A stretch of DNA of 64,000 bases from Chloroflexota bacterium (GTDB lineage: Bacteria; Chloroflexota; Dormibacteria; Dormibacterales; Dormibacteraceae). The translations under genes were made by a program, and so were the position numbers. The stretch is taken from positions 1 through 64,000 of the forward strand of contig VBEG01000023.1 of the NCBI GenBank assembly GCA_005882115.1, written 5' to 3'. Position 1 is the first letter of the stretch, and the number at the start of each line of letters is the position of its first letter. Below the pieces are notes generated by a model. It had not been told where the DNA came from. It made no database searches and worked only from the letters and a program-made list of their open reading frames with translations. Of this stretch, positions 1 to 64,000 are shown in pieces.

Positions 1-410
1 GTCGCTACAGTCCGGAAAACGTAGTGGCGTTGCGCCGTGATCGGGTCGGCGACCGCGCCGGTCTCCCAGTAGACAGTCTTCAGCTCCTCGGCGCGGGCGC
101 TCGCCGCCGCGGAAAGCGTGCTGCCGTAGGTGCCGAGGATCGCCGGGACGTGGTACCGCTTGACCAGCGTGTCGACGGCGGCGGCCGCAGACTGCGGTGT
201 GGTGGCGTCGATCACCTGCAGCCGCACGTCGGCGCCGGAGAGGCGAAGGGCGGCTTGTACGCCGGCGAGCTCGGACTTGCCGCCCGGCGCCTGTGGCCCG
301 CTCAGCGGATAGATCGCGCCGAGCACGACCTGGTGGCTGGACGATGCGAGGTCCTGCGCGCATGCCGCGGTTATCAGCAGCGCGAGGAACGCAAGCGCGA
401 GGCGACGCAT
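1..410 (-). CDS. Branched-chain amino acid-type ABC transporter substrate-binding lipoprotein (5'-terminal part; runs off the window)
   Basis: Only the N-terminal ~136 residues are inside the window. The protein begins with Arg-Arg and a hydrophobic stretch ending in ITAAC, a plausible though imperfect lipobox, so it is probably a secreted lipoprotein. It continues VVLGAIYPLSGPQAPGG, the classic start of the Leu/Ile/Val-binding (type 1 periplasmic) fold, then a segment rich in Val, Ala and Asp and ILGTYGSTLS. This family captures amino acids or related small ligands for an ABC importer; the ligand here cannot be told. The transporter partners would lie beyond base 1. The family call is firm, the specificity unknown. 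Confidence 0.85.
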   Translation of the reverse strand, partial: MRRLALAFLALLITAACAQDLASSSHQVVLGAIYPLSGPQAPGGKSELAGVQAALRLSGADVRLQVIDATTPQSAAAAVDTLVKRYHVPAILGTYGSTLSAAASARAEELKTVYWETGAVADPITAQRHYVFRTVA

Positions 411-431
411 CACGTCATCAGATTAAAGAAG

Positions 432-481
432 GCAACTCCTCCCCATTGATGGAGAGGTGGCCCGACGGGCCGGAGGGGCTA
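432..481. repeat. Dispersed palindromic repeat, CTCCTCCC family, intergenic copy
   Basis: About 50 bases lie between the start of the solute-binding gene and the stop of the thioredoxin-like gene. They align almost base for base with 766-815: both begin AACTCCTCCC and have an ATGG(A/G)GAGGT right arm and a CGGAGGGGC tail. The arms can pair as a hairpin. The last three bases reach the stop codon of the neighbouring gene. Confidence 0.7.
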
Positions 482-922
482 CGCGGTCGCTGTCAGAGCC
501 GTCCTGCGCGCCTCGGCGAGCTGGCGCTCGAGCTTGGGAGCCGGCGCGTAGCCGTAATTCACATGCAGCGCGTGGCCGTCGGCGGCCATCACCACGGTCG
601 TGGGCAGCATGTAGACGTGAAATCGATCGGCGAGTCCGCGTTCGGCGACCGCGTCGACCTTGTCGACGCGCACGTCGCCCAATCTGGCGAGCGCCGGTTC
701 CTGGTGCGTGCGACAGACAGTGCAGCCCTCGCCGGTGAAATAGAGGATGTAAGGATCGCGGGCACGTAACTCCTCCCTATTCATGGGGAGGTAGCGCGCA
801 AGGTCGGAGGGGCCTGCCCCGAGGACCCGACGCCGCGCGCGCCGGGCTCGAAGAGCCTCCAGGCCGGCGGCGGCGAGCACCACGATGCCCACCACCGCCA
901 GGGCCCAGAGTTGCGCACTCAC
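479..922 (-). CDS. Membrane-anchored thioredoxin-like protein
   Basis: 147 aa. An N-terminal membrane helix (about residues 5-24) is followed by an Arg-rich linker and a thioredoxin-fold domain with the redox motif CTVC in YFTGEGCTVCRTH and the cis-Pro loop MLPTTVV. It should act as a thiol-disulfide or sulfur-relay protein facing the cell surface. The ATG overlaps the stop of the DUF4395 gene by four bases (ATGA), so it is the third gene of an operon behind the rhodanese gene. The linker between helix and domain is encoded by a dispersed palindromic repeat (766-815), an unusual in-frame insertion. Confidence 0.85.
   Translation of the reverse strand: MSAQLWALAVVGIVVLAAAGLEALRARRARRRVLGAGPSDLARYLPMNREELRARDPYILYFTGEGCTVCRTHQEPALARLGDVRVDKVDAVAERGLADRFHVYMLPTTVVMAADGHALHVNYGYAPAPKLERQLAEARRTALTATA
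766..815. repeat. Dispersed palindromic repeat, CTCCTCCC family, copy inside a coding region
   Basis: This 50-base copy of the element at 432-481 lies in frame within the thioredoxin-like gene. On the coding strand it encodes the linker DLARYLPMNREEL between the membrane helix and the catalytic domain. The position in a flexible linker is what is expected of a tolerated palindromic insertion. Confidence 0.7.
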
Positions 923-1419
923 GAGGGTTTGAGAACTCCCCTGCGCTCGAGCTGAAAGAAGATCTGGCAGCCCAGGCAGTAGCCGAACGCCAGGTTGACG
1001 AAAGCCAACACGGCGACCAACAGCGAGAGCGCCAGTCCGATGACCGGCAGCGGGATCAAGAAGATCGACGCCACCGCGAGAAACACCCCGCCCAAGCCCT
1101 GAGCAAAATTGTGCGGTTCCGGTCGGTCCTGCACGGGCCGCGGCTTGACGATGCCGCGCGGCTTGAGGACTTTGAAGTAAAGCTGCTTGAACAGCGCGAG
1201 CCGCGGCGCGAATGTGCCGAGCACTAGCACGATCGCGAGCAGCGGAATCAACACGAGCAGCGGCTGATAGAGCGCGCTCCCCGCGAACGCAACGAGCACG
1301 GTCGCCACGATGCCGGTCTGGTTGACCTTCAGCGCGGAGTGGTCGACGACTGTCCCCACGAAATCGGAGGCTTCGCCTAGAGTTCGCGGGGACCCCTTGT
1401 CAGATGTCGGGGTGCTCAC
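919..1419 (-). CDS. DUF4395 family membrane protein
   Basis: 166 aa from a GTG whose bases overlap the TGA of the rhodanese gene (GTGA). It has about four hydrophobic helices and a C-terminal signature FGYCLGCQIFFQLERRG with two Cys three residues apart, typical of DUF4395. The family is repeatedly found with thioredoxin-like and rhodanese proteins, and that is the arrangement here, which suggests a role in sulfur or thiol transfer at the membrane (inference from context). The longer upstream reading frame is antisense or shifted rhodanese sequence and is not part of the gene. Confidence 0.85.
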   Translation of the reverse strand: MSTPTSDKGSPRTLGEASDFVGTVVDHSALKVNQTGIVATVLVAFAGSALYQPLLVLIPLLAIVLVLGTFAPRLALFKQLYFKVLKPRGIVKPRPVQDRPEPHNFAQGLGGVFLAVASIFLIPLPVIGLALSLLVAVLAFVNLAFGYCLGCQIFFQLERRGVLKPS

Positions 1420-2258
1420 TTCTCGATGGGCACCCGGATCGAGCTGCCCCATTCGGTCCACGAGCCGTCGTAGTTCTTCACGTCGGGATAGCCGAGCAGC
1501 TCGTGCAGCACGAACCACGTGTGCGCCGAGCGCTCGCCGATGCGGCAGTACGCGATCACCTCTTGGTTGGAGACGACGCCCTTCCCGCCGTAGATCTCCT
1601 TCAGCTCGTCGGTGCTCTTGAAAGTACCGTCCTCGGTATTGACGGCCGTGGCCCACGGGATGCTCGCCGCGGTCGGAATGTGGCCGCCCCGCTGCGCGCC
1701 TTCCTGGGGCAGGTTTTCCGGTGCGAGCAGCTCGCCCGAATATTCCTTCGGCGAGCGAACGTCGACCAGGGCGACCTTGCCGAGCTTGTTCAGGACCTGC
1801 TCGCGGTAGGCGCGGATCTTCTCGTTCGGCGAAGTCTTGAAGTGGTAGCTCGTTGCGGGATAGGACGGCGCGTCGGTCGAATACGGTCGGGCTTCCTTCT
1901 CCCATTTGACCCGGCCACCGTCGACGAGCTGGACCTTTTCGTGTCCGTAGTACTTCAACGCCCAGTAGGCGTAGGCGGCAAACCAGTTGTTGTTGTCACC
2001 GTAGAGAACGATTGTTGTGTCGGGGGTGATGCCGCTGCGGCCGAGAAGTTCGGCGAGCGCCTCTTTCGGGGCGATGTCGCGGGCGAGCTGGTCCTGCAGG
2101 TCGCGCTTCCAGTTCCAACCCACGGCTCCTTCGATGTGTCCCTTCTCGTAGACGCTGGGGTCGACATCGACTTCGACCAGCCGAAGGCCCGAATCCTTCG
2201 CATGGTCGGCGATCCAGTTTGTGGTGACCAAAGCCTTGGTCTGTGTCTGAGAGCTCAA
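1416..2258 (-). CDS. Thiosulfate sulfurtransferase (two-domain rhodanese)
   Basis: 280 aa. It transfers sulfur from thiosulfate to cyanide or a thiol acceptor through a Cys persulfide. There are two rhodanese domains (about 1-135 and 150-280); the active Cys lies in the second, in EVIAYCRIGERSAHT. Domain one has LVEVDVDPSVYEKGHIEGAVGW. I chose a TTG start because GGAGGA lies about 9 bases upstream and the protein then begins SSQTQTKALVTTNW, the usual family start; the longer frame to 2324 adds an implausible basic extension. It is the first gene of the rhodanese/DUF4395/thioredoxin operon, which resembles the clustering of cysA2-type rhodaneses with thioredoxin-like genes in mycobacteria. Confidence 0.92.
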   Translation of the reverse strand: MSSQTQTKALVTTNWIADHAKDSGLRLVEVDVDPSVYEKGHIEGAVGWNWKRDLQDQLARDIAPKEALAELLGRSGITPDTTIVLYGDNNNWFAAYAYWALKYYGHEKVQLVDGGRVKWEKEARPYSTDAPSYPATSYHFKTSPNEKIRAYREQVLNKLGKVALVDVRSPKEYSGELLAPENLPQEGAQRGGHIPTAASIPWATAVNTEDGTFKSTDELKEIYGGKGVVSNQEVIAYCRIGERSAHTWFVLHELLGYPDVKNYDGSWTEWGSSIRVPIEK

Positions 2259-2478
2259 ATTCCAATCCTCCAGAAATGCAATACGGAACGAACGGTTGAG
2301 AAAACGAAGCGGTCGAATGGGCACGCTCAGTTAGAGCGCGAGCAGACGACCGGTGCTAGCTACAGAAGCAGGCCGGAATGTGTGTCAGTCGCTGCGCAGG
2401 CCAAATGAGATCCCGCATCAGATACTCAATTCTAGGCAACCCCTGGACGGAGTGGCGAATTCCTCAGAATTTGCGACA

Positions 2479-3312
2479 GTGTCGCAAGTAGACCTGATCA
2501 AGTACCAGGCGCTCGGCAACGACTACCTCGTCCTGGACCTGCCCGGGCCGCTCGACGAGATGGTGGCCATCATGCCCGCCCTCTGCGACCGCCACCTCGG
2601 CCTCGGCTCTGACGGCCTGGTCGCTTTCGACCCGAGGGTCATGAGCGTGCGGATCTTCAACCCCGACCGCTCCGAGGCCCAGAAGAGCGGCAACGGGCTG
2701 CGCATCGCCGCCGCCCACGCCGTGCTCGAGCACGGCGCGCCGGAGCGGTTTGACCTGAGGACGCTCGACCGCTCCAACGCCATCCGGATCCTGGCGAGGA
2801 CTGGCGCTGAGATCATCAGCGAGCTCGACATCGGCCGCCCTTCTTTCCGTGCAGCTGACCTGCCGGCGAACTTTGACGGAGAGCCCGACCAGGTCGAGCT
2901 CGAGACCCGCGCCGGCCCGGTCGAGGCAGTCCTCGTCTCGGTGGGCAACCCTCACTGCGTGGTCTTTGGTCAGCCTGTGACCCGGGATCGGTGCTTGGAG
3001 CTTGGGCCGCTGCTCGAGCGACATCCCGCATTTCCCCAGCGGACCAACGTCCAGCTGTGTGAGGTGATGGATCGCGCGCGCGTGCGCGCGGAGATCTGGG
3101 AGCGAGGGGCCGGCTATACGCTCGCCTCGGGCACGAGCGCCAGCGCTGTCGCGGCGGCATGCATGCGTCGCGGCCTGGTCGACGCGAGAGTCACCGTGCA
3201 GATGCCGGGTGGCGACCTGGCGGTGTGGCGCGACTCCGGCGGCAGCCTCGTCCAGTCGGGGCCGGCCCGCCGCGTCTATCGCGCGCGCGTCGACCTAGCG
3301 GACTTTGCTTAG
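2479..3312 (+). CDS. Diaminopimelate epimerase-like protein lacking both catalytic cysteines
   Basis: 277 aa from a GTG at 2479. It has the DapF fold signatures: KYQALGNDYLVLD, LGLGSDGLV, NPDRSEAQKSGNGLRI, VSVGNPHCVV and WERGAGYTLASGTSAS. In true DapF the two halves supply catalytic Cys in CGNG and CGTG; here both are Ser (SGNG and SGTS). A Cys-Cys two-base racemisation as in DapF is therefore unlikely, although substrate-loop residues (GND, NPD, NPH) remain. It could be an isomerase of a related substrate. Similar Ser-type sequences are, to my recollection, common in Chloroflexota. The end overlaps the convergent HAD gene by 18 bases. Confidence 0.85.
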   Translation: MSQVDLIKYQALGNDYLVLDLPGPLDEMVAIMPALCDRHLGLGSDGLVAFDPRVMSVRIFNPDRSEAQKSGNGLRIAAAHAVLEHGAPERFDLRTLDRSNAIRILARTGAEIISELDIGRPSFRAADLPANFDGEPDQVELETRAGPVEAVLVSVGNPHCVVFGQPVTRDRCLELGPLLERHPAFPQRTNVQLCEVMDRARVRAEIWERGAGYTLASGTSASAVAAACMRRGLVDARVTVQMPGGDLAVWRDSGGSLVQSGPARRVYRARVDLADFA

Positions 3313-3960
3313 TCGGGACACCGTCTCGGGCAGCTCGTCCAGTCCACGGATCACCGCGTCCGCGAGCGAGGGATCCGATTTTTCGCCCTGCCGGTTCACC
3401 CAGATCCGCGTGATGCCCAGCTCGGAGGTCGGTTGAATGTCGTGGAAGTAGCTTTGCGCGACGTGGATCCACGCGCCCGCGGAGGAGGCGAAGGTCGACT
3501 GGAACAACCGGAAGTGAGCCGGGCTCGGCTTGTATGCCGACACATCCTCAGCCGTGACCACCGCGTCGAAGTTCGCGGGGAGCCGCCGCTGGGTGAGAGC
3601 AATGATGTCCCGGTCGCAGTTCGTCAGCAATGCGAACTTCCAACCTTCCCGGCGCAGGTCCGCGAGGGCCGCACCTACGTCCGCGAAGGGCGGCCAGTAA
3701 GGGATCGTCGAGACGAGAGCGGTCGCATCATCCGGCTTGAGGTCGAGAGCCAGTTGCTTGGCCGCGCGGCGCGTCGTGTCGGTTAGCACCGCGCGGTAGC
3801 GCTTGAACGAGCCTTCGCTCTCGACATCCGCCTCGAGGGCGATGTAGGCGTCGAGAAACGCGGGACCATGACCTGGGAACAGGAGCTCGCCGGTGGTGCG
3901 GATGCCGTGGCGCCAGTCGATCAGCGTGCCGAAACAATCGAACGTCAGCCAGCGGTCCAT
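3295..3960 (-). CDS. HAD-superfamily haloacid dehalogenase-type hydrolase
   Basis: 221 aa. Motif I is TFDCFGTLIDW with the nucleophile Asp, motif II LLTNCD, and a C-terminal Lys/Asp region (AYKPSPAHF, then VAQSYFHDI) as in L-2-haloacid dehalogenases. These enzymes hydrolyse carbon-halogen or phosphate esters; the substrate is not predictable here. A GTG immediately upstream (3963) is an alternative start. It is the last gene of the greA-to-HAD operon, 6 bases after the GYD gene, and its 3' end overlaps the convergent DapF-like gene. Confidence 0.87.
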   Translation of the reverse strand: MDRWLTFDCFGTLIDWRHGIRTTGELLFPGHGPAFLDAYIALEADVESEGSFKRYRAVLTDTTRRAAKQLALDLKPDDATALVSTIPYWPPFADVGAALADLRREGWKFALLTNCDRDIIALTQRRLPANFDAVVTAEDVSAYKPSPAHFRLFQSTFASSAGAWIHVAQSYFHDIQPTSELGITRIWVNRQGEKSDPSLADAVIRGLDELPETVSRLSKVR

Positions 3961-3966
3961 CACGAA

Positions 3967-4287
3967 CTACTGGCCGGCGGGGCGAAACGAAAGCGTCTTC
4001 TTGGTCGCCTGGTCCACCTCTTCGGCTGTCAGCAGCACAGTGGTCTTCGTCCTAACGGTGCCGGTGGCCGCGATGCCCATGGAGAGCGCGGCGGCGGTCA
4101 CGTTGTCCGGGACGTCCGCGATGGTGACGACGTCGTGCTCACCGAACGCGAAGTAATAGGCTTCCAGGTGGCCGCCCATCGCTTTGATCGCGGCCTCGAC
4201 GGCTTTGCGGCGGCCTGTACCGCCCTCTTTCAGGACGCCCTTGATGCCATCCACCGTGTATGAGCCGGTGACCATGTATTTCGCCAT
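3967..4287 (-). CDS. GYD-domain protein
   Basis: 106 aa with a strong GGAGGAG ribosome site just upstream. It begins AKYMVTGSYTVDGIKGVL and contains GGHLEAYYFAFGEHDVV and ADVPDNVTAAAL, which identify the GYD family (a small ferredoxin-like alpha/beta fold). Biochemical function is not established; members resemble dimeric alpha-beta barrel proteins. It sits between the AIM24 and HAD genes on the same strand with gaps of 17 and 6 bases. Confidence 0.85.
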   Translation of the reverse strand: MAKYMVTGSYTVDGIKGVLKEGGTGRRKAVEAAIKAMGGHLEAYYFAFGEHDVVTIADVPDNVTAAALSMGIAATGTVRTKTTVLLTAEEVDQATKKTLSFRPAGQ

Positions 4288-4304
4288 CTCCAACTCCTCC
4301 TGAA

Positions 4305-5000
4305 CTAACCCGCTTTCGGCAGGTAACCCGCGATCGCATGCGCAAGGTGCTGCATGCTCATCGACTGAAGCCACACCCTCCCCGGCCCGGTCAGCGCGGC
4401 AAGGAAAAGGCCCGAGCCCCCGAAGAACATGTTCTGGATCCCGGGCACCGTGACGATGTTGAACTGAACGGACTCCTGGAACATCCCGACCTGGCCCGGG
4501 TGGACGCGGAGCGTGTTGCCGGGCTGCAGGTCGTACACCACGACCTCGCCATGCAGCTCGACCCACGCCGTTCCCTGGCCGGTCAGCTTCTGCATGCGAA
4601 AGCCAGTGCCGCCGAAGACCCCGGCGCCGAGGCGCTGCTGAAACCCAATCGAGAACTGGACTCCGATGTTCGCGCACATGAAGCCGTGCCGGTGAACCAT
4701 GTAGCCGTGGCCGGGTGCGATGTCGAGCGGCACGATCTGGCCCGGCAGCTTGGCCGCAAATGCGAGCAATCCAGGCCCGCCGACCGCCGTGTACTCGGTC
4801 ATGAACAGGGTGCCTCCCGCCATCGCCCGGCCCAGCGCGCCCATGAAGCCGCCCTGCTGACCGCCGACCGAGGTACCCGTCTGCATCTGGATCGCCATCG
4901 ACATCCACGACAGCTCGCCAGATTCCGCGAACACCTTGTCGTTGGGCTGCATGCTCAGCTCGAGCACCGGCATCACAGTGCCGACGATCTTGGATTCCAT
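4305..5000 (-). CDS. AIM24 family protein
   Basis: 231 aa. Gly-rich beta-strand repeats (GTSVGGQQGGFMGALGRAM, LDIAPGHGYMVHRHGFMC, GAGVFGGTGFRMQKLTG) match the AIM24/TIGR00266 family, related to the mitochondrial biogenesis protein AIM24; the bacterial role is unknown. An AAGGAGCGG site precedes the ATG. It is 10 bases downstream of the Fur gene, so metal-responsive co-transcription is possible. No signal peptide or transmembrane helix is obvious. Confidence 0.88.
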   Translation of the reverse strand: MESKIVGTVMPVLELSMQPNDKVFAESGELSWMSMAIQMQTGTSVGGQQGGFMGALGRAMAGGTLFMTEYTAVGGPGLLAFAAKLPGQIVPLDIAPGHGYMVHRHGFMCANIGVQFSIGFQQRLGAGVFGGTGFRMQKLTGQGTAWVELHGEVVVYDLQPGNTLRVHPGQVGMFQESVQFNIVTVPGIQNMFFGGSGLFLAALTGPGRVWLQSMSMQHLAHAIAGYLPKAG

Positions 5001-5010
5001 GGACCGCTCC

Positions 5011-5454
5011 TTAGTGTCTGTGGTGCGGGTCGATCACGCGGCGGCGCGACGGGTGAGGCGCCGGGTTGCGCAAGCAATCGTCGCAGACCCCGACGACCAG
5101 GACCTCGGTCCGCACGGGCTTGAAACCGTGCCCTTCTTCGAGGTGCGTCTCGAGCTCTTTCACCAGCTCTTCCTGGATGTGCATAACGCCACCGCACACC
5201 TGGCAGACCGCGTGATGGTGGTCGCCACTCGCCAGCTCATAGTGTGTCGGACCCTCGCCGAGGTGTGCCGCGTACACCGAACCTGACGCGGTCAGGGCCT
5301 CGAGCGCTCGGTAAACGGTGCTGCGCGGGAAACCTGGTTTTGTCTTGTGGAGCTCTTCGGTGAGCTCTTCGGCGGTGCAGTGGCCGCCGAGGCGCACGAT
5401 CGTGTCATAGACCATCGTCCTCTGCGCGGTGCGCCGCATGCCGGGCGCGAGCAC
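5011..5454 (-). CDS. Fur family metal-dependent transcriptional regulator
   Basis: 147 aa. An N-terminal winged helix (TAQRTMVYDTIVRLGGHCTA, then GFPRSTVYRALEAL) is followed by a dimerisation domain with metal ligands GDHHHAVCQVCGGV and CDDC. The CxxC pairs make the structural zinc site. Whether it senses iron, zinc or peroxide cannot be decided from these motifs. The GTG start shares one base with the TAG stop of the M24 peptidase gene; an ATG five codons later is an alternative. Its place in the operon suggests autoregulation through upstream promoters. Confidence 0.92.
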   Translation of the reverse strand: MLAPGMRRTAQRTMVYDTIVRLGGHCTAEELTEELHKTKPGFPRSTVYRALEALTASGSVYAAHLGEGPTHYELASGDHHHAVCQVCGGVMHIQEELVKELETHLEEGHGFKPVRTEVLVVGVCDDCLRNPAPHPSRRRVIDPHHRH

Positions 5455-6557
5455 TACTTAGAAGGTATGACGCGCAGCGAGCGGTCGGCCTGGGTGAGCA
5501 CGTGGCAACCGCCTTCCTGCACGACAACATCGTCCTCGATCCGGACTCCGCCCCAGCCCGGAATGTAGACGCCCGGTTCGATCGTGAACACCATTCCCTC
5601 CTCGAGCAGGGTGTCCGAGCCCGGATCAAGACTCGGGTCCTCGTGCCCCTCGAGGCCGAGCCCGTGGCCGACCCGGTGGAAGAACTCCTTGCCGTAACCA
5701 CCGCGCTCGATCACGCCCCGCGCCGCGGCGTCGACATGTCCCGATGTGATCCCCGCGCGCACCGCGGCGATCGCGGCGTCATGTCCGGCGAGGACCAGCT
5801 CGTGGATCTCGCGGTGCTTCTCGGTCGGTGCTCCGACGACCGCCATCCGCGTCGTGTCCGCCTTGTAGCCTCCGAACGCAGCACCGAAGTCGAGCAGCAC
5901 GAGGTCGCCCGCCGAGAGGCGCCGGCTCGACGGCTCCAGGTGAGGCAAGCTTGAGTTCGGCCCCGACTGGATCAGAGTCGGAAAGGACAGCGTTCCACCC
6001 AGGTCCCCGATCGCCGAGGCGAGCAGCAGAGCGACATCGACCTCGGTCTGACCGGCTCGCATCTTGGAGATCACGACTTCGTAAGCCTGATCGGTGATCA
6101 CGGCGGCACGTTGCAGCTTTGCGATCTCGTCGTCGTTCTTGATCAATCGCAGGCGCTTGATCTCCGGCCCCACGTCTACGAGCTCGCTTACGCTGGTCCG
6201 CGATGTGATCACCTCCGCGGCGTGCAGGCTCAGGTGGTCTTTCTCGACGCCGACCTCGGTGAACCCAGCGAGTTCACGAGTCACCAACTCGTAGGCATCT
6301 TCTCCGTCGCGCCACGCCACGACGTCGGCATTCGTCGCCCGCCCGCGCGCCCTCTCCTCTTCGAGCGCGGGCACGATGAGTGTGGCTCCTTCGCCGCGCA
6401 CGGCAAGCGCCATCAAGCGCTCGTGCGGGTTCGCTTCCAGGCCCGTCAAGTACGCGATGGAGACGGGCCGCGTGATGTAGAGCGCGTCGAGGTGGCGGTT
6501 CATCATCCACCGCCGCAGATCCGAAAGCGGCGTGGCGGTGGCGATCGACTTACTCAA
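5454..6557 (-). CDS. M24 family Xaa-Pro peptidase
   Basis: 367 aa. A creatinase/prolidase N-terminal domain (about 1-130) precedes the pita-bread metallopeptidase domain. The five dimetal ligands are visible: Asp in VLLDFGAAFGG and KADTTRM, His in RVGHGLGLEGHE, and Glu in FTIEPGVYI and GVRIEDDVV. It should cleave X-Pro dipeptides or N-terminal X-Pro bonds in the cytoplasm. The start overlaps the end of greA by 8 bases and its stop touches the Fur start, so the three are translationally coupled. Confidence 0.93.
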   Translation of the reverse strand: MSKSIATATPLSDLRRWMMNRHLDALYITRPVSIAYLTGLEANPHERLMALAVRGEGATLIVPALEEERARGRATNADVVAWRDGEDAYELVTRELAGFTEVGVEKDHLSLHAAEVITSRTSVSELVDVGPEIKRLRLIKNDDEIAKLQRAAVITDQAYEVVISKMRAGQTEVDVALLLASAIGDLGGTLSFPTLIQSGPNSSLPHLEPSSRRLSAGDLVLLDFGAAFGGYKADTTRMAVVGAPTEKHREIHELVLAGHDAAIAAVRAGITSGHVDAAARGVIERGGYGKEFFHRVGHGLGLEGHEDPSLDPGSDTLLEEGMVFTIEPGVYIPGWGGVRIEDDVVVQEGGCHVLTQADRSLRVIPSK

Positions 6558-7011
6558 TGCCTTTGATGGTGACGCTGTACCTGCCGCCAGGCGTGTTGAT
6601 GTCGACCTCGTCGCCGACGCGGTGACCGATCAGCGCCTTGCCCAGCGCCGACTCATAGCTGACCCGACCTGCCTTGGGGTCCGCCTCCGCGGGGCCGACG
6701 ATCCGGTACTTCTCCTCGTCGGCGCCGTCCTCCGCGAAGCGCACTGTGCTGCCCATCCCCACGATGCCTTTTTCGGTGCGGGCCTCGATGATCACGTGGT
6801 TCTTGATGATGGCCTCGAGCTCATTGATCCGAGCCTCCATCATCCCCTGCTCGTTCTTCGCAGCGTGGTACTCGAAGTTCTCCGAGAGGTCTCCCAGCTC
6901 GCGCGCGGCCTTGATCTTGGCCACGATTGAAGGCCGCTTGTGCGAGATCAGCTCGTCCAGCTCTTTCTGGACAGCTTCAAGGCCTTCCGGGGTGATGTGA
7001 ACGTCAGCCAT
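6550..7011 (-). CDS. greA: Transcription elongation factor GreA
   Basis: 153 aa, normal GreA length. The N-terminal coiled coil (about 1-75) carries the acidic tip ELGDLSENFEYHAAK, whose Asp and Glu activate transcript cleavage by backtracked RNA polymerase, and the C-terminal FKBP-like domain includes YRIVGPAEADPKAGRVSYES and GKALIGHRVGDEV. It is the first gene of the greA/M24/fur/AIM24/GYD/HAD operon and is divergent from the membrane gene at 7065. Confidence 0.97.
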   Translation of the reverse strand: MADVHITPEGLEAVQKELDELISHKRPSIVAKIKAARELGDLSENFEYHAAKNEQGMMEARINELEAIIKNHVIIEARTEKGIVGMGSTVRFAEDGADEEKYRIVGPAEADPKAGRVSYESALGKALIGHRVGDEVDINTPGGRYSVTIKGIE

Positions 7012-7049
7012 GAATCGAGTCTAAACCGTGACTAAGCGGGTATCGGGCA

Positions 7050-7064
7050 TATAGAGTCGCGGGC
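7050..7064 (+). promoter_or_regulatory. Putative -10 box immediately upstream of a GTG start (leaderless transcript)
   Basis: TATAGAGT covers 7050-7057 and the GTG is at 7065, only 7 bases after TAGAGT, so transcription would start at or near the first codon. There is no Shine-Dalgarno site. The same box type lies before the genes at 11558 and 39363. Confidence 0.45.
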
Positions 7065-7523
7065 GTGAGACCGCTGATCCTGCGGATCGGGATGCTGCTC
7101 ATGGGCATCGGCCTGCTCGGCGGAGCCGTGGGCACCATCCTGGTCGCGTCGTTCAAATCGATCGACGAGCAGGTCGGTACCAACGGGTCGGCGGCTGCAG
7201 CCGTACTCGGCATCGGGCTGATCATTGCGGCGTTCAACCCGGCGGGATCGGTCGCCTGGGTGCGGGGCGGCATCCTGTACGGGCTGATCGTGCTCGTCTT
7301 CGAGATCGTCTCGGCGATTCACGGCAAAGGCTTTCACCTGGGGCCGGTGATCTTCGGCCTCGCCTTCAGCTTGCTGCTGATCGCGGCCTACCCCGAGCGC
7401 AAGCGCTTGATCGGCGACAACGCCTCATCGATCAAGGCCCCGCCTTTGCTGGGCACCCCGGCGGCGCACGAAGACAAAGTCGAGGTCGAAGCCGAGAAAC
7501 CGGAGCCCGAAAAAGCTTCCTAG
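7065..7523 (+). CDS. Small integral membrane protein of unknown function
   Basis: 152 aa from a GTG. Four hydrophobic helices lie at about residues 5-28, 40-60, 67-85 and 93-109, followed by a charged cytoplasmic tail rich in Glu, Lys and Pro (EVEAEKPEPEKAS). I do not recognise a family. Coding is supported by the membrane pattern and the box placed just before the start. It ends 7 bases before the convergent membrane protein gene. Confidence 0.7.
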   Translation: MRPLILRIGMLLMGIGLLGGAVGTILVASFKSIDEQVGTNGSAAAAVLGIGLIIAAFNPAGSVAWVRGGILYGLIVLVFEIVSAIHGKGFHLGPVIFGLAFSLLLIAAYPERKRLIGDNASSIKAPPLLGTPAAHEDKVEVEAEKPEPEKAS

Positions 7524-7530
7524 ACGACGC

Positions 7531-8355
7531 CTACGTGCGCGGGACCAGCGCCTGCACCTCTTCCATCATCCGGCGCTGCAGCAGATACGAGACTCCGTAG
7601 ACCGCCGCCGCCAGCACCGCCCCGGCCAGCACGGCCAGGCCCGCGTGCAAGGCGGGAGGCGAGATCGGGGCCAGGGCGACGGCGTCGTCGCCGATCACCG
7701 CGGCGAGCGCCAGCGCGAGCGGCGTGAGCAAAGGCAGCAGCTGGAGGCGACGCATCACAGTCGGGACGGGAGGCTCTACGCGGCCCACCATGCGCTGTCC
7801 CATCACACCGACTGACTTCACGTGCTTGAGGTGCGGCGTGACCGTGAGCACGACGTTGACCTGGTTGCCCGGCACCTGCTTCAGGCGCGCAGGCGGGACG
7901 AGGTACTGCTCCACCCCGCCGCGGGTCTGCACCATCAGCATGCCGAGACCCATCGAGGTGCTCACCGAGCTCGCGCCGACCAGCTGACCCTGGACCAGCC
8001 TCGGCTCCGTGCGCCTGTCTTTCAGCGCAAGCCGAAAACCCGGCCCGACGAAGGTGGCCAGAAGCGCGATCGGCAGCAGCCACGCAATCGACGCCGCCGC
8101 GGCGACGGGCCAACCGTAGATAGGCGGCAGGAAGATGAGCAGCGCCGCGACGATGAGCAGGCACACCACCGCCACCGCGACGGAGATGTATCCGATCCGG
8201 ACCACGTACTCGGGCGCGTAACCCTGCAACATGCCGCCGGACTGGACGTATCGCTCGCGCTGCTTACGGGTTGCGCCCTGCGCATTGGAAGCAGCCTGCT
8301 TGGGCTGAACTTTACGCATCTGCTGGCGCACCTGGCGCACCTGTTTCTTGCCCAT
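7531..8355 (-). CDS. Membrane protein with basic N-terminus, unknown function
   Basis: 274 aa. A Lys/Arg/Gln-rich cytoplasmic N-terminus (residues 1-45, MGKKQVRQVRQQMRKVQPKQ) leads to two helices (about 52-74 and 80-102), a soluble beta-rich segment (about 110-200), and two more helices near 205-255. It loosely resembles DUF4191-like actinobacterial membrane proteins but I cannot assign it. The start lies 5 bases after the DUF488 stop, so it is the distal gene of the sigma factor/DUF488 operon. Confidence 0.72.
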   Translation of the reverse strand: MGKKQVRQVRQQMRKVQPKQAASNAQGATRKQRERYVQSGGMLQGYAPEYVVRIGYISVAVAVVCLLIVAALLIFLPPIYGWPVAAAASIAWLLPIALLATFVGPGFRLALKDRRTEPRLVQGQLVGASSVSTSMGLGMLMVQTRGGVEQYLVPPARLKQVPGNQVNVVLTVTPHLKHVKSVGVMGQRMVGRVEPPVPTVMRRLQLLPLLTPLALALAAVIGDDAVALAPISPPALHAGLAVLAGAVLAAAVYGVSYLLQRRMMEEVQALVPRT

Positions 8356-8360
8356 TCCCC

Positions 8361-8930
8361 TCAGAGCGGGAGTGTATCCGGCGGTGGGTAGGTGATGCGC
8401 CCGTCCTGAACCCGCGCGAACAGTGTCAGGGTGTGTCGCTCGGGCTTGGAGCGACTCGTGACGTGCCTCACCTCGACGCCTCGGACGATGAGGGCGTCGG
8501 AGATAAGCGAACGATGGCAGCGCCACGGCACAGCCTCCGCGCACATGATCGCCTTTCCTTCCCCACTTGCCGGGGAAGGTGACCCGGGCGCAAATCGGCC
8601 CGGTCGGATGGGAACACTCATGAGCCGCTCCACCCCATTCCAGAACTCGTCCGTCTGCATGTAGTCCGCATAACCGCGAAAGCCAACGTTGCGCCAGCCC
8701 GTGTTGATCGAATCGGCTTTCGGCTTGCGAAGGCCTCCCAGCTCCGGCATGTGCAGGTAGCGAATCCCCCGCTGCGGCAGCGAGCGCTCCAGCGCCGGCT
8801 TCGAAAAATGCGGCATCCGCCGCGAGGCGGGCACCGTACGCACGTCGACGAGCAGTCCGACGCCATGGTGGGTCAGCAGCTCGGTGAACTCGTCGAGCGA
8901 CCGGGTCGAATGGCCGACCGTGAGGACTAC
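8361..8930 (-). CDS. DUF488 family protein with an in-frame palindromic insertion and no canonical start codon
   Basis: About 189 aa. VLTVGHSTRSLDEF at the N-terminus and IMCAEAVPWRCHRSLISD near the C-terminus identify DUF488, a Cys/Arg-containing small domain of uncertain function. Two oddities are visible. First, no ATG, GTG, TTG or CTG lies in frame between the family start and upstream sequence that belongs to another gene; the first usable codon is GTA, overlapping the TAG stop of the previous gene. Second, a segment PGRFAPGSPSPASGEG interrupts the domain before AIMCAE and is encoded by a dispersed palindrome (8551-8610). It lies between the anti-sigma-like and membrane protein genes. 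Confidence 0.8.
   Translation of the reverse strand, partial: VVLTVGHSTRSLDEFTELLTHHGVGLLVDVRTVPASRRMPHFSKPALERSLPQRGIRYLHMPELGGLRKPKADSINTGWRNVGFRGYADYMQTDEFWNGVERLMSVPIRPGRFAPGSPSPASGEGKAIMCAEAVPWRCHRSLISDALIVRGVEVRHVTSRSKPERHTLTLFARVQDGRITYPPPDTLPL
8551..8610. repeat. Palindromic element with CGGC-AAG loop, inserted in frame in the DUF488 gene
   Basis: On the coding strand the element reads CATCCGACCGGGCCG, a GCG-rich middle, then the hairpin CCTTCCCC-GGCAAGT-GGGGAAGG. It aligns along its length with the intergenic copy at 37851-37911, and the hairpin resembles the one at 23725-23747. It adds roughly 20 residues to the protein without a frameshift. Confidence 0.75.
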
Positions 8931-10141
8931 GGCGTTCGCTGCGAAGGATCCACCGCCGGTATGAGCACGTGCCTTGTCATCGTCACGCTGTTGACCTGGA
9001 GGGTACCGGAGAAGAGAAACGCTGGCTCGTAAAAGCTGTGGTCGCCCGCCGTGGCGAGGACATAGACGAGCTCCGCCTGCTTCAGCTGGACGGTGGGCAC
9101 CGAACCCCCGGTCTCGTTGGTGCTGGGCGCTGTCGCCAGCCGGATCGCCCGGTCGGCCGAGATAATCCTGTACGTCGCGCTCTCGAGGCTCACCGGCAAC
9201 AGGCCCTGCACAAACACCGGACGGTGTTCGTTGAGGTCGACCTCGAGCCCGTAACGGATTCCATTGCTGTCGACGAGATGCGCCCCGGCGTACCCCGGCA
9301 CGTCGAACTGCCTCTCGAAGATCACCTTGACAGGGTTGCCGCGGCTGTCCACCGACACCGTGTACGTCCACTGGGGAAGCAGGCTGTGCTGCGCAAGAAA
9401 GATCGCCGCGAGGTCCTGCGGTCCCGCGCCGGCCGCGTCGATCTCAGGCATCGAGACATTGGCGAGGATGAAGTACGCCGGGCTGAGAGGCGGCGACTCG
9501 ACCGTTCCGCGCACCTTCAGCGTGTACGTCGTGGCGGAGTAGGAACCCAGTAGACCCTGCGGCCGGCCCTGCAACGCAGCCCCGAGCGCGGTCGCGAATT
9601 GATCCGCAGCGTTGGTCGACGGCTCCTGGTACCGATAGACGGGGGCGGTCGACATGGCGAGGTCGAACTTGCCGCTCCAAACGAACGTTGCCGGGCCCGC
9701 ATACTCTCCCGATGCCTGACTGGCAAGTGGTGGGGCCTGCTCGACGCCCTTCGGCGTCGCACTGATGCCGGGTGCAGGAACGGGACCGAACGCTCCGGCC
9801 GCAAGGTTCGTGTTGCCGCGAGCGTCGTTGCCAGGCGCGTTGGCTCCCATCGTCGCGGTACTCCCGCCGCCGCGACCGATCCCGCTGTAGGCGAAGATCC
9901 CGACTCCGAGGACGACGACCAGCACGCCGGCCACGGCGGCCATCGGCACGGCGGGCACCTCGCGGATGCCCTGGAACAGTCCCCCGAACGCATCGCGGAC
10001 GCGAGTCGAAAACGGCCGCTTCGCTTGCATGCGGAGCCATAGCTCGTCGTCAAACCCGACGCGCGGCCGCGTGGTGGCGAAAGCGTCATCCAGCTCGCGC
10101 CGCAGCGCCTGCAGCTCGAGGTCCTCGTCTTGCTCGCTCAC
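8927..10141 (-). CDS. Single-span membrane protein, probable anti-sigma factor partner of the adjacent ECF sigma
   Basis: 404 aa from a GTG overlapping the sigma gene stop (GTGA). A cytoplasmic region (1-64) carrying an acidic helical N-terminus is followed by one membrane helix (about 66-86), a Gly/Ala-rich linker and a large extracytoplasmic domain (about 120-404) with beta-rich repeats. No zinc-binding His-Cys-Cys motif is seen in the cytoplasmic part. The role as anti-sigma factor rests on gene order and topology. Its outer domain could sense an envelope signal. Confidence 0.8.
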   Translation of the reverse strand: MSEQDEDLELQALRRELDDAFATTRPRVGFDDELWLRMQAKRPFSTRVRDAFGGLFQGIREVPAVPMAAVAGVLVVVLGVGIFAYSGIGRGGGSTATMGANAPGNDARGNTNLAAGAFGPVPAPGISATPKGVEQAPPLASQASGEYAGPATFVWSGKFDLAMSTAPVYRYQEPSTNAADQFATALGAALQGRPQGLLGSYSATTYTLKVRGTVESPPLSPAYFILANVSMPEIDAAGAGPQDLAAIFLAQHSLLPQWTYTVSVDSRGNPVKVIFERQFDVPGYAGAHLVDSNGIRYGLEVDLNEHRPVFVQGLLPVSLESATYRIISADRAIRLATAPSTNETGGSVPTVQLKQAELVYVLATAGDHSFYEPAFLFSGTLQVNSVTMTRHVLIPAVDPSQRTP

Positions 10142-10644
10142 ACGCCTTCTCTCTGTACCGCGTCCTTCAACGCTTTCAGGGCGCGGTGGTAAAGCATCTT
10201 GGCTGCGTCCTCGCTGCACCCCATCAACGTGCCGACCTCATCGAAGCTGAGACCAGAATGACGAAGCGCGATCGCGTCGCGCTGCCGCTCGGGCAGCTGC
10301 GCGACCTGGCCCAGCAACGCCCGGTAGCGGATCCGGTCTTCGGCCTGGCCGGCGGGGTCTTCCTCCGCCATCGGCTGGTGCTCGATGGTCCGTCGCAAGC
10401 GCTCCCTTCGGCCGTGCGCCCGAAAGTGGTCGAGGGTCGCGTTGCGGGCGATCCTAAACAGCCACGCCGCAGGCGTGGTGTTGCGAGGCTCGAAGCGCGC
10501 GTAGGCCTGGTACGCGTTCATGAAGACCTGCGCGGTGACGTCCTCGGCGTCGGCGGCCGCGCCGACCTGCGCCCGGATGTACGCGTAGATGCGACCGAGA
10601 TATTCCCGGTAGAGGTCTTCGAATGGGGGCCGGTCGGCCTGCAC
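10138..10644 (-). CDS. ECF-type RNA polymerase sigma factor
   Basis: 168 aa from a GTG. Sigma region 2 is FEDLYREYLGRIYAYIR and AEDVTAQVFMNAY; region 4 is LPERQRDAIALRHSGLSFDEV followed by the helix-turn-helix GCSEDAAKMLYHRAL. It should direct RNA polymerase to stress or envelope promoters and be held by the product of the overlapping downstream gene. The 68 bases separating it from the glycerophosphodiesterase gene hold no other gene. Confidence 0.95.
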   Translation of the reverse strand: MQADRPPFEDLYREYLGRIYAYIRAQVGAAADAEDVTAQVFMNAYQAYARFEPRNTTPAAWLFRIARNATLDHFRAHGRRERLRRTIEHQPMAEEDPAGQAEDRIRYRALLGQVAQLPERQRDAIALRHSGLSFDEVGTLMGCSEDAAKMLYHRALKALKDAVQREGV

Positions 10645-10712
10645 GGCCGGTTCATGGTATGGAAGCGCACGCTATTTGAGCCAACGCCGCGCCGGGGGCC
10701 CCTGTAACGGGT

Positions 10713-11471
10713 CTACACGACGGCCCAGTTGCGCAGCGCGGCGCCGATCTCCTTGGGCCGGTTGGTGAAGATCGAGTCGGGCTTGGACCACTTGCACCAG
10801 GCAACGGCGGTGTCGTCGTCGACCGGCCACACGCCAACCGCGCCGCCCGCTGCGTGCACCTCCTGGACGACCTGCGGATCTGCGGCGCCCCAGTGCGGCG
10901 AGTAGACGTCCGCGCCGGCCTCGCGCAGCATCCTTCCAGGATGCATCGGGCGGGCGCCCTCGATGATGCCCAGCTGCAGCGCCGGCTCCATCTTGCGCAG
11001 CTCGTGGATCGCGGCGTGATTGAACGAGACGACCGCGCATTCGGACATCGCGCCGAGCTGGCGCAGCATGTTGAGGAGCTTCTCCTCGAGCCCCGGGTAC
11101 AGCGCGGGCACCTGCTTGATCTCGATCACGAGCCCGACCTTGCCGAGGGCCAGCTCGACGACCTCCTGGAGGAGCGGGATCTTCTCCCCTTCGCCGGCGT
11201 CGAGCTTGCGCAGCTCGGCGGCAGTGTGGTCGCGGACCAGCCCCTTGCCATTGGTGGTCCGTTCCAGCGTGTGGTCGTGGATGACCACGAGTCGCCCGTC
11301 GGACGAGAGGTGCACGTCGCACTCGATCAGGTCGCACCCGGCGGCGATGGCGGAGCGAAACGAGCGCATCGTGTTCTCCGGATGCTCCGCGGGGTTGCCG
11401 CGGTGTCCGCCCAGCAGCGGCCGCCCGTCGTCGTGTGCCCCCTCGTAGCGCGCGCGAATCGATTCAGTCAA
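10713..11471 (-). CDS. Glycerophosphodiester phosphodiesterase
   Basis: 252 aa. GDPD motifs: GGHRGNPAEHPENT (catalytic His-Arg), DLIECDVHLSSDGRLVVIHDHTLERTTNG (metal Glu/Asp and second catalytic His), VIEIKQ, and a C-terminal IFTNRP. It hydrolyses glycerophosphodiesters to glycerol-3-phosphate and an alcohol. No signal peptide is visible, so it is probably cytoplasmic. The start codon is a TTG and no Shine-Dalgarno is obvious. Confidence 0.93.
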   Translation of the reverse strand: MTESIRARYEGAHDDGRPLLGGHRGNPAEHPENTMRSFRSAIAAGCDLIECDVHLSSDGRLVVIHDHTLERTTNGKGLVRDHTAAELRKLDAGEGEKIPLLQEVVELALGKVGLVIEIKQVPALYPGLEEKLLNMLRQLGAMSECAVVSFNHAAIHELRKMEPALQLGIIEGARPMHPGRMLREAGADVYSPHWGAADPQVVQEVHAAGGAVGVWPVDDDTAVAWCKWSKPDSIFTNRPKEIGAALRNWAVV

Positions 11472-11545
11472 AACGCCCGGTCAGTCTAACTGCGTTGGAA
11501 AGTGAAACCTGTGAGCAACGAGACAGGAGATGCTGATCCCTTGTC

Positions 11546-11557
11546 TATAGTGCAAGG
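11546..11557 (+). promoter_or_regulatory. Putative -10 box TATAGT directly before the ATPase start
   Basis: TATAGT covers 11546-11551; six bases later is the GTG at 11558, placing +1 at the start codon. The extended form TCTATAGTGC recurs exactly on the minus strand before the GGDEF gene (39339). No convincing -35 hexamer is visible. Confidence 0.5.
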
Positions 11558-12958
11558 GTGGTGAGCGCCGCCCGACCCCAGACGATCGCGGAGCTGCGTG
11601 CGAGCGGGCATAAGCGCGAAACGGTCAAGGAGGAGATGCGCCGCAATCTCCTTACCCGACTGCGAGCGGGAGAACCGCTCCTTGCGGGCATCGTCGGTTA
11701 CGACGACACGGTGCTGCCGCAGCTCGCCAACGCGGTCATATCAGGGCACGACGTGATCCTGCTCGGCGAGCGGGGCCAGGCCAAGAGTCGCATCATGCGA
11801 TCCCTTGTCAGCCTTCTCGACGAGGTGGTGCCGGTCATTGCCGGCTGCGAGATCAATGATCACCCGTACGATCCGATCTGCCGCCGCTGCCTCGACCTGG
11901 TCGAACAGGAAGGGGATGAGGTCACGATTGCGTGGGTCGGCCGGGATCGACGCTACGGCGAGAAGCTTGCTACGCCCGACATCTCCATCGCAGACCTGAT
12001 CGGCGAGGTCGACCCGATCAAGGTGGCTGAAGGCCGCTATCTAGCCGACGAGCTGACCATCCACTACGGCCTGCTGCCGCGCACGAACCGGGGCATCTTC
12101 GGCATCAACGAGTTGCCCGACCTCGCTGAGCGCATTCAAGTCGGCCTGCTCAACATCATGGAAGAGAAGGACGTCCAGATCCGCGGCTACCGCGTGCGGC
12201 TGCCGCTCGATCTGTTCGTCATCGCCAGCGCGAACCCCGAGGACTACACGTCGCGCGGCCGCATCATCACGCCGCTCAAGGATCGCTTCGGCTCACAGGT
12301 ACGCACGCACTATCCGCTGAGCATCAGTGAAGAGATGCAGATCATGGAGGCCGAGCGTCATGCGGTGCCCGAAGATTTCGAGCTCATCGTTCCTTCCTTT
12401 ATGAAGGAGGTCGTCGCCGAGCTCACGCACCTCGCTCGCCGAAGTCCGCACATCTCGCAGTCATCTGGTGTGTCGGTGCGCATGTCCATCGCGAACGTCG
12501 AGAACCTCGCGAGCAACGCGGTCCGCCGCGCCGCCCGTCTCGGTGAAGCGTTGGCGGTGCCTCGCATCACCGACCTCGCATTTCTCGCGTCTTCGACCGC
12601 GGGTCGCGTGGAGATCGAGGCCCTCGACGAGGGCAAGGAAGAGCAGGTGCTTGGTCGCCTGGAGCGTGGCGCCATCAGCTCCGTGTTCAGCCGTCATTTC
12701 TCAGCCTCTCAGTTCGAAGGCATCGTGTCGCGCTTTGAGGAAGGCGCGATGCTCGAGGTAGGCGAGAACATTCCGGCACGCGCCTACACGCGCGCGATCG
12801 GTGAGGTGCCCGAGCTGGCGGCGGCGCTGAAGAGGCTGAGCCTCCCCGACCGCCCCGAGGTGCGCGCGTCGGTCATCGAGTTCGTGCTCGAGGGCCTGCA
12901 CCTCAACAAGCGGCTGAACAAGGACGAGGTCGAGGGGAGAGCGATCTACCGGAGATAG
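11558..12958 (+). CDS. ChlI/MoxR-like AAA+ ATPase (magnesium chelatase subunit I family)
   Basis: 466 aa. The P-loop variant GERGQAKS is at about residues 70-77. A Cys-containing insertion (AGCEINDHPYDPICRRCLDL) could bind zinc. The sensor region ASANPEDYTSRGRIITPLKDRFGS and the C-terminal helical lid follow. Members usually remodel a partner carrying a VWA domain, like ChlI with ChlD, but no VWA gene is adjacent and no porphyrin biosynthesis genes are near, so the client is unknown. GTG codons at 11558 and 11561 are both possible starts. Confidence 0.88.
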   Translation: MVSAARPQTIAELRASGHKRETVKEEMRRNLLTRLRAGEPLLAGIVGYDDTVLPQLANAVISGHDVILLGERGQAKSRIMRSLVSLLDEVVPVIAGCEINDHPYDPICRRCLDLVEQEGDEVTIAWVGRDRRYGEKLATPDISIADLIGEVDPIKVAEGRYLADELTIHYGLLPRTNRGIFGINELPDLAERIQVGLLNIMEEKDVQIRGYRVRLPLDLFVIASANPEDYTSRGRIITPLKDRFGSQVRTHYPLSISEEMQIMEAERHAVPEDFELIVPSFMKEVVAELTHLARRSPHISQSSGVSVRMSIANVENLASNAVRRAARLGEALAVPRITDLAFLASSTAGRVEIEALDEGKEEQVLGRLERGAISSVFSRHFSASQFEGIVSRFEEGAMLEVGENIPARAYTRAIGEVPELAAALKRLSLPDRPEVRASVIEFVLEGLHLNKRLNKDEVEGRAIYRR

Positions 12959-13015
12959 CCGGCGCCTCCGCCGGGCTTCGCCCAGACCGTCCCCGCGCCT
13001 TCGGCGTGGGGGCCG

Positions 13016-13037
13016 CCGTCAATGGGGAGGAGTTGGC
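13016..13037. repeat. Partial, inverted copy of the CTCCTCCC palindromic repeat
   Basis: Read on the minus strand it begins CCAACTCCTCCCCATTGA, matching the first 20 bases of the element at 432-481. It ends at the stop codon of the zinc-ribbon gene. The adjoining 12959-13015 holds further GC-rich inverted repeats that may serve as a terminator between the convergent genes. Confidence 0.55.
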
Positions 13038-13234
13038 TATTTCTGGAAGGCGTAGACCCAGACGAAGGCCGCGACCATCGCGACCACCGCCAGGAAGAAG
13101 ACGAGCTCGACCCGTATCGCCAGCCTCACGAGCCGCCTGGCCCGGCGGGTCCGCGCGCCGCATCTCTCGCAGTAGGCGGCGCCCGCGATCAGCTCCTTGC
13201 CACAGTTGTCACACGCGGCCTGGACGTTGTCCAC
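13037..13234 (-). CDS. Zinc-ribbon single-pass membrane protein
   Basis: 65 aa. A compact zinc ribbon is formed by CDNCGK and CERCGA (residues 8-27), then an Arg-rich stretch and a membrane helix (about 43-61) ending near the C-terminus. Proteins of this kind are common; partners and function are unknown. It is convergent with the ChlI-like ATPase gene. Confidence 0.8.
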   Translation of the reverse strand: MDNVQAACDNCGKELIAGAAYCERCGARTRRARRLVRLAIRVELVFFLAVVAMVAAFVWVYAFQK

Positions 13235-13333
13235 CGCATCGAGTATGCGACTTCACTCGTTGCGGCTCGGGATTCGCGGCCCGGCTCATTGAATCCGCGG
13301 GCGCGGTTTTGAGGGCCGTCTAACCTTTAGTCG

Positions 13334-13861
13334 ATGGAACTGCAAGAGGAGATGTCCAGCGCGGACGTCGTGCTGCTCCTGAGCTCGGTGCCTGAACGGA
13401 CCAGCGACCTCGTCTACTGGCTTGACGAAGCTCGCCTTCGCTACCGGCACGGCCCTGCATTCCCGACCCTCGGCGGCCTGATCGCTCACCTGGTCGACTC
13501 GGCGCCGCGCGTCGACGGCCTGCTCCGGCACGCGCACCTCGATGGCCAGAGGACTGCCGATGTTCGAGCGGCGATCGACCCCGGGCACGATGAGGAGCTG
13601 GACCGTCCGCTCCAGGAGACACTCGAGGATTTCGCACGGGTGCGGCGCCGCACCGTCGACCTCCTCCACGGTTGGGGCAAATCGGAATGGGACCGCACGA
13701 TCACCGATCCGCGGGGGGGCGAGATGACGTTGCTCGAGGTCTGCCGTCTGGTGGCTCGGCATGAGATGGGCCACATAGGCCAGATCCGCAACCTGAGCGC
13801 GCTGCTCCCCGAGCCGCAGGATTTGGGCCCAGTGCGCCCGGCCGGCGCGAACGGTAAGTAA
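13334..13861 (+). CDS. DinB-like (DUF664) four-helix protein
   Basis: 175 aa. The sequence LGGLIAHLVDSAPRVDGLL and the C-terminal CRLVARHEMGHIGQIRNL match the DinB/YfiT-like metal-binding four-helix bundle, in which the spaced His residues bind a divalent metal. The family includes thiol-dependent transferases (bacillithiol or mycothiol S-transferases). TAACCTTTAGT lies just upstream of the ATG with no Shine-Dalgarno, consistent with a short or absent leader. The EVE gene follows after 10 bases. Confidence 0.85.
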   Translation: MELQEEMSSADVVLLLSSVPERTSDLVYWLDEARLRYRHGPAFPTLGGLIAHLVDSAPRVDGLLRHAHLDGQRTADVRAAIDPGHDEELDRPLQETLEDFARVRRRTVDLLHGWGKSEWDRTITDPRGGEMTLLEVCRLVARHEMGHIGQIRNLSALLPEPQDLGPVRPAGANGK

Positions 13862-13871
13862 TCTTCCGTCC

Positions 13872-14429
13872 GTGACGGACGCTCCAGGGACTGCCCAGAC
13901 CGATCCGCAAGCTCCGGCCAAATCCGGTCGCTCGAGGCGGAAGCGCAAGTCGGGTGGCGGACGGACCGCCCAGTACTGGATGGTCGTCAGCTCGCCGGAC
14001 AACTTTCGCAAGACGCGGGAACACGGGTTCTCGATTCAGGGCCTGAAGAGCCGCCACCGCAGGCGCGTCGAAACGATGCGCGTGGGCGACCGCCTCCTCT
14101 ATTACGTGACCGGCCGCATGGGCTTCGCCGCGACCGTCACCGTCGCTTCGCCGATGTATGAGGACCACACCCCGATCTGGCGCAGCGCGAGGCGCGACGA
14201 AGACTACCCGTGGCGGGTCCACATCCGCGCCGACGTCGTGCTGGAGGAGGTCGACTGGGTCCCGGCCAAGGAGATCGCCTACCGGCTCGACTACGTGCGG
14301 AAGTGGCCGCCCGAGCACTGGACGCTTGCGTTCCAGGGTCACATCCACGCGTTGCCGCGGGCGGACTTCGGCATCATCGAAGACGAGATCTCGCGCAGCT
14401 CGCGCCGCCGTAAGTCGCTCGCCGGTTAG
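13872..14429 (+). CDS. EVE-domain protein
   Basis: 185 aa. A disordered basic N-terminus (about 1-35) precedes an EVE/PUA-like domain beginning QYWMVVSSPDNFRKTREHGF and containing RMRVGDRLLYYVTGRMGF-type elements. EVE domains bind modified nucleobases in DNA or RNA and are frequent near restriction or RNA-modification genes; no such partner is next to it here. The GTG start is 10 bases after the DinB-like gene, so they probably share a transcript. Confidence 0.88.
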   Translation: MTDAPGTAQTDPQAPAKSGRSRRKRKSGGGRTAQYWMVVSSPDNFRKTREHGFSIQGLKSRHRRRVETMRVGDRLLYYVTGRMGFAATVTVASPMYEDHTPIWRSARRDEDYPWRVHIRADVVLEEVDWVPAKEIAYRLDYVRKWPPEHWTLAFQGHIHALPRADFGIIEDEISRSSRRRKSLAG

Positions 14430-14477
14430 TGGCCACCACGGCGCCACATTTGGGAGATCGGCGGTGCTTGATGTGTA

Positions 14478-15017
14478 GTGGGCATAAACCTCGGTGCGCG
14501 CCACATGACCGCCGCTCGCACTGACGACGATGCGTTCCAAGCCCTTTTCACAGCCGAATACGGGCGCGTCGTCGGGATCGCCAACCGCGTCCTCGCCGAT
14601 CCGCACGAGGCGGAGGACGTGGCCCAAGAAGTGTTCATCGATTTCCACCGCCTGCACTCCGCGTCGGCCGACTACGCACCGGCTTGGCTGCACCGGGCCG
14701 CCGCTCACTCCTCGCTGAATCGCCTGCGCGGGGCTCGGCGCCGCCAGAAGCGCGAGTTTGCGCAGGCCATCGAGGAAGGCGAGCGGACGCTCGACCCGCA
14801 AAAGCAGCTGGAAATGGATGAGGACCGGCGGCGGGTGCGCGAAGCGCTCGGGCGCATGGCGCCCAAGCCTGCCGCTGTGCTCGTGCTGCGCGCGGGCGGG
14901 CTGAGCTACGCCGAGGTCGCGCAGGCGCTCGGCGTCGGCATCAGTCAGATCGGAACTTTGTTGAGACGCGCGGAAGACACGCTGCGCAAGGAGGTCACTC
15001 GTGGCACACCTAACTGA
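14478..15017 (+). CDS. ECF-type RNA polymerase sigma factor
   Basis: 179 aa from GTG 14478; an ATG at 14505 is an equally good start (residue 10). Region 2 is FTAEYGRVVGIANRVLADPHEAEDVAQEVFIDFHRL by its order of motifs, and region 4 is MAPKPAAVLVLRAGGLSYAEV followed by ALGVGISQIGTLLRRAE. The 3' end overlaps the anti-sigma gene by 17 bases, a normal sigma/anti-sigma coupling. Confidence 0.93.
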   Translation: MGINLGARHMTAARTDDDAFQALFTAEYGRVVGIANRVLADPHEAEDVAQEVFIDFHRLHSASADYAPAWLHRAAAHSSLNRLRGARRRQKREFAQAIEEGERTLDPQKQLEMDEDRRRVREALGRMAPKPAAVLVLRAGGLSYAEVAQALGVGISQIGTLLRRAEDTLRKEVTRGTPN

Positions 15018-16104
15018 CGGAACCCTGCGCCGGATGGTCGACGACCCCGATGCGAAAGCGGGTGCCGACGCGGCTCATCTCGACGGCTGCGCGGAATGCC
15101 AGGCGCGGTTCAAGACCATCTCGGACGACGCCAGCTCTATCGCAACCCTTCTCGCCGTGCCGGAGGCGCGAGTCGACGTCGGCCGCGCGTTCGAAACCGT
15201 GATGCGCGTGCCCAAAGCCCAGCCGGCGCTCGGACTTCGGCTTCCCTTCCTCCCGCCCCGCACGCGTCCGCTGACGCTGGCGTTCGTGGCGGCGGTCGCC
15301 GCGGCGGCGCTCGTCGTCGTTGCCTTCGCGGCCGGCGGATTCTTCTTCCAGCCGACGACGGTGAAGACCGTGCCGATCACAGTCGCCGACATCCAGGCGC
15401 TGTCCCAGCTCGCCGACTACGGCACGGTGACCTGGACCAAGGAGCCACAGCTCCAGGCGACCACCAGCGCCGCCGACGCGGCGGCGATCGCCGGCGGCAT
15501 GCAGCCGCCTGTGGTGGCGCAGCTTCCGGCCGGCGTGTCGACGACTGTCACGTATGGCGGGATGTCGGAGGCCCAGGCGACCTTCACGTTCAGCGCGGCC
15601 AAGGCGGCCGCCGCTGCCGCGGCCAAGGGCCAGACGCCGCCGACGTTGCCGGCCGAGATGGATGGCGCGACCTTGACGATCACGGTCGGTCCGGCGGTCG
15701 GAGAGATCTACGGCAACATGAACAAGCCCACGACCGGGTCGTCCACCGACCAGATCAACCTCCCGCAGCTGATCATCGCGAAGTCCGCATCACCGAAGGT
15801 GACGTCGACGCAAGTCACCGCGCAGCAGCTCGAGGACTACATCCTGGCTCAGCCCGGGATCTCGGACCAGCTGAAGAACGCGATCAAGGCGATTGGCGAT
15901 CCGAGCACAACGCTCCTGATCCCGGTCCCCATCGAGTACGCAACGTCCACCCCGGTCAACGTCCAGGGCGTGGAGGGAGTCGCGCTGGGCGATAACACAG
16001 GAGTCGGCTCCGGCGTGGTCTGGGTCAAGAACGGTTCGGTCTACGTGGTCGCCGGCAGCATCAAGCAGTCGGACGCCATCGACATCGCGAATAACCTCAA
16101 GTAG
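15001..16104 (+). CDS. Zinc-type anti-sigma factor with large extracytoplasmic domain
   Basis: 367 aa from a GTG inside the sigma gene. The N-terminal zinc anti-sigma motif is His26, Cys30, Cys33 (HLDGCAEC). One membrane helix lies at about 91-113, followed by an Ala/Thr-rich extracytoplasmic region of ~250 residues. The outer part is rich in short beta-strand sequences and has no recognised enzyme motif. It should sequester the overlapping ECF sigma until an envelope signal triggers release. Confidence 0.88.
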   Translation: MAHLTDGTLRRMVDDPDAKAGADAAHLDGCAECQARFKTISDDASSIATLLAVPEARVDVGRAFETVMRVPKAQPALGLRLPFLPPRTRPLTLAFVAAVAAAALVVVAFAAGGFFFQPTTVKTVPITVADIQALSQLADYGTVTWTKEPQLQATTSAADAAAIAGGMQPPVVAQLPAGVSTTVTYGGMSEAQATFTFSAAKAAAAAAAKGQTPPTLPAEMDGATLTITVGPAVGEIYGNMNKPTTGSSTDQINLPQLIIAKSASPKVTSTQVTAQQLEDYILAQPGISDQLKNAIKAIGDPSTTLLIPVPIEYATSTPVNVQGVEGVALGDNTGVGSGVVWVKNGSVYVVAGSIKQSDAIDIANNLK

Positions 16105-16128
16105 CCAAGCGCCGTTAGCCTGAGCGGA

Positions 16129-17088
16129 GTGGCTGAGGTAGCGGAAAAACCAGAGGCGGCTGCCTTCGACGAGGTGGCCGCCGGTACCCCCGCCGTCAAG
16201 ACGGTCGAGCTGACGAAGCGCTTTGGCCGCACCGTTGCGCTCGCCGGACTTTCCATGACGGTGCCGCGCGGCGAGGTGTTCGGATTTCTCGGCCCCAACG
16301 GCGCCGGCAAGACGACGGCTGTGAAACTGCTCCTCGGACTTCTCACTCCGACCTCGGGCGAGGGCTGGCTTCTCGGCAAGAGGCTCGGCGACCTTGGGGC
16401 GCGCCGGCGCATCGGCTACCTGCCGGAGCTGTTTCGCTACCAGGCCTGGCTTTCCGCCGCCGAGGTCCTTGCGCTGCACTGCGAGCTGGCGCCCCTGCCA
16501 CGATCTAGCTGGAAGGACGAGATCCGCACCGTGCTCGACACCGTCGGTCTCACCGACAGGGCGAACGACAAGATCGGCACTTTCTCGAAAGGCATGCAGC
16601 AGCGCCTCGGACTCGGGGCCGCGCTGCTGGGAGAGCCCGAGCTCGTTTTCCTGGATGAGCCAACTTCAGCGCTCGACCCCGTGGGACGGCATGACGTGCG
16701 CGAGGTCATCCGCGGGCTCGCGTCGCGCGGCACGGCAGTCTTTCTCAACTCTCACCTTTTGAGCGAGGTGGAGCAGGTCTGCGACCGCGTCGCGGTCGTC
16801 GACCACGGCCGGGTCATCGCGTCGGGGACGATGGACGACCTGCTGAGCGGGACCACGGTCCGTGTACGGGTGACGGGCCTGACCCAGGCCGATAAAAACA
16901 AGCTGTCGGGCTTCGGCCGGCTCGACGACGAGGGCGACAGCCTCACCTTCGCAAGCCTCGATGCCGGGCGCGTGCCCGAGCTCGTCTCCTCGATCGTCGC
17001 CATGGGCGGCCGGGTATACGAGGTGGCGCCTCGCCACCAGACGCTCGAGGATCGCTTCCTCCAGCTGCTCGAGGACGAAGAGAAGTAG
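16129..17088 (+). CDS. ABC transporter ATP-binding protein
   Basis: 319 aa. Walker A GPNGAGKTT (residues 55-63), signature FSKGMQQRLG (152-161) in place of LSGGQ, Walker B LVFLDEPTSALDP, and the switch His in LNSHLLSEVE. A C-terminal regulatory extension (about 235-319) is typical of ABC-2 exporters. The first ~18 residues are an acidic extension before the ABC domain. The stop shares a base with the permease start (TAGTG). Confidence 0.95.
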   Translation: MAEVAEKPEAAAFDEVAAGTPAVKTVELTKRFGRTVALAGLSMTVPRGEVFGFLGPNGAGKTTAVKLLLGLLTPTSGEGWLLGKRLGDLGARRRIGYLPELFRYQAWLSAAEVLALHCELAPLPRSSWKDEIRTVLDTVGLTDRANDKIGTFSKGMQQRLGLGAALLGEPELVFLDEPTSALDPVGRHDVREVIRGLASRGTAVFLNSHLLSEVEQVCDRVAVVDHGRVIASGTMDDLLSGTTVRVRVTGLTQADKNKLSGFGRLDDEGDSLTFASLDAGRVPELVSSIVAMGGRVYEVAPRHQTLEDRFLQLLEDEEK

Positions 17089-17951
17089 TGCCTCCGTTTC
17101 TCGTCATCGCGCGTCTGACGATCCAGGAATCCTCGCGCCGGCGGCTGCTCCTCGCGCTTCTCGTTCTGACCCTGCTCGTGGTCGGGTTTTCCGCGTGGGG
17201 CTTCAACAAGATCACGACTGTGACCCGCAGCGACGGCACTCCGCTTCCGCCGGACCAGGTTGCGCTGTTAACGTCCCAGCTACTGATCGTCATCACGTTC
17301 ATGTTCAGCGGCGTCCTCGCGTTGAGCGCGGCGGTGGTGGCGGGGCCGTTGATCTCGGCCGAGGTGGAAAGCGGTCTGCTTCTGTCGATGCTTGCTCGGC
17401 CCGTCCGGCGCAGCGAGGTCGTGATCGGGAAGTGGCTCGGGCTTGCGGTGCTGGTGGCCATCTATGCGGCATTCGCGGGAACCCTCGAGCTCGCCGCCGT
17501 CGACTGGGCGACGGGCTACATGCCGCCGCATCCCGTCGAGCTTCTGATGTATGTCGCGGCTGAGGGACTCATCCTCCTGTCGCTCGGCCTGTTGCTGTCG
17601 ACGCGCTTGTCGGGCATCACGGCCGGCGTGATCGCGCTCGCCGCGTGGCTCATAGCGTGGATCGCCGGGGTTGTCGGAGACATCGGAACCGGCCTGCAGA
17701 ACCAGGCGCTCGAGAACGTCGGCATCGTCAGCCATCTCCTGCTGCCGTCAGATGGGCTGTGGCGCGGTGCGATCTACGCGATGGAACCCGACACGTTCAT
17801 CGCCGCCATGCGCGCGCTGGGCACGGCGGGACGCGCCAATCCGTTTGCCGCCACCGATCCACCTCCCTTGTCGTTTCTCGCATGGGTGATCGCGTGGTTC
17901 GCGATCGTGCTGACGCTGAGCATCGCGAGCTTCCGCCGCCGCGAAATCTAA
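17088..17951 (+). CDS. ABC-2 type transporter permease
   Basis: 287 aa from a GTG. Six hydrophobic segments start at about residue 12 and continue at roughly 67-90, 118-137, 145-165, 173-195 and 262-282. An amphipathic region RPVRRSEVVIGKWLG follows helix 2, as in CcmB/NosY-like permeases. It forms an exporter with the preceding ATPase; the substrate is unknown. The gene stops just before a hairpin-pair repeat. Confidence 0.9.
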   Translation: MPPFLVIARLTIQESSRRRLLLALLVLTLLVVGFSAWGFNKITTVTRSDGTPLPPDQVALLTSQLLIVITFMFSGVLALSAAVVAGPLISAEVESGLLLSMLARPVRRSEVVIGKWLGLAVLVAIYAAFAGTLELAAVDWATGYMPPHPVELLMYVAAEGLILLSLGLLLSTRLSGITAGVIALAAWLIAWIAGVVGDIGTGLQNQALENVGIVSHLLLPSDGLWRGAIYAMEPDTFIAAMRALGTAGRANPFAATDPPPLSFLAWVIAWFAIVLTLSIASFRRREI

Positions 17952-17956
17952 ATACA

Positions 17957-18020
17957 CCGCGACTGCCGGCGGTCGCGGGCTTCTGGTGCGCGAATTGTCC
18001 GCGAGCGCCGGCGCTCGCGG
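17957..18020. repeat. Hairpin-pair (REP-like) repeat, left copy
   Basis: Two 22-base palindromes are separated by 20 bases. The first (17957-17978) is CCGCGACTGCCGGCGGTCGC plus GG, with one T-G wobble. The second (17999-18020) is a perfect palindrome with half-site CCGCGAGCGCC. The same two-hairpin layout with the same 20-base spacing recurs at 18967-19030, on the other side of the DUF559 gene. Confidence 0.85.
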
Positions 18021-18071
18021 ATTTCGGCCACGCCTTAACAGACAGCGTTGTCGTCCGAGCCGCAGCGCTGG

Positions 18072-19034
18072 ATGCTTGCTTCCATGGGGCGCAAGGCTCA
18101 CGTGCCGCCGAGATTGCAGCGCGGCCCTTTCACGGTGGACGAGGCCAGGCACGCGGGTCTCAACCGGTGGCATCTCGAGGGAGCGAGCTGGACGCGAATC
18201 GGGCCGTCGACCTACCTGTGGGCCGGTCTGAGCGGAGAGCCGATGCACCAACTCGTGGCCGCGAAGCGGCGGCTCCCCAGTGGGGCGGCATTCTCCGGCC
18301 TTACGGCGGCATGGCTGCATGGGATCGACGTCGTTCCCTGCAACCCCATCGAAGCGACGGTTTGTGAAGACGCGGGGGTGTCGGCCCGCGCCGGCATCGC
18401 GGTCCGCCGCTCTGCACTGAGCAAGGCTGATGTCGTCCAGGTTCGAGGCATGCCTGCCACCTCCATCGTCCGCACCCTGGGTGAGGTTTGCGCCCGTCTC
18501 AGTCTTGTCGAGGCTGTGGTTATCGCCGACGCCGCCTTGCACGACCGCCGAGTCAAGCTCCATCAACTCGTCGCCTGGGCCGGCGCGAATGCCGGCCGCC
18601 GAGGGGCCCGAAATCTGCGCCGTGTCCTCGCTCTCGTCGAGCCCGCCACGGAGTCCCCGATGGAGACGCGACTGCGCATGGTCCTCGTCCTTGGCGGACT
18701 GCCTCGGCCAAAGGCACAGGTGTCGATCCATGACCGTTGGCGTCGGTTCGTAGGCCGCCCTGATCTCTATTACGAGCAACACCGGCTGGGCATCGAATAC
18801 GACGGACGCTTTCACCGAGATGCCCTCGCGGAGGACAACCGGCGCCAGAACAGGTTGCTCAATGCCGGCGTCCGTCTGCTTCGCTTCACCGGCGCGGATG
18901 TTCTCGGAAACCCCGATTCGGTAGTAAGTCAAGTCCGAGCGATGCTGGCTGAGCCGCACGTCAATTCAGCGAGTGCCGGCGCTCGCGGGATTCCCGACGA
19001 CCAATTCCCCGCGACCGCCGGCGGTCGCGGATAA
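18072..19034 (+). CDS. DUF559/Vsr-like endonuclease-domain protein with N-terminal AbiEi-like region
   Basis: 320 aa from ATG 18072; ATG 18084 and an upstream TTG at 18048 are alternatives. The N-terminal part (about 15-170) resembles the AbiEi-type antitoxin fold common in actinobacteria (FTVDEARHAGL, WTRIGPSTYLWAG, SGLTAAWLHG). The C-terminal part is a PD-(D/E)XK-like DUF559 domain with FVGRPDLYYEQHRLGIEYDG and RQNRLLNAGVRLLRFT. The last ~22 residues are encoded by the right-hand repeat, so the repeat supplies the C-terminus. The nuclease function is inferred from fold resemblance. Confidence 0.82.
   Translation: MLASMGRKAHVPPRLQRGPFTVDEARHAGLNRWHLEGASWTRIGPSTYLWAGLSGEPMHQLVAAKRRLPSGAAFSGLTAAWLHGIDVVPCNPIEATVCEDAGVSARAGIAVRRSALSKADVVQVRGMPATSIVRTLGEVCARLSLVEAVVIADAALHDRRVKLHQLVAWAGANAGRRGARNLRRVLALVEPATESPMETRLRMVLVLGGLPRPKAQVSIHDRWRRFVGRPDLYYEQHRLGIEYDGRFHRDALAEDNRRQNRLLNAGVRLLRFTGADVLGNPDSVVSQVRAMLAEPHVNSASAGARGIPDDQFPATAGGRG
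18967..19030. repeat. Hairpin-pair (REP-like) repeat, right copy
   Basis: This copy has the same architecture as 17957-18020: an imperfect hairpin GCGAGTGCCGGCGCTCGC, 20 bases, then a perfect palindrome (19009-19030, half-site CCGCGACCGCC). The GAC and GAG hairpin types appear in swapped order relative to the left copy. It overlaps the end of the DUF559 gene and lies just before the convergent dehydrogenase stop. Confidence 0.85.
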
Positions 19035-19038
19035 GCCT

Positions 19039-20310
19039 TCAGGGGTAGAGGCCGCGCTCCCTCGTCGCGCCCGCCACCCTGGACACCGCTTGCACGTAAG
19101 CCGCCATCCTCATGTCCAGCTTCCGCTCCAGGTGGGTCTTCAGCACCTCGTTGAACGCGCGCGTGAGGATGGCCTTTAGCTTCTGGTTCACCTCGTGCTC
19201 GGACCAGAAGAACGACTGCAGGTCCTGCACCCACTCGAAGTACGAAACCGTGACGCCGCCCGCGTTGGCCAGGATGTCCGGCACCAGGAACACCCCGCGC
19301 TCGCGAAAGATCGCGTCCGCCTCCGGCGTCGTCGGCCCGTTGGCCCCCTCGACGATCAGCTTCGCCTTCACGTCGCGGGCGTTGCGCGATGTGAGCTGGT
19401 TGCCGATCGCGGCGGGCACCAACAAGTCGCACTCCACCGTCAGCAGCTCCTGGTTGCCGATCTCCTGCGCACCAGGAAATCCCTTCAAGGTCTTCTCTCG
19501 CGCGCGGTACTCGAGCACCTTCTTGATCGACAGCCCGAGCGGGTTGTAGATGCCGCCGTAGTCCTCCGAGACAGCGACCACGGTGCACCCAGCCTCCTCC
19601 AGCAATTTGGCGCTGATGCTCCCGACGTTGCCGAATCCCTGCACCGCGACTTTCGTCTGATGAGGCGCGCGGCCAAGGTGCTCGAGCGCGGCGACCGCGC
19701 AGATCGTCACCCCACGCCCCGTCGCCTCGATGCGTCCCGCCGATCCCCCGACCTCCAGGGGCTTTCCCGTCACTGAGGCCGGCGCCGAGTAACCGAGGTG
19801 CATCGAAAGCGTGTCCATGATCCACGCCATCGTCTGTCCGTCGGTGTTGACGTCTGGGGCGGGGATGTCGCGATCGCTGCCAATCAGGATCGAGATCTCC
19901 GTCGCGAACCTCCGCGTCATGTGCTCGAGCTCGTTCAGCGACAGCTCGCGGGGGTTGACGATGATCCCGCCCTTGGCGCCGCCGAACGGGATGTTGACCA
20001 CGGCGCATTTCCATGTCATCCACATGGCGAGCGCCTTGACCTCGTCGAGCGACACGTCGGGGTGGTACCGGATGCCACCCTTCGCGGGTCCGCGGTTGAT
20101 GTTGTGCTGCACGCGATAACCGGTGAAGACGCGCGTGTGGCCGTTGTCGAGCTTGACCGGAAAATGACAGGTGAACTCGCGCTGCACCTCACGGAGGACC
20201 TCGCGCAGCCACGGCTCGAGCCGGATCAGCTCGGCGGCCTCGTCGAACTGCGCCTGGGCGGTGCGCCATTCGTCAGCCTCCACCACGGGCTTGAGATCAG
20301 TGCTGCTCAT
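19039..20310 (-). CDS. gdhA: Glutamate dehydrogenase (Glu/Leu/Phe/Val dehydrogenase family)
   Basis: 423 aa, the usual length for hexameric GDH. The substrate domain has GPAKGGIRYHPDV and the catalytic Lys in PFGGAKGGI (residue ~113); the Rossmann domain has VAVQGFGNVGSISA, followed by VPAAIGNQLT and the family end motif ANAGGVTVSYFEWVQ. It interconverts glutamate and 2-oxoglutarate plus ammonia. NAD versus NADP use cannot be fixed by eye. It is a single gene, with 54 bases separating it from the upstream TPP enzyme gene. Confidence 0.96.
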   Translation of the reverse strand: MSSTDLKPVVEADEWRTAQAQFDEAAELIRLEPWLREVLREVQREFTCHFPVKLDNGHTRVFTGYRVQHNINRGPAKGGIRYHPDVSLDEVKALAMWMTWKCAVVNIPFGGAKGGIIVNPRELSLNELEHMTRRFATEISILIGSDRDIPAPDVNTDGQTMAWIMDTLSMHLGYSAPASVTGKPLEVGGSAGRIEATGRGVTICAVAALEHLGRAPHQTKVAVQGFGNVGSISAKLLEEAGCTVVAVSEDYGGIYNPLGLSIKKVLEYRAREKTLKGFPGAQEIGNQELLTVECDLLVPAAIGNQLTSRNARDVKAKLIVEGANGPTTPEADAIFRERGVFLVPDILANAGGVTVSYFEWVQDLQSFFWSEHEVNQKLKAILTRAFNEVLKTHLERKLDMRMAAYVQAVSRVAGATRERGLYP

Positions 20311-20364
20311 GTTGCCTTTTGAACGCGGGGGGCCGTCCTCCCTTTTGCGCGGGTTGGGCGGCGC

Positions 20365-21969
20365 TCACATCAGCACTGATGATCGCGGATATTCCGCGTC
20401 TGGATCGCAAATCACGTTGATGCAAGCCGGCAGTCCCGACTGGAACGCCCTCTCCAGCGCGGGCCGGATGTCCGAAGGTCGTTCGACAAGCTCGCCGTGC
20501 CCGCCGAGGGCTTCGACCACCTTGTCGTAGCGGGTCGCCGGCCCGAGGTCCACCGCAATGCTGACGCCGAGCATGCTCTGCATCGGGTGCTTCTCCAGCG
20601 CCCAGATGCCGTTGTTGCCGACAACGCAGACGACCGGGATCCGGTGCCGGACCATGGTGTCGAACTCCATCGCCGAGAACCCGAACGCGCCGTCGCCGGA
20701 CAAGAGGATGACCTGCCGGTCGGGCCGTGCCAGCTTCGCCGCCAGCGCGTAGCCAGGGCCTGATCCGAGACATCCGAAGGGACCCGGGTCGATCCACAGT
20801 CCAGGCTTCTCGCGCTCGATCAGGCGGCCGGCAAACGACACGAAGTCCCCCCCGTCGCCCACCAGGATCGCCTCGGGATCGGCGAAGCGATCGACCTCAG
20901 CCACCAGCCGCGCCGGATGGATGGGTACCGAGTCGCTTTTCGTCATTGCCTCATCGCGAGCGCGCGCGGCGATCTCGGTCGCTCGCAACGTTTGTAGCCA
21001 GGTGCCGGCGTCCCGCCTCCCATTCACCGACGATGCCAACTCTCCGAGCGCCGTTTTCAAGCGGCAAGCGATCGGCGCGCGATCCACGTCGATGTGAATC
21101 AAGCGGGTCTGGTCGCCGAAAACGGGTGGCTGACCGAAGTTCAGCCGGAAGTCGAGGCGCGCCCCGATCACGGCCACGACGTCGGCTTCGCGTAGAGCCT
21201 GTGAGCGCGCACGGGAGAAAAACAGAGGGTGCGATGGCGGCAGCATCCCGCGCGCCATCCCATTTACCACCAGCGGCAACTGGCCGCCTTGGACCAGTGC
21301 GCGCAGCTCGTCCTCGGCGTGCGCCCACCACACACCGCCGCCCGCCACCACCACCGGCCGCTCCGCATCGCGGATCTGTCGCGCGGCGTCGGCGATCTGC
21401 CTCGGGTCAGGCGGGGGACCGGGGTCGACAGTCAGATGCTCGGTAGCTTCAGGCAGGTCCGCCGCACCAAAGAAGACATCGATCGGGATGTCCATGAAGA
21501 CGGGACCGGTGCGGCGGCTCAGCGCCGTGCGCACGCATTCCGCGGCGGCAGCGTAGGCATCGTCAGCGGACGTTAGCGTCAGCGCTTTCCTGGTCAGGCT
21601 GCGTACGACCTCGACGTGATCCATCTCCTGCAGTGAGCCCATGCCCCATCGCGCGACCGGCGCGCGGCCTCCGATCACGAACATCGGGCTGTCGTTACCG
21701 AGGGCCTGGGCCAACGCGGTCGCCGAGTTGGTGACGCCGGGCCCCGCGGTCACGGCGGCAACACCGCACTCCCGCGTCACCTTGGACCAACCCTCGGCCG
21801 CGAACGCCGCGGACTGTTCGTGTCGCACGTCGATGATCCGGATGCCGTGCTCGGTCGCGCCCGTGAGGATCGGCCAGATATGCCCGCCATTCAAGGTGAA
21901 CAGGTGGCTGACCCCAGCGCGTTTCAGGGCGAGAGCGACAAGCTCGCCGGCGTTGCCGGAGTCCGCCAA
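20365..21969 (-). CDS. Thiamine diphosphate-dependent enzyme, acetolactate synthase-like
   Basis: 534 aa. The N-terminal Pyr domain has the activating Glu in DVRHEQSAAFAAEGW. The central domain (about 190-330) is followed by the PP domain with the TPP motif LLSGDGAFGFSAMEFDT...VVGNN. The family includes acetolactate synthase, oxalyl-CoA decarboxylase and benzoylformate decarboxylase; no regulatory subunit or other ilv gene is adjacent, so biosynthetic acetolactate synthase is not certain. The TTG start directly follows the TAG of the asparaginase gene. Confidence 0.9.
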   Translation of the reverse strand: MADSGNAGELVALALKRAGVSHLFTLNGGHIWPILTGATEHGIRIIDVRHEQSAAFAAEGWSKVTRECGVAAVTAGPGVTNSATALAQALGNDSPMFVIGGRAPVARWGMGSLQEMDHVEVVRSLTRKALTLTSADDAYAAAAECVRTALSRRTGPVFMDIPIDVFFGAADLPEATEHLTVDPGPPPDPRQIADAARQIRDAERPVVVAGGGVWWAHAEDELRALVQGGQLPLVVNGMARGMLPPSHPLFFSRARSQALREADVVAVIGARLDFRLNFGQPPVFGDQTRLIHIDVDRAPIACRLKTALGELASSVNGRRDAGTWLQTLRATEIAARARDEAMTKSDSVPIHPARLVAEVDRFADPEAILVGDGGDFVSFAGRLIEREKPGLWIDPGPFGCLGSGPGYALAAKLARPDRQVILLSGDGAFGFSAMEFDTMVRHRIPVVCVVGNNGIWALEKHPMQSMLGVSIAVDLGPATRYDKVVEALGGHGELVERPSDIRPALERAFQSGLPACINVICDPDAEYPRSSVLM

Positions 21970-22791
21970 CTACTCGGCCATCGCCCAGGGCATCGCCGGC
22001 GTGTTGAACGCTGCCTGCGGCGAGCCGTCCCGCGGAATCACGATCACGCCGCCCGACGCCTGCATGGCCTTGCCCAGATAGTCGATCGCACCTTTGGCGA
22101 CGGATGCCGCGTCCATCCCATGCTGCAGCTCGATGATCATCAAACGCGCGAGACCCAACCTGATAAAGGCCTCTCCCAAGCCCGTGCCGCACACGGCGCC
22201 GAAGCGGTCGTCCGCGTAAAACCCCGCGCCTGGAATCGGCGAGTCGCCGATGCGCCCGGGAAGCTTGCCCGTCCTGCCCCCGGTCGATACCGCCACCGCG
22301 AGATGGCCTTCGGCGTCCCGAGCCACCGCGCCCACCGTGTCGGCGCCCTCTAACAGCTTCTGACGCTTGCGGTCGGTGATGAAGATCGCCGGGTCCGCCA
22401 TCTCGATCCCATGTTCGCGCGCGAAACGCGACGCGCCGGCTGCCGCGAGCAAGACGTGGCGCCCATCTTCCATGACGGCCACCGCGAGGTCGACCGGGTG
22501 ACGCACGTCGCGCAGGCACGCCGCCCCGCCCACGCTCAGGTCGGCTCCGAGCATCACACCGGCGTCGAGCTCGACCTCGCCGTCGCTGTTGAGACATGCG
22601 CCGATCCCGGCGTTGAGAAGGGGCTCGTCCTCCATGTGGCGGACCGCCGCCACGGCTGCGGGGAGCGCGCCACCCCCGATTCGCGACCAGCCGGCATCGC
22701 GGGCGCGGTCGACGGCGTCCTGGCGCAGCTGTCGCTCGGAGTCAGGGACCGGTCCGGCGCCGCCGTGGACGATCAGGGCCGGACGGGCCAA
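21970..22791 (-). CDS. Ntn-type isoaspartyl peptidase / L-asparaginase
   Basis: 273 aa, a little shorter than the ~300 usual. It begins ALIVHGGAGPVPDS and contains the autoprocessing site GADTVGAVARD, where cleavage before Thr would free the nucleophile, then STGGRTGKLPGRIGDSPIPG, the family signature. It should hydrolyse isoaspartyl dipeptides or asparagine. A TTG start is used; it lies 14 bases after the small Arg-rich gene and abuts the TPP enzyme gene, so these probably form one transcript. Confidence 0.92.
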   Translation of the reverse strand: MARPALIVHGGAGPVPDSERQLRQDAVDRARDAGWSRIGGGALPAAVAAVRHMEDEPLLNAGIGACLNSDGEVELDAGVMLGADLSVGGAACLRDVRHPVDLAVAVMEDGRHVLLAAAGASRFAREHGIEMADPAIFITDRKRQKLLEGADTVGAVARDAEGHLAVAVSTGGRTGKLPGRIGDSPIPGAGFYADDRFGAVCGTGLGEAFIRLGLARLMIIELQHGMDAASVAKGAIDYLGKAMQASGGVIVIPRDGSPQAAFNTPAMPWAMAE

Positions 22792-22805
22792 CGCCGCGGA
22801 GGTCT

Positions 22806-23003
22806 TTAGTAAGCCTGCGGCTCGGGCCAGTGAGAGCGACGTTCCAGAAAGCGACGCTCGGCGACGCGCCTGTCGAAGGGGTGGACGGTCCGTCGGGTGG
22901 CACCGGCTCGCTCGGGGTCGCGGCGCTCGCCAAATCTCCGATCGAGGCCAGTCCGCCTGTCGGTACCGCTGCGACGCTCAGGACCGCGCGCTTGTCCGTC
23001 CAT
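22806..23003 (-). CDS. Small arginine-rich protein with RRxGxDRR repeats
   Basis: 65 aa with a good GGAGAG site 6 bases before the ATG. The sequence is dominated by repeated arginine pairs: ERRSGTDRRTGLDRRFGERR, then TRRTVHPFDRRVAERRFLERR. Such ERRSGxDRR tracts occur as short tails or small proteins in many bacteria; function is unknown. It could bind nucleic acid or phospholipid. It precedes the asparaginase gene. Confidence 0.65.
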   Translation of the reverse strand: MDGQARGPERRSGTDRRTGLDRRFGERRDPERAGATRRTVHPFDRRVAERRFLERRSHWPEPQAY

Positions 23004-23027
23004 ACCACTCTCTCCGGCCGTGTGATG

Positions 23028-24632
23028 CTATCGCACCAGACGATTGATTGCGCTCAGTTTCGCGTCGATCCGGCGCTCGGCCTTGCGGCGCTCCAGCTCG
23101 TCGCCCGGCCCAAGATCGACGAACCGCGCGTAGGCCGCCAGCCTCGGGTGGACCTCGGCGACCCGGCGGAACATCTCCTGCGCCACCCACCTGTAGTCGG
23201 CGTGGCCTTGCGGGGTTGTCCGCAGCTCGCACAGGTGGTAGATCTCGCGCAGGTTGGCCCGGAAGTACCACCTGACGTGGAAGGCCAGCGGGACGACGTA
23301 CTGGGCCAGTGCGGGCCCGACCTCTTTCTCCAGGCGCCCGTGCACCGCCGCCGCTGCCTCGACGGCGCTCACGAATCGGGAATCCATCCCCAGCTCGCCC
23401 AGTCCAGGCGGCACGTCGTAGCCGAGCCCCGTGCCTAAGAGCTGGCGGTCCTGGGTGAGCATGCGGTGGCGGTGCAGGTCCCGGTAGGCGGCGAAATTCG
23501 CGACGATCTCGAACTCGTATTGCGCGTGCTCGAGGGCGCGGGGCACGCGCTGGCGGCGGTTGGCGCGGTCGGCAAGCAGGGCGTCGAGCACCGCGGCAGG
23601 GTCGCCGCTTTGCTCCGCCAGTGGCGCGTTCGAGTGGGGGAAGAGTGCTGCCGCGACGACCTTTCTCTCGGCCTCGGGATCGAAGTCGACCAGGCTAACG
23701 CTTGGGCGGAGACCCCCACCCCGGCCCTCCCCGGCGAGCAGGGAGGGAGTCTGCCTTGCCACCCGGTCGCGCGCTTGCTTGATGCGCTCGGCGGCGGGCA
23801 TTCCGTACTTGTCGTCCAGGGCCCGGCGGACGAACGCGGGGATCACCAACGACAGCTCGTGGTGCAGGTCGGTCGCGAGCCGCCGGCATTCGGGCAGCTC
23901 GTGCGCCGCCATCTTCGTGATCAGGTACTCGAAGGCGCGGCCGTTGCCGAACAGACCGAGGTTCGTGAGCGCGCCGGCGGGCAAGAGCCCCCGCAGCAAG
24001 TCCAGCGCCTTGGCGCGAGTCGCCGACTTCCAGGCGCGGTCCGTCTCTCCTTCCTCTTGCGGAAAGCGTTCCCGGATGGCAAGCGTCGCCGGTTCGACGA
24101 GGCCGGTGTAAACCTCGTACAACGCGTCGGCGGCGGGCTCGTAGTCCGGATGAGCCAGCTCAGGCCCACGGTAATAGAGGTAGCGCCCATCCAGGCCGAG
24201 GCGGTCGAAGCGGACGTAGCGCGTCGATTTCTCGAGCGGCGAGATCCCGATCCGGCTGTCCTCCAGCGCCTTGGCGGCGAGCGTCGACGTTTGCTCGACC
24301 GCGACGTGGGCACCCGCCAGCTCGGCGACCGAGTCGTCGCCATAACCGACCAGCACGCGCTCGTAGAACTCCTCGGCGCGCCGTACCGCGACCATATCGT
24401 CGTCGACGGGCGGCGTGCCGGCCAGCCGGTCGAACCCGGAATCCGGCTCATTGATGAACTCGTCGAGCAGCACGCGTCGCAAGCTCTTCTCGGTCCGCGA
24501 GTAACGCGAGAAGAGCGCGCCTTTGACGACCTCGGGCAGGTTGCGTAAGGCAAAAACCGGCCGGTCGAGGTTCGTGAAGTAGCGGGAGAGCAGTGCCGAT
24601 TCGGCGACGTTGAACTCAGGTCCGGCCACCAA
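23028..24632 (-). CDS. Double-length ThyX-like protein (FAD-dependent thymidylate synthase superfamily)
   Basis: 534 aa, about twice the length of ThyX. The first half has ThyX-like FYERVLVGYGDDSVAELAGAHV and EKSTRYVRF; the second has DLHRHRMLTQDRQLLGTGLGYD in place of the consensus RHRxxSxNExSxR. Key Ser and Asn/Glu of that motif are replaced, so classical dUMP methylation is doubtful. A segment QTPSLLAGEGRGGGLRPS between the halves is encoded by a palindromic element (23711-23755). TTG 24632 and GTG 24629 are both possible starts. Function is uncertain. Confidence 0.85.
   Translation of the reverse strand: MVAGPEFNVAESALLSRYFTNLDRPVFALRNLPEVVKGALFSRYSRTEKSLRRVLLDEFINEPDSGFDRLAGTPPVDDDMVAVRRAEEFYERVLVGYGDDSVAELAGAHVAVEQTSTLAAKALEDSRIGISPLEKSTRYVRFDRLGLDGRYLYYRGPELAHPDYEPAADALYEVYTGLVEPATLAIRERFPQEEGETDRAWKSATRAKALDLLRGLLPAGALTNLGLFGNGRAFEYLITKMAAHELPECRRLATDLHHELSLVIPAFVRRALDDKYGMPAAERIKQARDRVARQTPSLLAGEGRGGGLRPSVSLVDFDPEAERKVVAAALFPHSNAPLAEQSGDPAAVLDALLADRANRRQRVPRALEHAQYEFEIVANFAAYRDLHRHRMLTQDRQLLGTGLGYDVPPGLGELGMDSRFVSAVEAAAAVHGRLEKEVGPALAQYVVPLAFHVRWYFRANLREIYHLCELRTTPQGHADYRWVAQEMFRRVAEVHPRLAAYARFVDLGPGDELERRKAERRIDAKLSAINRLVR
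23711..23755. repeat. Palindromic element with CGGCGAGCA loop, in frame in the ThyX-like gene
   Basis: The hairpin CCCTCCC-CGGCGAGCA-GGGAGGG (23725-23747) is embedded in the coding sequence at the junction of the two ThyX-like halves. It matches the hairpins at 37877-37905 and 8559-8580 in loop sequence and arm type. Confidence 0.7.
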
Positions 24633-24804
24633 CGTAGTATCCGTCGTCCCCGTCTAAAACTGCGTCAAAGCCCACATTTTGTGTTGAGCGGGGCGCCAGC
24701 TACAGCCGATAGACGCCGAAGATGCCGTTGTCCCCTAGTTGTCCCCAGGTCTGTTAAAAACCGCCAGCGAAACGCCGACGAGAGAAGCCTTCCGAGGCGG
24801 CGCA
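24633..24804. other. Intergenic region upstream of the tandem array
   Basis: These 172 bases separate the divergent ThyX-like and methyltransferase genes (24633-24976 in all). No gene is seen. Short AT-rich patches (ACATTTTGTGTTGAG near 24673, CTGTTAAAAACC near 24750) could hold promoters for either side but no clear -35/-10 pair with good spacing was found. Confidence 0.4.
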
Positions 24805-24963
24805 CGCCCCTCTCCTTGCCCTCCCCACTCCGTGGGGAGGGGCCTGGTGCTGGTACTACGCCCCTGCCTTGCCCTCCCCATTCGTGGGGAGGGGCCTGGA
24901 GCCGGCACTACGCCCCTCCCTTGCCCTCCCCACTTCGTGGGGAGGGACCTGGAGCCGGCACTA
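24805..24963. repeat. Three tandem ~53-base units, each with a CCTCCCC/GGGGAGG hairpin
   Basis: Units at 24805-24858, 24859-24910 and 24911-24963 each begin CGCCCCT and contain CCCTCCCCA(n)TGGGGAGGG, then CCTGG(A/T)GC(C/T)GG(C/T)ACTA. The three loops differ (ACTCCGT, ATTCGT, ACTTCGT) while the arms are conserved. The array ends 13 bases before the methyltransferase ATG, so it would lie in that gene's leader or promoter. Confidence 0.85.
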
Positions 24964-24976
24964 CGCTGGAGACGCT

Positions 24977-25765
24977 ATGGACGAGATCGACTGGGCGGCT
25001 CGGTGGAAGGAGATCGTCGAGGACCGCGCGTCGCTGGCGTCGGGGCACGCCGACAGCGGCTACTGGGATCGTCGCGCGAACAGCTTCGCGCGCTCGACCC
25101 ACAACCGGGCGCGCGATTTGCTCCAGGTGCTCGAGCCGTTTCTGTCGCCGGATAAGACGTTGATTGACGTCGGCGCTGGTACCGGCCGCCACGCGACACC
25201 CCTGGCGTCGCGTCTCGAGTGGGTAACCGCGGTCGAACCTTCCGAAGGGATGCGGTCGCACATCCCGCCTCTCGACAACATGACCATCGTCGCGAGCACC
25301 TGGGAGGAGGCCGAGGTAGCGCCGGCGGACCTCGTGATCTGCAGCCACGTCATTTACGGTGTGGCGGAGCCGGTCCCTTTTCTCGAAAAGATGCAGCGCT
25401 CGGCGCGCGAGCGCGTCTTCGTGATGATGCGCGAGACCGACCTGCCGCACCCCGCGGCAGAGCTTCGGCGCAGGCTGCTCGGGGCGGATGGTCCGCGACT
25501 GCCGAGGTTCAGCGAGCTGTTCATGCTGCTCTTGCAGATGGGCGCGGCACCAGACGTGGCGTTCCTTCGCTACCCCATCGTCACGCGATACGCCGATATG
25601 GACGAAGCGCTCAGCGACTGCCGCGCGCTGTTTGGCGAAGGTTGGGACGAGACCGCGGCACGCGCGGAGCTGGAGGAACTGTTGACACGCGAGGGCGATG
25701 AGCTTGTCTTCGACGGCGGCATCGCGCTTTCTGGAGTCGCGCATTGGCAGCCACCGAAGAGTTGA
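24977..25765 (+). CDS. SAM-dependent class I methyltransferase
   Basis: 262 aa. The N-terminal helices lead to motif I LIDVGAGTGRHATPLA, motif II VTAVEPSEGM (acidic residue binding the SAM ribose) and VICSHVIYGV. The C-terminal part is variable and gives no substrate clue. ATG 24977 has GGAG five bases upstream; longer frames run through the tandem repeats and are rejected. Nothing nearby fixes the acceptor. Confidence 0.88.
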   Translation: MDEIDWAARWKEIVEDRASLASGHADSGYWDRRANSFARSTHNRARDLLQVLEPFLSPDKTLIDVGAGTGRHATPLASRLEWVTAVEPSEGMRSHIPPLDNMTIVASTWEEAEVAPADLVICSHVIYGVAEPVPFLEKMQRSARERVFVMMRETDLPHPAAELRRRLLGADGPRLPRFSELFMLLLQMGAAPDVAFLRYPIVTRYADMDEALSDCRALFGEGWDETAARAELEELLTREGDELVFDGGIALSGVAHWQPPKS

Positions 25766-25892
25766 GGTCTACGCCGCGGCCGGGCGGCGAGAGATCCGGC
25801 GATCCAGGTGGCTCAGATCGGGGCGAACCGACGAGCAGCGGAGCAAGCGCATTCGTATGCGTGCGCGAGCAGCGCAGGAGGTGAGCCCCGAG

Positions 25893-26774
25893 ATGGGCCG
25901 CCTGGGCGCCGCAGATCCGTCGTCAGGCCGCGGTGGAGACCTCCAGTTGCGGCCGGTGAGGCCTGCCGATCGCGAGCGCATCATCGAGATCACGAAGGAC
26001 GTCTGGGAGGGTCGGGACTACATCCCGCGCGTCTTCGACAGCTGGGTCGCGGACGCCGGCGCCTCATTCCAGGCCGCGGAGATCGAGGGTGTGGTCGTCG
26101 GCGTGCAGCGCCTGCGGCCGTACGCGCCGGGCCTCGTCTGGTACGAAGGCCTGCGGGTGGCGGCCGCGCAGCGACGGCATGGAATCGGCAAAGCGATGCT
26201 GGCGGCTTCGATCGGGGAGGCGCGAGAGCAGGGCTTTCGCCAGATGCGCCTGGCGACGCGCGACCTGCCGGCGGTGCGGCTGTTCGAGTCGGCGGGTTTT
26301 GGGCGAATGGTCGAGATGAAGTGGTGGCGCGGCCTCCGGGTCGAGGGCGGCGACCCCGCGCGGATCCCCGATCCGGCGGAGGCAAAGAAGCTGTGGCCCG
26401 GCATCGCGTCCAGCGCCGGGTTTGAGCTCTATGCCGGGGTCTGCCCCGACATGAACGGCGCGCGCGACCTCGACGCGGACGAGCTCGAGCGACTTGCCCG
26501 CAACGGTTTGGTCCGGCTTGGGCCAGGCGGCCGCGCGGTTGCGTTGCTGCGCGAGCCGTGGGGCCAGAACATCGCGGTGTCGCTGCTCGCGGGGCGAGGC
26601 GGCGCGCTGCGCGAGCTTCTGATGGCCTTACGTTTCGAGGCCGACGCGGATGGACTCAACCACGTCACGATCAACCTGCCGCCGGGGCATCCAGCGGAGG
26701 AAGACCTCAAGGCCACCGGATACGATTTCGCGGATGCCGAACACAGCGCCTACATCTACGCACTGACGCTTTAG
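25893..26774 (+). CDS. GNAT family N-acetyltransferase with C-terminal extension
   Basis: 293 aa. The GNAT core (about 10-150) has LQLRPVRPADRERI, VVVGVQRLRP, the acetyl-CoA loop RVAAAQRRHGIGKAML and RLATRDLPAVRLFESAGF. About 130 further residues form a second, degenerate GNAT-like half ending VTINLPPGHPAEEDLKATGY. I chose ATG 25893 because AGGAGGT lies 10 bases upstream; the frame extends further but without domain similarity. The acceptor is unknown. Confidence 0.85.
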   Translation: MGRLGAADPSSGRGGDLQLRPVRPADRERIIEITKDVWEGRDYIPRVFDSWVADAGASFQAAEIEGVVVGVQRLRPYAPGLVWYEGLRVAAAQRRHGIGKAMLAASIGEAREQGFRQMRLATRDLPAVRLFESAGFGRMVEMKWWRGLRVEGGDPARIPDPAEAKKLWPGIASSAGFELYAGVCPDMNGARDLDADELERLARNGLVRLGPGGRAVALLREPWGQNIAVSLLAGRGGALRELLMALRFEADADGLNHVTINLPPGHPAEEDLKATGYDFADAEHSAYIYALTL

Positions 26775-26804
26775 ACCTTGACGCGCCGCGCCCCACCCCT
26801 CACC

Positions 26805-26824
26805 CCTCCCCATGACTGGGGAGG
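26805..26824. repeat. CCTCCCC/GGGGAGG hairpin that supplies the next gene's ribosome site
   Basis: Seven-base arms CCTCCCC and GGGGAGG flank the loop ATGACT. The right arm is the only Shine-Dalgarno candidate for the oxidoreductase ATG at 26834, nine bases on. It belongs to the same arm family as the tandem array at 24805. Confidence 0.7.
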
Positions 26825-26833
26825 TCACTTGCC

Positions 26834-28057
26834 ATGACGAGGCGCTACGTCATCTTGGGGAACGGCATCGCCGGCCAGACCTGCGCTGAGGACCTGCGCA
26901 AGGCGGATGCCGACGCATCGATCGTGATGGTCGCGGCCGAGCGCCATCCGCTCTACAACCGTGTCGCGCTGCCGCGCTATCTCCGCGGCCAGGTGCGGCG
27001 CGAGAAGGTATTCATGCGTACAGCGGAGCAGTACGCGGCCCAAAATCTCGAGATTCATTTCGAGACATGGGCGACGGACATCGACCTGCGAGAGAAGGTC
27101 GTGCAGACCAACCGGGGCCACAAGCTGAAGTACGACGCGATCCTGATCGCCACCGGCGGCCGGCCGAAACCGCCTCCCTGGCCGGGTTCCACGGACGTCA
27201 CCGCCTGTTTGGGCTTCCAGACCCTCGACGACACGGACGCGATCATCGAGAAAGCCGACGCGTCGCAACGAGTGCTTGTGATGGGAGGCAGCTTCATCGG
27301 ATACGAGCTCGCCGAGGGCGTGAGCTTTCGTCACAAGGCCGGCGTGACCTGGATCATGCGTGGGCCCTGGTTCTTGCGCTACGTGCTCGATGAGGAGGGC
27401 GGACAGCTGTGCCGCCAGATGGGCGAGGAGCAGGGGGTGCAATTCATCACCTCGGATGAGGTGCAGAAGTTCAGCCGCAACAACGGCCGCTACCTGGCCG
27501 AGACCGTGAACGGCGAGAAGGTCGAGTTCGACCTGCTGACCTATGGCGTCGGGCTCGACTACTACACCGAGCCGGTCCGCACTGGGGTGGAGCTGAAGAA
27601 CGGGATCGTCACCGACTCCAAGCTGCGGACCTCGGCTCCCGACGCGTATGCGGCTGGCGACATCGCCGTCTTCTACGACCTGATGGTCGAGCGGCATAAC
27701 CAGATGGGTACGTGGGACAACGCCGAGGCACATGGCAAGGTCGCGGCGCGCAACATGGCCGGCGCCGACGAGGATTTCTTCGATGTGCCGACCTATACGA
27801 CGACGATGTTCGGCTCGACGCTGGCGGTGATGGGCGTGACGCCGGACGTACAGCCTGGGCTCGAGTCAGTGCGCACGTTCAGCTTGGAGGAGAAGTTCTA
27901 TCGCAAGCTGTTCTTCAAGGACGACCGGCTTGTGGGAGCGATCATGATCGGGCCGCCGAAAGGAAGGAAGAAGTTGATCGAGATCATGCGGTCGCGACAG
28001 AGGATCGAGCGCCCGAAGCAAGAGTTGCTCGACCCAGCAAACCTCAAGGACTCCTAG
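26834..28057 (+). CDS. FAD/NAD(P)-dependent pyridine nucleotide-disulfide-type oxidoreductase
   Basis: 407 aa. The FAD motif is YVILGNGIAGQTCAEDL, the NAD(P) motif VLVMGGSFIGYELAEG, and the second FAD segment is DAYAAGDIAVF. The fold is that of rubredoxin/ferredoxin reductases or the flavin part of nitrite reductases (PLYNRVALPRYLRG). No redox-active CxxxxC is visible, so electrons probably pass to a separate protein. The stop overlaps the next gene by one base (TAGTG). Confidence 0.9.
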   Translation: MTRRYVILGNGIAGQTCAEDLRKADADASIVMVAAERHPLYNRVALPRYLRGQVRREKVFMRTAEQYAAQNLEIHFETWATDIDLREKVVQTNRGHKLKYDAILIATGGRPKPPPWPGSTDVTACLGFQTLDDTDAIIEKADASQRVLVMGGSFIGYELAEGVSFRHKAGVTWIMRGPWFLRYVLDEEGGQLCRQMGEEQGVQFITSDEVQKFSRNNGRYLAETVNGEKVEFDLLTYGVGLDYYTEPVRTGVELKNGIVTDSKLRTSAPDAYAAGDIAVFYDLMVERHNQMGTWDNAEAHGKVAARNMAGADEDFFDVPTYTTTMFGSTLAVMGVTPDVQPGLESVRTFSLEEKFYRKLFFKDDRLVGAIMIGPPKGRKKLIEIMRSRQRIERPKQELLDPANLKDS

Positions 28058-28587
28058 TGGCCGCCGAGTACGTCTTCGTGACCCATTGGCGTCTGCAAGC
28101 GACTGCGGAGGAAGTCTTCGACGTGCTCGCCGACCCGTTCGGCCTCGCGCGTTGGTGGCCCTCGGTGTACCTGGAGGTGAAAGAGCTGCAAGCGCCCGAC
28201 CCTGGAACCGGGAAAGGTCGCGTCGTCGGGCTCTACACGAAGGGTTGGTTGCCATACACGCTGCGCTGGAACTTCACGGTCACGGAATCCACGCCGCCCA
28301 CCGGATTCAAGCTCGTCGCGCACGGCGACTTCGAGGGCACCGGCGTCTGGACGCTCCAGCAGGACGGCGACTACGTCGACGTGATGTACGACTGGCGGAT
28401 CTCGGCCGAGAAGGCGCTGCTTCGCTATGGCACCTTCATCTTCCGGCCGATCTTCGCGGCCAACCACCGCTGGGCGATGGCGCGTGGAGAGGAGAGTCTG
28501 AAGCTCGAGCTGCTGCGACGCCACGCCCGGACGACAGAGGAAAGGGATGCCATCCCGGCGCCGCCTCGACCGACGTTCGCGCGCTAG
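28057..28587 (+). CDS. SRPBCC (START-like) domain protein
   Basis: 176 aa from a GTG sharing one base with the flavoprotein stop. The pattern VFVTHWRLQATAEEVFDVLADPFGLARWWPSVY at the N-terminus and the hydrophobic ligand-pocket helix at the C-terminus are typical of polyketide-cyclase/START-like proteins that bind lipids or aromatic ligands. Coupling to the flavoprotein suggests a shared substrate, which the sequence does not name. Confidence 0.82.
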   Translation: MAAEYVFVTHWRLQATAEEVFDVLADPFGLARWWPSVYLEVKELQAPDPGTGKGRVVGLYTKGWLPYTLRWNFTVTESTPPTGFKLVAHGDFEGTGVWTLQQDGDYVDVMYDWRISAEKALLRYGTFIFRPIFAANHRWAMARGEESLKLELLRRHARTTEERDAIPAPPRPTFAR

Positions 28588-28616
28588 CGCAGCGTCGTAT
28601 CGTTAGCCACGAACTA

Positions 28617-29039
28617 ATGGCTTTCGCCTTCAGCGAAACTGCGCAGGCCGTGCGGATCGCGTTGGGATCGGTCCTCAGGTCGCGGCGGCTGGCCGCCGGG
28701 CGTACCTTGAGCGAGGTCGCGGTCGAAGCCGGCCTCTCCCCCGCGCACCTCTCCGAGGTCGAGCGCGGCCGCAAAGAGGTATCCACCGAGCGGTTGCTCG
28801 CCGTGGCTCACGCCCTCAACGTGCCGCCGGCGGAGCTCTACTCGGATCTGGCCCGGCTGCTGGGCGCCGACGCCGACGTCCGCGCATGGCCTGAGGACCC
28901 GCCCGCCAAGCTTCGCCTTGCCACCGCGTCGCTTCCGCTCGAAGCATTGCGTAGCGTGGCTGACTTCAGCGCATACCTTGCGATGGCGAATCCACCGCCC
29001 AGACCAAAAGGGCCAATCGGCTTCACCCCTAGGAGGTAG
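28617..29039 (+). CDS. ClgR-like XRE family transcriptional regulator
   Basis: 140 aa. A Cro/C1-type helix-turn-helix lies at about residues 17-75: VLRSRRLAAGRTLSEVAVEA, then LSPAHLSEVERGRKEVSTER. This pattern (a Glu-Val-Glu-Arg-Gly-x-Lys-Glu helix) is that of ClgR, the activator of clp protease genes in actinobacteria, and the next gene, 4 bases on, is clpP. The C-terminal part (76-140) is short and lacks the actinobacterial ClgR tail. The regulatory role is inferred from both. Confidence 0.85.
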   Translation: MAFAFSETAQAVRIALGSVLRSRRLAAGRTLSEVAVEAGLSPAHLSEVERGRKEVSTERLLAVAHALNVPPAELYSDLARLLGADADVRAWPEDPPAKLRLATASLPLEALRSVADFSAYLAMANPPPRPKGPIGFTPRR

Positions 29040-29043
29040 GGAG

Positions 29044-29694
29044 ATGCATCTGATTCCAACCGTGATCACCAACGACGGCAGCGGCGAGCGCGCCTACGAC
29101 ATCTACTCGCGACTGCTGCGGGACGGCGTCATCTTCGTCCGCGGCGTCATCGACGACGATATGGCCACCACCATCACCGCCCAGCTGCTTTTCCTCGAGA
29201 ACGAGTCACCGGAGCGCGACATCCAGCTCTACATCAACAGCCCGGGCGGCTCGCTGACCGCTGCGCTCTCGATCTACGACGCGATGCAGTACGTCGGCCC
29301 CAAGGTCGCCACACTTTGCACGGGCCTGGCGGCGAGCGGCGCGTCGATCCTGCTGGCCGGAGGTGACCACGGAATGCGCATGTCGCTGCCACACGCGCAG
29401 ATCCTCATCCACCAGCCTTTCAGCCAGGGAATTCAGGGTCAGGCATCGGACATTCAGATCCACGCCCAGGAGATACTCCGCCAGCGCGAACAGGTCGCGC
29501 GCATCTACGCGAAGCACTGCAAGCGTCCGCTCGAGGAGGTCGAGCGCGCGATGGAGCGCGACTTCTTTATGACCCCCGAACAAGCCAAGGACTGGGGCTT
29601 GGTCGACCTGATCGTGGAGAAGAATCCGAACGCGGCGCGCGCGCCCGAGGCGAACGGTTCCGCCAAGCCCGCGGCTGCTAAAGAGAAAGCCTGA
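29044..29694 (+). CDS. clpP: ATP-dependent Clp protease proteolytic subunit
   Basis: 216 aa. The catalytic triad is present: Ser98 in GLAASGASILLAG, His123 in ILIHQPFSQG and Asp173 in ERDFFMTPEQAKDWGLVD. ClpP forms the tetradecameric chamber that degrades proteins fed by ClpX, ClpC or ClpA. No ATPase gene is nearby. An AGGAGG plus GGGAG stretch precedes the ATG. The C-terminal ~20 residues are Ala/Lys-rich. It is the second gene of a clgR-like/clpP pair and its stop overlaps the epimerase. Confidence 0.95.
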   Translation: MHLIPTVITNDGSGERAYDIYSRLLRDGVIFVRGVIDDDMATTITAQLLFLENESPERDIQLYINSPGGSLTAALSIYDAMQYVGPKVATLCTGLAASGASILLAGGDHGMRMSLPHAQILIHQPFSQGIQGQASDIQIHAQEILRQREQVARIYAKHCKRPLEEVERAMERDFFMTPEQAKDWGLVDLIVEKNPNAARAPEANGSAKPAAAKEKA

Positions 29695-30656
29695 GGGTCA
29701 TCGTTCTGGGCGGCACCCGGTTCATCGGCCGCGCGGCCGTCGAGGAGCTGGCGGCGGCCGGCGACGAGGTGCTGGTCGTGCATCGCGGGGTGCTCGAGCC
29801 GCCGGACATGCCGGAGGTCCGGCACCTACATTGCGAAAGACACGAGCTGGCCGCGCACCGCGGTGAGCTCGACGCCTTTCGCCCGGACGCCGTCATCGAC
29901 TGCCGTGCCCTGACCCAGGCGGACGCCGAGCAGTCACTGAGCGCCCAGCCCAACGTGAAGCGGTGGATCGTGATCTCGAGCATCGACGTCTATCGCGCGT
30001 TCGGGGCCTTGAACTCCGACCGCGAAACTGATCCCGTGCCGATCGACGAAGAGTCGGCGGTGCGGCCGACCCGCTATCCCTATCGGGGTCAGATGCCCGA
30101 CATGGACGACTACGACAAGCTCGACGTTGAAGACGTCTACCTGCCCCATGGGGCGACCGTGCTGAGACTGCCGATGGTGTACGGCGAGCACGACTACCAG
30201 CGACGCGAAGAGTTCATCCTCCGCCGAGTCCGCGCAGGACGTACCCGCATTCCGTTCGGTAGCGGCTCATGGCTCGCGTGTCGCGTGTATGTTCGTGATG
30301 TCGGTCGCGCTGTACGTCTCGCCTTGCAGATGCCAGTCGCCGGCGAGGTGATGAACATCTGCGAAGACCGAACCTACTCGATGCGAATGTGGAGCCAGGC
30401 GATCCTCGATGCTGCCGGATCGCGCGCTGAGCTCGTGCGCGTCCCCGATGGGGTGCTGCCCGAAGACCTGAAACCGACCGGCACGATGAGCCAGCACATC
30501 GCCGCCAGCGCGAAGAAGGCGCGTTCGCTGCTGGACTGGACCACATCGGATCCGTTCGAGACCCTGCACACGACGGTAAGGTGGCACATGGAAAATCCAC
30601 CTGCGGATGCTTCCACCGACTTCGAGGCCGACGATCGGGCTCTAGGCTCCGTCTAA
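29691..30656 (+). CDS. NAD-dependent epimerase/dehydratase (extended SDR) with a probable CTG start
   Basis: 321 aa. The Rossmann motif is at the very N-terminus, RVIVLGGTRFIGRAAVEEL, followed by ISSIDVYRAFG and a YxxxK-like catalytic region (MDDYDKLDVEDVY). There is no ATG, GTG or TTG before the Rossmann motif: an in-frame TAA lies just upstream, and the only usable codon is CTG at 29691, overlapping the clpP stop (CTGA). It should act on a nucleotide sugar or similar substrate; the Tyr-Lys spacing is unusual, so activity is uncertain. Confidence 0.85.
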   Translation: MRVIVLGGTRFIGRAAVEELAAAGDEVLVVHRGVLEPPDMPEVRHLHCERHELAAHRGELDAFRPDAVIDCRALTQADAEQSLSAQPNVKRWIVISSIDVYRAFGALNSDRETDPVPIDEESAVRPTRYPYRGQMPDMDDYDKLDVEDVYLPHGATVLRLPMVYGEHDYQRREEFILRRVRAGRTRIPFGSGSWLACRVYVRDVGRAVRLALQMPVAGEVMNICEDRTYSMRMWSQAILDAAGSRAELVRVPDGVLPEDLKPTGTMSQHIAASAKKARSLLDWTTSDPFETLHTTVRWHMENPPADASTDFEADDRALGSV

Positions 30657-30671
30657 GCTTCCGTCTAAAGA

Positions 30672-33506
30672 GTGTCCCGCCGATACCGTCCATTTGATCC
30701 GTTCGACCGCGGCGGCGGTCCCTTCGAGCCGGGCCAGCAGTTCCGGATGCCCCAAGTGCCGCGGCGCTTCTGGGGCGGCGTTGCCCTCTTCGCGCTCGCC
30801 GTCTTCATCTTCATCGCCGCCAGCCCGATCGTGTCCTTCATCACCGAGCTCCAGTGGTACGACTCGCTCGGCTATCGCGACGTCTACACGACCCGCGTCG
30901 GCCTGCAAGCGGCGGTCACGATCGGGAGCTTCGTCCTCGCGTTCGTCTGGCTCGCCATCAACGTGGTCATCGCGCTGAGGGTTCGCACGGGCGGTGCGCT
31001 GCGCGCGGTCGGAATCCAGCGCTCCGCGCTGCGCACCACCGCGGGTTGGGTCAGCCTGGGCAGCGCCGCGGTGATCGCGCTGATCCTCTCCGGCGGCGCG
31101 TACACGCAGTGGCAGTCGCTGGCCCTGTTCCTCCATGCCCAACCAACAGGTACTGTCGACCCGGTCCTGGGGCAGGACATCTCCTTCTATCTGTTGACCC
31201 TCCCCTTCCTGCACGCCATCACCAACTGGTCGCTGGGACTGGACTTCCTCGCCATTCTTCTCATCGGCGCCCTCTATTCGTGGCGTGGCGACAGCTTCGA
31301 CTTCCGCCCGACACCTCGCGCGATCGCGCACGTCTCGGTGCTGATCGCAGCTTTCGCCGTCACCCTGGCGGCCGGTGCATGGTTCGGCCGCTATGACCTG
31401 CTCTACGCCCACAACAGCACCGTCGTCTGGGGCGCTGCGTACACCGACATCAACGCCCGCCTTCCGCTCTACACGTTCCAGGCCGGCGCCGGGATTGTGC
31501 TTGCCGGCGCCCTGGTCGCGAATGCCTGGCTGCGGCGGCTCTGGCTTCCCCTCGTGGCCGGGGGTGCGTGGGTCCTGCTCGCGATCGTCAGCCAGGTCTA
31601 TCCGGCGGTCATCCAGTCCGTCTCGGTCACACCCAACGCCCAGCAGTACGAGCTCCTCTACATCCAGCGCGAGATCGCGGGAACCCAGGCGGCGTATGGC
31701 CTCTCCGCCGTCAAGTCGAGCACCTTCAGCGGTGATCAGCCTCTGACCGCGCAGGACGTCCAGAACGACCAGGCCACCATCAACAACCTGCGGCTCTGGG
31801 ACTACACGCAGCTGAAAGAGACCTACGAGCAGCAACAGACGATCCGCACCTACTACACGTTCCACGACATCGACATCGACCGCTACACGATCGGCACGCA
31901 GTACCAGCAGCTCGAGATCAGCGCGCGGGAGATCGACACGTCGGCCCTCTCATCGGCCGCCAAGAACTGGACCAACCAGCACCTGCAGTACACGCATGGG
32001 TACGGCGCGGCGGCGAGCCCCGTGAACGCGGTGGTCGGCGAGGGCCTTCCTGCATCCGTCGTCGGCGACCTACCGCCGGCCGGGCCCCTGAAGATCTCGC
32101 GGCCCGCGATCTATTTCGGCGAGGTCCCCACCGACACGGACTACGACGTGGCGCCGTCGAGCGTCAAGGAGTTCGACTACCCGCAGGGCAGCCAGGACGT
32201 ATTCACCAACTACAGCGGAACGCATGGCGTGCCGCTGAACAGCGTCAACCGCGCGCTGTGGTCTTTGAAGCTCGGCGACTTCAGCCTGCTCGTGTCCCAA
32301 CAGGTGACAGACAAGAGCCTGATGCTCTATCGCCGCAACATCAAAGACCGCGCCTCCGAGCTCGCGCCGTTCCTGACGTTTGACGGCGACCCCTACCTGG
32401 TCGTCGTCGACGGCCGCCTCTACTGGATCCTCGACGCATACACGACCGCGTCGACCTATCCCTACTCGCAGACGATCGGCTACGGCGACAACGAGATCAA
32501 CTACATCCGCAACTCGGTCAAGGTCGTCATCGACGCATACGAAGGGACGACCGACTTTTACGTGGTTGACCAGAAGGACCCGCTCATCAAGGCTTACCAG
32601 GCCACGTTCCCCTCGCTCTTCAAACCGATCGACCTGATGCCTTCTGGGATTCGCGCCCACCTGCGCGTGCCCGAAGACCTTTTCCGGGCGCAGGTGCTGA
32701 TCTACTCGACCTACCACGTCAACGCCGACCCCAGCGGCGCGAAGGTGCTGTTCGCGAGAGAGGACGTATGGGCGGTCCCGACCACGCAGACCGGCCCCGG
32801 TGGGCAGCAGATCGCCCTCGATCCCTACTACGTGCTGTTCCGGCTTCCCGGGGAGCAAAACCCGGAATTCCTGCTGATCATGCCGTTCACACCTCTGGGC
32901 AAGAACAATCTCGTCTCCTGGCTCGCCGCCCGAAACGACGGATCACAGTACGGCCAGTACGTCTCCTACGTCCTGCCCAAAGACAAGACCATCTTCGGTC
33001 CGCAGCAGGTCGCGAGCCGGATCAACGCCAACACGACCATCTCCGCCGACTTCACACTTTTCGACCAGGCCGGTTCGAGCGTGCAGCAGGGCAACCTGCT
33101 GGTGGTGCCGATCGGCAACTCCTTCCTCTACTTCGAGCCGATCTACCTGCGCTCCAAGACGGCGTCGAGCCTGCCCGAGCTGAAACGGGTGATCCTGGCC
33201 GACCAGGCCAGCGTCGCCTACGCGACCACGTTGGACGGCGCCCTGCAGCAGCTCGTGGGCACCGGCACAGGTCCACCGGTCACCCAACCTCCGCCGAGCG
33301 TGACGCCCGCGGTGGTGGCGCAGATCACCGACCTCGTCACCCAGGCGAACGCGCACTACCAGGCGGCCTATGACGCGCTCAAGCGCGGCGATCTGACAAC
33401 CTTCTCGACCGAGATGGCCAAGGTGGGCCAGATCCTGCAGCAACTGCAGACCCTCACGGGCAAGGCGACCGCTTCGCCGAGCCCGTCACCTTCTCCCAGT
33501 CCCTAG
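30672..33506 (+). CDS. UPF0182 family large membrane protein
   Basis: 944 aa from a GTG. Seven hydrophobic helices lie in the first ~330 residues (for example about 35-58, 80-103, 130-150), followed by a large extracytoplasmic domain (about 330-880) with WDYTQLKETYEQQQTIRTYY and ARPAIYFGE-type signatures of the UPF0182/COG1615 family. The tail is a coiled segment and a Ser/Pro run (SPSPSPSPSP). The function of this widespread actinobacterial-type family is unknown. Its end overlaps the convergent pcm gene by 4 bases. Confidence 0.93.
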   Translation: MSRRYRPFDPFDRGGGPFEPGQQFRMPQVPRRFWGGVALFALAVFIFIAASPIVSFITELQWYDSLGYRDVYTTRVGLQAAVTIGSFVLAFVWLAINVVIALRVRTGGALRAVGIQRSALRTTAGWVSLGSAAVIALILSGGAYTQWQSLALFLHAQPTGTVDPVLGQDISFYLLTLPFLHAITNWSLGLDFLAILLIGALYSWRGDSFDFRPTPRAIAHVSVLIAAFAVTLAAGAWFGRYDLLYAHNSTVVWGAAYTDINARLPLYTFQAGAGIVLAGALVANAWLRRLWLPLVAGGAWVLLAIVSQVYPAVIQSVSVTPNAQQYELLYIQREIAGTQAAYGLSAVKSSTFSGDQPLTAQDVQNDQATINNLRLWDYTQLKETYEQQQTIRTYYTFHDIDIDRYTIGTQYQQLEISAREIDTSALSSAAKNWTNQHLQYTHGYGAAASPVNAVVGEGLPASVVGDLPPAGPLKISRPAIYFGEVPTDTDYDVAPSSVKEFDYPQGSQDVFTNYSGTHGVPLNSVNRALWSLKLGDFSLLVSQQVTDKSLMLYRRNIKDRASELAPFLTFDGDPYLVVVDGRLYWILDAYTTASTYPYSQTIGYGDNEINYIRNSVKVVIDAYEGTTDFYVVDQKDPLIKAYQATFPSLFKPIDLMPSGIRAHLRVPEDLFRAQVLIYSTYHVNADPSGAKVLFAREDVWAVPTTQTGPGGQQIALDPYYVLFRLPGEQNPEFLLIMPFTPLGKNNLVSWLAARNDGSQYGQYVSYVLPKDKTIFGPQQVASRINANTTISADFTLFDQAGSSVQQGNLLVVPIGNSFLYFEPIYLRSKTASSLPELKRVILADQASVAYATTLDGALQQLVGTGTGPPVTQPPPSVTPAVVAQITDLVTQANAHYQAAYDALKRGDLTTFSTEMAKVGQILQQLQTLTGKATASPSPSPSPSP

Positions 33507-34144
33507 TCGGGACGCAGAGGCACAAAGAGAACGGGAAAGAGCGAGCGGTAGGTCACGTCTTCGCCGTGGCGCGTGTACACCCGAAGATCCTGCGGCTCCT
33601 CCGCCGCCAGCGCGACCGGGATGACCATTCGACCGCCGTCGGCGAGCTCCCCCAGGAGCGCGGGCGGGACGCCCCTCGCCGCCGCGGCCACCAGGATCGC
33701 CTGGTACGGCGCCTCGGCCGGCCACCCTCGGCTTCCGTCGCCGACGGCGACCTCGACGTTATCGAACCCCATTCGCCGCAACGTCGATGACGCGTGCTCG
33801 GCGAGCGCCGGCTCGCGGTCGATGGTGATCACCTTGCGGCACAGCCGGCTGAGCACAGCCGCGGCGTAACCGGAACCGGTTCCGACCTCGAGCGCGACGT
33901 CGTCGGGCTGCGGCGACGCGGCCTGCGCCATCAATGCAACGACGAGCGGCTGCGAGATGGTCTGCCCGCATTCGATCGCGAGCGCGCGGTCTTCGTACGC
34001 GTGACGGCGCATGCGGGGCGCGAGGAACTCTTCGCGCGGCACCGACGCCATCGCCTCGAGCACCCGCTCGTCGGTCACGCCGTGCGGGCGCAGCTGCTCG
34101 GCCACCATCCGCTGCGCCGGTGTGCTCACCCAGAACCGTCCCAT
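33503..34144 (-). CDS. pcm: Protein-L-isoaspartate O-methyltransferase
   Basis: 213 aa. PIMT signatures: EAMASVPREEFLAP, DRALAIECGQTISQP, and the SAM motif ALEVGTGSGYAAAVLSRL. It methylates isoaspartyl residues to start repair of aged proteins. It is divergent from the phosphoribosyltransferase fusion gene and tail-to-tail with UPF0182. The asparaginase/isoaspartyl peptidase at 21970 acts on the same kind of damaged residue, though it is not linked. Confidence 0.94.
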   Translation of the reverse strand: MGRFWVSTPAQRMVAEQLRPHGVTDERVLEAMASVPREEFLAPRMRRHAYEDRALAIECGQTISQPLVVALMAQAASPQPDDVALEVGTGSGYAAAVLSRLCRKVITIDREPALAEHASSTLRRMGFDNVEVAVGDGSRGWPAEAPYQAILVAAAARGVPPALLGELADGGRMVIPVALAAEEPQDLRVYTRHGEDVTYRSLFPVLFVPLRPD

Positions 34145-34153
34145 ATCGGAGGT

Positions 34154-34172
34154 TACAATCAGCCCGAACCCT
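34154..34172 (+). promoter_or_regulatory. Putative -10 (GGT-TACAAT) upstream of the phosphoribosyltransferase fusion
   Basis: TACAAT at 34154-34159 is preceded by GGT, and the TTG start follows at 34173, giving a leader of only a few bases. The GGAGG at 34148 is too far upstream to be its ribosome site. The -35 would fall in the pcm coding region. Confidence 0.4.
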
Positions 34173-35165
34173 TTGGCGTCGTCCGTCCACGCACCGATCC
34201 CGCAGAAGTGGCGCCGCCCGGTCAGGCAGAGATCGCGCCTGGTCAGACGTACCGGCCCCGCTCATTCGCGCGTCGAGTTCGCCCACCCCTCCGAGCAGGA
34301 GTTCGCGCGCTTCCTCGACTACTACCGCATCCGCTGGCAGTACGAGCCGGTCTCGTTTCCAATCGCGTGGGAAGGCACCCGCGTGGCCGAGATGTTCACG
34401 CCGGATTTCTACCTTCCCGAGCATGACCTCTACATCGAGCTGACGACGATGAAGCAGTCGCTCGTCACGCCGAAGAACCGCAAGCTGCGGATGCTGCGCG
34501 AGCTCTATCCCGAGCTGAACGTGCGACTTCTCTATCGCAAGGACTACCAGCAGCTGCTGGTCAAGGCCGGCTACGGCGCGCTCGAGGTCCAACACCTACG
34601 CAAGGAAGACGTCGGCGAGATCCTGATCTCGCCGGTCGAGCTCGAGACGCGGGTTCGCGCGCTCGGCCGCAAGATCTCGCGAGACTACCGCGGCCAGTCC
34701 TTGGTGCTCGTCGGGGTTTTGAAAGGCATCACCTTCTTCATGGCCGACCTCGCGCGCCAGATCAAGGTCCCCTTCGTGATCGACTATCTCGATCTGCAGC
34801 GCTTCGCCGGCGCGCAGCCCCACACACGGGTGCGCATCGCGCGGGACATCGATTATCCGATCGAGGGCAGGCACGTCCTGCTGGTGGAGGACATCATCAA
34901 CACCGGGTTAACGCTCGACTACGTGCTGTCCGAGCTGCGTCGCCGGCAGCCCACATCGCTCGAGGTCGTCACCCTGCTCGACCGCCCGCTGCGCCGCCTG
35001 GTCAGGGTCCCGATGCGTTACGTCGGATTCCAGATCCCCAACGACTACGTGGTCGGCTACGGGCTCGACTACCGGGAGCTGTACCGCAACCTACCCTTCA
35101 TCTGCACCCTGCGCCCGAGCGTGCTCGACATGCCGAGCGCGCCGGCTCCCCTTCCAGCAAGCTGA
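34173..35165 (+). CDS. Hypoxanthine phosphoribosyltransferase fused to an N-terminal PD-(D/E)XK-like domain
   Basis: 330 aa from a TTG. Residues about 35-140 resemble small nuclease-like domains: HPSEQEFARFLDYYRI, FTPDFYLPEHDLYIELTTM, then KNRKLRMLRELYPEL. The Pro-Asp and Glu are kept but the usual Lys two residues after the Glu is Thr, so catalysis is doubtful. The C-terminal part (about 150-320) is a type I phosphoribosyltransferase with VGVLKGITFFMADL and PRPP loop LLVEDIINTGLTL, as in HPRT for purine salvage. The domain pairing is the notable point. Confidence 0.85.
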   Translation: MASSVHAPIPQKWRRPVRQRSRLVRRTGPAHSRVEFAHPSEQEFARFLDYYRIRWQYEPVSFPIAWEGTRVAEMFTPDFYLPEHDLYIELTTMKQSLVTPKNRKLRMLRELYPELNVRLLYRKDYQQLLVKAGYGALEVQHLRKEDVGEILISPVELETRVRALGRKISRDYRGQSLVLVGVLKGITFFMADLARQIKVPFVIDYLDLQRFAGAQPHTRVRIARDIDYPIEGRHVLLVEDIINTGLTLDYVLSELRRRQPTSLEVVTLLDRPLRRLVRVPMRYVGFQIPNDYVVGYGLDYRELYRNLPFICTLRPSVLDMPSAPAPLPAS

Positions 35166-35206
35166 CCGCCAGTCCTGGCGCGAGGCTCTCGGGCTTACTC
35201 GACTGG

Positions 35207-35479
35207 ATGTCCCGGCAGGAGTTCGCCGCCCTCGTCAAAACCGGCTTGTTAAAGGAAGTGGAAGGGATCGTGGTCGCGGCGCATCGCAGTATCAATGAGA
35301 AGGAGGGAAGGCCTTGGTCGCGTCCGGCCGCGTACCGCTGGCTTCGCTACGAGGACCCGGCGCCGGTGGAACGCCTTGCGGAGGGCGTCAGGAGGCTGCG
35401 CAAGAGGGGTGCAAAGTTCGACGCCGGAGCTGTGGACAAAGCCTGCGCCAAGGCGTCAAAAGCAGGCGATTTGAATTAG
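35207..35479 (+). CDS. Small hypothetical protein
   Basis: 90 aa. The ATG lies 41 bases after the fusion gene's stop with only weak ribosome site character. It begins MSRQEFAALVKTGLL and is rich in Lys, Arg and Ala (RRLRKRGAKFDAGAVDKACA). It might be a small helical DNA- or RNA-binding protein, but I recognise no family and coding potential is only moderate. Confidence 0.45.
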   Translation: MSRQEFAALVKTGLLKEVEGIVVAAHRSINEKEGRPWSRPAAYRWLRYEDPAPVERLAEGVRRLRKRGAKFDAGAVDKACAKASKAGDLN

Positions 35480-35666
35480 GAGCCGCGTGTGGAGGTTCTG
35501 GGGAAAAGTAATGCCCCAAGAGACCTTCCTGTTTACCCTGAAGTCCCCTATGCGTTTTTCGGTTTCCATCCCGGATTGCTCCGGACCTTCCACCTACTCG
35601 ACGTTCGGTATCCTCAGGTTTACCGTACTCAGCCGCTTGGGGCGTCGCGAAAGTTAACAGGAGCCT
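35480..35666. other. AT-richer intergenic region upstream of the thiolase
   Basis: The stretch to 35759 is near 52% GC against well over 60% around it. A frame from 35511 would encode 48 residues (MPQETFLFTL at its start) with no ribosome site or recognisable domain. Runs such as GCGTTTTTCGG and possible weak hairpins suggest either foreign DNA or an untranslated leader. I see no sure gene here. Confidence 0.5.
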
Positions 35667-35759
35667 ATGGGCACGTCAACACTGAAGAAAATCGAATCGC
35701 CAGGCAAATGTTGGTGGGTTGACACAGCATCGACGGACTCGTTATTGGAGGTTTTCTGA
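35667..35759 (+). CDS. Possible 30-residue leader peptide upstream of the thiolase
   Basis: ATG at 35667 has AACAGGAG five bases upstream and opens a 30-codon frame (MGTSTLKKIESPGKCW at the start, DSLLEVF at the end). Its TGA is immediately followed by the thiolase ATG (TGAATG), as in a coupled leader peptide. The good spacing at both ends is the only evidence; it may be accidental. Confidence 0.35.
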   Translation: MGTSTLKKIESPGKCWWVDTASTDSLLEVF

Positions 35760-36914
35760 ATGCGCGAAGTCGTGATCGCGGAAGCCGTCCGGACGCCGAT
35801 CGGTCGTCGCAACGGAAAGCTCAAGGACGTGCATCCTGTCGTGCTTGGCTCGCTTGTCCTCAAAGAGATCGTCCATCGCGCCGGCATCAAGCCTGAGCAA
35901 GTCGAGGATGTGGTCTTCGGTTGTGTCACGCAGGTCGGCGAGCAGAGTCTCAACATCGGACGCAACGCCTGGTTGACCGCGGGCTTCCCCGTGACCACGC
36001 CGGCGACGACGGTCGATCGGCAGTGCGGCTCCAGCCAGCAAGCGCTCCACTTCGCAGCGAACCTCATTCAGTCCGGCGTGTGCGACATCACGATCGCCGG
36101 GGGAGTCGAATCGATGAGCCGCGTCCCGATGGGCGCCAACGCAGTCTCACCCGGCGTGCCGTTTCCACCCGAGCTGATGGAGCTGTACGACCTGGTGCCG
36201 CAAGGAATCTCGGCCGAGCTGATGGCGCGCAAATATGGGATCTCGCGCAAGGCGATGGACGAGTTCAGCGTGGAGAGCCACCACCGCGCTCATAACGCCA
36301 CCGAGAAGGGCTACTTCAAATCGCAGCTGCTGCCGGTCGACATCTCAAACGGCCAGCACGAGATCTTCAGCCGCGACGAGGGCATCCGCGCCAACGCAAG
36401 CTATGAGGCCACGGCGGCGCTGCAGCCCGCGTTCAATCCCGAGCACACCATCACAGCGGGCAACGCGAGCCAGATCTCGGACGGCGCCGCCGCGGTGCTG
36501 CTGATGTCGCTCGAAAAGGCCAAGCAGCTCGGCATCAAACCACGCGCGCGCATCCGCGCGCAGGCTGTCGTCGGCACCGACCCGGTCCTCATGCTCGAGG
36601 GCCCCATCCCCGGCACGGCAGCGGTGCTGAAGCGGGCAGGGCTGGAGCTGAGCAGCATCGATCTGTTCGAGGTCAACGAAGCGTTCGCTTCCGTGGTCCT
36701 TTCGTGGCAGAAAGAGACGGGCGCCGACCTCGAGAAGACCAACGTCAACGGAGGGGCCATCGCCCTGGGCCACCCGCTCGGCGCATCGGGCGCGATCCTG
36801 ATGAACCGGCTCCTGTACGAGCTCGAGCGGCGCGACCTGCGCTACGGGCTCGAGACGATGTGCTGCGGCGGCGGCATCGGCACCGCGACGATCATCGACC
36901 GCGTCGTTGAGTAA
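35760..36914 (+). CDS. Acetyl-CoA acetyltransferase (thiolase)
   Basis: 384 aa. Active-site Cys in DRQCGSSQQALHFAA, His in NVNGGAIALGHPLGASGA and Cys in ETMCCGGGIGTA. Thiolases join or cleave acyl-CoA with acetyl-CoA; FadA (degradation) and AtoB/PhaA (synthesis) types are not separable by eye, and no other beta-oxidation genes adjoin. GGAGG sits 9 bases before the ATG. Its 3' end overlaps the cupin start by 8 bases. Confidence 0.95.
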   Translation: MREVVIAEAVRTPIGRRNGKLKDVHPVVLGSLVLKEIVHRAGIKPEQVEDVVFGCVTQVGEQSLNIGRNAWLTAGFPVTTPATTVDRQCGSSQQALHFAANLIQSGVCDITIAGGVESMSRVPMGANAVSPGVPFPPELMELYDLVPQGISAELMARKYGISRKAMDEFSVESHHRAHNATEKGYFKSQLLPVDISNGQHEIFSRDEGIRANASYEATAALQPAFNPEHTITAGNASQISDGAAAVLLMSLEKAKQLGIKPRARIRAQAVVGTDPVLMLEGPIPGTAAVLKRAGLELSSIDLFEVNEAFASVVLSWQKETGADLEKTNVNGGAIALGHPLGASGAILMNRLLYELERRDLRYGLETMCCGGGIGTATIIDRVVE

Positions 36915-37278
36915 GACCTTCCGTCCGCTCGCGGGTTTGCGGCCTTATCGGCTGCGGGATGGCGTGACCGCACGGGTGGTCAACGGCGAGCGGATGACGC
37001 TGGCGGTCGTCGACCTCGAGCCTGGAAGCGCTGTGCCCGAGCATCACCACGAGAACGAGCAGCTCGGTTTCATCCTCCGCGGCTCGATGACCTTCACCAT
37101 CGGCGGCGAGAAGCGCGAGATTCGCGCCGGCGACACCTACACGATCCCGAGCAACGTGCCGCACGATGCGGTCGCCGGCCCGGACGGCTGCACGGCGGTC
37201 GATGCCTTCGCGCCGATCCGCGCCGACTGGGAAAACCTAGAGCGTACGGACCCGTTTCCTCCGCACTGGCCGGGATAG
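36907..37278 (+). CDS. Cupin-domain protein
   Basis: 123 aa from a TTG that overlaps the thiolase end. The double cupin signature is GSAVPEHHHENEQLGFILRG with metal-ligand His/Glu and GDTYTIPSNVPHDAV with the second His. It is a small single-domain cupin that could bind a metal and a small ligand. The 3' end overlaps the convergent glycosylase gene by 42 bases. Confidence 0.88.
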   Translation: MSKTFRPLAGLRPYRLRDGVTARVVNGERMTLAVVDLEPGSAVPEHHHENEQLGFILRGSMTFTIGGEKREIRAGDTYTIPSNVPHDAVAGPDGCTAVDAFAPIRADWENLERTDPFPPHWPG

Positions 37279-37833
37279 GGCGGGCGAGTCGACCACGTAA
37301 CGCAGGAGACGCTTCTCCCACACGCCAGTGCCCTGGACGCCTACGCGCGGCGTGACGAAGACGCGCCGCTGGCGGGCACCGTCGTCGACGACATAGAGGT
37401 CCGGCGGCCGCAGCGGCACGCCGTTGAGCGCGCGGTCGATGCTCAACGCCCGTGTCACGAGGCCGGGCCCGCCGCAGCGGCCGACGCCTGGACCTGGCTC
37501 CAGCGCCCGCACGAGCACCGCCTGCGGCATACCCATCTCGCGGGTCACGAAGTTGAGGCACCAGTGCATGCCGTAGGTGAAGTACACGTACGCGTGGCCG
37601 GGGCCACCGAACATGACCTCGGTACGGGCGGTGCGGCGGCCGCCCCTGGAGTGAGCGGCTAGATCCCGTGGCCCCAGATACGCCTCGACCTCGACCAGGC
37701 GTCCCCACAGGAGCCGGCCGTCCAGCTCACGGACAAGCACTTTGTCGAGGAGGTCCCGCGCGACCGCTCGCGTGTCTCGCTCGAAGAATGTCGCATCGAG
37801 GATCCGGCCGGTAGGTAACTCATCCAAAGTCAT
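37237..37833 (-). CDS. DNA-3-methyladenine glycosylase (MPG/AAG family)
   Basis: 198 aa. Family signatures are LDKVLVRELDG, VEVEAYLGPRDLAAHS (active-site Glu region) and AYVYFTYGMHWCLN, then GPGLVTRALSI. It removes alkylated purines in base-excision repair. ATG 37833 has the purine tract GGGGAGGAGG nine bases upstream, and that tract belongs to the end of the palindromic element at 37851-37911, so the repeat appears to supply the ribosome site. Confidence 0.93.
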   Translation of the reverse strand: MTLDELPTGRILDATFFERDTRAVARDLLDKVLVRELDGRLLWGRLVEVEAYLGPRDLAAHSRGGRRTARTEVMFGGPGHAYVYFTYGMHWCLNFVTREMGMPQAVLVRALEPGPGVGRCGGPGLVTRALSIDRALNGVPLRPPDLYVVDDGARQRRVFVTPRVGVQGTGVWEKRLLRYVVDSPALSRPVRRKRVRTL

Positions 37834-37850
37834 CGCGAGGTGCCTCCTCC

Positions 37851-37911
37851 CCATCCGGCCCGGTCGCTTCGCGACGGGTACACCTTCCCCCGGCGAGCGG
37901 GGAAGGGAAGG
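37851..37911. repeat. Palindromic element with CGGCGAGC loop, intergenic copy
   Basis: Begins CATCCGGCCCGGTCGC and ends with the hairpin CTTCCCC-CGGCGAGC-GGGGAAGG. It aligns with the coding copy at 8551-8610 in both the 5' part and the hairpin. It fills almost the entire gap between the 3-methyladenine glycosylase start and the GGDEF stop. Confidence 0.8.
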
Positions 37912-39339
37912 CTATCCGCTGGCTTCGCCCAGCCGCTTCCGGGCGGCATGCCGGCGGCGCTTGTCCACGTACAGCGCCTTGTCCGCCGACTGGTACATCG
38001 CTTGCCAGTCGAGGCCCTGCCTCCAGGCGGTGATACCGATGCTGAATTCCACCGGCACGGGCAGCTTGGCGGTGCGGTTGAGGTGATCGAGCGCCTCGCG
38101 CACGCGGATGCCAACCTCGCGCGCATCCCGCTCGTCCGCGTCGGGCATCGCGACGCCGAACTCGTCGCCTCCCAACCGGCCGCATGTGTCCGTCGCGCGC
38201 ACCGCGCGCTGCAGCTCGGCCGCCAGCACCCGAATTGCCTCATCTCCGACGTGGTGACCGTAGGTGTCGTTGATCTCTTTCAAGTTGTCGAGGTCGATCA
38301 TCATCAACGCGAGGCGGCGCTTGTGCCGGTCCGCGGACGCGACGGCGCGGTCGATCGCCCGCTCGAACTCAGGCCGATTGGCTAGACCGGTGAGATAGTC
38401 GGTGCGGGCCTCCTTGGTGTGCTGGCGCGCGCGGTCGAGCGCGACCGCGATCTGATCGGCGACCGCGGCGACGAACTCCAGGTCGCTGGGCTCGAAGGTG
38501 CGCGGCAATCGCGTGGCTACCGTCATCGCTCCGAGCAAAACACCCTTCGTCCGGAGCTCGGCCCGGATCGCGTTCCACTCTCCCGTGATCCGGTCGACGC
38601 GAGATTCCGCCGGCCCCGATGAGATTTCGACCACCCGGCTCAGGCCCGAGCGACCGGTCTCTGAGAACTCCTCCTCCTCGCCTGGCTGCATGCCGATCGT
38701 CTTCGCCAGCTTGAGGCGCGCTCCCTCGCGCACCCAGACGGCGCCCGCCTGGAGACCGAGCACCTTGAGCGTCTCCCGGAGCCCGACCTCGGCGATCTCG
38801 TTGACGTCGAGCGAGCGGCCGAGCGCGCTCGCGATGTGATACAGGCCGTGCAGCTCGCTCTGGCGCGCCTGGTGCTTGCTCTCGGTGAAGTCGAGGTAGC
38901 CTCGGATGAAGCTCGAATTCATGTGCTCGACGACGTCGCCGAGCCTGCTCTGGGCCAGCAGGAGCACCTCGTCCGCGTAGGGGCTCTCGCCGACCTCCTC
39001 TGTGACCCTGGCCGCGACCGTCCGCCGAAACACGGCGAGGCCCTCGATCAGCGATTCGAGGGGAACCCCCTTCTCCGCGTAGCGCCGGGCGTACTCGCGG
39101 GCCTGGGTGTAGTACTCCGGCCAGGGCAGGTTCGAGTCCGGCCGGAGCGACCTGAAGAGCGCCCGGAGGAAGTTCGTCGACATCGTGACCAGCTCGTCCA
39201 GCGACCCGTCCTTGTACCCCTTGAGCAGCTCGGGTTCGATCGCCGTGATGGCCTCGGCGGCGACGACCCCGCTCTGGGTGGCGTCCTCCGATAGGCGGTC
39301 GGCAACCTCAGCCAGCATGTCGCTCGCTCGCTGCGTCAT
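37912..39339 (-). CDS. Diguanylate cyclase with RsbRD-like and GAF domains
   Basis: 475 aa. An N-terminal helical RsbRD/PucR-like sensor domain (about 20-150) is followed by a GAF domain (about 165-310: LGRSLDVNEIAEVGL) and a GGDEF domain (about 315-475) with RLGGDEFGVAMPDADE, the intact active-site motif, and TDYLTGLANRPEF upstream. It should make cyclic di-GMP. The I-site (RxxD) is not clear. A cytoplasmic location is likely since no membrane helix is present. Confidence 0.93.
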   Translation of the reverse strand: MTQRASDMLAEVADRLSEDATQSGVVAAEAITAIEPELLKGYKDGSLDELVTMSTNFLRALFRSLRPDSNLPWPEYYTQAREYARRYAEKGVPLESLIEGLAVFRRTVAARVTEEVGESPYADEVLLLAQSRLGDVVEHMNSSFIRGYLDFTESKHQARQSELHGLYHIASALGRSLDVNEIAEVGLRETLKVLGLQAGAVWVREGARLKLAKTIGMQPGEEEEFSETGRSGLSRVVEISSGPAESRVDRITGEWNAIRAELRTKGVLLGAMTVATRLPRTFEPSDLEFVAAVADQIAVALDRARQHTKEARTDYLTGLANRPEFERAIDRAVASADRHKRRLALMMIDLDNLKEINDTYGHHVGDEAIRVLAAELQRAVRATDTCGRLGGDEFGVAMPDADERDAREVGIRVREALDHLNRTAKLPVPVEFSIGITAWRQGLDWQAMYQSADKALYVDKRRRHAARKRLGEASG

Positions 39340-39347
39340 ATCGGCGC

Positions 39348-39357
39348 ACTATAGAGT
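39348..39357. promoter_or_regulatory. Bidirectional box ACTATAGAGT between the GGDEF and aldolase transcripts
   Basis: On the minus strand TATAGT (39353-39348) lies 8 bases before the GGDEF ATG; on the plus strand TAGAGT (39352-39357) lies 5 bases before a short ATG frame at 39363. The minus-strand form TCTATAGTGC is identical to that upstream of the ChlI-like ATPase. A single near-palindromic box may serve both directions. Confidence 0.5.
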
Positions 39358-39362
39358 GACGG

Positions 39363-39416
39363 ATGGCTATTCGCGGCGCTGCGGGACAGGCTAATCAAAT
39401 GTGTAAGAGGCAATGA
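39363..39416 (+). CDS. Possible 17-residue leader peptide overlapping the aldolase start
   Basis: ATG at 39363 opens [17 protein letters not shown] and its TGA overlaps the aldolase start (ATGATGG). With the -10 box five bases before it, transcription would begin at this ATG. The coupling geometry is good but the frame is too short for coding statistics. Confidence 0.4.
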
Positions 39417-40492
39417 TGGCAACAGTTACCAAAGGATCCGTCGAGAAGATCGAAGAGGTGCTGGGAGGTGACGCCCGCGACCTCCTGGAGCACAAGTGCC
39501 AGACCGTCCCCAAAGAGCAGCTTCACCTGCCCGGAGCCGACTTCGTCGATCGGATCTGGAAGGACAGCGACCGCCCCACCCGTGTCCTCCGCAGCTTCGA
39601 ATCGCTGCTCGACCACGGGCGCCTGGCAGGTACTGGCTACCTCTCGATCCTCCCGGTCGACCAGGGCATCGAGCACGCGGCCGGCGCCTCGTTTGCGCCC
39701 AACCCGATCTACTTCGACGGGGCCAAGATCGTCGAGCTCGCCATTGAGGGCGGCTGCAACGCGGTGGCCTCGACTTTCGGCGTATTGGGCTCGGTGGCCC
39801 GGCGCTACGCCCACCGGATCCCGTTCATCTGCAAGCTCAACCACAACGAGCTCCTGACCTACCCGAATCACTACGACCAGATCCTCTTTGGGACGGTCAA
39901 GGAAGCCTGGGAGATGGGCGCGGTGGCGGTTGGCGCGACGGTCTACTTCGGTTCGGCCGAGTCGGACCGGCAGCTGCAGGAGATAGCGGTGGCCTTCCAC
40001 GAAGCGCACCAGCTCGGGATGGCCACCGTGCTCTGGTGCTACGTCCGCAACAACGCCTTCAAGAAAGACGGGACGAACTACGAAACTGCCGCCGACCTGA
40101 CCGGCCAGGCCAACCACCTGGGCGTGTCGATCGAGGCCGACATCATCAAGCAGAAGCTGCCGGACACCAACCGCGGGTTCGAGGTCATCGGTTTTGGCAA
40201 GACGGCGCCCGGCGTGTACGACAAGCTGTCGAGTGACCATCCGATCGACCTGTGCCGTTACCAGGTGATCAACAACTACATGGGCAGAGCCGGCCTTATC
40301 AACTCCGGGGGTGAGAGCAAAGGCGCGGCAGACCTGAAGGATGCTGTCCGCACCGCCGTCATCAACAAACGCGCGGGCGGCATGGGTCTGATCAGCGGCC
40401 GGAAGTCGTTTCAGCGCCCGATGAAGGAGGGCATCGAATTACTACACGCAATCCAGGACGTTTACCTCAACCCCGCGGTGACCATCGCGTAA
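39413..40492 (+). CDS. fbaB: Class I fructose-bisphosphate aldolase (DhnA/FbaB type)
   Basis: 359 aa. Signatures are [48 protein letters not shown] (Lys region) and [11 protein letters not shown]; FbaB proteins use a Schiff-base Lys. It splits fructose-1,6-bisphosphate into two triose phosphates in glycolysis or gluconeogenesis. GAGGC lies just before ATGATG, so either of two Met codons (39413 or 39416) could start. The MBL gene follows with overlapping stop and start. Confidence 0.92.
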
Positions 40493-41178
40493 AGCTCGCG
40501 TTCCTCGGCAGCGGCGCGGCGTATTCGCTTGACCGCTACAACGGGGCCGTGGTGGTCGACGGCCGGGTGCTGCTCGATGGCGGCGCGCCGCTGCTCCCCC
40601 ACATGCACAGGCTCGGCGTCGACCCGGGCGCCATCGAGGCGGTCTTTCTCACGCATTTCCACGGGGACCACACCCTCGGTCTGCCACCCTTTGTCCTGCA
40701 TCGGGTTTTCGTCGACAGACGACCGATCACGTTCATCGGACCGAGTGGAGTCGAGCAGCACCTCGAGAAGCTGTGGGAAGTCAGCTGGGGCCCGGACTGG
40801 AACCGCGTCATGCGCCCGCAGTTCAAGGTGAAGTACGTGACCGCCAGGTCATCGGGGACCGTGGCGGGGGTCAGGTACGAAACGGTCAAGCTGGATCACG
40901 GCACGATGGGCAGTACGGGCTACCGGATCCACGTCAACGGCAAGATCGTCGCCTACTCCGGTGACACCGAGTCGACGGCGCCGCTGGACAAGCTCGTGAA
41001 GGGTGCTGACGTCGCGATCGTCGAGGCGACGGGTCCAGGCGACGTGTTCAGCCACATGAGCTGGGACGCCGCGACAAAGTTGAAGAAACGGCACCCCGGC
41101 ACGCGTTTCTTCTTCAACCACGTGTACTCGGGCACTGTCAGCGGCGCGGTCAAAGACCTGCAGGTGATCCAGGTCTGA
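40489..41178 (+). CDS. MBL-fold metal-dependent hydrolase with a probable GTA start
   Basis: 229 aa. The metal-binding HxHxDH motif is [10 protein letters not shown], with SGDTEST and a later His in NHVYSGT, as in RNase Z/AttM-like MBL hydrolases. The N-terminus [17 protein letters not shown] carries the expected first strand. No ATG, GTG or TTG lies before it; the frame there is aldolase sequence, and the codon at the aldolase stop is GTA (G-TAA). The listed start at 40549 would cut off the first beta strand. Confidence 0.87.
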
Positions 41179-41192
41179 AACCGGAGGCGCTG

Positions 41193-41390
41193 GTGGGTGC
41201 GGTGGCCGGCGGGGTCGCCGGCGCGGTGGTTTTCGGCGCGATGGTTGGACTGGGTGGGCTGCTGTCGAGCCGCGTCGGCAACCCGATCCCGCTCATCGCC
41301 CTGGCGGTTGCCGGCGGATACGGCGGTTGGTTGCTCGGAGTGATTGTGTTTGGAGCGGTGCGTGGCGGAAACGGCAAAGCCTCTCCTTGA
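41193..41390 (+). CDS. Small two-helix membrane protein
   Basis: 65 aa from a GTG with GGAGG five bases upstream. Two Gly/Val-rich membrane helices (about 5-27 and 34-56) precede a short basic tail. Function unknown. Its end overlaps the start of the DUF3052 gene by 29 bases. Confidence 0.6.
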   Translation: MGAVAGGVAGAVVFGAMVGLGGLLSSRVGNPIPLIALAVAGGYGGWLLGVIVFGAVRGGNGKASP

Positions 41391-41757
41391 CAAGCTGGGT
41401 GTCAAGCCCGGAGCCAAGGTAGCCGTCGTCGGTTTGGCCGATCCTTCATTCATGAAGCTCTTGCGCGAGCGGACTTCCGATATCGCCAGCGGCAAGCCGC
41501 GGGCGCCGTGCGACATCGTATTCATGGGCGCCGACAACGCCCGCGACCTCGAGCGCCTCAAGCAGCTGAAGACCTGGATCGAACCGAACGGCGCCATCTG
41601 GGTCGTGAGGCTGAAAGGAGGCCGCGGCACGCTGCGCGACACCGACCTTATCGACGCAGGTTTGAAAGCCGGCCTCGTCGACAACAAGATCGCCAGCTTC
41701 TCGGACACGCACGGCGCGATGCGATTCGTGTTTCGCCTACGCGACCGCCCCCAGTGA
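41362..41757 (+). CDS. DUF3052 family protein
   Basis: 131 aa from a GTG preceded by GGAG. It begins AETAKPLLDKLGVKPGAKVAVV and contains DIVFMGADNARDLERLKQLK and NGAIWVVRLKGG, as in DUF3052, a small alpha/beta protein common in actinobacteria, of unknown role. It shares GTGA with the following GNAT gene, so the two are translationally coupled. Confidence 0.85.
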   Translation: MAETAKPLLDKLGVKPGAKVAVVGLADPSFMKLLRERTSDIASGKPRAPCDIVFMGADNARDLERLKQLKTWIEPNGAIWVVRLKGGRGTLRDTDLIDAGLKAGLVDNKIASFSDTHGAMRFVFRLRDRPQ

Positions 41758-42233
41758 AGGTCGAGATCCGGTTCGGCGAACCGCGAGACGTAGCGCTGAT
41801 CACGCAGCTGATCCGCGAGCTCGCGCGCTACGAGAAGCTCGAGCACGAGGTGGCCGCCACCGAGGAGAAGGTCGCCAAGGCGCTGTTCGGCAAACGCCCT
41901 TACGCCGAGACATTGATTGCCGAGGTGAACGGAGAGCCGGCCGGATTCGCGCTTTTCTTTCACAACTTCTCGACGTTCCTCGCCCAACCCGGCATCTACC
42001 TCGAGGACCTGTTCGTCAAGCCTGAGCAGAGAAGCCACGGCGTCGGCCGGGCATTGCTCGAAAGGCTGGCGCAAATCGCCGTGCAACGCGATTGCGGCCG
42101 GCTCGAGTGGGCGGTCCTCGACTGGAACGAAGACGCGATCAGGTTTTACGAGCGCCTCGGCGCGAAGCCAAACGCGGAATGGACCGTGTACCGGCTTGCC
42201 GACGAGTCCCTCCGCGCGCTTGCAGGAAAATAG
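41754..42233 (+). CDS. GNAT family N-acetyltransferase
   Basis: 159 aa from a GTG overlapping the DUF3052 stop. The GNAT fold is complete: VEIRFGEPRDVALITQLIREL, LEDLFVKPEQRSHGVGRALLERL (acetyl-CoA loop) and WNEDAIRFYERLGAKPNAEW. It resembles diamine/spermidine N-acetyltransferases of the SAT/SSAT type in the FEDLFV-like segment, but the substrate is uncertain. Confidence 0.93.
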   Translation: MKVEIRFGEPRDVALITQLIRELARYEKLEHEVAATEEKVAKALFGKRPYAETLIAEVNGEPAGFALFFHNFSTFLAQPGIYLEDLFVKPEQRSHGVGRALLERLAQIAVQRDCGRLEWAVLDWNEDAIRFYERLGAKPNAEWTVYRLADESLRALAGK

Positions 42234-42240
42234 AGCGGGC

Positions 42241-42528
42241 GTGGAGATCCTCCATCCGAAAGAGCTGGACACGCATCCCGGCGACCAGATCGTTGCGTGG
42301 GCTCGCGATCAGCTCGCGATCGCTCGCTCCATCCTCGATAACCCGGGCGGCGGTCTGCTGTTTGCGACGCAGACCATCGGACAGGTGCGCTCCGGGCTCC
42401 ATGAACGCGATGCGGAGCGCTGGCAGGACATCGTGCGCACGCTCGACCGCGCAGAGGACGCCGCGGTACACCGGGAGTTCGCGACCTCGCACATTCTGCT
42501 CGACGAGGCGCTCGCCAAGCTGGCCTAG
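42241..42528 (+). CDS. Small helical protein of unknown function
   Basis: 95 aa from a GTG at 42241, 7 bases after the GNAT stop. It is predicted largely helical and moderately acidic (HERDAERWQDIVRTLDRAED). No family is recognised. The end overlaps the convergent LLM gene by 4 bases. Confidence 0.6.
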   Translation: MEILHPKELDTHPGDQIVAWARDQLAIARSILDNPGGGLLFATQTIGQVRSGLHERDAERWQDIVRTLDRAEDAAVHREFATSHILLDEALAKLA

Positions 42529-43472
42529 CTTGCGGCGACCGCCTCCAGCGTCGCCTCGAAACCCTGGGCGCCCTCGTGCCCGCCGAACGGCCCGACCGCG
42601 GGCAGCGTGACGCCGGACTCTCGGTAGCGAGCGACCGCGTCACGAACCCGCTCCGGGTCTCCGACCCCGGCCAGCTCGTCGAGGACGCGCTCATCGACGC
42701 GGTCCTGCTCAAGCGCCTCTTTCAGGCCGCTCGCGTCCATCATCTTTCGGTAGTACGGAAGCGCTGCGTAGCGAGCGACCGTCTTACGAAAGACATCGTG
42801 CGCGGCGGCTCGGTCGGACGTCAGGGACACCGGCACGGCGGCGACGATGTCGAACCCATCGAGGGTTTTCCCGACTTTCTCGCGCCCGGCGCGAATCGCG
42901 GGCACGACGTGGTCGCGGACATACGCGGGGGTGCACATGTAGAGCACGATGCCGTCCGCAAGCTCGCCGGCCAGCTGGAGCATGCGCGGGTTGAGCGCCG
43001 AGATCATGATCGGAAGGTCTGCACGCCGCGGGCCTGAGTACGCGACACGCCCGGTGAAGTACCGGCCCTCGAAGCCACAGCCTCCATCGCGAAGGGTTGT
43101 CCTGACGATGGTCAAGTACTCGCGCATCGCGTCCACCGGATTCTCGAGTCGCAGCCCCCACATCCCTTCGACCGTGACCTTGTGGCTTACGCCCAGGCCG
43201 AGGATGAAGCGGCCGCCCGACAGCTCGTCGAGACTCGCGGCCATCTGGGCCATCGCAGTCGGGTGCCGTGTGTAGATCGGGAGGACGCCGGTGCCGAGCT
43301 TGACGCGCTGCGTGTGACTCGCGTACGCCGCGAGGACGAGGGACGCGTCGCGGGCGTCGGGCATCTGGGTTGTCCACACGGACTCGAAGCCGAGCCGCTC
43401 GGCGGCCTTGGCCCGAGCCACCGATTCGTCGAGCGTCCTGACCGCGGGGTTGAACACGGCGACGCGATCCAT
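42525..43472 (-). CDS. LLM class (luciferase-like) F420-dependent-type oxidoreductase
   Basis: 315 aa. The TIM-barrel LLM signatures are LGFESVWTTQMPDARD, LGTGVLPIYTRHP and FILGLGVSHKVTVEGMWG, followed by ISALNPRMLQLAGELADGIVL. Members of this branch use coenzyme F420 or FMN. The F420-type start suggests that the organism makes F420, but the cofactor is inferred. Confidence 0.9.
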   Translation of the reverse strand: MDRVAVFNPAVRTLDESVARAKAAERLGFESVWTTQMPDARDASLVLAAYASHTQRVKLGTGVLPIYTRHPTAMAQMAASLDELSGGRFILGLGVSHKVTVEGMWGLRLENPVDAMREYLTIVRTTLRDGGCGFEGRYFTGRVAYSGPRRADLPIMISALNPRMLQLAGELADGIVLYMCTPAYVRDHVVPAIRAGREKVGKTLDGFDIVAAVPVSLTSDRAAAHDVFRKTVARYAALPYYRKMMDASGLKEALEQDRVDERVLDELAGVGDPERVRDAVARYRESGVTLPAVGPFGGHEGAQGFEATLEAVAAS

Positions 43473-43504
43473 TGGGTGAAAATCTAGCCGGTGAGCGCAG
43501 AGTC

Positions 43505-44386
43505 ATGGCGCCCCTGACTCTGGCCCAAGCGCTGTTCATGGGCCTGCTCCAGGGCGCCAGCGAGCTCTTCCCCGTCTCATCACTCGGTCACGCGGTCATC
43601 GTGCCCAGCCTCCTGCACTGGAGCTTCAAGCAGTCCGACCCTTCGTTCGTGCCTTTCCTCGTGCTGCTCCACCTTGGCACCGCGACGGCTCTCCTCGTCC
43701 TTTATCGCAGTGAATGGGTGGCCATCATCCGCGGGTTCTTCACAGCAGCGATCCGCGGCCAGATGAAGACCGACACCGAGCGTCTCGCGATGCTGCTCCT
43801 TGTCGGCACCATCCCCGCGGCGGTCCTCGGCGTGTTTCTCGAAAGCCGCATCAAGTCGCTGTTCGCGAGCCCCTACGTGGCCGCCGGATTCCTGGTCGCC
43901 AACGGATTCCTGATGCTTGGATTCGAGATCCTCCGCCGTCGCGCGGAGGGCCGCGCCACGCTCGCCAGCGAGTCGCGCCGTGAGCAGGAAGCGCACTTCG
44001 GGAGCGCCGAGCAAATCAGCTTTCTCGCCGCGGCTATCGTCGGCGCCTGCCAGGCGTTTGCGTTCCTGCCCGGCATCTCGCGCTCTGGCGTCACCATCGG
44101 CGGCGGCTTGCTGGCGGGGCTGCGCCACGAAGAAGCGGCGCGGTTCTCCTTCCTTCTGGCCACGCCCGTCATCCTCGGCGCCGGCCTGGTCGAGATGCCG
44201 GGTTTGTTTCAGGGCGGTGTCCCGGTCGGCGAGTACCTCGCGGCCGCTGTTCTGGCCGGCATCGCGGCCTACGCCAGCGCCCGCTTCCTACTTCGCTACT
44301 TTCGCTCCGGGCGCCTTGATCCGTACGGCTGGTACTGCATCACCGCGGGGCTCGCCAGCCTGGCTTTGTTACATTTCAGCCTGTGA
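43505..44386 (+). CDS. uppP: Undecaprenyl-diphosphatase UppP (BacA)
   Basis: 293 aa. Motifs are the N-terminal LLQGASELFPVSSLGHAVIVP (E/P-SSxGH catalytic region) and FLPGISRSGVTIGGGLLAG (PGxSRSG). Eight hydrophobic segments are visible. It dephosphorylates undecaprenyl diphosphate to recycle the lipid carrier in peptidoglycan synthesis. The ATG at 43505 is preferred over the longer frame that starts at 43472. The stop overlaps the following small membrane gene (GTGA). Confidence 0.95.
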   Translation: MAPLTLAQALFMGLLQGASELFPVSSLGHAVIVPSLLHWSFKQSDPSFVPFLVLLHLGTATALLVLYRSEWVAIIRGFFTAAIRGQMKTDTERLAMLLLVGTIPAAVLGVFLESRIKSLFASPYVAAGFLVANGFLMLGFEILRRRAEGRATLASESRREQEAHFGSAEQISFLAAAIVGACQAFAFLPGISRSGVTIGGGLLAGLRHEEAARFSFLLATPVILGAGLVEMPGLFQGGVPVGEYLAAAVLAGIAAYASARFLLRYFRSGRLDPYGWYCITAGLASLALLHFSL

Positions 44387-44589
44387 CGAGGTCCAGCCCG
44401 CTGGCTGTCGCGTTGGGTGTGCTCGGGGTCGTCTTCATCGTCGTTGCCGCGCTGTACGCGGTCGGGGCGCTGCAGATCGCCACCTCATCCGCAACGGGGC
44501 CCCACTACAAGCACGCGATCCTGTTTGCGGTGCTTGCGGTGGCGAGCTTCGTCGGTGCCAACTTCGCCCGCCCGAAGACCGCCACCTAA
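44383..44589 (+). CDS. Small membrane protein coupled to uppP
   Basis: 68 aa from a GTG sharing bases with the uppP TGA. Two hydrophobic helices (about 7-29 and 43-62) are separated by a short polar loop (SSATGPHYKH). Function unknown. It is convergent with the flavin oxidoreductase gene. Confidence 0.65.
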   Translation: MTRSSPLAVALGVLGVVFIVVAALYAVGALQIATSSATGPHYKHAILFAVLAVASFVGANFARPKTAT

Positions 44590-44592
44590 GCC

Positions 44593-46104
44593 CTAAGCCT
44601 TAGCCGGCACGCGCTCCGGAACCTGACGGCCGGTGACATCGCGCTCACCGACCCGGATGTTCTCGTGGTATACGGCGTCCGCGTTGACCTTCCAAGGGTC
44701 CAGCAGCGAGCCGGTCGCGATCTGTCGCGCCACGAGGAGCGCGGTCATCATCGAGTGGTCCTGGTTGTTGTACTTGTGCATGCCGTTGCGGCCGGCCAGG
44801 TGGAGATTGGGCAGCTCCTGCGCGAGATAGTCACGGACGACGGCGACGTTGGCCTGGTAGTTGTCGTCGTACACGGGGTATGCCTTCTGCTGCCGCACCA
44901 CGACGCCGTCAAACACATTGGCCGGTGAGCAGATGCCCAGCTGTCCCAGCTCGTTCTTCGCCAGCTCGATCAGGTCGTTGTCTTGCATCGTCCACAGCCC
45001 ATCGCCTTCGAAGCAGAAGTACTCGAGGCCGAGGCAAGTCTTGGCCTGGTCCGGCACCATGTCCGGGCTCCAGTTCTTGAAGTTCTGGATCCGGCCGACA
45101 CGCACGCCCGGATCGTGGATGTAGATCCAGTTGTCAGGAAACACATGCGGGCGGTCGATCATCAACGCGATGCTGATGAAGTCCCTGTAGCCCAGCCTGT
45201 TCGCGGCGCCGCGGACCTTTTCGGGTGCCGGGGGATCGAGCTTCGCGACCAGCTCGCGGATGGGGATGCTCGAGATGAAGTCGGTGCCGGCATGCGTGCG
45301 TATGCGGCCATCAGCGTCGGTCGTCACGACTTCCGTCACCGCCCCGTCTGCATGGTTGACGCTCGCCACCGATTGTCCGAGGACAACCGGATGTCCTTTG
45401 GAAGCGCTGATCTCCGCGACGCGTTCCCATACCTGGCCCGGACCCAGGCGCGGATAGCGGAACTTGTCGATCAGCGTGGTCACGATCTCGCCCCGCTTGC
45501 GCGGCCGGCGGCGCGGCAGAAGCGCGCTCCGGATCACGACCCACAGGTCCAAGCTCTTGATCCGCTGCGCCGCCCAATCGGCCGATAGCTCCCTGGTGCT
45601 GATCCCCCACACCTTCTCGGTGTAGGTCTTGAAGAAGATGTTGAAGAGCCTCCAACCGAACTGGTTGCGTACCCATTGCTCGAGTGTTTTCGGGTTCTTG
45701 ATCGGTCGCAGCCGCGCGTGCGCGTAGCTGGCCAGGCACCACGTGGCCTCGAGGGGGCCGAGGTTCCACAGAGCGTTGACGGCCTGGATCGGATAGGCGA
45801 AGAAGCGGCCCCGGTAGTAGATGCGCGAGAGCCGGCCTCGGTTCAGCATCTCGGGGCCGAGGATCTCAGTCCACAGCGCCTCGACCTCGTCGTTCTTGGA
45901 GAAGAACCTGTGGCCGCCGATGTCGAACCGATAGCCGTTGTGCTCGACCGTCCTGGCGAGGCCGCCCACCTGCTTCGAGTCCTTCTCGACCACCGTGACG
46001 GGGACGTCACGCTTCAGCAGCTCGTAGGCGGCGGTAAGGCCCGCCGGCCCCGCGCCCATGATGACGACATGCCTGCGTTCGCCTTCGGCGATCAAGGTTG
46101 CCAC
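44593..46104 (-). CDS. NAD(P)/FAD-dependent amine-oxidase-like (UDP-galactopyranose mutase/desaturase-type) oxidoreductase
   Basis: 503 aa. An N-terminal Rossmann motif VVIMGAGPAGLTAAYEL, then VVEKDSKQVGGLARTVEHNGYRF and the extended FDIGGHRFFSKND segment are shared by UDP-galactopyranose mutase-like and protoporphyrinogen-oxidase-like flavoproteins. The C-terminal GRNGMHKYNNQDHSMMTALL closes the FAD site. UDP-sugar, carotenoid or lipid substrates are all possible, so the role is not assigned. Confidence 0.85.
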   Translation of the reverse strand: MATLIAEGERRHVVIMGAGPAGLTAAYELLKRDVPVTVVEKDSKQVGGLARTVEHNGYRFDIGGHRFFSKNDEVEALWTEILGPEMLNRGRLSRIYYRGRFFAYPIQAVNALWNLGPLEATWCLASYAHARLRPIKNPKTLEQWVRNQFGWRLFNIFFKTYTEKVWGISTRELSADWAAQRIKSLDLWVVIRSALLPRRRPRKRGEIVTTLIDKFRYPRLGPGQVWERVAEISASKGHPVVLGQSVASVNHADGAVTEVVTTDADGRIRTHAGTDFISSIPIRELVAKLDPPAPEKVRGAANRLGYRDFISIALMIDRPHVFPDNWIYIHDPGVRVGRIQNFKNWSPDMVPDQAKTCLGLEYFCFEGDGLWTMQDNDLIELAKNELGQLGICSPANVFDGVVVRQQKAYPVYDDNYQANVAVVRDYLAQELPNLHLAGRNGMHKYNNQDHSMMTALLVARQIATGSLLDPWKVNADAVYHENIRVGERDVTGRQVPERVPAKA

Positions 46105-46152
46105 AGTATCAACGGGACTAACCGAATCCGGGGTCGCTTACTGCGAATTGGG

Positions 46153-46659
46153 CTAGTTGAGGGGCCCTTTGCTGCGGATCTCATCGACCTTGACGAGCGC
46201 GTCGCGGAGGCCCTTGATCCAGTCGGCCTGGTGCATGCCGACCAGGCGCACGCACCAGGCGAGCGCCTCGCTCCGGCTGCGGGCCACGCCGCCGGCGACC
46301 AGCGTATCCAGGATGGTGCGCTCGTTCATGCGCAGGCGCGTCATCACCGGCACGCTCAAGGTGGTGAAGATCTTGGAGAGGTCGCCGCACCGTGCCCCCC
46401 AGGCCACCTTGCGCCGGAACTGGCGTTCGGCGTCCCGGGCGATCCGGATCCGATCCTCCCTCGTCTCCTCCCGGAAGCGCTCGATGCGCGCGGCTCGGGC
46501 AGCTGAGCGGCCGTCGCTCGAGGTGCCGCCCGCCAGCTCCACGTCGGGCAGGGTGCCGACGACGAGTATCTCGTCGCCGTCCGCAGTGACCTCCGGGGGT
46601 GCGACGAACCAGTCCTTGGGGACCCGCGCGGCGAACCAGGCGCGGACGTCCTCGGGCAT
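46153..46659 (-). CDS. Hypothetical protein with ribbon-helix-helix-like C-terminal region
   Basis: 168 aa. Residues about 1-50 have a beta-rich start (DEILVVGTLPDVEL), then a charged helical stretch, and residues ~110-150 read SVPVMTRLRMNERTILDTL and VAGGVARSRSEALAWCVRL. The latter resembles a ribbon-helix-helix DNA-binding segment, but no operator is apparent and I assign no family. It lies between the flavoprotein and ssb genes. Confidence 0.6.
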   Translation of the reverse strand: MPEDVRAWFAARVPKDWFVAPPEVTADGDEILVVGTLPDVELAGGTSSDGRSAARAARIERFREETREDRIRIARDAERQFRRKVAWGARCGDLSKIFTTLSVPVMTRLRMNERTILDTLVAGGVARSRSEALAWCVRLVGMHQADWIKGLRDALVKVDEIRSKGPLN

Positions 46660-46709
46660 GACGATTACAAGATTACGCCCGAGGACCCAGCCGTTCCCTC
46701 GATCCCGGG

Positions 46710-47057
46710 CTACGCAGCGGCCACCTCGGGCCTCTTATCAACCGCCTGCAGGTCGTCAACCACGACCTCGGTGCGATACCGCTTCTGGCCGGCCGCGTCT
46801 TGCCACGACCGCGTCTGGAGCCGGCCCTCCACGTACAGGGTCCGGCCCTTGCGCAGGTACTGCCCAGCGAACTCCGCCGTGTGGCCGAAAGCAACGAGGT
46901 TGTGGAACTCGGCATGCTTTTTGGCGTTGCCGGCCTCGTCCTTGCCGGCGTACGTGTTGGTGGCCAGGCGCAAATTGGCGATGTATGTGCCCTTGGGCGT
47001 CGCCTTGACGTCCGGGTCCGCCGTCAGGTTGCCGACCAGAAGAACTTTGTTGACCAT
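46710..47057 (-). CDS. ssb: Single-stranded DNA-binding protein
   Basis: 115 aa. OB-fold signatures are MVNKVLLVGNLTADPDVK, FHNLVAFGHTAEFAGQYL and GRLQTRSWQDAAGQKRY. It is shorter than a standard SSB (~150-180) and lacks the acidic DDDIPF-type tail that recruits partner proteins, so it may be an accessory, possibly plasmid- or transfer-related, SSB. GGAGGTGAT precedes the ATG. It lies upstream of a T4SS-like cluster on the same strand. Confidence 0.9.
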   Translation of the reverse strand: MVNKVLLVGNLTADPDVKATPKGTYIANLRLATNTYAGKDEAGNAKKHAEFHNLVAFGHTAEFAGQYLRKGRTLYVEGRLQTRSWQDAAGQKRYRTEVVVDDLQAVDKRPEVAAA

Positions 47058-47083
47058 CGCATCACCTCCGAGAAATTGAGCTC

Positions 47084-47112
47084 AGCGTAGGCACGGCCAA
47101 GCAGCATTCCAA
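47084..47112 (-). promoter_or_regulatory. Putative ssb promoter
   Basis: On the minus strand TTGGAA (47112-47107) and TACGCT (47089-47084) are separated by exactly 17 bases and lie upstream of the ssb ribosome site and ATG at 47057. Confidence 0.45.
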
Positions 47113-47121
47113 TCCAGCCTG

Positions 47122-47610
47122 TTAAGAGCTCGACAGGAACCAAACAGGATCGACGGGCACACGGTCGACGTCGACCTGCAGATGGACGTGCGGGCCGGTC
47201 GCGAGGCCAGTGGCGCCGACCAGTCCGATCAGCTGCCCCGGCGCCACCAGATCTCCGGATGCCACACGAAACGCGGAGAGGTGGCCGTACAGGACCCAGG
47301 TGTGGGCGTCGACCACGACCTTGACGTAATCACCCGCACCGTCAGCGTCATAGTCCGCGATCACTCGGCCCGCGGTCGCGGAGTAGACCGGCGACCCAAG
47401 TGGCGCCGCCAGGTCGATGCCGGTGTGGATGTGGTGGGTCGGGCAGTCCCGGTCGAAGGGTTCGAGCAGCAGGCTCGTGCAGCCGAACGGCTGGGTGACC
47501 TTCCCATCGAGGACCACCGCCGAGACCGGAAGCCGGAGATGGCTCGGCGCCTGGGTCGCGGCGACTAGCATCAGCACCACGCCGCTGGCGACCATCGCAA
47601 GTAGCCGCAT
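47122..47610 (-). CDS. M23 family peptidase (LytM-like), exported
   Basis: 162 aa. A signal-type helix (about 4-19) leads to the LytM domain: His62 and Asp66 in HIHTGIDLAAP and the HxH (His141, His143) in GPHVHLQV, the zinc ligands of M23. It would cut peptidoglycan crosslinks. It overlaps the stop of the VirB6-like gene (ATGA), placing it last in an operon with VirB6- and VirB2-like genes and so suggesting local wall opening for a secretion machine. Confidence 0.9.
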   Translation of the reverse strand: MRLLAMVASGVVLMLVAATQAPSHLRLPVSAVVLDGKVTQPFGCTSLLLEPFDRDCPTHHIHTGIDLAAPLGSPVYSATAGRVIADYDADGAGDYVKVVVDAHTWVLYGHLSAFRVASGDLVAPGQLIGLVGATGLATGPHVHLQVDVDRVPVDPVWFLSSS

Positions 47611-48500
47611 CACGCCTTCACCAGTGCGTGCCCGATCTGCTTGAAGGCGGTGAAGACAGTCGATTCGAGCTTGTGCGCCGCCTTCTCGGCGCCACCGATC
47701 GCGCCTGGAATCTTGAAGACGATCAAGAGCGAGGCCAGGGCGAAGAGGTGGTGGACCGGCGTGAAGCCGTCGTGCTCGAGGGCGAGCCCGACCGACAGCA
47801 CGAAGAGCTGCATCGGCTGCATGAAGAGGTTGGTCGTGAAGTGCGAGCTCCACGCCTTGGCGAGATGCTGGGTCTCGGGCAGCATAAGCAGGAGTCCGGC
47901 AAGCGGGGCGGTGACCGCCAGCACGACCAACACCGCGTAGCGAACGAGGTAGGCGATCGCGAGGACTCCGTAGCCGCCGGCCAGGGCGCCGGTCGTGATG
48001 ATCTCCCACGTGCCCGCGTTCGGGTTGTGGTTGTAGCTGGCCGCAAAAGTTGCCAGGTCGTCATGCGTGCTGAACGTCTGCACGGCGGTGCAGATCGCGT
48101 TGCTCGCCGTGACCGCCATCTGAAACAGCGGCATCGCGAAGTTGATGAGAACGGCGGCCATCAACAGCCGCGGTAGGAGGATGCGCGCGCTGTATTGGGT
48201 CGAGACGCCGTGGCCCCACATGATTCGGTACGACGCCCACAGCGCGACGAGCACCATCGCGGCGTTGGCGACCAGCTGCAGTTTGGGTTCGAAGCGCTGG
48301 ATCGTCGAGTTGGTGATGAAATCGCCGCCGCTCTCGAAATCGGTCGTGCTGAGGATGAACTTGAACCAGACGTTGAGCAGCAGACCGACGCTGTCCTCGA
48401 GCAGGTGGGCGAGGATCAGGTTCGGGTGGACGAGCGTGTACAGGTAGCCTTCGATGCGGCCAAGTTCGTCATAGAGCGCCTTCAGAAACGAGAGGTCCAC
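47610..48500 (-). CDS. VirB6/TrbL-like polytopic membrane protein
   Basis: 296 aa from a GTG. Five to six hydrophobic helices (about 77-95, 106-130, 168-190, 190-212 and 245-268). The combination of N-terminal hydrophilic region, central multi-helix core and the GVLAIAYLVRYAVLVVLAVTAP motif fits VirB6/TrbL inner-membrane components of type IV secretion. The assignment rests on topology and on the neighbouring pilin-like and M23 genes; sequence similarity in this family is low. Confidence 0.65.
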   Translation of the reverse strand: MDLSFLKALYDELGRIEGYLYTLVHPNLILAHLLEDSVGLLLNVWFKFILSTTDFESGGDFITNSTIQRFEPKLQLVANAAMVLVALWASYRIMWGHGVSTQYSARILLPRLLMAAVLINFAMPLFQMAVTASNAICTAVQTFSTHDDLATFAASYNHNPNAGTWEIITTGALAGGYGVLAIAYLVRYAVLVVLAVTAPLAGLLLMLPETQHLAKAWSSHFTTNLFMQPMQLFVLSVGLALEHDGFTPVHHLFALASLLIVFKIPGAIGGAEKAAHKLESTVFTAFKQIGHALVKA

Positions 48501-48503
48501 GGC

Positions 48504-48764
48504 TCAGTGCGTCGGGACTGAGCTCGTGAGGATTCCGACCAGCGAGCTCGCCACCTCGACGCCGATCGTGCCGACGACGATGCGCGAGATCCACTGCTTG
48601 GCGGCGAGGGCGGACTTGGATTCGACCGCCGTGATCTTCCAGATGAACGCGCCGATAAATGCGAGCGCGCCTATCGAACCCACGAGCGCCTGGCCGATGT
48701 GGATCCAGGTGTTGATCAGGTTGGTGATCGGGGTGATGTCGGGGTCGCCGGCAAGGAAAACCAT
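48504..48764 (-). CDS. VirB2/TrbC-like pilin-like protein
   Basis: 86 aa. Two hydrophobic helices (about 23-46 and 63-83) joined by a basic loop (KSALAAKQWISR) match the VirB2/TrbC architecture; an N-terminal signal region is not clear. GGAGG sits five bases before the ATG. It is the first gene of the three-gene operon. VirB4, VirD4 or relaxase genes are not in the window, so this is a partial or minimal T4SS-type cluster. Confidence 0.6.
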   Translation of the reverse strand: MVFLAGDPDITPITNLINTWIHIGQALVGSIGALAFIGAFIWKITAVESKSALAAKQWISRIVVGTIGVEVASSLVGILTSSVPTH

Positions 48765-48905
48765 GTACGCCTCCAGTCTTTTGACGGCACGCTACTTGCA
48801 GTCGAGGCGTCTGAAAACTCAGGCTGTTAACGCTCCCGCAGGATTCGGTGCACCCGGACGCGCCGAAGATCGGGGCGTTCGAAAACGCGGTCGGCTGAAC
48901 CCCGG

Positions 48906-48961
48906 ATAGTCCGGACTGTCCGAGGCTTGATTCGGACTTCAGCTCGGTTTGTCCGGACTAT
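48906..48961. promoter_or_regulatory. Nested inverted repeat upstream of the pilin-like gene
   Basis: The outer arms ATAGTCCGGAC (48906-48916) and GTCCGGACTAT (48951-48961) are an 11-base perfect inverted repeat. The inner arms GTCCGA (48918-48923) and TCGGAC (48932-48937) form a second. Each outer arm contains the 8-base palindrome GTCCGGAC. The site lies in the 206-base gap between the pilin-like start and the Fic stop and could be an operator or a folded leader RNA. Confidence 0.7.
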
Positions 48962-48970
48962 CTGCCCGAC

Positions 48971-50089
48971 TCAGCTCAGGTATGGCGCTTGCGACCGTTC
49001 CCCAGAATCCGCCCATGCCTTCTGCAATTTCTCGCTGGCGACATATCGCACCGACCTCCCACCTCCCTGCTGGTCGAGCCAACCATCTCGTCGCAAACGC
49101 TGCAGGTCCTGCACCGCGGTCGGGCTCGCGATGTCGGCGTCGCGTCGGTAGTCGGCATTCGTCAGCGGGAGGCCCAGGAGCGCTTGATCGAGCGCGGCGA
49201 CAAGTCGCTCCGGATACCCGTGCTCAGTAGCAAGCCTGGTGCAGAAATCGTGTCGCGCGTACGCGACCCGGACCCATTGCTCGCGATCGGTCGCCTCTGA
49301 GACATGGGCATCGATGCAGAACTCGACCCAGCTGGATACATCCCGCGTTGGATCGAACGCCGCCCCCTGGACCTCTTCAAGGATCGCGTAGTACTCCCGG
49401 GTGTGGCGCCCGAGATACGGCTCGATGGAGACAAACTCCGGGCGCAGCAGTCCTTCCTTTGCCAGGACCATGGACTGCACGACGCGCGCCAGCCTTCCGT
49501 TTCCATCTCGAAACGGATGGATGGAGACGACGTTCAGGTGCGCCATCGCCGCGCGAACCACAGGATGGCGGGAGACGTCGCCTGATTCCAGCCACGTGGC
49601 CAGCTCGTTGACCAGATCGGGGACCGCAGCCGACTCGGGCGGACGGTACGGTTCCCGGCCCGGCCCGCGAGCTACCAAAACAGACCCGTCGCGCAGTCGC
49701 CCCGGCCTTGCCTCTGCCTGCGGATGGCAGATGAGGAAATGGAGCTCGAGAACAGTCTGCCGCGACCAAAGGAAATGGGAATCGTCAGCCAGGGCGCCGA
49801 CGCGGTCCATCGCCTGGCCGTAGGCGGCAATGATGCGATGGGTTTCTTCAGACGCCTGAGGCGGGTGCCCGCCGGCAAGGATCTCGAAGGCGGCCTCGAC
49901 GCTCGTGCCGTAACCCTCGATCGAAGTGGAACCCACTGTGGCTTCCGCCGCTGCCAGCCGGCGAAGTGCACCGGTCCATGGCTGCGCTGACTCGCCGAGG
50001 TGGCGCGCCAGGTAGCGGCGCAGCTCGTCCAGCTTGCTCAGCCGGCTCTCGAGCTCGCGCGACTTGGCAGGTATCGCAAAGATCGCCAT
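48971..50089 (-). CDS. Fic family protein (AMPylation-type), with intramolecular inhibitory helix
   Basis: 372 aa. The catalytic motif HPFRDGNGRLAR is at about 181-192, with the catalytic His intact. The N-terminal inhibitory motif STSIEGYG (about 54-61) carries the Glu that blocks ATP, as in self-regulated class II/III Fic proteins. The C-terminal ~100 residues (ADYRRDADIASPTAVQDLQR) form a winged-helix-like region. Fic proteins transfer AMP or related groups to target proteins; the target is unknown. Confidence 0.93.
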   Translation of the reverse strand: MAIFAIPAKSRELESRLSKLDELRRYLARHLGESAQPWTGALRRLAAAEATVGSTSIEGYGTSVEAAFEILAGGHPPQASEETHRIIAAYGQAMDRVGALADDSHFLWSRQTVLELHFLICHPQAEARPGRLRDGSVLVARGPGREPYRPPESAAVPDLVNELATWLESGDVSRHPVVRAAMAHLNVVSIHPFRDGNGRLARVVQSMVLAKEGLLRPEFVSIEPYLGRHTREYYAILEEVQGAAFDPTRDVSSWVEFCIDAHVSEATDREQWVRVAYARHDFCTRLATEHGYPERLVAALDQALLGLPLTNADYRRDADIASPTAVQDLQRLRRDGWLDQQGGGRSVRYVASEKLQKAWADSGERSQAPYLS

Positions 50090-50104
50090 GGCAGCAGTTT
50101 AGTT

Positions 50105-50120
50105 GAATAAACGATTATTC
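50105..50120. promoter_or_regulatory. Short palindrome upstream of the Fic gene
   Basis: GAATAA-ACGA-TTATTC, a perfect six-base inverted repeat with a 4-base centre, lies in the 33 bases between the TetR-fusion stop and the Fic start. It is AT-rich compared with its surroundings and could be an operator or part of the Fic promoter. Confidence 0.45.
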
Positions 50121-50122
50121 GC

Positions 50123-51280
50123 CTATGTCATTCGCAGGCGAGCCGCCACCCCGTCGAGGAGGATCTCGAGGGCCGAGGCGGCCTTTCCATCCGGCTCGGG
50201 TTCGGCCGGGGCGGCGGCAGCGACCCGCTGCATTTTTGGCGTGTACATATCGAGCCTCAGGTCGACCACGCCGCTGCTGACATCGAGGTCAAACCGGTCT
50301 TGCGCTTCGAAAGCTCCCTCGCTCTGCCAGTGCACGTCGGAGATCACGACCTTGGTCGAAAAGTCGTCCAGCTTCAGCTTCACCGCGCCGGTATGCGCGA
50401 CCGCGACCACAGCCGCCGCGCGTGGCCGGTGCAGCGACACGTTCACGACGCCGCTGGAGATGTGGATCGGCACCATTCCTATCGGCTGAGGCAGGAAGCA
50501 CTCGAGGTTGGCGGCCCCGCTGTCGACGTGGATTTCTCGCACGTCAAGGCCGCCAACATCGAGGACCGTGTTCCAGGTCGGCGCCTGGACTTTGAATTTC
50601 CATGGGCGGCGCGGGTTCAGCTCGATCTCTCCCCGACCGACACCACGGAGACGGCGCACCACCACCTGTTCGCCGCGCACGATCGCCGGCGCCGCCCCGC
50701 TCTGGTCAGGCGGAACGCGGAACAACGCCTGCATGTCCGGCGGGCCCGTCCGCAGGATGACGCCGCGCGAGCCGGAGTCGATCGCGATGGATGCGGGAAC
50801 GCTGCTGTCGCCGGCCGGCCGCTCGGCCGGAGCCCGCGTCGAAAGGGCACTGGTCATCACCATCAGGGCTACCTCGCCCGCCTCGTCCGCCCTCAGTCCG
50901 GCCGTCACAAGCTGCGCCCGGATGTCGGCGAATACAGCGCTCTGCTCGAGTGCTTCGGGAACCTCCAGCAAGACACGGGTTGCGTCCTGCTGAGCCGACA
51001 CACGGCGGCGCAGCGACTCGGCGCTCGCCAAGACCGTCTGCCGCCAGCCGGCGCCGCGGCGCCCGCGCGGAGTGCTCGCCAGGATCGATTCCGCCAGAAG
51101 CTCCAGCAGTTCCCGCCGGTCGCGCACGTGCCAGTACAGGGAAGCCGCCTTCACCTGGAGACGGTTGGCCAGCGACCGCATCGACAGGGCGTCGAGACCG
51201 TCTTCGTTAATCAGCTCGAGCGCCGCCGCGACCAGTCGGTCTCGGGTGAGGCCTTGCTGCTTCTCCTCTTCCGGGCTCAA
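50123..51280 (-). CDS. TetR-type repressor fused to a large beta-rich domain
   Basis: 385 aa from a TTG. The TetR helix-turn-helix is at about residues 12-58: LVAAALELINEDGLDALSMR, then VKAASLYWHVRDRRELL. The ligand region is followed by about 200 residues of short beta-strand repeats (VDSGAANLECFLPQ, HISSGVVNVSLHRPRAAAVV, VAHTGAVKLKLDDFSTK), which resemble a DUF4097-like beta-solenoid. The divergent operon at 51385 with two operator sites is the likely target. Fusion of a TetR domain to this fold is unusual. Confidence 0.85.
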   Translation of the reverse strand: MSPEEEKQQGLTRDRLVAAALELINEDGLDALSMRSLANRLQVKAASLYWHVRDRRELLELLAESILASTPRGRRGAGWRQTVLASAESLRRRVSAQQDATRVLLEVPEALEQSAVFADIRAQLVTAGLRADEAGEVALMVMTSALSTRAPAERPAGDSSVPASIAIDSGSRGVILRTGPPDMQALFRVPPDQSGAAPAIVRGEQVVVRRLRGVGRGEIELNPRRPWKFKVQAPTWNTVLDVGGLDVREIHVDSGAANLECFLPQPIGMVPIHISSGVVNVSLHRPRAAAVVAVAHTGAVKLKLDDFSTKVVISDVHWQSEGAFEAQDRFDLDVSSGVVDLRLDMYTPKMQRVAAAAPAEPEPDGKAASALEILLDGVAARLRMT

Positions 51281-51314
51281 TTTCGTAATTCTCCTCTATG
51301 TGCGGTAGTTGTGC

Positions 51315-51344
51315 TTGCATTCCTAACGATGTTAGGTGTAATCT
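51315..51344 (+). promoter_or_regulatory. Promoter of the methyltransferase/MFS operon, with operator between -35 and -10
   Basis: TTGCAT at 51315-51320 and TAATCT (51339-51344) or TGTAAT (51337-51342) lie 18 or 16 bases apart. The first operator (51322-51336) occupies the spacer, so repressor binding would block RNA polymerase. Confidence 0.6.
51322..51336. promoter_or_regulatory. TetR operator 1
   Basis: CCTAACGATGTTAGG is a perfect inverted repeat of six-base arms with a 3-base centre. It lies between the -35 and -10 boxes of the divergent operon and within the intergenic region shared with the TetR-fusion gene. Confidence 0.8.
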
Positions 51345-51355
51345 GGCGCAAGTAG

Positions 51356-51370
51356 CCTAACACCGTTAGA
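51356..51370. promoter_or_regulatory. TetR operator 2
   Basis: CCTAACACCGTTAGA is the same half-site arrangement (CTAAC/GTTAG) centred 34 bases downstream of operator 1, near the expected transcript start and before the AAGGAG ribosome site of the methyltransferase. Confidence 0.8.
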
Positions 51371-51384
51371 TAAGGAGAATTCAA

Positions 51385-52071
51385 ATGCCTACTACGGAAG
51401 CGCGACGCTGGCGGCTCAAGGGCCCAGAGATGGAAGGTCCGATTGCGCGGTGGTACGCCCGCATCCGCGGCTCGCAGAGTCAGCTCGACGCGTACGAGAA
51501 ACAGGCCGCCCTGATCACGGCCGGCGTCCCAAGCGGAGCACGGGTGCTCGAAGTTGCGCCCGGTCCGGGATACCTGGCGATTGAGATGGCACGCCTGGGA
51601 AGGTTTCAGGTGACGGGCATCGACATCAGCCGGACGTTCGTCGAGATCGCCGCGCAGAACGCTCGCAACGTGGGTGTCATCGTCGATTTTCGCCACGGCG
51701 ACGTGGCGCAGATGCCGTTCGAGTCCAATTCCTTCGACCTGGTCGTCTGCCAGGCCGCGTTCAAGAACTTCGCCTTGCCGCGCCGAGCGCTCGCCGAGAT
51801 GCACCGCGTCCTCCGCGACGGCGGGACCGCGGTGATCCAGGACATGAGCAGGGACGCATCTCACGCCGACATCGACCGCGAGGTGGACGGGATGAGCCTC
51901 GGATGGCTCAACGCCTTCACGACGAAAGCAACGCTGGAGATGCTCAAGCGTCGCGCGTACGCACCGACCCAGTTCGAGCGCCTCGCCTCGCAGAGTCCAT
52001 TCGGGACATGTGACATCAGGACCGAAGGGATCGGCCTCGAGGTGCGGCTCACAAAGGAGGAGGAGAGGTGA
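51385..52071 (+). CDS. SAM-dependent class I methyltransferase
   Basis: 228 aa. Motif I is VLEVAPGPGYLAIEMA, then VTGIDISRTFVEIAAQ and VVCQAAFKNFALPRRALAEM in the substrate pocket. It is the first gene of the TetR-regulated pair and AAGGAG precedes the ATG. The GTG of the MFS exporter overlaps its TGA. Coupling to an exporter suggests modification of an exported or toxic compound. Confidence 0.9.
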   Translation: MPTTEARRWRLKGPEMEGPIARWYARIRGSQSQLDAYEKQAALITAGVPSGARVLEVAPGPGYLAIEMARLGRFQVTGIDISRTFVEIAAQNARNVGVIVDFRHGDVAQMPFESNSFDLVVCQAAFKNFALPRRALAEMHRVLRDGGTAVIQDMSRDASHADIDREVDGMSLGWLNAFTTKATLEMLKRRAYAPTQFERLASQSPFGTCDIRTEGIGLEVRLTKEEER

Positions 52072-53675
52072 CGAACGTTCGCAATCATCCGATGGCCGCC
52101 CTGAGCGTGCTCGTGCTCGGCCTCTTCATGACACTGCTCGACCTGACCATTGTCAACGTCGCGATCCCGTCGATCCTCGACGGATTGCACGCCAGCCTCG
52201 ACCAGGTCCTGTGGGTGCTCAACGCCTACAGCCTGCTCTACGCGGTGCTCTTGATCACATCGGCCAGGCTCGGCGACATCCACGGCCCGCGCAAGATGTT
52301 TGCGATCGGCGTCGTCATCTTCACGGTCGCGTCCGCGTTCAGCGGGTTGGCCCAGGATCCAACACATCTGATCCTGGCGCGCGGGCTGCAGGGCCTCGGC
52401 TCAGCGGTGCTTGCTCCGCAAGGCCTGCCCTTGATGATGTCTCTGTTCCCGGTGGAGAAGCGCGGCGGCGTCTTCGCCATCTACGGCGTGATAGCCGGCC
52501 TCGCTGTCATCGCCGGACCCACCGTCGGCGGATATCTCGTCTCCCACTTCGGCTGGCGCTCGATCTTCACCGTGAACATCCCGATCGGAGTGATCACGTT
52601 CGCGCTCGCCTTGCTGCTGATCCCTGACCTGCGGCCAGGACGCAAGCACCGGCTCGACATCTTCGGTGTCGCGCTCGCGACAGCAGGCCTTCTCGGCGTG
52701 ATCTATGGCCTAATCGAGGGCCAGCGCTACGACTGGGGGGTCGTGACCGGCTTCATCACGATTCCCGAAATCATCGGCGCGGGCCTTGTGCTGTTCGCCG
52801 TCTTCCTCTACCACCAGGCGCGCCGGAACCGTCAAAAGGACGGTGAGCCGCTCCTTCCCTTCGAAGTGTTCAAGGACCGTAACTTCACGCTCATGACCCT
52901 GGTGATGGCGGCCATGGGTTTTGCGATCCTTGGCATCTACCTGCCACTGACCATCTACATGCAGTCCGTACTGGGGTTGAGCCCCATCGACGCGGGCCTC
53001 ACGCTGGCGATTCAGCCTCTGGCCATGTTCTTCTCGTCAGGTATCGCGAGCGGTCTTGTCCAGAAGGTGAACGGCAAGTACCTGCTCATCCCGGGTCTGC
53101 TCGCTCTGGCTGCCGGCACGAGCTACATCGACTGGGCCGCCCAGGCCCACGCCGGCCGCTGGGATTTCACGCCGGGTCTCATCCTCAGCGGCCTCGGTAT
53201 GGGGTGCATCTGGACCCCGGTGTTCACCATCGGTACCCGCGACCTGCCGGCCCATCTCGGCGGCGTGGCCTCGGGCGTCATCAACACGATCCAGGAGATG
53301 GGAGGGGTGTTCGCCAGCGCAGTGGTCGGCGCCTTCCTGCAGAACCGCATCGCGCTCGCGCTTCACGACCGCGCGGTCGCCGCGTCGAGCCAGCTGCCTG
53401 ACCAGTATCGGCAATCCTTCGTCGATGGTTTCAGCAATGCAGCGCACACTGGACTCGAGGTCGGAGCCGGACAGTCCGGCACCACGCTGCAGCTGCCCGC
53501 CCAGGTCCAGGCTCTCGCGCATTTCGTCTTCACTCACGCTTTCGTCGACGCGATGCACCCGACGATGGTCCTGCCGATCGTCGTGCTCGTGCTCGCCGCT
53601 TCGGCCGCGGTTTTCGTTCGGGGCCGCAAGCCCGTGGTCTTGGCCATCCACGAGGAGGAAGCGGCCGTGGCCTAA
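52068..53675 (+). CDS. DHA2 family MFS exporter (EmrB/QacA type)
   Basis: 535 aa from a GTG inside the methyltransferase stop. Fourteen hydrophobic segments are visible, with motif A/C-like signatures DLTIVNVAIPSI, VLWVLNAYSLLYAVLLI and LGDIHGPRKMF and the motif GPTVGGYLV. The family exports drugs or metabolites by proton antiport. Co-regulation with the methyltransferase through the CTAAC operators makes an inducible efflux role likely. Confidence 0.94.
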   Translation: MTNVRNHPMAALSVLVLGLFMTLLDLTIVNVAIPSILDGLHASLDQVLWVLNAYSLLYAVLLITSARLGDIHGPRKMFAIGVVIFTVASAFSGLAQDPTHLILARGLQGLGSAVLAPQGLPLMMSLFPVEKRGGVFAIYGVIAGLAVIAGPTVGGYLVSHFGWRSIFTVNIPIGVITFALALLLIPDLRPGRKHRLDIFGVALATAGLLGVIYGLIEGQRYDWGVVTGFITIPEIIGAGLVLFAVFLYHQARRNRQKDGEPLLPFEVFKDRNFTLMTLVMAAMGFAILGIYLPLTIYMQSVLGLSPIDAGLTLAIQPLAMFFSSGIASGLVQKVNGKYLLIPGLLALAAGTSYIDWAAQAHAGRWDFTPGLILSGLGMGCIWTPVFTIGTRDLPAHLGGVASGVINTIQEMGGVFASAVVGAFLQNRIALALHDRAVAASSQLPDQYRQSFVDGFSNAAHTGLEVGAGQSGTTLQLPAQVQALAHFVFTHAFVDAMHPTMVLPIVVLVLAASAAVFVRGRKPVVLAIHEEEAAVA

Positions 53676-53686
53676 CCTTCTTGGTG

Positions 53687-55120
53687 ATGGCCAAAAAGCT
53701 CGCCGATTACGAGGCCAAACGCGATTTCAAGCGCACACCCGAACCCGGCGCCAAGGTCCCGCCCACCCAGACCAGGGCGCCGCGGTTTGTGGTCCAGGAG
53801 CACCACGCCCGGCGGCTCCACTGGGACTTCCGGCTCGAGAAAGACGGCGTCGGTGTTTCGTGGGCGGTCCCCAAGGGCATCCCGCCCGACCCCAAGAAGA
53901 ACCACCTGGCGGTCCACGTCGAGGACCACCCGCTCGAATACTTCAAGTTCGCCGGCGAGATACCGAAGGGCGAGTACGGCGGGGGCCAGGTGTTGATCTG
54001 GGACGAAGGAACCTACGAGCCCGTCAAGTGGTCGGATCGCGAGGTGATGGTCACCCTTCACGGGAAGCGACTGCAAGGCCGCTACGTTCTCTTTCAGACC
54101 CGCGGCAAGGACTGGATGATCCACCGCATGGATCCGCCGCAGGATCCCGACCGCAAGGCGATGCCGGACAAGATCGTGCCGATGATGGCCAAGCTAGAGG
54201 ACAAGGTTCCTCGGCCCGATGACGTCTGGGGGTTCGAGTTCAAGTGGGACGGCATCCGGTCACTCGCCTATGTCGAAGGCGGACGCGTGCGGCTGCAGAG
54301 CCGCACCGGCGAGGACATCACGCCGCGCTATCCGGAGATCCATCCGATGGGCCGCGCACTCGGCTCCGCCGAGGTCATCCTCGACGGCGAGATCGTCGCC
54401 CTCGACGACAAAGGCCGGCCGAGCTTCGAGGAGATCCAGCAACGTATGGGACTGACCGCGGACACAGAGATCCGGCGGAAGATGAAGGAGGTCCCCGTCA
54501 CGTACATGGTCTTCGACCTGCTCTGGCAGGACGGCCACTCGCGGATGGAGGAGCGCTATACCGACCGCCGCATGGCGCTGGCGCGCCTCAAGCTCGCCGG
54601 CCCGTCATGGCAGACGCCTCCTTTCGAGAAGGGGGCGGGCCAGACGATGCTCGAGGCGAGCGCCAAGGCCGGCCTCGAGGGCATCATGGCCAAGCGGCTG
54701 GACTCGAAGTACGAGCCCGGACGCCGAAGCGGCGCCTGGGTCAAGGTCAAGAATCGCAACCGGCAGGAGCTCGTGATCGGCGGTTGGCTCGACGGCGAGG
54801 GCAAGCGCCAGGGCTATCCGGGCGCGCTGCTGGTCGGCTACTACAAGGAGGGGAAGCTCGTCTACGCGGGAAAAGTAGGCACAGGTTTCACCGACAAGAT
54901 CCTGGACGAGCTGAACGCGAAACTGAAGCCCCTTGCCGTCAACAAGAACCCCTTCGAGGCAGGGGCCGCCCCTCCTCGCGCCGCGCACTTCGTGAAGCCG
55001 AAGGTCGTCGCAGAGTTTGAGTTCGTGGAGTGGACGCGCGGCGGGCAGCTCCGGGCGCCGGCGTTCAAAGGGTTCCGCTTCGACAAACCTGCCCCAGAGG
55101 TAATTCGCGAAGGTGGCTAA
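53687..55120 (+). CDS. LigD-type 3'-phosphoesterase / ATP-dependent DNA ligase
   Basis: 477 aa. The N-terminal phosphoesterase domain (about 30-150) has HHARRLHWDFRLEKDGVGVS and HPLEYFKFAGEIPKGEYGGG; the ligase domain (about 165-470) has motif I FEFKWDGIRSL with the AMP-acceptor Lys186, followed by IVALDDKGRPSF and MAKRLDSKYEPGRRSG (motif V region). It seals nicks in bacterial NHEJ. The polymerase domain is encoded separately by the next gene. TTG 53681 and GTG 53684 are alternative starts; ATG 53687 is chosen. Confidence 0.94.
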   Translation: MAKKLADYEAKRDFKRTPEPGAKVPPTQTRAPRFVVQEHHARRLHWDFRLEKDGVGVSWAVPKGIPPDPKKNHLAVHVEDHPLEYFKFAGEIPKGEYGGGQVLIWDEGTYEPVKWSDREVMVTLHGKRLQGRYVLFQTRGKDWMIHRMDPPQDPDRKAMPDKIVPMMAKLEDKVPRPDDVWGFEFKWDGIRSLAYVEGGRVRLQSRTGEDITPRYPEIHPMGRALGSAEVILDGEIVALDDKGRPSFEEIQQRMGLTADTEIRRKMKEVPVTYMVFDLLWQDGHSRMEERYTDRRMALARLKLAGPSWQTPPFEKGAGQTMLEASAKAGLEGIMAKRLDSKYEPGRRSGAWVKVKNRNRQELVIGGWLDGEGKRQGYPGALLVGYYKEGKLVYAGKVGTGFTDKILDELNAKLKPLAVNKNPFEAGAAPPRAAHFVKPKVVAEFEFVEWTRGGQLRAPAFKGFRFDKPAPEVIREGG

Positions 55121-56111
55121 AGAAACATCGGTCGAGGTCAAGATCGAGGGTCGCAACCTCAAGCTCACCAACCTCGAAAAGGTGCTTTACTCGGAGGTCG
55201 GGTTCACCAAGGCGCAGGTCATCGACTACTACACGCGCATCGCGCCTGTCCTCCTTGCCCACACACGCGACCACCCTCTGACGCTGAAGCGATATCCCAA
55301 CGGCGTCGACGGCCAGTTCTTCTACGAGAAGAACTGCCCCAAGCACCGGCCGGACTGGGTGCAGACCGCGACCGTATGGAGCGGCGGCAACAACCGCGAC
55401 ATGTACTACTGCCTCGCGCAGGACCTGCCCACGCTGGTATGGCTCGCCAACCTCGCCACGCTCGAGATGCACACCTCGCTCTCGCTCTGCAGCAAGCTCC
55501 CCGAGCCACGCACCCTGGTCTTCGACCTCGATCCAGGTCCGCCGGCGACGATCGTCGAATGCTGCCGGATCGGGCTGATGCTGCGGGAAGTGTTCGCCGA
55601 GCACGGCCTCGACTGCTGCGCCAAGACCTCGGGATCCAAAGGCCTGCAGCTTTATGTCCCGCTCAATACGAAGGTCACCTACGTCGAGACGAAGGTCGTC
55701 TCGAAAGGCCTCGCGCAGTACTTCGAGGAAAAGCATCCCGACCTTGCCGTCCACAAGCAGCTGAAGGAGCTGCGCACCGGACGGGTCCTGATCGACTGGA
55801 GCCAGAACGACGAGTACAAGACGACGGTCAACGTCTACTCGCTGCGCGCGCGCGCGCGGCCCACCGTTTCGACTCCGGTTTCCTGGGACGAGGTCGAGAA
55901 GTGCTTGAAGGCGAAAGACCCGAGCCTACTGGTGTTCGATTCCGAGCAGGTCCTGAAGCGGGTCGAGAAGCTGGGTGACCTGTTCGAGCCGGTGGTCAAG
56001 AAGAAGCAGAAGCTGCCGGCCTCGCTGATCAAGGCCATGGGCGGCGCCTCGGCCATCGACAAGATGGCCAACCGGAGGCGCGGCGGAGGAAGGCGCTACC
56101 CGCCGCAATGA
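55113..56111 (+). CDS. LigD-type DNA polymerase/primase domain protein
   Basis: 332 aa from a GTG overlapping the ligase stop by 8 bases. The AEP-type polymerase signatures are LTLKRYPNGVDGQFFYEKN, VFDLDPGPPA (metal-binding DxD) and KTSGSKGLQLYVPL. It would fill gaps at broken ends in NHEJ together with the ligase/phosphoesterase. No Ku gene is seen in the window. The C-terminus is Arg/Gly-rich. It shares ATGA with the ndh gene. Confidence 0.94.
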   Translation: MAKETSVEVKIEGRNLKLTNLEKVLYSEVGFTKAQVIDYYTRIAPVLLAHTRDHPLTLKRYPNGVDGQFFYEKNCPKHRPDWVQTATVWSGGNNRDMYYCLAQDLPTLVWLANLATLEMHTSLSLCSKLPEPRTLVFDLDPGPPATIVECCRIGLMLREVFAEHGLDCCAKTSGSKGLQLYVPLNTKVTYVETKVVSKGLAQYFEEKHPDLAVHKQLKELRTGRVLIDWSQNDEYKTTVNVYSLRARARPTVSTPVSWDEVEKCLKAKDPSLLVFDSEQVLKRVEKLGDLFEPVVKKKQKLPASLIKAMGGASAIDKMANRRRGGGRRYPPQ

Positions 56112-57352
56112 ACAGACCCCGCGTCGTCATCGCGGGAGCGGGATTCGGCGGGCTGACATGCGCGCGGGCGCTGAAGCACGCGCCGGTCGACGTCCTGCTT
56201 GTCGACCGCAACAACTACCACCTGTTCACTCCGCTGCTGTACCAGGTGGCCTCGGCGCTGCTGGATCCGGGTGAGATCGCGCGCCCTGTCCGGCAGCTGA
56301 TCCGCCCGCTGCACAACGCCGACTTCCTGCAGGCGTCGGTCACCGGTGTCGACCTCGAGGACCGCCGGCTGCTCACGGATCACGGCCCGCTTCATTACGA
56401 CTACCTCGTCCTGGCGACGGGCGCGCGGACCGACTACTTTGGAAATGCGTCACTCGCCGCGCACACGCTGGGCCTCAAGGATCTCGACGAGGGGTTGGCG
56501 ATTCGCAACCACATCCTCAGCCAGTTCGAAGCCTCGCGCTGGACGACTGATGTGTCGGAGCGGCGTCGTCTGCTGACGTTCGTGGTCGCAGGTGGGGGCC
56601 CGACCGGCGTGGAGATGGCAGGCGCGATCTCGGAGTTGATCCGGCTGGTGCTCCGGAAGGATTATCGAGATCTCGACACAAACGAGGTCCGGGTGGTGCT
56701 TATAGAGGCGGCGCCACATGTGCTTGTCCAATTTGTGCCGTCCCTCCGGCACGCCGCCCTTCGCTCGCTCGAACGCAAGGGCGTCGAGGTAATGCTGCAG
56801 ACCAAGGTCGATGCGGTCACGGAGGAATCCGTCAACCTCGCAGGAAGTCACGAGATCCCCGCCGGAACCGTGATCTGGACCGCCGGCGTCAAAGCGTCGG
56901 AGATCGGCCGAACGACCGGTGCGCCGCTGGTGCGGCAGGAGCGAATCAAGGTCGCCGACACGTTGCAGGTGCCAGGACATCCCGTCGTGTTCGTGATCGG
57001 GGACCTGGCCGGGGCGCAGCACGGTGGAGCGCCACTTCCGATGCTCATTCCCGTCGCGATGCAGGCCGGACGGCATGTCGGGGAATCGATCGCGGACATG
57101 GTGAGCGGCGGAGGCGCGAAGGCCTTCCGTTACAAAGATCCAGGGATCATGGCGACGATCGGGCGCAACTCGGCCGTCGCCCAGCTCAGCTGGCTGCACC
57201 TCTCGGGATTTCCCGGCTGGCTGTTTTGGCTCGGCGTCCATCTCGTCAACGTGATCAGCTTTCGCAGCCGGCTGGTGGTCCTGGTCAACTGGGCGTGGGA
57301 GTACATCTTCTACGATCGGCCGGTCCGGCTCATCGTGCGCGCGCGGCAATGA
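56108..57352 (+). CDS. ndh: Type II NADH dehydrogenase
   Basis: 414 aa. It has the FAD motif VVIAGAGFGGLTCARAL, YHLFTPLLYQVA, the NAD motif FVVAGGGPTGVEMAGAI and VFVIGDLAGA, with a C-terminal amphipathic/membrane helix (about 375-400). It passes electrons from NADH to quinone without proton pumping. It is translationally coupled to the LigD polymerase and the lipoprotein genes by ATGA overlaps. Confidence 0.95.
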   Translation: MNRPRVVIAGAGFGGLTCARALKHAPVDVLLVDRNNYHLFTPLLYQVASALLDPGEIARPVRQLIRPLHNADFLQASVTGVDLEDRRLLTDHGPLHYDYLVLATGARTDYFGNASLAAHTLGLKDLDEGLAIRNHILSQFEASRWTTDVSERRRLLTFVVAGGGPTGVEMAGAISELIRLVLRKDYRDLDTNEVRVVLIEAAPHVLVQFVPSLRHAALRSLERKGVEVMLQTKVDAVTEESVNLAGSHEIPAGTVIWTAGVKASEIGRTTGAPLVRQERIKVADTLQVPGHPVVFVIGDLAGAQHGGAPLPMLIPVAMQAGRHVGESIADMVSGGGAKAFRYKDPGIMATIGRNSAVAQLSWLHLSGFPGWLFWLGVHLVNVISFRSRLVVLVNWAWEYIFYDRPVRLIVRARQ

Positions 57353-58029
57353 TCCGAGTCATCGCGGTTGTCGCCGCCGCGCTGGTCGTGGCATGCAGTG
57401 GAACGGCCAACGTCGATGGTGCCAAGGTGCTTCGGGACGGTGGAGCCGCGATGGCACAGCTGAAGACGGTCGCCGCGACATTGAAGGTCACGAAGGGAGC
57501 GATCACGATCCAGGGCTTCACGCTGATCAGCGCGAAGACGTCGGTCCGGTTGCCCGCTGACAGCGACACCACCTACACCGTCAAGGAACAAGACGTATCG
57601 ATCGGCCTCGAGGTGGTCATCACCTCCGGCCACGTTTACCTTCATGTCCCGTTCTCCTCCTTCCAGGAGGTGACCGGCGACCAGGCGACGGCGTTTCCCG
57701 ATATGGCCAAGCTGTTCGACCCAGCCACTGGCTTGCCAGCCGTGATCCCGCAGGGTACGGGTCCGAAATATGTATCCACGGACCAGGTCGCCGGCCAGGA
57801 CACTTATCAAATCGCCACGTCGTACACCGCCGACCAGGTGAGGAGCTTGCTCCGCGAACTGAGCTCTGACAGCGCCGTCGCAGCGCATGTGTGGGTGGGA
57901 ACGTCGGACCACCTGATTCGCAAAGCGACGCTCGACGGAGCATTCGGAGACGGTGGCAAGGAATCGGCGGTCGAAGTCACGATCAGCAACTTCAACGGCA
58001 CGGTGAGCATCACCTCTCCGACCCCTTGA
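57349..58029 (+). CDS. LppX/LprG-like lipoprotein
   Basis: 226 aa. The signal peptide ends at lipobox VVAC (Cys16). The mature part has the LppX_LprAFG fold pattern: YDVTLKAKGA-like features appear as AATLKVTKGAITIQGF, GHVYLHVPFSSFQEVTG and the C-terminal ISNFNGTVSI. These proteins carry triacylated glycolipids or lipids in a hydrophobic pocket. The stop overlaps the TTG of the MFS gene, the arrangement of lprG-p55 in mycobacteria. Confidence 0.85.
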   Translation: MIRVIAVVAAALVVACSGTANVDGAKVLRDGGAAMAQLKTVAATLKVTKGAITIQGFTLISAKTSVRLPADSDTTYTVKEQDVSIGLEVVITSGHVYLHVPFSSFQEVTGDQATAFPDMAKLFDPATGLPAVIPQGTGPKYVSTDQVAGQDTYQIATSYTADQVRSLLRELSSDSAVAAHVWVGTSDHLIRKATLDGAFGDGGKESAVEVTISNFNGTVSITSPTP

Positions 58030-59525
58030 GCCGCCGCCCCCTCCTGCTGGGCCTGGCGGGGGCTGCGCTGTTCGTCGCCGCGCTGGACGCGTACGTGGTC
58101 GTCACGTTGCTGCCAGCGATGGTGGGCGACGTCGGCATCACCATCGAACGATTCGAGCAGGCGACGCCGATCGTGACGGGATTCCTTGCCGGCTACGTGG
58201 TCGCCATGCCGCTCCTCGGCGCCTATTCCGACGCGCGCGGAAGGATTCCTGTGTTACTCGCTTGCCTGGCCGCGTTCGCTCTGGGGTCGGTGATCACCGC
58301 CACGTCGGGGCTCTTTGGATTGGCCGGGCTGCCCTGGCTGGTGGGCGGCCGCTTCATCCAGGGCCTGGGAGGAGGTGGGCTGGTTCCGCTGTCCCTCGCC
58401 CTGGCGGCTGACCTGTATCGCAATCGTTCCCGCGCCGTGGCTCTCGGTTCGGTGGCAGGGCTGCAGGAGGCGGGAAGCGTGTTGGGTCCCATCTACGGCG
58501 CGACGCTCGCCGCCGCCGCGGCCAGCGCCGGCGGCTGGCGGTTTGTGTTCTGGATCAACCTCCCGCTGGCAGGTCTATGCGCCGCGGGCCTCTTTGCGGC
58601 CAGGAGGGCCGACAGCACGGCGCCGGCCGGAAAAACCAAGATCGACTGGATCAGCGCGCTTGTCCTCGGGGCCGGCCTGGGGGCGCTTGTGTTGGCCCTC
58701 TACCCCGACGACCCGGAGCATCGCACGCTCAACGCGCTGGTCCTTCCGGCGGGCCTCGCCGCTGTGCTTCTTCTCGGAGCGTACGGATGGCGGCAAGTCC
58801 GGCAGCTTGAGCCGTTGATCCCACGCGATCTTCTGCGCAGCCGGAGCTTTCGCGGCGCGACGGCGGCGAACGTCCTGCTCGGGGCAGCGCTCATGGTGGC
58901 GCTCGTCGACGTTCCGATCCTTGGCCGCCTCGTGTTCAATCTCGACGCGCTGGACTCGGGATTGCTTCTAACTCAGTTCCTCCTCGGCGTCCCCATCGGA
59001 GCAGTCGCTGGTGGATTTCTAGCCGGACGATCGGGCAACCGCGTCACCGCCGCGGCGGGCCTCGTGCTTTCGGCGTTCGCGTTCATGCAGATGTCGAGGT
59101 GGAGCGCCAACGAGCTCTCGTTCCACCTCGGACCGATCCGGGAGGCCGACATCGCGCTGGCGATTTGCGGCTTCGGCTTCGGATTGGTCATCGCACCGCT
59201 CACCGCCGGCGTGCTCGCCCTGACGCGAGGCGAGAGCCACGGCCTCGCGACAAGCCTGGTTGTGATCGCGCGCACCATGGGCATGCTGGTCGGGTTGTCC
59301 GCTCTGACCGCGTTCGGGCTCTACCGCTTCCGTCAGATCCTGGGCACGCCGGTCTTGACCGACCCCGACGTTCGCGAGCGCGTGAAGCACCTCGAGCGCT
59401 TGGTCGCCGCGGCCTTCCTTCAGGAGTATCGCGAGATCTTCGTCATCGCGGCGGCGCTCTGCGCGCTCGCAGCACTGGTTATCGCTTGGTCGCTACCGCC
59501 AGCACGTACGAGTGGTGGTACCTGA
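58026..59525 (+). CDS. P55-like MFS transporter coupled to an LprG-like lipoprotein
   Basis: 499 aa from a TTG overlapping the lipoprotein TGA (TTGA). Fourteen or so hydrophobic segments; the second cytoplasmic-loop motif A is PLLGAYSDARGRIPVL, and DAYVVVTLLPAM at helix 1 resembles the mycobacterial P55 start. With the adjacent lipoprotein it forms a likely lipid-export unit to the outer envelope. Its 3' end overlaps the convergent methyltransferase gene by 47 bases. Confidence 0.9.
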   Translation: MSRRPLLLGLAGAALFVAALDAYVVVTLLPAMVGDVGITIERFEQATPIVTGFLAGYVVAMPLLGAYSDARGRIPVLLACLAAFALGSVITATSGLFGLAGLPWLVGGRFIQGLGGGGLVPLSLALAADLYRNRSRAVALGSVAGLQEAGSVLGPIYGATLAAAAASAGGWRFVFWINLPLAGLCAAGLFAARRADSTAPAGKTKIDWISALVLGAGLGALVLALYPDDPEHRTLNALVLPAGLAAVLLLGAYGWRQVRQLEPLIPRDLLRSRSFRGATAANVLLGAALMVALVDVPILGRLVFNLDALDSGLLLTQFLLGVPIGAVAGGFLAGRSGNRVTAAAGLVLSAFAFMQMSRWSANELSFHLGPIREADIALAICGFGFGLVIAPLTAGVLALTRGESHGLATSLVVIARTMGMLVGLSALTAFGLYRFRQILGTPVLTDPDVRERVKHLERLVAAAFLQEYREIFVIAAALCALAALVIAWSLPPARTSGGT

Positions 59526-60327
59526 AAGCGTCGTCGGGGTCGCCGAGACTCGCCATCGCGGCCTCGACCTCGGCCTCCAGCTCGTCTCGATAGCGTGGGC
59601 CAAGAGAGCGGATGAGCGTGAAGGGGAGCGGGCCCGCGCCGGCCATCAGCTCAGTCCAGTCGCGGGCGTCCTTGGCCCGCCCGCCGGTGACCATCTCGGT
59701 GACACGCGTGACGTCAAAGCCCGCCGCGCCCAGGAGCTGGGGCAGCACATCGGGCTCCCCAAACCGCGAGCGGTCAGAGCTGTAGCGGGGCAGGCTGAGG
59801 TAGTGCCGGCGCGCGAGCGGCGCGAGGCCCTGGAAGAAGAGGTCTTGGGCGCGGGTGCTCAGGCTGCGCCGCTGGCACGACACGGCCAAGCGGCCCCCCG
59901 GCCGCAGTACCCGATTCGCCTCGGCGAGCGCCGTCGTCGGGTCGGCGAAGTAGGCGAGCGCCTCCCCCATGGTGACCAGGTCGAACATCGCCGGGCGGAA
60001 GACTAAATGCTCGGCGGCCATGCCGACGAACTGCACATTCTTCGTTTTGTGCGCACGCGCGATCGACAGCATGTTTTCCGACAGGTCGATCCCCATGACG
60101 AGGCCGGGGCTGACGCGCGGCGCCACAAGGTGGGCGACAAGGCCGGTCCCTGTGCCCACGTCCAGCACGAGCTCGTGCTTGATCGGGGCCGCCAGGTCGA
60201 CCAAGCGCCCGGCCACCCTCGCGTGCTGGCCGCCGGCCCAGGTGTCGTAGACGGGGGCAATGCGATCGAAGAAGTCGACCAAGTGGTCGACCATCTCATC
60301 GGAAGAATCGGGGTTCATCAAGGCCAC
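59479..60327 (-). CDS. SAM-dependent class I methyltransferase
   Basis: 282 aa. Motif I VLDVGTGTGLVAHLVA, then VMGIDLSENMLSIA and VTMGEALAYFADPTTALA, and PGGRLAVSC. The pattern resembles UbiE/Coq5-like or small-molecule methyltransferases. GTG 60327 or ATG 60318 could be the start. It is convergent with the MFS gene (47-base overlap) and divergent from the bactofilin gene. Confidence 0.9.
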   Translation of the reverse strand: MALMNPDSSDEMVDHLVDFFDRIAPVYDTWAGGQHARVAGRLVDLAAPIKHELVLDVGTGTGLVAHLVAPRVSPGLVMGIDLSENMLSIARAHKTKNVQFVGMAAEHLVFRPAMFDLVTMGEALAYFADPTTALAEANRVLRPGGRLAVSCQRRSLSTRAQDLFFQGLAPLARRHYLSLPRYSSDRSRFGEPDVLPQLLGAAGFDVTRVTEMVTGGRAKDARDWTELMAGAGPLPFTLIRSLGPRYRDELEAEVEAAMASLGDPDDAFRYHHSYVLAVATKR

Positions 60328-60447
60328 GGTTTTGATTGCCTAACCTTTGTCGACGTCTACGGGCACGGCTGTTACGATGCTAGCTCCCCTAAATCCGGAT
60401 TCCCCTGAATTGGGGATCACAGTATGGAAAAAGCATCGGAGGAATCC

Positions 60448-60825
60448 ATGACTCAAGCAGAAAAAACCGCGGTTCAGGGGTCCAGCGCGGCGAACGGCGG
60501 CAATAACGTCGTCAGCCTCGGCCCGCGCGACATCCTGCAGGGCCGCCTCGAGATCCAGGGCGACCTCAAGATCGCGGGCAACGTCGAGGGCGACCTCAAG
60601 GCGAGCGGCGACGTGACCATCGATTCCGGCGCCACGATCCAGGCCTCCATCGAGGGGGCGAACGTCCAGGTCCGCGGGCAGGTCAACGGGAACGTCACCG
60701 CCAAGCGGCGCCTGACCCTGGGCGGGTCCGGCCGGCTCAACGGGGACGTCAAGGTGGGCCGCCTCACGGTCGAAGATGGCGCCTCGTTGAACGGCAACGT
60801 CACGATGTCGCCGGAAAAGGGCTAA
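60448..60825 (+). CDS. Bactofilin
   Basis: 125 aa, typical for a bactofilin (polymerising cytoskeletal protein). The core is a run of short beta-helix turns: LQGRLEIQGDLKIAGNVEGD, LKASGDVTIDSGATIQASIE, VQVRGQVNGNVTAKRRLTL. Disordered N- and C-termini flank it. ATG 60448 has GGAGGA five bases upstream and is preferred over the first ATG at 60424. Bactofilins organise cell shape or envelope proteins. Confidence 0.95.
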   Translation: MTQAEKTAVQGSSAANGGNNVVSLGPRDILQGRLEIQGDLKIAGNVEGDLKASGDVTIDSGATIQASIEGANVQVRGQVNGNVTAKRRLTLGGSGRLNGDVKVGRLTVEDGASLNGNVTMSPEKG

Positions 60826-61229
60826 GCCAGAGCCGGCAAACCCCCGCCTTGTTCGGCGCGCCGAACAGCGGGCAGCACCACCGTCTCGACGTAACGCTTC
60901 ATCGCGTCCATCGCGCCATGGACAAGACGCCACTGGAGCTGCGCGAGGACCACTTGTTCGCGGTTCAGCTCGGCGAGGCGCGCGCGCCAGAACGTGCTGT
61001 TCAGGTTGAGGCCGGGAATCGGACCACGCAGCGCCGGACCCACACCCGGGAAATCCGGCAGGGCCGAGCTGGCGTCCGCCGAGTCGCCGGGCAGCTCGAT
61101 CGAAGGTGAAACGACGACCGGCCTGGACGCATTGGCGACCATGCTCCAGGCGAATACGACCAGAAACGCCACGACGAGGAGCTCGGCGGCGACCAACCAG
61201 GTGAGCGGAGAGCGGATCAACTTGCGCAT
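60822..61229 (-). CDS. Single-pass membrane protein of unknown function
   Basis: 135 aa. A membrane helix (about 11-32) follows a short basic start and precedes a proline-rich extracytoplasmic stretch and a helical segment (LAELNREQVVLAQLQWRLVH). No family recognised. It is convergent with bactofilin, overlapping by 4 bases. Confidence 0.65.
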   Translation of the reverse strand: MRKLIRSPLTWLVAAELLVVAFLVVFAWSMVANASRPVVVSPSIELPGDSADASSALPDFPGVGPALRGPIPGLNLNSTFWRARLAELNREQVVLAQLQWRLVHGAMDAMKRYVETVVLPAVRRAEQGGGLPALA

Positions 61230-61273
61230 GACGCCACGCTAGGCGCGGCGATCGGGGATCGAAACTCCGGTTG

Positions 61274-62467
61274 TTAAGGGCGCATCGTGCGCAGCGCGGC
61301 AAGGCCGCGCTCGATGGTGTCGAGCTTCTTGGGAAAGCTGAACCTAATGTGGCCGCGGCCGAGCGATGGGTCGTGGTAGAAGCTCGACGCCGGGACGGTG
61401 GCGACCGCCACCTCCTCGATGAGTCGCCGGGCGAACGCCACGTCATCATCCGCGCCAAACGCCTCGATGCCAGCCATGACGTAGTACGCACCGTCCGGTG
61501 ACGACGTCGTGAAACCGCATTCCTGCAGACCGGCCACGATCGCGTCGCGCCGCTCCTGATAATCGCCCAGCAGCTCTACATAAAAGGAGGGGGGAAACTC
61601 AAGTGCCTCCGCGACCGCGATCTGCAGCGGATGGGCCGCGCCGACCGTCAGAAAGTCGTGCACCTTGCGAATCGCTGCTGTCAGCGACGGCGGCGCGATC
61701 AGCCAGCCGATGCGCCAGCCCGTGACCGAATACGTCTTGCTCGCCCCACTGATCGTGATCGTGCGCTCAGCCATGCCAGGCAGGGTCGCGATGCTGATGT
61801 GGCGTCCGCTGTACACGAGGCGTTCATAGATCTCATCGGTGATCGCGATCGCTTCGTGTTCCTGACACAGCCGGGCGATAAGGTTGAGCTCAGCCTGCGA
61901 GTAAACCTTGCCGGTCGGGTTGTGCGGCGTGTTGACGACGATCGCGCGGGTCCGGTCGTTGAATGCGTCACGCAGCTCGTCCGGGTCGAACGCCCAATCG
62001 GGCGGGCGCAGCGGGACGTAGCGCGGCACGGCGCCGCTGATCACGCAGTCGGGGCCGTAGTTCTCGTAGAACGGCTCGAACACGATCACCTCGTCGCCCG
62101 GGTCGACGGCCGCGAGCATCGCCGCGATCATCGCTTCGGTTGCCCCGCATGACACGGTGATCTCCGTCTCGGGGTCGACGCTCCGCCCCCAGGCCGCCGA
62201 CTGCTTGCGCGCGATCGCCTGCCGCAGCAGCGGCGCGCCCCACGTCGTCGCGTACTGGTTGTAGCCCTCGCGGAGTGCCCGCGCGGCCGCATCGAGGATT
62301 CGGGGATCCGGATCGAAGTCCGGAAAACCCTGGGCGAAGTTGACCGCTTTCTGTGGGCCGTGGAGCGCGAGGTTGAGCCTCGTCATCTCGCGGATCACCG
62401 ACTCGGTGAAGCTCTGCGCCTTCAGCGAAACTCGGATGGCGTGGTCCTTAATGTCCGGGATCGGCAC
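61274..62467 (-). CDS. Class I/II PLP-dependent aminotransferase
   Basis: 397 aa. The PLP-binding region has ISGASKTYSVTGWRIGWL with the Schiff-base Lys, preceded by VVNTPHNPTGKVYS and AITDEIYERLVYSG, and VNFAQGFPDFDP at the N-terminus. The pattern is that of the DapL/kynurenine/cysteine conjugate group of class I aminotransferases; the amino donor is not assigned. GTG 62467 starts 20 bases inside the CBS gene end. A longer frame starting at 62587 is rejected because it overlaps the CBS gene. Confidence 0.92.
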   Translation of the reverse strand: MPIPDIKDHAIRVSLKAQSFTESVIREMTRLNLALHGPQKAVNFAQGFPDFDPDPRILDAAARALREGYNQYATTWGAPLLRQAIARKQSAAWGRSVDPETEITVSCGATEAMIAAMLAAVDPGDEVIVFEPFYENYGPDCVISGAVPRYVPLRPPDWAFDPDELRDAFNDRTRAIVVNTPHNPTGKVYSQAELNLIARLCQEHEAIAITDEIYERLVYSGRHISIATLPGMAERTITISGASKTYSVTGWRIGWLIAPPSLTAAIRKVHDFLTVGAAHPLQIAVAEALEFPPSFYVELLGDYQERRDAIVAGLQECGFTTSSPDGAYYVMAGIEAFGADDDVAFARRLIEEVAVATVPASSFYHDPSLGRGHIRFSFPKKLDTIERGLAALRTMRP

Positions 62468-62915
62468 GCTCCAGCCGAAGGTCTGTGCTCGAGCACGAGT
62501 AGCACCGCGCCGGCCGCTCCAAGTTGCGCTCCCACCAGCCGCAGACATTGCACGTCCAGCGCGTTTTGGCGAAGAAGTCGAGCACATCGGAGCGGCTCAG
62601 CAGCCCGACCATCTTGCCTCCCCTGATCACGGGGACGCGCCGGATTCGCTCTCCGATCAGCAGACGCGCCGCCTCGTCGATGCCGGTCTCCTCGGTGACG
62701 GAGATGACGCGAGGGCTCATGATGTCGCGCGCGGTCTTGCCCTTCTTGGAGAAGACGTCTGTCTCGGAGACGATGCCGACGACGTGGCCTTCATTCGCAA
62801 CGACCGGGGCGCCGGTGATGCGCTTCGACAAGAGCGTGCTCGCGATCTCGTCGATGGGGGTGTCCTCACGGAACGTGATCACGTTTCGCGTCATCACTTC
62901 CTTGACAGGAATCAT
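62448..62915 (-). CDS. CBS-domain pair protein with C-terminal zinc ribbon
   Basis: 155 aa. Two CBS domains (about 5-60 and 65-120: MTRNVITFREDTPIDEIAS, then MSPRVISVTEETGIDEAARL) bind adenosyl ligands; a C-terminal rubredoxin-like four-Cys knuckle, CNVCGWWERNLE...CYSC, adds a metal site. Such proteins sense adenylate or SAM-like ligands. It is translationally coupled to the aminotransferase and the threonine dehydratase (ATGA) genes, so a role in regulating amino acid metabolism is possible. Confidence 0.88.
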   Translation of the reverse strand: MIPVKEVMTRNVITFREDTPIDEIASTLLSKRITGAPVVANEGHVVGIVSETDVFSKKGKTARDIMSPRVISVTEETGIDEAARLLIGERIRRVPVIRGGKMVGLLSRSDVLDFFAKTRWTCNVCGWWERNLERPARCYSCSSTDLRLERADPGH

Positions 62916-63874
62916 TTCGTTTCGAGGAGTGTAGCCACCGTCTGCAGATTGGCGTTTCCCCCGCTGAGCACCAGACCCACCCGGCCCTTCGGCAACTTGC
63001 CCGAAAGATATGCAGCGAGCGGCAGAGTCCCGGTGGGTTCGAGCGCAAGGTGAAGCCGCGACCACGCGACTTGGATGGCGCCCGCGATCTCCTCCTCGGT
63101 CACCGTCACGATCTCGTCGACCAGACCATGCCCGAACATGACCTCGAAATTACGCGTCCCGATGGCCGTGGTGCGGACGCCGTCGGCAAGGGTCGCCGGC
63201 GACGTGGCCAGCGTCTGGATGGCGCCGCTCCTCCAGGTCCGGTAGGCGTCGTCGGCGGCGGCCGGTTCGACACCGACGACCTTGAGGCCCGGGCGATGGC
63301 TCTTGGCAGAGATCGCCGAACCGGCGAGGAGGCCGCCCCCGCCGACTGGCGTGGCGACGACGTCGAGCTCAGGTTCGTCGTGCAGCAGCTCGCGGACGGC
63401 CGTGCCCTGGCCGTGGATGACGTCCCAGTCGTCAAACGGGTGGACGAGCACGAATCCACGTTCAGCCATGACCTCGCGCAACCTCTGCTCACGGTTGGCG
63501 AACGTGATTCCCTCCTGGATCACCTCGGCGCCGAGCGCGCGCGTGGCCGCGACCTTGGCGGGGTTGGCGTCCTCGGGGATGAGGATCAAAGCCGGCAGGC
63601 CGACCGTCGACGCCGCGAGCGCGACAGCCTGCGCGTGGTTCCCCGAGCTGACGGCGATCACGCCGGGCGGCCGGTCCCCGCGGGCGACCAGCGACAGGAT
63701 CGCGTTGAACGCGCCTCGAGGCTTGAACGATCCGGTGACCTGGAAGCACTCGGGCTTGAGGCGAACCTCTGCGTCGAGGTCCGTCGTCAGGGTGGGGGTG
63801 CGCCTCACGCGGCCGTGGATCCGCTCCGCGGCGAGCCGGACCTGTTCGGCGTGCTGCTCGACGAAGCCGTTCAA
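62912..63874 (-). CDS. Threonine dehydratase-like PLP enzyme (serine/threonine dehydratase)
   Basis: 320 aa. The PLP Lys51 is in TGSFKPRGAFNAI, with VSSGNHAQAVALAA and the Gly-rich phosphate loop VATPVGGGGLLAGSAIS. There is no C-terminal ACT regulatory domain, so it resembles the catabolic, unregulated type or a serine/threonine dehydratase-like racemase. TTG start overlaps the stop of the EamA gene (TTGA). It should deaminate threonine or serine to a 2-oxo acid. Confidence 0.9.
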   Translation of the reverse strand: MNGFVEQHAEQVRLAAERIHGRVRRTPTLTTDLDAEVRLKPECFQVTGSFKPRGAFNAILSLVARGDRPPGVIAVSSGNHAQAVALAASTVGLPALILIPEDANPAKVAATRALGAEVIQEGITFANREQRLREVMAERGFVLVHPFDDWDVIHGQGTAVRELLHDEPELDVVATPVGGGGLLAGSAISAKSHRPGLKVVGVEPAAADDAYRTWRSGAIQTLATSPATLADGVRTTAIGTRNFEVMFGHGLVDEIVTVTEEEIAGAIQVAWSRLHLALEPTGTLPLAAYLSGKLPKGRVGLVLSGGNANLQTVATLLETK

Positions 63875-64000
63875 GCCGCCGCCGAATCCCGCTCGACGGC
63901 GGTTTCGCGACGCGGTACGCGGCGAAGGTTCACGAGCAAGATGCCCGCGAGGATCACGATCAATCCCGCGATCACCGAGACGCTCACGCTCTCGTGCAGC
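63871..64000 (-). CDS. EamA/DMT-type transporter, C-terminal end (partial)
   Basis: Only the last ~42 codons are in the window. The visible part is LHESVSVSVIAGLIVILAGI and LLVNLRRVPRRET, a final membrane helix followed by a charged tail, as in the EamA/RhaT drug-metabolite transporters. The gene would continue beyond base 64000. Its stop overlaps the start of the threonine dehydratase gene. Confidence 0.65.
   Translation of the reverse strand, partial: LHESVSVSVIAGLIVILAGILLVNLRRVPRRETAVERDSAAA

Follow-up and report, generated by a model that had tools for sequence, protein, structure and literature searches.

REPIN/RAYT systems are the textbook example of repeat populations that persist by vertical inheritance over long times under the care of a single domesticated enzyme. 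They are tied to HUH chemistry and consist of REP sequences together with TnpA-REP, a Y1 HUH transposase, the repeats forming looped hairpins with a GTAG/CGTC tetranucleotide tag at the foot. AbiEi, the antitoxin of type IV AbiE toxin-antitoxin systems, recognizes 23-bp inverted repeats, in twos, within its own promoter, and so does its relative Rv2827c (PMC7319586), while the Vsr-like proteins, which are proposed repair enzymes without end repeats, carry a DUF559 PD-(D/E)XK nuclease domain at the C-terminus with conserved catalytic residues, as in VsrA of Caulobacter (PMC12907096). The locus described here resembles each of these in part. It comprises a gene whose product fuses an AbiEi-like DNA-binding domain to a C-terminal DUF559 (Vsr-like PD-(D/E)XK) nuclease, with matching pairs of palindromes at both ends, and this unit is very likely mobile and cognate to the gene.

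The window analysed is a stretch of 64,000 nucleotides from a Chloroflexota bacterium (contig VBEG01000023.1), the genome of which is in 147 contigs. The neighbors of the gene are an ABC-2 permease gene on its upstream side and, downstream, a convergent gene for a Glu/Leu/Phe/Val dehydrogenase (GluDH). The AbiEi-DUF559 gene is bracketed by two 64-nt elements (Table 1), each made of two 22-nt near-perfect palindromes (CCGCGAnnGCCGGCnnTCGCGG) with a spacer of 20 nt, such that the palindromes are 42 nt apart from center to center. The palindromes of both pairs lack a loop, and a role as binding sites in double-stranded form is therefore as likely as hairpin formation. The two elements have the same orientation, judged by a weak similarity of their spacers, with each palindrome also reading inverted. 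The original prediction, made from sequence alone, that two 64-base palindrome pairs lie at both ends of a DUF559 gene held and proved general in the gene family, and its claim that the second repeat supplies the last ~22 codons held for the window gene. A functional role for this repeat-coded C-terminal tail was considered and rejected, the tail being incidental, since the reading frame of many other copies ends ahead of the downstream pair. The conserved block directly inside the upstream pair was detected with a script in 54 of 62 near-full copies and by eye in one more (L096), and is inferred to be either a promoter element or a subterminal recognition site. The window contains no known RNA or riboswitch with a match in Rfam. 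The closest named relative by the window gene is a Chloroflexi soil MAG (VBHA01000075.1) with the same gene, 79% identical, at the same locus, where it carries two near-identical palindrome pairs.

Table 1. Features of the palindrome-bracketed gene and of a related geneless pair, in window coordinates
Feature	Position	Strand	Remarks
Upstream palindrome pair, 64 nt	17957..18020	+	Palindromes 17957-17978 and 17999-18020; cognate with downstream pair
Conserved block CTTAAC(A/G)GGCnnGGTTG	18034..18050	+	Directly inside upstream pair; ends at TTG start
AbiEi-DUF559 protein gene, 328 aa	18048..19034	+	TTG start; alternative ATG at 18084
AbiEi-like N-terminal domain	18117..18638	+	PADLOC AbiEi and Pfam AbiEi_1 matches; proposed binder of pairs
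DUF559/Vsr-like PD-(D/E)XK nuclease core	18762..18947	+	Pfam, PDB 3hrl, invariant residues
Downstream palindrome pair, 64 nt	18967..19030	+	Palindromes 18967-18988 and 19009-19030; codes last ~22 codons
Solo palindrome pair of the genome's second family, geneless	48902..48965	+	CCGGATAGTCCGGACTATCCGG type, also written TAGTCCGGAC type

The two halves of the protein were identified across the family, with PADLOC AbiEi models matching the N-terminal half in all 28 aligned copies (best E 1.7e-18), Pfam AbiEi_1 matching 14 of the 28, and a C-terminal DUF559 match present in every one. In the window protein the DUF559 domain is recognized by Pfam at E = 9e-8, the closest solved structure for this half being PDB 3hrl (E 2.7e-6). 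Six residues, E190, D227, E238, D240, H244 and Q255, which we take to be the catalytic set from knowledge of the Vsr/DUF559 fold, are invariant in 28 copies that are only 40-80% identical to the window protein. Orthologous copies have dN/dS values of 0.14-0.28 (0.2 for the orthologue of the window gene), and the protein is under purifying selection with many copies vertically inherited, as RAYT genes are. An AlphaFold model built from a two-sequence alignment was too poor for use (pLDDT 40). Since AbiEi and Rv2827c bind paired 23-bp inverted repeats (PMC7319586), the AbiEi-like half is the natural reader of the pairs, and it is likely, by inference and without binding data, that it binds them. 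That the DUF559 nuclease mobilizes the element is likewise inferred, with no data on cutting or movement, and is favored here only by a modest margin.

A search of 61 relatives revealed that the gene forms a multicopy family with many full-length copies and as many as 16 matches in a genome, some of them interrupted by stops, and with many paralogues and pseudogenes per genome; the frame is open in 55 of 62 near-full copies. The family is confined to one bacterial family, with 17 of 400 genomes of the phylum matching at E < 1e-25 and the sole match outside it residing on a contig that is almost the same as one from G011 and is thus likely to be contamination. Contigs sharing 97-99% identity between genomes of different class or genus were observed (G057:C251 and G011:C244; L087/L090; L091/L093), suggesting either binning contamination or very recent transfer. 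No match was found in the phage records searched. An actinomycete plasmid homologue (Tsukamurella, 33% identity) has no pair at its DUF559 gene, the weak matches of the scan falling in a neighboring gene.

The flanks of 69 copies were checked for palindrome pairs with no sequence assumed beforehand. The best pair had a spacing of 41-43 nt in 39 of 59 upstream and 32 of 58 downstream flanks, while shuffled DNA had no favored spacing. With a stricter score a pair at 41-43 nt remained in 36/56 upstream and 30/56 downstream flanks, compared with 0/1,320 shuffled flanks and 0/264 other segments of the window. Likewise, when 332 kb from two relatives were scanned de novo, similar pairs were detected seven times at a spacing of 42, once at 43 and at no other spacing from 30 to 60. 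The spacing scan with its shuffled and background controls shows that the pairs bracketing the gene are not due to chance. About one third of the AbiEi-DUF559 flanks have no detectable pair, and the end pairs are direct in some subfamilies and inverted in others. An orientation preference for convergent neighbors was considered and dropped, the automatic ORF call being unreliable in GC-rich DNA. Arrays of at least three palindromes in the 42-nt register were also observed (downstream flank of L036; G012:C16:3235-3330; G012:C309:3406-3501; G006:C381:18180-18275), and pairs can therefore extend to arrays by steps of 42 nt. At one further locus (L081, G011:C172:5579-7762) two complete, different AbiEi-DUF559 genes adjoin where other species have a single copy.

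The sequence of the palindromes is wholly different between subfamilies (for example CCGCGAgtGCCGGCacTCGCGG, GCGGTTTTGGATCCAAAACCGC, CCGGATAGTCCGGACTATCCGG, CCCCATCCGCCGGCGGATGGGG and GGCGTTGCGCCGGCGCAACGCC), whereas the palindromes at the two ends of one element match at 19.2/22 positions, the value between elements being 11.2/22 (permutation p < 1e-4). Similarity of the palindromes tracks that of the proteins (Mantel r = 0.77, p = 2e-4), showing that the two have diverged in parallel into many subfamilies. The spacers are much less conserved than the palindromes. In G009 the two pairs are identical at 62/64 positions, spacer included, while the orthologous pairs of G000 and G009 match at only 52/64, indicating that pairs within an element are homogenized, that is, copied onto one another. 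The genome of the window has a second complete element (contig C119, ~44080-45150) with the TAGTCCGGACTA type at both ends, which is the cognate of the window's solo pair; this solo pair adjoins a remnant of the sequence that flanks full elements of the second family elsewhere. As a separate observation, the palindrome core of the window element, YGCCGGCR, is the methylation motif of Caulobacter ScmA, the loss of which is toxic through the DUF559 protein VsrA (PMC12907096). This match may be a coincidence, other subfamilies having other cores.

Pairs without a gene outnumber the genes. Matches of the TAGTCCGGAC type number 19 in the genome of the window, 43 in G008 and 32 in G012 (none with a reversed-pattern control), and the type is almost confined to the window's genus. 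For the CCGCGA type there are 7 matches in the genome of the window, 13 in G006 and 20 in G014. Such dispersal recalls REPIN/RAYT systems, in which short paired units also occur without the gene, the gene is largely vertical and conserved, and the repeats are mostly intergenic. The first alternative to a self-mobilized unit is a composite or hitchhiking origin, in which another enzyme moves the pairs in trans and the AbiEi-DUF559 gene is cargo caught between two of them. The excess of solo pairs over genes and their lack of target duplications are in keeping with this, and the 64-nt pair may be the real moving unit. Against it, each gene subfamily has its own palindrome type, which would be needless for cargo, and the usual mover of such repeats is missing: 41 of the 42 family genomes, the window's own among them, lack the Y1 HUH transposase (PF01797), for which control genomes gave matches. 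Hitchhiking is thus unlikely, and RAYT/IS200 was rejected as the mover on account of this absence. The one family genome with Y1_Tnp has none of the three pair types searched.

Comparison of loci between relatives provides evidence of mobility. The permease/GluDH site of the window is empty in relatives, with 3 nt between the genes in G015 and 8 nt in G019, and in G007 and G014 it holds solo pairs of other types, that in G007 being of the same type as one of the DUF559 elements of that genome. Searches with flanking DNA revealed that an element of G007 is missing in G008, with flanks 92% identical, and an element of G005 is missing in G009, G002, G016 and G035, while G014 has a TAGTCGCGACTA-type solo pair at that site. 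Similarly, at a site that bears an element in G011 and G017, G013 contains a solo pair of a different type, the flanks being 91-96% identical. A further pair type (ATTTTCCGGAAAAT, ~41 nt apart) was observed in G009 (L313, contig C103) where G011 and G017 have the full element. These loci bear on a second alternative, in which the gene is an autoregulated resident, the pairs are operators of an AbiEi-type regulator or nuclease, the solo pairs are its regulon and nothing moves. The binding of paired inverted repeats by AbiEi proteins in their own promoters, and a gene that is under purifying selection and partly vertical, would be consistent with this. However, it is contradicted by the empty sites and by an insertion with a target duplication (below), by pairs at the 3′ end, by the many paralogues and pseudogenes per genome and by sister species having pairs of different types at one site, and is very unlikely. 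Because of the empty sites autoregulation fails as a complete account, although operator binding may still belong to the mechanism.

The insertion of pair, gene and pair as one unit is shown by one clean case. In G025 (contig C106) an entire unit of ~890 nt lies in the first codons of a dnaE gene, bordered by a perfect 14-nt target duplication, AACGGCTCAGTCAT, compared with at most 9 matching nt in a control with unrelated flanks, and G034 has the uninterrupted site with no pair in it. Neither the older copies nor any of the solo pairs tested had a target duplication above the control, and evidence for the duplication is therefore limited to this one recent event. A third alternative is homing, in which the nuclease cuts a solo pair and repair from a gene-bearing copy places the gene between two copies of the target. 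In its favor, the same pair stands on both sides of the gene, the two copies in G009 being nearly identical with the spacer included, and, as weak support, the G034 site matching a second G025 copy (contig C12) has a faint remnant like one pair. It is rendered unlikely by the clean recent insertion, which entered a pairless site and made the 14-nt duplication, and by the inverted end pairs of some subfamilies.

The preferred reading, held with slightly more confidence than doubt and with the catalysis of movement inferred, is that of an independently evolved REPIN/RAYT-like system mobilized by the AbiEi-DUF559 protein. The autonomous form would be the gene between two palindrome pairs, ~1.07 kb in length (0.89 kb in the shortest copy), with the solo 64-nt pair as the non-autonomous dispersed form. 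It is inferred that the AbiEi-like N-terminal domain would bind each 22-bp palindrome as a dimer, two palindromes 42 bp apart, about four helical turns and hence on the same face of the helix, forming one recognition unit, and that binding upstream would autoregulate the gene and draw both end pairs together. The DUF559 nuclease may then cut at the element ends and make a staggered cut in the target, the cutting again being inferred, with repair leaving the short target duplication shown in one copy. Solo pairs may arise by the same protein acting in trans or by recombination between two flanking pairs.

As in REPIN/RAYT, a family of single genes is flanked on both sides by palindromic repeats cognate to it, but the enzyme is an unrelated protein, and the palindromes are loopless, with no GTAG/CGTC tag noticed in them, and have a fixed 42-nt phasing and, in one insertion, a 14-nt target duplication. 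The original prediction proposed a REP/BIME-like system in which a PD-(D/E)XK protein replaces the tyrosine or HUH transposase, and this is supported, fitting both the absence of Y1 from 41/42 genomes and the covariation of the DUF559 protein with the palindromes, with the nuclease as mobilizer remaining unproven. The three kinds of evidence it had looked to, namely empty sites, other copies of the repeat and DUF559 genes flanked by the same pair elsewhere, were all found. It would have been refuted by repeats occurring widely without the gene together with the gene at the same locus in relatives without repeats; the former is met, solo repeats being common as expected of a non-autonomous derivative, while the latter was not seen, G009 having the gene and both pairs.

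The pairs upstream of the gene are in keeping with the mode of binding of AbiEi, to which the N-terminal domain is homologous. Unlike in AbiE systems, no separate AbiEii nucleotidyltransferase toxin was seen in the element, the insert in G025:C106 being one gene and the window neighbors a permease and GluDH genes; the nuclease domain is fused at the C-terminus, and the sites lie also downstream and at distant loci. Compared with other Vsr-like proteins, the gene has an AbiEi-like domain and matching terminal pairs. The element resembles MITEs and TIR insertion sequences in having short non-autonomous copies with the same ends as the autonomous copy and, in one case, a target duplication, but its ends are palindrome pairs, direct or inverted by subfamily, and it has no DDE transposase. 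Tn7 TnsA likewise employs a nuclease of the PD-(D/E)XK fold for transposition, but works with the DDE enzyme TnsB, while the element codes for no partner. Several points weigh against the preferred reading: end pairs that are direct or inverted by subfamily are atypical of transposon ends, known AbiEi operators have gaps of 3 or 13 bp where the gap here is 20 bp, only one copy has a target duplication and about one third of the flanks have no pair.

A bolder reading, which on present inference is only a little more likely to prove right than wrong, is that the element represents a new class of bacterial transposable element with the AbiEi-DUF559 (Vsr-like) nuclease as the sole mobilizing protein, recognizing loopless palindrome pairs phased at 42 bp and maintaining populations of solo pairs, a way of life reached independently of REPIN/RAYT. 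No earlier description was found in the open-access literature searched, subscription journals and preprints being outside it. The papers there that name DUF559 include none on mobility or palindromes, by title and abstract, and searches there on PD-(D/E)XK mobile elements and on Chloroflexi repeats returned nothing similar. If true, a second, unrelated enzyme would fill the role of RAYT, such that this way of life evolved more than once; a function would be assigned to part of DUF559, a very widespread family for which none is known, and the AbiEi DNA-binding fold would be linked to DNA mobility. The result would be a compact one-protein system in which a recognition code, protein subfamily against palindrome type, is readable from genomes.

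Two other regions of the window drew attention. Three tandem repeats of ~52 nt with a CCTCCCCA..TGGGGAGG hairpin lie at 24790-24960, and hairpins like them (CCTCCCCATAAATGGGGAGG) fill several 'empty' intergenic sites of relatives (L303, L304, L308, L311 and L312), indicating that another geneless dispersed palindrome family exists. At 47122-48500, overlapping frames that by eye resemble a VirB6/TrbL-type membrane protein and an M23 peptidase are possibly the remains of a conjugative element.
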